Assembly: GCA_947258735.1 (NCBI GenBank) | Contig: CAMYJJ010000083.1 | Span: 1 to 10,668 of the forward strand | Reading direction: 5' to 3' | Source: Thermodesulfovibrionia bacterium | GTDB lineage: Bacteria > Nitrospirota > Thermodesulfovibrionia > UBA6902 | Length of the DNA stretch: 10,668 nt | In this document: piece by piece, positions 1 to 10,668 of the stretch | Numbering within the stretch: the stretch's first letter is position 1 | How the letters are laid out: each line of letters starts with the position of its first letter | The notes under the pieces: generated by a model | Told to the model about the DNA's origin: nothing | Database searches by the model: none | What the model saw: only the letters and a program-made list of their open reading frames with translations | Translations under genes and position numbers: made by a program

Positions 1-736
1 CTCTCTTTTTTGCTTTTGCATTAATACCGCTGCATACCCTCCAAAAGTCGCGGATACTTGCCACATAATCCTTTCCCGGCATGACCCGTTCAAAACTGTG
101 GGCAAGCAGGGGGTCGGTTTTTATTCCCCGGCGCTGAAATACTTTTTTCATTATAGGATAGGCGATCTGTTCGGTGGTGCCCGGAGCAACCGTGGTCTCA
201 ATGAGCACAAGGGTATCAGGTGAAATGTATTCGGCCATGATTGCCAGGGATTCTTCCAGCGGCCCCATTACCGCATGGCCGTTGCGTACATTTCCTATGT
301 CCTCTTTATGATAGTCGCACTGAATATCAACAACGACAACGTCAGCAAGAGATAACACATCATACGTAAAGGTAGCGGTCAGGGTTTTCTTGTCCAGGAC
401 ACATCTTTCAATCATGGGGGCGAGTTCTTTATCTTCAGATATGACAGGTGATACTCCTTTGTTTAATACAGGGATTTTCCAATAGCTTCTTGTACTTGGT
501 CTCTGCATGCCGATAACATATTTTGTTGGATTCCCTTTTGAGTCCTCTGTGTCAGCTACAACGGCAGCCATTGCAGCGCCTACAAACCCGACCCCCATCA
601 CAACAACGATCTCTCTCTTTAATTTTCGCTGTTTTGCTACGGTTGTCTTAAGACGCCGGATTTCTTTTTTATAATCTTCTTTTGCAGGTAAGGCAAACTT
701 TTCACCGTCAGGGCTCACCGAATATTCAGAACTCAT
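1..736 (-). CDS. Nucleotide-sugar dehydrogenase (UDP-glucose/UDP-ManNAc dehydrogenase family), N-terminal part
   Basis: The family oxidises C6 of a nucleotide sugar to a uronic acid with NAD, for capsule, O-antigen or other surface polysaccharide synthesis in the cytoplasm. Translating the minus strand from ATG 736 gives 245 residues running off the left edge; the family is usually about 420-440 aa. A Rossmann dinucleotide-binding motif GVGFVG lies at residues 48-53. ETTVAPGTTE at 180-189 and HSFERVMPG at 213-221 are typical of the central family region. The catalytic-cysteine region lies beyond the window. About 40 charged residues precede the Rossmann strand, longer than in most members. 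The start is supported by GGAGAG about 8 bases upstream. The substrate (UDP-Glc, UDP-ManNAc, GDP-Man or other) cannot be decided from this half. A TATAAT-like box sits at 811-816 (minus strand), with no good -35. Confidence 0.9.
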   Translation of the reverse strand, partial: MSSEYSVSPDGEKFALPAKEDYKKEIRRLKTTVAKQRKLKREIVVVMGVGFVGAAMAAVVADTEDSKGNPTKYVIGMQRPSTRSYWKIPVLNKGVSPVISEDKELAPMIERCVLDKKTLTATFTYDVLSLADVVVVDIQCDYHKEDIGNVRNGHAVMGPLEESLAIMAEYISPDTLVLIETTVAPGTTEQIAYPIMKKVFQRRGIKTDPLLAHSFERVMPGKDYVASIRDFWRVCSGINAKAKKR

Positions 737-857
737 TTAACAGGCTCTCCTTATTTAATCTTTTATATAGTTTGTTTAAGTGTTCAATGAATATAAATAT
801 GATATATGACATTATATCGGCTGGTTGAGAATATTTCTTGAGAAATTTGTAGCTGCT

Positions 858-968
858 CAGGGACAAAGGGATAAAGGGATAAAGATTAAAAGTATTTACC
901 AAAGGTATTGTTGTTAAAACTTTGTGCCTTTGTCCCTTTGTGCCTTAGTGCCTGCCGGTACCGGCAGG
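858..968. repeat. Dispersed repeat A, copy 1: imperfect inverted repeat of GGCACAAAG-type units plus a GC palindrome
   Basis: The left arm 860-884 consists of units like GGGACAAAG/GGGATAAAG. It is the reverse complement of 920-944 at 21 of 25 positions, separated by a 35-base AT-rich centre. Positions 905-940 match 2874-2909 (copy 2) at 33 of 36 bases. A perfect 18-base palindrome, CCTGCCGGTACCGGCAGG, abuts it at 951-968. The element forms the 3' end of the cupin gene, supplying its last codons and its stop. No transposase is present, so if mobile it would be a non-autonomous or MITE/REP-like element (inference). Confidence 0.75.
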
Positions 969-1510
969 TCCCTTCTGGCATTAACAATGCAAAAAAAACC
1001 AAAAGGCCCGGAAAAGGGGTTATAAAGGCGGTGAGGTTCACTCGGCTTGATATAGAGCACATCCATACAACTCAGCTCAATATCTCGTTTACTGATCTTT
1101 GCCCTGCCTTTCCCCCTCACTGCGATTACAACATGTTCATGTTTATGTTTCTCAAAACTGCTGTATCCGTCAGGTTCAATTTCAAAATATCTCAGATGAA
1201 ATTTTGTGGTTTCACCGTTTGACCCGATTAGTGCCTGTCTGGTGATCCCGCGCCAGTCCTGTTTTTCTGATTTATACTCCCGGACCCTGACACCGTTCCA
1301 CCTGAAGTTGTCCTGAAATCTGTAATGCCTGTTTTGGTTGCGGTTTTTTTTACCGGTAGTTTCCGGCAGTTCACACGAAGTAAATTTGCTCTTATCGGGC
1401 ATGAAAAGATTATAGCGAAACAACACATATATGACAAACAGGATGGTCAGGGAGACTTCCTCATTGTCGGTCTCTTGTAGGAGAAAATTATTACTGGAAC
1501 GTGTTGACAT
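914..1510 (-). CDS. Small cupin-domain protein
   Basis: A single-domain cupin (small beta-barrel, usually binding one metal); the substrate is unknown. Numbering is for the 198-aa form. The core runs from about 70 to 182. Motif 1 has G115, H122, H124 and H126; motif 2 is P-S-E-P-H160 followed by N164. The core ends in GFFCIVNARRDLP, very like the 'GF.C.VNAERDRP' ending I recall for a widespread cupin family. The start is uncertain: neither ATG 1510 nor the internal ATG at 1402 (162 aa, MPDKSKF...) has a clear Shine-Dalgarno, and residues 1-36 look unlike the family, so the shorter form is plausible. Roughly the last 16 residues and the stop are encoded by repeat A and its palindrome, a secondarily acquired tail. 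It is divergent from argD. Confidence 0.75.
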   Translation of the reverse strand: MSTRSSNNFLLQETDNEEVSLTILFVIYVLFRYNLFMPDKSKFTSCELPETTGKKNRNQNRHYRFQDNFRWNGVRVREYKSEKQDWRGITRQALIGSNGETTKFHLRYFEIEPDGYSSFEKHKHEHVVIAVRGKGRAKISKRDIELSCMDVLYIKPSEPHRLYNPFSGPFGFFCIVNARRDLPVPAGTKAQRDKGTKF

Positions 1511-1575
1511 TCTTAATTATTTATGATGAATCAATGCTTTTGTAACGCCAATGAATTATGTTATATTTCTAGACA

Positions 1576-2775
1576 ATGGAAAAAAAGTTGATTCATGATT
1601 CAAAGAAATATCTTATGAACACCTATAACCGCTATCCTATTGTTCTCAGGAAAGGCAGGGGCACGAAGGTTTGGAGTGCGGATGGCAGGGAATATCTGGA
1701 TTTTATAGCCGGAATAGCGGTCAACTGCCTTGGCCACTGTCATCCCAGGGTCGTGATTTCCCTTCAAAAGCAGGCTCAGAGACTCTTACATGTATCCAAC
1801 CTGTATCATATTGAGCCCCAGATAAAACTGGCAAAACTGCTTGTAGAAAACTCTTTTGCTGACAAGGCGTTTTTTTGCAATTCCGGGGCAGAAGCCGTGG
1901 AAGGAGCGATTAAACTTGCCCGAAAATATGCCAGGGACCATGCATTTCATGGAAAATATGAGATTATCACGGCATATGGTTCATTCCACGGCAGGACCCT
2001 TGCTGCTTTAAGTGCAACCGGTCAGGAATCACTGCAAAAGGGTTTTGAGCCGCTTGTCCAGGGGTTCAAGAGCGTTCCCTTTAATGACATTGACGCCCTG
2101 GAAGAGGCCATAACAAAAAAAACATGTGCTATCATGCTTGAGCCGGTCCAGGGTGAAGGAGGCATACGGATTCCTCATCCGGACTATTTTAAGCAGGTCC
2201 GGGAGTTGTGTGACAGGAATGATATTCTGTTAATACTTGATGAGATCCAGACAGGGATAGGACGTACAGGGAAGCTTTTTGCGTATGAACACTTTAACGT
2301 AACACCCGATATAATGACCCTGGCAAAGGGACTTGGAGGAGGTATTGCCATAGGCGCACTACTGGCAAAGGAATCTGTGGCCGCATCATTTCAACCAGGG
2401 ACCCATGCATCAACATTCGGCGGTAACCCTCTGGCCTGTGCAGTGGCAATTACAACGCTTGAAACATTACTGGAAGACGGCTTTCTCCTTTCAAACTGCG
2501 AACATCTAGGGAAGTATTTTCTGAAGAAACTTGCTACACTACAGCGGGAATTTCCATCACTTATTATTGAAGCCAGGGGACTTGGCCTTATGATCGGGCT
2601 TGAGCTGACAAAGACAGGCGGTGCTATTGTAGAGAAGTGCGCATCAAGGGGAGTGCTTATCAACTGCACAAGCGGTAATGTGCTTCGTTTTACTCCGCCA
2701 TTGATAGTTTTGGAAAAGGAAATTGATCATTTAATAGATGTTCTTGAGGACATTTTTGAGAGAGAACCGCACTAA
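1576..2775 (+). CDS. argD: Acetylornithine aminotransferase
   Basis: Class III PLP-dependent aminotransferase converting N-acetylglutamate 5-semialdehyde to N2-acetylornithine with glutamate as amino donor (arginine biosynthesis, cytoplasm). Many homologues also serve lysine synthesis or act on succinylornithine. The 399 aa match the family length. Visible motifs are CNSGAEA at 101-107 (PLP phosphate), GSFHGRT at 135-141, LDEIQTGIGRTG at 221-232 with D222 under the PLP ring, the Schiff-base lysine K251 in TLAKGLGGG, and THASTFGGNP at 276-285. The start at 1576 keeps the usual dozen residues before MNTYNRYP. No Shine-Dalgarno is visible. A TTGTAA-N16-TATATT promoter-like pair (1540-1567) ends just before the ATG, so a leaderless or nearly leaderless message is possible (inference). 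It is followed by argF after a 170-bp gap holding a repeat. Confidence 0.95.
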   Translation: MEKKLIHDSKKYLMNTYNRYPIVLRKGRGTKVWSADGREYLDFIAGIAVNCLGHCHPRVVISLQKQAQRLLHVSNLYHIEPQIKLAKLLVENSFADKAFFCNSGAEAVEGAIKLARKYARDHAFHGKYEIITAYGSFHGRTLAALSATGQESLQKGFEPLVQGFKSVPFNDIDALEEAITKKTCAIMLEPVQGEGGIRIPHPDYFKQVRELCDRNDILLILDEIQTGIGRTGKLFAYEHFNVTPDIMTLAKGLGGGIAIGALLAKESVAASFQPGTHASTFGGNPLACAVAITTLETLLEDGFLLSNCEHLGKYFLKKLATLQREFPSLIIEARGLGLMIGLELTKTGGAIVEKCASRGVLINCTSGNVLRFTPPLIVLEKEIDHLIDVLEDIFEREPH

Positions 2776-2814
2776 ACAGTAACAATATAAAGGAAAGAAA
2801 TAACTACTCAGGTA

Positions 2815-2921
2815 GGCACAAAGGCACACAGTTACAAAGGGACATAGTGAAAAAAGATTAACATATTTTTCATGTATTGTTGTTAAAACATTGTGCCTGT
2901 GTGCCTTTGTTACTTTGCACC
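2815..2921. repeat. Dispersed repeat A, copy 2, between argD and argF
   Basis: An imperfect inverted repeat. 2817-2831 (CACAAAGGCACACAG) is the reverse complement of 2897-2911 with one mismatch, and further GGCACAAAG-like units lie on both sides. The stretch 2874-2909 matches 905-940 at 33 of 36 bases, including GTATTGTTGTTAAAAC. The element lies in the leader of argF. Read through in frame it creates a false 23-residue N-terminal extension of ArgF. No terminator-like T-run follows the inverted repeat. Confidence 0.75.
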
Positions 2922-2945
2922 AAAATAGTTACGGAAAGAGAAGTA

Positions 2946-3848
2946 ATGAAAAGGGATTTTCTTACATTACAGGACATTTCGTCAGACGAATTTCATGCAA
3001 TTATAAAAAGGGCCTCTGAATTCAAGTCAGGCAAGGACAGGAATGCATGTCCGCTCATCGGAAAAAGCATTGGGCTGCTTTTTGACAAGACATCGACGAG
3101 AACAAGGATATCTTTTCAGACCGGCATATATCAGCTTGGTGCCCAGCCGATTTATATCAACTCAAATGAACTGCAGCTTGGACGGGGAGAAACTGTTGAG
3201 GATACGGCAAAAGTTATTTCGCGGTATCTGCATGGTATTGTCATCAGGACATTTGCACACAGTACAATCGAAAAACTGGCTGCCAACTCCTCCATCCCTA
3301 TTGTAAACGGCTTGACAGACCTTCATCATCCATGCCAGGCACTTGCTGATATGCTCACGATATGGGAGCAGAAGGGTGCTTTAAAAAATATACGGCTTGT
3401 GTATGTGGGTGACGGGAATAACGTTGCCAATTCACTTATGGAAGCAGCCCTTCATACCGGCGTTGAGCTCGCCCTGGCCTGTCCCCGTGGGTATGATCCT
3501 GACCGGAACATATTTGAATATGTGAAGGAAAACGGAGGGAACGTTCAATTGTATACAGAACCTGAGGATGCGGTAAAGGATGCTGATGTGATATATACCG
3601 ATGTATGGATAAGCATGGGGCAGGAAAGAGAAGCAGAAAGAAGAAGACAGATTTTCAAGAGATATCAGGTGAACAAAGATCTTCTGTCATTGGCAAAACC
3701 GGATGCCATTGTTATGCACTGCCTGCCTGCCCACAGGGAAGAGGAGATTACCAGTGAGGTGCTTGACTCTCCGCAAAGCGTGGTCATAGACCAGGCTGAA
3801 AACAGACTGCACACACAGAAGGCAATGCTGGAAATGCTGATCCAATGA
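2946..3848 (+). CDS. argF: Ornithine carbamoyltransferase
   Basis: Catalyses carbamoyl phosphate + ornithine to citrulline + phosphate, in the arginine pathway, as a cytoplasmic trimer. The 300 aa from ATG 2946 are the normal size. The carbamoyl-phosphate loop is STRTR at residues 50-54. HPCQ is at 128-131, the ornithine loop contains D219 and SMG at 223-225, and HCLPAHR at 258-264 is the diagnostic catalytic loop. The frame stays open upstream to a TTG at 2877. ATG 2946 is preferred because GGAAAGAGAAG lies just upstream, the protein then starts like its family, and the upstream 23 codons are merely repeat A read in frame. Its stop overlaps the gpmI start by 4 bases (ATGA). With argD it covers two arginine steps; no other arg gene is in view. 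Confidence 0.95.
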   Translation: MKRDFLTLQDISSDEFHAIIKRASEFKSGKDRNACPLIGKSIGLLFDKTSTRTRISFQTGIYQLGAQPIYINSNELQLGRGETVEDTAKVISRYLHGIVIRTFAHSTIEKLAANSSIPIVNGLTDLHHPCQALADMLTIWEQKGALKNIRLVYVGDGNNVANSLMEAALHTGVELALACPRGYDPDRNIFEYVKENGGNVQLYTEPEDAVKDADVIYTDVWISMGQEREAERRRQIFKRYQVNKDLLSLAKPDAIVMHCLPAHREEEITSEVLDSPQSVVIDQAENRLHTQKAMLEMLIQ

Positions 3849-5371
3849 CGAAACCTGTAATGCTTTTGGTCCTGGATGGATGGGGGATTTCATCTACGCC
3901 GGATTCAGATGCACAGGCCAGGGCGAATATCCCATTTTACAGAAGTCTTCTGGAAAAATATCCCGATACAGCACTTGAATGCGCTGGTGAGGCAGTAGGT
4001 CTTCCTGAAGGGACCATGGGCAACTCTGAGGTCGGACATCTCAATCTTGGTGCAGGCCGTGTCGTGTACCAGGATTTCGCAAGGATCAACAAGGCCATAA
4101 CAGACGGGGAGTTCATAAAAAACCGGGCCTTTGTCGAAGCAATGGAAGGGGCCGCAATAAATAAAAGGGCAGTGCATTTTCTTGGATTATTATCAGACGG
4201 GGGAGTTCACAGTCATATTGATCATCTCTACGCGCTTATTGATCTGGCCATATCAAAAGGGATAGAGAAGATATTTATTCATGCATTCATGGATGGGAGA
4301 GATACGCCTCCTGATTCTGGAATTAAGTACATTAATGTCCTCGAATCTTTTCTGCATGACAAGCCCAGTGCAAAGATAGCAACAGTGACAGGCAGGTACT
4401 GGGCTATGGACAGGGACAACAGATGGGAAAGGGTTGAAAAGGCATATAAGGGACTTATTCTCGGTGAGGGCAAAAAGGTCAAGACTGCATCAGAAGCAGT
4501 TGAAGCGAGTTACAAGGCAAATGAGATGGACGAATTTATTAAACCGTCAATTATCTGTTATGACGATAAACCAATCGGAAGTATTAATGATGGAGATTCA
4601 GTGGTGTTTTTTAATTTCCGCGCTGACAGGGCGCGGGAGATCTCTGCTGCACTTGCCGGCAAAAACTTTAACGAATTTGCCAGGGACAGAGTGCCTGATC
4701 TGAAATCATACGTAACAATGACTATGTATGATGATGACTTTGATTTCCCAGTTGCCTATCCACATGTAAAACTCACAAACATTCTTGGTGAAATAATAAG
4801 CAGACAGGGGCTAAAACAGTTACGAATAGCAGAGACTGAAAAATACGCCCATGTGACGTATTTTTTCAATGGGGGTGAAGAAGAGCCCTTTCCCGGAGAG
4901 GACAGGTGCCTCATTCCTTCTCCCAAAGAGGTTGCCACGTATGATCTTAAACCGGAAATGAGCGCATATGAAGTCACTGATGAAGTGCTTGAAAGGCTTG
5001 AACAGAACACGTATGATTTCATCCTTCTAAATTTTGCAAACCCGGACATGGTAGGACATACAGGGATAATGAATGCGGCCATCAAGGCCTGTGAAACTGT
5101 TGATGCATGTCTTAAGAGGATCGTTGAAAAGGTCCAGGCCCTTGGAGGGCTTGCAATTATTACTGCTGACCACGGTAATAGTGAACAGATGGAGAACAAT
5201 ACCGGTGCTCATACTGCGCACACGCTAAATCCGGTACCTTTTTTACTTCTCAGTGAAAATTATACATTAAGAGACAAAGGCATACTTGCAGATGTGGCGC
5301 CCACTGTGCTTGATATAATGGGGATTGAACAGCCGGAAGAAATGACCGGTCATAGTTTAATAAAAAAATAG
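3845..5371 (+). CDS. gpmI: 2,3-bisphosphoglycerate-independent phosphoglycerate mutase
   Basis: Interconverts 3- and 2-phosphoglycerate in glycolysis/gluconeogenesis, using two Mn ions and a phosphoserine intermediate. The 508 aa are typical of the iPGM class of the alkaline phosphatase superfamily. Seen motifs: LVLDGWG with metal ligand D11; TMGNSEVGH with the phosphoryl-acceptor S61; HAFMDGRDTPP at 146-156; NFRADRAR at 257-264; EKYAHVTYFFNGG at 332-344; DMVGHTG at 401-407; TADHGNSEQM at 440-449; and HTLNPVPF at 459-466. The ATG overlaps the argF stop and no strong Shine-Dalgarno is seen, so translation is probably coupled to argF. Pairing a glycolytic enzyme with argF gives no obvious pathway link and is probably operonic convenience. 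Confidence 0.97.
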   Translation: MTKPVMLLVLDGWGISSTPDSDAQARANIPFYRSLLEKYPDTALECAGEAVGLPEGTMGNSEVGHLNLGAGRVVYQDFARINKAITDGEFIKNRAFVEAMEGAAINKRAVHFLGLLSDGGVHSHIDHLYALIDLAISKGIEKIFIHAFMDGRDTPPDSGIKYINVLESFLHDKPSAKIATVTGRYWAMDRDNRWERVEKAYKGLILGEGKKVKTASEAVEASYKANEMDEFIKPSIICYDDKPIGSINDGDSVVFFNFRADRAREISAALAGKNFNEFARDRVPDLKSYVTMTMYDDDFDFPVAYPHVKLTNILGEIISRQGLKQLRIAETEKYAHVTYFFNGGEEEPFPGEDRCLIPSPKEVATYDLKPEMSAYEVTDEVLERLEQNTYDFILLNFANPDMVGHTGIMNAAIKACETVDACLKRIVEKVQALGGLAIITADHGNSEQMENNTGAHTAHTLNPVPFLLLSENYTLRDKGILADVAPTVLDIMGIEQPEEMTGHSLIKK

Positions 5372-5620
5372 GGGTCAAGAAACCCAGGGGACAAGGGTTC
5401 AAATAAATCGGTGTCTATCCATTGACGATGTTTGTTTGCCTGTCATTCCGGCATTCTTTAAGCCGGAATCCAGTCTTTTTAATAGAACTGGATGCCCGAT
5501 TAAGGACTGCGAGCATGACAATAATTAATAAATCATTTTATGCACAGACTCTAAATCAATGTTGATTAATATATTTTTCTCAAATTACTTTATCAGCACC
5601 CTGGGCCCCTCGAACCCTTT
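5371..5620. repeat. Spacer between gpmI and comF holding nested inverted repeats
   Basis: The 258-bp spacer 5372-5629 has no credible gene. Its two ends carry related sequences in inverted orientation: a GGGGTCAAG...CCCAGGGG...AAGGGTTC block at 5371-5400 and a CCCTGGGCCCC...GAACCCTT block at 5600-5619. The match is imperfect, about 14 of 20 in the best alignment found by eye. The palindromic element B copy 1 sits between them. There is no clear terminator with a T-run and no convincing promoter for comF. Confidence 0.45.
5441..5520. repeat. Palindromic repeat B, copy 1 (TGTCATTCC...ATGACA element)
   Basis: An 80-base element that starts TGTCATTCCGGC and ends GCATGACA, so its termini TGTCAT/ATGACA are inverted. 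Inside, ATCCAGT (5469-5474 region) pairs with ACTGGAT (5487-5493 region), and CCGGC...GCCGG forms a separate small hairpin in the left half. Elements with this layout (GTCATTCC...GGAATCCAG...CTGGAT...ATGACA) recur across many environmental bacterial genomes as dispersed intergenic palindromes (recalled). A related copy is at 7796-7871. Confidence 0.7.
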
Positions 5621-5629
5621 ATGTAAACT

Positions 5630-6328
5630 ATGCTCAACAAAGTATTAAACATATTTTTTCCTGAAATTTGCCCAATATGTCAGTGTCAATGCCAAAATCA
5701 TGAAACAGCTCCTGTCTGCACCGACTGCTGGAAATCGATCAGCCAATACAAAGGACCCATTTGCCAAAAGTGCGGGGCCCCCCTGGTATCTGAAGCTTCA
5801 ACAATATGCGGCGAGTGTCTGAAACAGACCCCTGCCTTTGCATGTGCCAGGAGCTATGGGGTATATGATCATGCATTGAAAAAAGGGATTAACCTTCTGA
5901 AGTATCACGGAAAGAAAAGGTTGTCACGGCCGCTGTCTAAATTGCTGATACAGGCCGGTCTTCCAGAGGCAGACATCGTGATCCCGGTGCCTCTTCATCA
6001 CAGGCGTCTGAGGAAAAGAGAGTTTAACCAGTCAGCGCTTATTTCAAAACACATTGCAGAAGAAACAAATTCCAGGCTTGTTCTGGACTGTCTGGTCAAA
6101 GTCAGGGACACTCTGCCTCAAGTTGGACTAAGATATAAAGCAAGAGTGAAAAATATCAAAGGGGCATTTGAAGTCATGAACTGGAAGCTCATAAAAGACA
6201 CGAAGATAATGCTGGTTGATGATGTGGTAACAACAGGAGCTACTATTCGTGAATGCTCACATACTCTTAAAGAGGCAGGTGCAGGAGAAATCCATGTAAT
6301 CTCCCTTGCCCATGGAATGAGTGATTAG
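5630..6328 (+). CDS. comF: ComF family protein (zinc-finger phosphoribosyltransferase-like)
   Basis: ComF-family proteins combine N-terminal zinc fingers with a type I phosphoribosyltransferase domain. In naturally competent bacteria they act in the cytosol during DNA uptake; in most genomes the substrate is unknown. The 232 aa show four CxxC pairs at C14/C17, C30/C33, C45/C48 and C60/C63, enough for two zinc sites. They also show the conserved GVYDHALKKGINLLKYHGKK region (77-96), VPLHHRRLRKREFNQS (120-135), and the PRPP-binding loop MLVDDVVTTGAT at 194-205. ATG 5630 puts the first Cys pair at the usual place; no Shine-Dalgarno is visible. No other competence genes are in the window, so involvement in DNA uptake is not shown here. 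It converges on the minus-strand selenoprotein gene. Confidence 0.92.
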   Translation: MLNKVLNIFFPEICPICQCQCQNHETAPVCTDCWKSISQYKGPICQKCGAPLVSEASTICGECLKQTPAFACARSYGVYDHALKKGINLLKYHGKKRLSRPLSKLLIQAGLPEADIVIPVPLHHRRLRKREFNQSALISKHIAEETNSRLVLDCLVKVRDTLPQVGLRYKARVKNIKGAFEVMNWKLIKDTKIMLVDDVVTTGATIRECSHTLKEAGAGEIHVISLAHGMSD

Positions 6329-6353
6329 GTCTTATGAAAAATGAATTTGAATA

Positions 6354-6372
6354 CCCCGTTTTGTAAACGGGG
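6354..6372. terminator. Hairpin between convergent genes, possible terminator
   Basis: CCCCGTTT-TGT-AAACGGGG is a perfect 8-bp stem with a 3-base loop, 25 bases after the comF stop. No uninterrupted T-run follows on either strand, only T-rich sequence at 6381-6390. A second, weaker CCCC...TTTGAAAAC-GGGG hairpin follows at 6397-6414 and shares the GGGGAT end, so the pair may instead be a dispersed palindromic repeat. The position between the converging comF and selenoprotein genes fits a bidirectional transcription end. Confidence 0.45.
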
Positions 6373-6476
6373 ATGAAGAGTTTTCCTTTTAAGTCTCCCC
6401 CTTTGAAAACGGGGATTACAGATTAAATTATCATTAATAAAAATTTTATTTTGAAGCTCCCCACAAACTGCATGTA

Positions 6477-6493
6477 ACCGGCAAACTGCCGGT
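6477..6493 (-). promoter_or_regulatory. Candidate bacterial SECIS hairpin for the C-terminal UGA
   Basis: On the minus-strand RNA, ACCGGCA-GUU-UGCCGGU folds into a perfect 7-bp stem with a 3-base loop. The loop begins with G, 19 bases after the UGA at 6507-6505. From memory, bacterial SECIS models ask for a short stem, a G in the first two loop positions and an apical loop some 16-37 bases after the UGA; this fits. No T-run follows, which argues against an intrinsic terminator. The stem begins inside the tandem UGA at 6495-6493, so it lies almost wholly in the 3' untranslated region. Recognition by SelB is inferred. Confidence 0.6.
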
Positions 6494-6495
6494 CA

Positions 6496-6708
6496 TCAGA
6501 TCCCTCAGGAGCCACCATACCCAACAGCGACTTTTCCTCCATTCACAATTACAGGGACCTTTCTTTCTCCATTGGAATGCTGTAACATTTCCTCCATCCT
6601 GGCACTGTCAGCCTGCACATCATAATAAACTGCACCTGAATAGTCCACACGGGCCTTGTCAGTGTACGGTCAACCGCCTTTACCATAAATAATAATATTA
6701 TCTGTCAT
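6496..6708 (-). CDS. Glutaredoxin-like selenoprotein with two in-frame UGA codons (Uxx-star type)
   Basis: Readable only with UGA as selenocysteine (U). From ATG 6708 the minus strand reads MTDNIIIYGKGG-U13-PYT16 and ends VGYGGS67-U68-G-I-stop, 70 residues in all. GAGGAGG lies 7 bases before the ATG, the best ribosome site in the window. The fold is glutaredoxin-like: a beta strand (NIIIYGKGG) leads into the redox motif U-P-Y-T where glutaredoxins have C-P-Y-C. A helix (DKARVDY), the strand AVYYDV, a helix (SARMEEMLQHS), the cis-proline segment RKVPVIV (49-55) and the strand KVAVGYGG follow. The family recalled is the Uxx-star (seleno)glutaredoxins, with Sec third from the end. Both UGAs have hairpins 3' of them. 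Stops at 6498-6496 and 6495-6493 are also UGA. A pseudogene is unlikely because everything else is intact. The redox partner is unknown. Confidence 0.85.
6636..6662 (-). promoter_or_regulatory. Candidate SECIS hairpin for the N-terminal UGA (codon 13)
   Basis: Within the coding RNA, CUGA (bases 8-11 after the UGA) pairs with UCAG (31-34), AG (14-15) with CU (27-28), and CC (17-18) with GG (24-25). This leaves a five-base loop CGUGU at 19-23 with G second. The stem has a 2x2 internal loop and one G/A mismatch, so it is weaker than the 3' hairpin. Its distance and loop G suit the recalled bacterial SECIS pattern. Folded by eye only. Confidence 0.35.
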
Positions 6709-6788
6709 TGTATTGCCTCCTCATTGTTATAATAGACATCATTATATCAGATCACTCGAAGCATAAACCATTATTGATCAATACATTT
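6709..6788. promoter_or_regulatory. Divergent promoter region between the selenoprotein and nucleotidyltransferase genes
   Basis: Two perfect TATAAT boxes face opposite ways. The minus-strand one, at 6746-6741, would start transcription about 25 bases before the selenoprotein ATG, leaving room for its GAGGAGG ribosome site. The plus-strand one, at 6728-6733, would start near 6740, upstream of TTG 6774 and TTG 6789 but downstream of TTG 6708. Neither has a good -35 hexamer at the normal distance, so both are tentative. Confidence 0.4.
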
Positions 6789-7589
6789 TTGAATAATTCA
6801 GTCGCACCCACATATCTCATTATCCCTGCGGCAGGGCTTGGCACGAGAATGAAACAGGTTAATCCTGACCTGCCAAAAGAGATGCTTTCCATAGGAAATA
6901 AGCCCGCAATTCAGTATGCTGTGGAAGAAGGCATATCTGCCGGAATAAAGAATATGGTCGTTGTTTTAAATGAACAAAAAGAGGTCATCCGACAGTATCT
7001 TGAAACGCAATATCGAGGTTCAACCTCGATATCATTTACTTATACGTATCAAAAAGAGCCTTTGGGTGAATCCGACGCCATCGGTTATGCAAGGGATATT
7101 GTCGGTAATAATGCAGTTGCTGTTATTTATCCGGACAATGTATATCTGCCGGCTCCCGGAGCTTTAAAGGCGCTCATCCCGGTTTACAATAAATACAATA
7201 GAGATGTTGTAGCCCTTTCCCAGGTGAGTCCGGATATAGCCCTTACGATCAGTAATGCCGGACGGGTAGATATTTCTCCTTTAAATAACGGTCTGTTCAA
7301 TATTAGTAAATTCATACCAAAAGGCGAAGGACATTTCATCCCGCACTTCAGGAATGAACTGCGGGCATGCGGTATATATGTTTCAGGGCCTCACTTGTTT
7401 GATCATATTGAGATGACGCGAAGTACTGTCAGCAAAGGAGAGTTTACTGACTATCCTGTGAGGACGTCTATTCTAAAAGAGCGAGGAATGACAGGATGTC
7501 TTCTTGACGGGACAGTTTTTGATATAGGGAACCCAAAGGGATATGCATTATGTTTAAAATATATGAAAGATAGTGCTGACCTGAAATAG
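6789..7589 (+). CDS. Sugar-1-phosphate nucleotidyltransferase (GalU-like)
   Basis: NTP-transferase family: joins an NTP and a sugar-1-phosphate to give a nucleotide sugar and pyrophosphate. The signature IIPAAGLGTRM with the downstream LPKEMLSIGNKPAIQY is the nucleotide-binding start, closest to UTP-glucose-1-phosphate uridylyltransferases. YPDN at 7131-7142 is the metal-binding acidic site, and TVFDIGNPKGY near the C-terminus matches the GalU-type sugar site. The start is unclear: there is no ATG before the signature, only TTG codons at 6708, 6774 and 6789, none with a Shine-Dalgarno. TTG 6789 gives 266 aa and a normal N-terminus. TTG 6708 would overlap the first base of the divergent selenoprotein start codon and read through its ribosome site, so it is disfavoured. 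UDP-glucose is the likely product but not proven; it could feed the dehydrogenase at 1-736. Confidence 0.85.
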   Translation: MNNSVAPTYLIIPAAGLGTRMKQVNPDLPKEMLSIGNKPAIQYAVEEGISAGIKNMVVVLNEQKEVIRQYLETQYRGSTSISFTYTYQKEPLGESDAIGYARDIVGNNAVAVIYPDNVYLPAPGALKALIPVYNKYNRDVVALSQVSPDIALTISNAGRVDISPLNNGLFNISKFIPKGEGHFIPHFRNELRACGIYVSGPHLFDHIEMTRSTVSKGEFTDYPVRTSILKERGMTGCLLDGTVFDIGNPKGYALCLKYMKDSADLK

Positions 7590-7598
7590 TTTAGGCTG

Positions 7599-7772
7599 AT
7601 GACAGATAAAAAAGTTTACTGCAATAAATGCATACATTTTTATGTGACCTGGGACAACAAGGCCCCCAGGGGCTGCAGGGCAATGGGATTTAAGACCAAA
7701 AGCATGCCTTCCCATGTTGTCTTTAAATCATCAGGGGTCCAGTGTTTAAAGTTTAAAGAGAAGAAAGGGTAA
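7599..7772 (+). CDS. Small four-cysteine protein, putative zinc-binding
   Basis: A 57-residue reading frame, beginning MTDKKVYCNKCIHFYVTWD, starts 9 bases after the nucleotidyltransferase stop and ends at TAA 7770-7772. Cysteines are C8, C11, C26 and C49, in the pattern C-x2-C-x14-C-x22-C, enough for one zinc site. The text around them (HFYVTWD, P-R-G-C-R-A-M-G-F-K, P-S, S-G-V-Q-C-L-K-F) matches a small conserved protein I recall from Geobacter-like and Nitrospirota genomes. That protein is often mislabelled 'uracil-DNA glycosylase', although it is far too short for that activity. The ribosome site is weak (AGG just upstream), so translation may be coupled to the gene before. Function unknown. 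Confidence 0.75.
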   Translation: MTDKKVYCNKCIHFYVTWDNKAPRGCRAMGFKTKSMPSHVVFKSSGVQCLKFKEKKG

Positions 7773-7795
7773 TTTCCCATTCGCCGTTGATGCAG

Positions 7796-7871
7796 TGTCA
7801 TTCCTGCTTGTCCGGAATTTTCCAGTTGCCTGTGTTTTAGATTCCCGTAGCGCTTAGCTTGCGGAATGACA
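7796..7871. repeat. Palindromic repeat B, copy 2
   Basis: A 76-base element whose termini TGTCATTCCTGC and GCGGAATGACA are inverted repeats with a one-base difference in length. The inside also carries TCCGGAAT, TTTCCAG and ATTCCCG, as in copy 1 at 5441-5520, but the inner stem is eroded. It fills about half of the 160-bp gap before the radical SAM gene. No promoter was recognised in the remainder (7872-7938). Confidence 0.65.
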
Positions 7872-7938
7872 GCCTTATGAGTTATTTTTTCTCCAAATTG
7901 CATTTCAGTAAATCCCTGTGGGATAATGATAATTGCCC

Positions 7939-10503
7939 ATGAATTATGCAATTTTCAGGAAGCCCAGCAGGTATATCGGGAATGAGCTAAATATAATCAA
8001 AAAACAGGGAGATATAAAAGTTGCTCTCTGTTTTCCTGATACCTACGAGATCGGGATGTCCCATCTGGGGCTTAAAATTCTTTATTCCATTATTAATGAA
8101 ATTCCTAATGCTTCGGCTGAAAGGGCTTTTGCCCCCTGGGTAGATTTTGAGTCTTATCTTCGAGAGAATAACCTTCCTTTGACTTCGCTGGAGTTTGAAC
8201 GGCCCCTGAATGAATTTGATATTGTGGGCTTTACCCTCCAGTATGAGCTGTCTTATACCAATGTTCTGAATATGATCGATCTTGGCGGAATACCGATAAG
8301 AAGCGGAGACCGGGACGATTTACACCCTCTAATCATTGCAGGAGGTCCCTGCGCTGTTAATCCTTTGTCTCTGGCACCTTTTATAGATGCATTTGTGATC
8401 GGTGACGGAGAGGATATTGTAAAGGAGATAATTGAAACTTACTCAGGTAGTCAGGAGTCAGGCAACAGGAGTCATGAGTCTGGAGTGGGGAGTCGGGGGT
8501 TAAGAAGAAGAAACAGAAAAGAAGTATTAAAGACGCTTGCTGAAATTGAAGGGATGTTTGTTCCTTCTGTTCATGATGGAACGGGCAAAGTCATTAAGAA
8601 ACGGATTGTTGATGACCTTGAACATGCCAGTTTCCCTGATAAACCGCTTCTTCCTTATACGACAATTGTTCATGACCGAGTCACTATTGAAATATCAAGA
8701 GGATGTACAAAGGGATGCCGTTTTTGTCAGGCAGGAATGATGTACAGGCCGCTCAGGGAAAGGTCCCTTGAGAAAGTTCAGTCCCTTGCTCAAAAGTCCC
8801 TTGCAAGCACAGGCTACAATGAAATATCTTTTACGTCCCTCAGTGCAGGTGATTACACTGATCTGCTGCCGCTTATCCGGAATTTCAATAAACAGTGTGA
8901 GGGTGCCCATACAGCAGTCTCGTTACCTTCCTTACGGGTGGGAGCAATAAATACAGAGATTTTAAAAGAGATAAAGAGCGTGAGAAAGACGGGATTTACG
9001 ATCGCTCCTGAAGCAGGAACAAAAAGACTGCGTGATGTGATAAACAAGGATTTTTCCGATGAGGAATATGAAGAGACGCTGAATAAGATATTTTCGCTTG
9101 GCTGGACCAATGTAAAGCTCTATTTCATGATCGGACTTCCGCAGGAGACGATAACAGACATTGACGGGCTTATTGAAATGGCGGTAAAAGCGCTCAAAAA
9201 GGGACGGCACATAACAGGGAAAAAGGTGAATGTAAATGTGAGCATATCACCCTTTGTGCCCAAACCGCATACGCCGTTTCAGTGGGTCGGGCAGGACACA
9301 AAGGATGAACTGAGAAAAAAGCAGGATTACATCAAGAGGGCATTCAGAAAAAAGAAGATAAATTTCAAGGGCCAGTATGTTGAACACAGTATTCTTGAGG
9401 CTGTGTTTTCCAGGGGCGGCAGGGGCTGTGCAGACCTCCTTGAGCATGCATGGAAAAAGGGATGCAGGTTTGAGGGATGGTCAGAGCATTTTGATTTTGA
9501 AAAATGGCTTGATGCGGCTGATGAAACCGGTATTGACCTTTATGAGTATGCATCCAGGTCATTTAACCCTGAACATGACCTGCCATGGGATTTTATCGAT
9601 ACGGGCATTAAAGAGAGTTTTTTTAAATCAGAGTATGATAAGGCACTGAAAGGTACAATCAGTAAAGATTGCCGGGAGCAGTGTTATGGGTGCGGGCTGG
9701 AATGCGGGGAGAGAAATCAGGAGTCAGGAGCCTTGCCTGCCGGCAGGCAGGTCAGGAGTCAGGGATTAGAACTCGATAGTCAAAAGTCAGTGGACACAGA
9801 AAACAGGACAAGCACAACGGACGTTATTCGCCGTCCTTCAGTGCGAACCAAGCTCCGGGTCAGGTTTTCCAAAACCGGCATGATGCGTTATCTTTCCCAT
9901 AATGAATTAATTTTATCAATCATCAGGGCGGTCAAGAGGGCGGACATTCCTGTTGCATTTTCTGAGGGATTTCATCCCCATCCAAAGATCTCATTCGGGC
10001 CGGCACTGCCTTCCGGAGTTGAAGGCATGCAGGAGTTTTTTGATATTGAGCTGACGGAATTAATGCATGAGACTGATTTTATATTTATGATGAACTCTCA
10101 ACTGCCGGAGGGTCTTGAAATTAAAAGTGCTGTTTTGATCCCTGAGGGGGAGAAGTCCCTGAGTGAGATAATATCCTGTTATACTTATGAGGTACATATT
10201 GACAAAGAGGATGCGAAAAGCATACATTCATTCACTAAACTGGAGAGCGTAATAGTAACGAGGAAGAACAAAAAGGTGGATATCCGTCCGATGGTGACGA
10301 AAGCTAACATTCAGAATAATAAGCTTTTATTAGAAGTGATTGATACTGACACAGCAAATACAAGACTATATGAAATATTGCAGGAAATGCTTCACAAGAC
10401 ACTGGAAGAGGTGCAATCCATGAGAATAACAAGAACAGGATTGTATGGCAATAATAAAGTTGATCACGTATCATCCGAAAAGATAAGAGAATATGGCAGG
10501 TAA
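7939..10503 (+). CDS. Radical SAM protein fused to a DUF2344 domain (TIGR03960-TIGR03936 type)
   Basis: Starting at ATG 7939 (854 aa; a TTG lies 2 codons upstream). Residues from about 10 to 170 resemble the B12-binding-like N-terminal part of such radical SAM proteins (ALCFPDTYEIGMSHLGL, VGFTLQYELSYTNVL, AGGPCAVNPLSLAPFIDAF, GDGE). The radical SAM core has EISRGCTKGCRFCQAG with the iron-sulfur cysteines C256, C260 and C263 (CX3CX2C). A second cluster, C578/C582/C585/C589, may hold metal. From about residue 637 comes the DUF2344 domain (KLRVRFSKTGMMRYLSHNEL, FSEGFHPHPKISFGPALPSGVEG). The family function is uncharacterised; its frequent neighbour is ribonuclease G, as here, hinting at an RNA-related role. 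Two stretches, residues 169-193 and about 594-620, are encoded by inserted dispersed repeats. The gene overlaps rng by 11 bases. Confidence 0.93.
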   Translation: MNYAIFRKPSRYIGNELNIIKKQGDIKVALCFPDTYEIGMSHLGLKILYSIINEIPNASAERAFAPWVDFESYLRENNLPLTSLEFERPLNEFDIVGFTLQYELSYTNVLNMIDLGGIPIRSGDRDDLHPLIIAGGPCAVNPLSLAPFIDAFVIGDGEDIVKEIIETYSGSQESGNRSHESGVGSRGLRRRNRKEVLKTLAEIEGMFVPSVHDGTGKVIKKRIVDDLEHASFPDKPLLPYTTIVHDRVTIEISRGCTKGCRFCQAGMMYRPLRERSLEKVQSLAQKSLASTGYNEISFTSLSAGDYTDLLPLIRNFNKQCEGAHTAVSLPSLRVGAINTEILKEIKSVRKTGFTIAPEAGTKRLRDVINKDFSDEEYEETLNKIFSLGWTNVKLYFMIGLPQETITDIDGLIEMAVKALKKGRHITGKKVNVNVSISPFVPKPHTPFQWVGQDTKDELRKKQDYIKRAFRKKKINFKGQYVEHSILEAVFSRGGRGCADLLEHAWKKGCRFEGWSEHFDFEKWLDAADETGIDLYEYASRSFNPEHDLPWDFIDTGIKESFFKSEYDKALKGTISKDCREQCYGCGLECGERNQESGALPAGRQVRSQGLELDSQKSVDTENRTSTTDVIRRPSVRTKLRVRFSKTGMMRYLSHNELILSIIRAVKRADIPVAFSEGFHPHPKISFGPALPSGVEGMQEFFDIELTELMHETDFIFMMNSQLPEGLEIKSAVLIPEGEKSLSEIISCYTYEVHIDKEDAKSIHSFTKLESVIVTRKNKKVDIRPMVTKANIQNNKLLLEVIDTDTANTRLYEILQEMLHKTLEEVQSMRITRTGLYGNNKVDHVSSEKIREYGR
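8443..8500. repeat. Repeat C, in-coding copy 1 (CAGGAGT units)
   Basis: A degenerate tandem of about 7-base AGTCAGG/AGGAGTC units inside the radical SAM gene, including the 12-mer TCAGGAGTCAGG at 8451-8462. It translates in frame to a low-complexity S/Q/E/G/R segment (SGSQESGNRSHESG...) in the linker between the N-terminal domain and the radical SAM core. Confidence 0.7.
9717..9764. repeat. Repeat C, in-coding copy 2, interrupted by a GC palindrome
   Basis: The 12-mer TCAGGAGTCAGG occurs at 9717-9728 and again at 9752-9763. Between the two lies a 16-base perfect palindrome, TGCCTGCCGGCAGGCA, at 9734-9749. The palindrome shares its CCTGCCGG/CCGGCAGG arms with the one at 951-968. The block is translated in frame as ESGALPAGRQVRSQG in the linker before the DUF2344 domain. 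Confidence 0.7.
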
Positions 10504-10668
10504 AATTATTATAAATGTATCTCCTGAGCAAACCAGGGTGGCACTGCTGGATACCAATGCCCTGCTGTCTGAGTTGTATATTGAACGGGTAAAAGATGTA
10601 AGTCTGGTCGGTAATGTATACAAGGGAAGAATCGTGAAGATCCTTCCGGGCATGCAGTCCGCTTTTGT
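10493..10668 (+). CDS. rng: Ribonuclease G/E family protein, N-terminal fragment
   Basis: 58 residues up to the right edge. Endoribonucleases of this family process rRNA precursors and start mRNA decay in the cytosol. After MAGKIIINVSPEQTRVALLD, the segment LYIERVKDVSLVGNVYKGRIVKILPGMQSAF is the conserved entry into the S1 RNA-binding domain of RNase G/E. The ATG lies inside the 3' end of the radical SAM gene (11-base overlap, different frame), with a weak AAGAGA just upstream, so translation is probably coupled. Catalytic DNase I-like and zinc-link regions lie outside the window, so RNase G and RNase E cannot be told apart, although the absence of a long N-terminal leader and the radical SAM neighbour suit RNase G. 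Confidence 0.92.
   Translation, partial: MAGKIIINVSPEQTRVALLDTNALLSELYIERVKDVSLVGNVYKGRIVKILPGMQSAF

Follow-up and report, generated by a model that had tools for sequence, protein, structure and literature searches.

The closest described relatives of the gene considered here belong to NCBIfam NF041114 (UXX-star selenoprotein family 1), which a 2026 review lists as 'Distant Grx-like protein 1 (UXX-star selenoprotein family 1)' with a UxxT motif and two selenocysteines (Sec), and whose status it gives as predicted with high confidence and not verified (PMC13188914). A 2022 review also tabulates 'Distant Grx-like protein 1' with UxxT (PMC9312934). For this family the 2026 review cites Zhang and Gladyshev 2008 (PMC13188914, PMC2398784); in the main text of that paper UxxT appears once, for OsmC-like, and Grx-like is given as UxxC (PMC2398784). 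The gene that we describe lies in a stretch of 10,668 nucleotides (the whole of the DNA analysed, referred to here as the window) and, judged by its sequence, is a further member of this already described and named family. Its product scores 105.5 bits over the whole protein against NF041114 (cut-off 72) and 77 bits against the wider Uxx-star model NF041212 (cut-off 66). It carries both traits of NF041114, a UxxT motif (U13-P-Y-T) and a C-terminal U-x-x-stop (U68-G-I-UGA), the latter being a criterion taken from the family name, and likewise has two predicted Sec in about 70 residues, and we found no difference between the window protein and the family. The features of the locus are as follows.

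6722-6716, minus strand: Shine-Dalgarno GAGGAGG, from the sequence, 7 bases 5' of the ATG
6708-6496, minus strand: UXX-star family 1 selenoprotein gene, 70 codons and a UGA stop, assigned by the NF041114 score
6708-6706, minus strand: start codon ATG, from the sequence
6672-6670, minus strand: UGA codon 13, predicted Sec of U-P-Y-T, from sequence and conservation
6642..6656, minus strand: SECIS-like hairpin of UGA13, AGGCC-CGUGU-GGACU, loop 18 nt after the UGA, one G-A mismatch
6507-6505, minus strand: UGA codon 68, predicted C-terminal Sec of U-G-I-stop, from sequence and conservation
6498-6496, minus strand: terminating UGA (codon 71), from the sequence
6475..6495, minus strand: SECIS-like hairpin of UGA68, UGACCGGCA-GUU-UGCCGGUUA, beyond the stop codon, loop 18 nt after the UGA

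Our main reading, to which we give a probability of about 0.88, is that this is a chromosomal double-Sec gene of the NF041114 family and glutaredoxin (Grx) type from a Nitrospirota-like bacterium, with the decoding proposed below and, less surely, the redox role. As part of this, we predict that both in-frame UGAs are almost certainly read as selenocysteine. With UGA given as U, the protein would be MTDNIIIYGKGGUPYTDKARVDYSGAVYYDVQADSARMEEMLQHSNGERKVPVIVNGGKVAVGYGGSUGI, which contains no Cys residue and has a predicted mass of about 7.57 kDa. The preliminary description of this DNA had proposed a Shine-Dalgarno sequence, an ATG and a glutaredoxin-like frame of 70 residues broken only by UGA13 and UGA68, and both its coordinates and its description were correct: these two codons are the only internal stops in the 70-codon frame. 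It had also stated that the gene was missed by ORF calling, and the listing of ORFs of at least 60 aa indeed has no minus-strand entry at the gene's place. Raw sequence, when read directly, can thus yield a double-Sec gene that is absent from such a list. A second UGA lies directly 3' of the terminating one (6495-6493, minus strand). Over codons 1-69, the differences between the window and three relatives fall mostly at third codon positions (23 of 34 for L002, 30 of 50 for L004 and 39 of 60 for L001), which argues that the frame is under protein selection. A promoter scan of 6350-6900 found no sigma-70-type pair upstream of the ATG on the minus strand; a TATAAT is present at 6746-6741 (minus), without a scored -35.

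That the protein has a glutaredoxin-like fold, as first proposed from the sequence, is borne out by NF041114, by Pfam Glutaredoxin (PF00462, 28.2 bits, above the gathering score of 22.9) and by fold matches in the PDB. In the fold search (Foldseek) the best E-value was 1.5e-3, GST and SspA-type thioredoxin-like domains gave fold scores nearly equal to those of glutaredoxins, and the PDB alignments do not reach residues 67-70 of the window protein. Glutaredoxins of the Grx3 / NrdH type have their fold and nucleophile position in common with the window protein, and the first UGA does stand, as had been claimed, at the place of the first redox Cys of C-P-Y-C, U13 of U-P-Y-T occupying the Grx nucleophile position. 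These glutaredoxins, however, have a C-P-Y-C dithiol, whereas the window protein has neither a dithiol nor any Cys and ends in a Sec tail; it is also shorter, at 70 residues compared with 82 in E. coli Grx3. Against the Glutaredoxin 3 model TIGR02181 it scores 27.5, far from the cut-off of 90, with U-P-Y-T instead of C-P-Y-C. Related Grx-like domains are also found in NF041211 (UXX-star family 2), NF047338 (UXX-star family 3) and NF045501 (HUGP/GUXX-star fusion), for which the window protein gives partial scores of 44.9, 40.7 and 49.1, below the curated cut-offs of 100, 97 and 325, respectively. The PDB match list also includes a bacterial protein of Grx fold, cGrx1 (7c10, 7c12), which we take to be the Sec-containing glutaredoxin of Clostridium oremlandii. 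In the table of the 2026 review, Sec-containing Grx is entered as UxxC with one Sec (PMC13188914), whereas the window protein combines UxxT with a C-terminal Sec.

The family was found above its cut-off in 61 of the 395 genomes of Nitrospirota that were sampled. We read 68 sequences, made up of the window, L001-L005 and L028-L089, of which L088 and L089 score below the family cut-off; L027 was excluded as a duplicate of L004, and the protein alignment was built without L033, whose codon 13 is TAA. For alignment A3 we took 51 of the 65 references; several of the remaining 14 were near-copies. TGA stands at both codons 13 and 68 in 62 of the 68 sequences, the window included. Codon 13 is TGA in 63, Cys in four and TAA in one (L033), and codon 68 is TGA in all 66 sequences in which it can be read and Cys in none. 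Three sequences pair Cys13 with TGA68, one has Cys13 with an unreadable codon 68 (L005), and L088 has TGA13, again with codon 68 unreadable. Homologues thus do not carry random residues at these positions, an outcome that the preliminary description had named as refuting. The true stop three codons after codon 68 is TAA in 27, TGA in 20 and TAG in 18 of 66 sequences, one gene having an extra codon where the stop stands in the others. Among 56 homologous public proteins, known here from protein records alone, 42 have W at both predicted Sec positions, the mark of UGA translated by code 4, and the remaining 14 terminate immediately before position 68 (8 with Cys13 and 6 without the N-terminus). 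No Cys at all is present in 57 of the 62 double-Sec proteins, and these 62 sequences provide a well-sampled family in which to ask why two selenols are kept and what their role is.

Several individual sequences deserve mention. Whilst Cys13 occurs in four of the 68 sequences, none of the 66 readable sequences or the 56 proteins has Cys in place of the C-terminal Sec. The L033 gene (1489-1701 of G356:C63) has TAA at codon 13, for which decay and an assembly error are both possible, and keeps UGA68 and its hairpin; the same genome has a second, divergent copy, L089, with TGA at both sites. In L088 the C-terminal part is out of frame before codon 68, and the downstream hairpin sequence is seemingly present in the translated tail.

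Turning to function, we see an even chance that the gene encodes a small selenol oxidoreductase. Sec13 would take the place of the glutaredoxin C-P-Y-C nucleophile, with Thr16 in place of the resolving Cys, and Sec68 on the C-terminal tail would be the partner of Sec13, either in a Sec13-Sec68 diselenide or in the passing of electrons. The selenenylsulfide that had been offered as one option is impossible within one chain, since the window protein has no Cys, and with Cys lacking in most double-Sec proteins, only two Sec residues could make up an intramolecular redox pair. A Sec13-Sec68 diselenide is compatible with the sequence data; it would not be obligatory, because Cys13 is found at four loci, in three of which Sec68 is readable. 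We put forward only tentatively the more specific idea of a cysteine-free 'all-selenium' redoxin with an intramolecular Sec13-Sec68 diselenide, in which Sec68 is indispensable and Sec13 is sometimes Cys. Were this true, the enzyme would be catalytically unusual for one of Grx fold in having a diselenide as its resting pair.

Of the alternatives, the one that survives best accepts the family as selenoproteins and takes the two selenols to be a soft metal or metalloid site or carrier (e.g. for mercury or arsenic) rather than a redox pair. Such a site would suit the 57 of 62 proteins without Cys, and the constant Sec at codon 68, with Cys in none of 66 readable sequences, fits a need for selenium chemistry itself. 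We nevertheless consider it less likely, since the Grx-type fold and nucleophile position argue for selenol-disulfide chemistry and no gene family recurs widely nearby, the largest neighbour cluster having 6 members (from the window, L001, L002, L004, L037 and L042) among 70 neighbour ORFs clustered by similarity. A second alternative holds that UGA is read as tryptophan (code 4) and that the protein is an ordinary W-containing variant, in line with the W that 42 of 56 public homologues have at both positions in their deposited records. W at two redox positions, alternating with Cys13, would however be an unnatural replacement. In addition, TGA serves as the gene's own stop three codons on in 20 of 66 homologues, long genes of the window such as 3845-5371 and 7933-10503 have open frames under table 11 and use TGG for Trp, and selA, selB and selD are present in relatives, all of which makes the tryptophan reading extremely improbable. 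A decayed gene or sequencing errors, which two stops in 70 codons and the TAA at codon 13 of the relative L033 might suggest, can be dismissed, since both stops are found again in 61 other loci, substitutions are concentrated at third codon positions and an SD-like motif is present in 54 of the 62 double-TGA sequences.

For a double-Sec gene of this kind, SelB with Sec-tRNA would decode both UGA13 and UGA68, each being served by its own SECIS-type hairpin, the second of them downstream of the stop codon. Termination at the codon 71 UGA would follow from its distance of only 9 nt to the apical loop. SECIS-type hairpins at both sites, one of them outside the reading frame, are supported by comparison of the predicted structures across relatives. 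Bacterial SECIS elements are described as having a loop of 3-9 nt, a stem of 4-16 bp, a G in the first two loop positions and a distance of 16-37 nt from the UGA (PMC13188914). The site-68 hairpin of the window falls within these rules, with nine contiguous pairs and a GUU loop 18 nt after the UGA. When we scanned for stems of six or more contiguous pairs, with a G among the first two loop nucleotides and a distance of 16-37 nt from the UGA, 57 of 66 sequences contained one, compared with a mean of 14.2 and a maximum of 21 in shuffles (n=100) and with 28 of 160 other stop codons of the same loci, these being the ends of open stretches of at least 150 codons which may include non-genes. The loops GUU, GUC, GGU and AGUU together account for 38 of 65, and 58 of 65 hairpins have a spacing of 17-20 nt. 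Since the hairpin is past the stop codon, protein coding cannot explain it, and the earlier claim of a hairpin at SECIS distance after UGA68 stands strongly.

The equivalent claim for UGA13 fared less evenly. The stem in the window is weaker than that at site 68, with four of five pairs formed (two pairs, a G-A mismatch, two pairs), and falls short of a contiguous stem of 5 bp; the same mismatch is seen in other rows, amounting to 13 of the 63 Sec rows. What stood is the conserved pairing and covariation in those 63 rows. With fixed columns (a five-pair stem, a five-base loop and 18 nt), 92.7% of positions are paired compared with 13-64% when the columns are slid by 1-3, a comparison in which the fixed stem is favoured because it was picked by eye on the tested sequences. 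A G is present in the first two loop positions in 54 of 63. Two of the pairs, 20-26 and 17-29, join third codon positions. Pair 20-26 (C-G in 51, U-A in 9, A-U in 2, unpaired in 1) forms in 62 of 63 rows against a permutation maximum of 57 (10,000 trials), and pair 17-29 in 57 of 63 against a maximum of 55, kinship being ignored in both cases. To account for the U-A state of pair 20-26, a weakly resolved tree of 62 proteins needs 7 changes, 2 of them forced by starred branches. Loci with Cys13 keep few of the five pairs in L003 (1), L005 (1) and L084 (2), whereas four are kept in L004, which is closely related to the window. A scan for contiguous stems of at least 5 bp found them in 51 of 63 rows (shuffle maximum 29), and at 6 bp in 12 of 63 (shuffle maximum 18), with three of the five non-TGA rows also passing at 5 bp. 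We prefer the fixed-column test because the window fails the 5-bp scan, the 6-bp count is below the shuffle maximum and most of the non-TGA rows pass. Folded alone, the two window sites showed no excess folding over dinucleotide shuffles (z -0.81 and -1.18), with 39 and 24 of 200 shuffles folding as well, and because single folds do not stand out it is the comparison among relatives that carries the argument for structure.

Genes for Sec synthesis and insertion, which the preliminary description had asked for, were looked for in relatives. Counted at E<=0.001, selA is present in 56 of the 61 genomes that carry the gene (one of them, G038, by a weak match) and in 121 of the 334 that lack it (Fisher p 7e-17, without regard to kinship). 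The gene-bearing genomes G026, G046, G089, G147 and G328 gave no selA match at this threshold; G147 has a tRNA-Sec though without a selA match. In the close relatives G002 and G004 both selA and selB are over their cut-offs, whereas in G001 selA is partial and no selB reaches the cut-off. A selD over cut-off is present in G001, G002 (in two pieces) and G004, and each of these selD genes has one in-frame TGA of its own, which we take as a sign of Sec use. Whole tRNA-Sec genes were identified in G003, G005 and G147. In G001, G002 and G004, none was found whole with the Rfam model, ARAGORN, a degenerate pattern or BLAST, and the tRNA is seen there only in part. The Rfam model gave only sub-cut-off matches in these three genomes, in a first look covering at most 150 scored candidates per genome, and ARAGORN called the best of these candidates tRNA-Leu and tRNA-Ser. 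Around selA and selB of the same genomes, ARAGORN and Rfam found only a tRNA-Trp. The degenerate pattern detected tRNA-Sec in one of eight genomes, G147. With the tRNA-Sec of that genome as a BLAST query, G001 matched over 26 and 27 bases of the 3' part and over 29 inner bases, and G002 over 26 bases of the 3' part. In G004, L091 1501-1553 holds the first 53 bases of a tRNA-Sec including the anticodon, at 92% match, followed by a run of N. No whole tRNA was found in five of the BLAST-matched loci.

A search of genome records found five loci that encode relatives of the window protein. By tblastn, L002 (a Thermodesulfovibrionia MAG) has 83% identity over residues 1-59, L004 (the Nitrospiraceae bin97 chromosome) 73% and L001 (a Nitrospirae MAG) 67%. 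Where these loci reach, they are collinear with the window at about 80-88% (L002), 73-86% (L004) and 67-72% (L001) nucleotide identity per piece, from which we infer that the window is from a Nitrospirota-like genome. Viral contigs yielded three pattern matches only and no relatives. Among loci longer than 1.5 kb, no neighbourhood is conserved across the family. The family of the adjoining ORF 5630-6328 is also beside the gene in L037 and L042, and that of the 7933-10503 ORF is near it in L037, L051 and L056, which shows partial conservation of the gene's position within its own clade. An Rfam scan of the window gave a single chance-level miRNA match.

Repeats were also seen elsewhere in the window. 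The 856-aa ORF 7933-10503 contains in-frame GTCAGGAGTC-like repeat stretches at 8450-8494 and 9695-9781, with a palindrome, TGCCTGCCGGCAGGCA, at 9734-9749. These stretches look like insertions into linkers, and the alignment with L001 and L004 breaks at the second of them. Repeats of the CCTTTGTGCCTTTGT type, direct and inverted, lie around genes at 905-954, 2814-2863 and 2874-2921.
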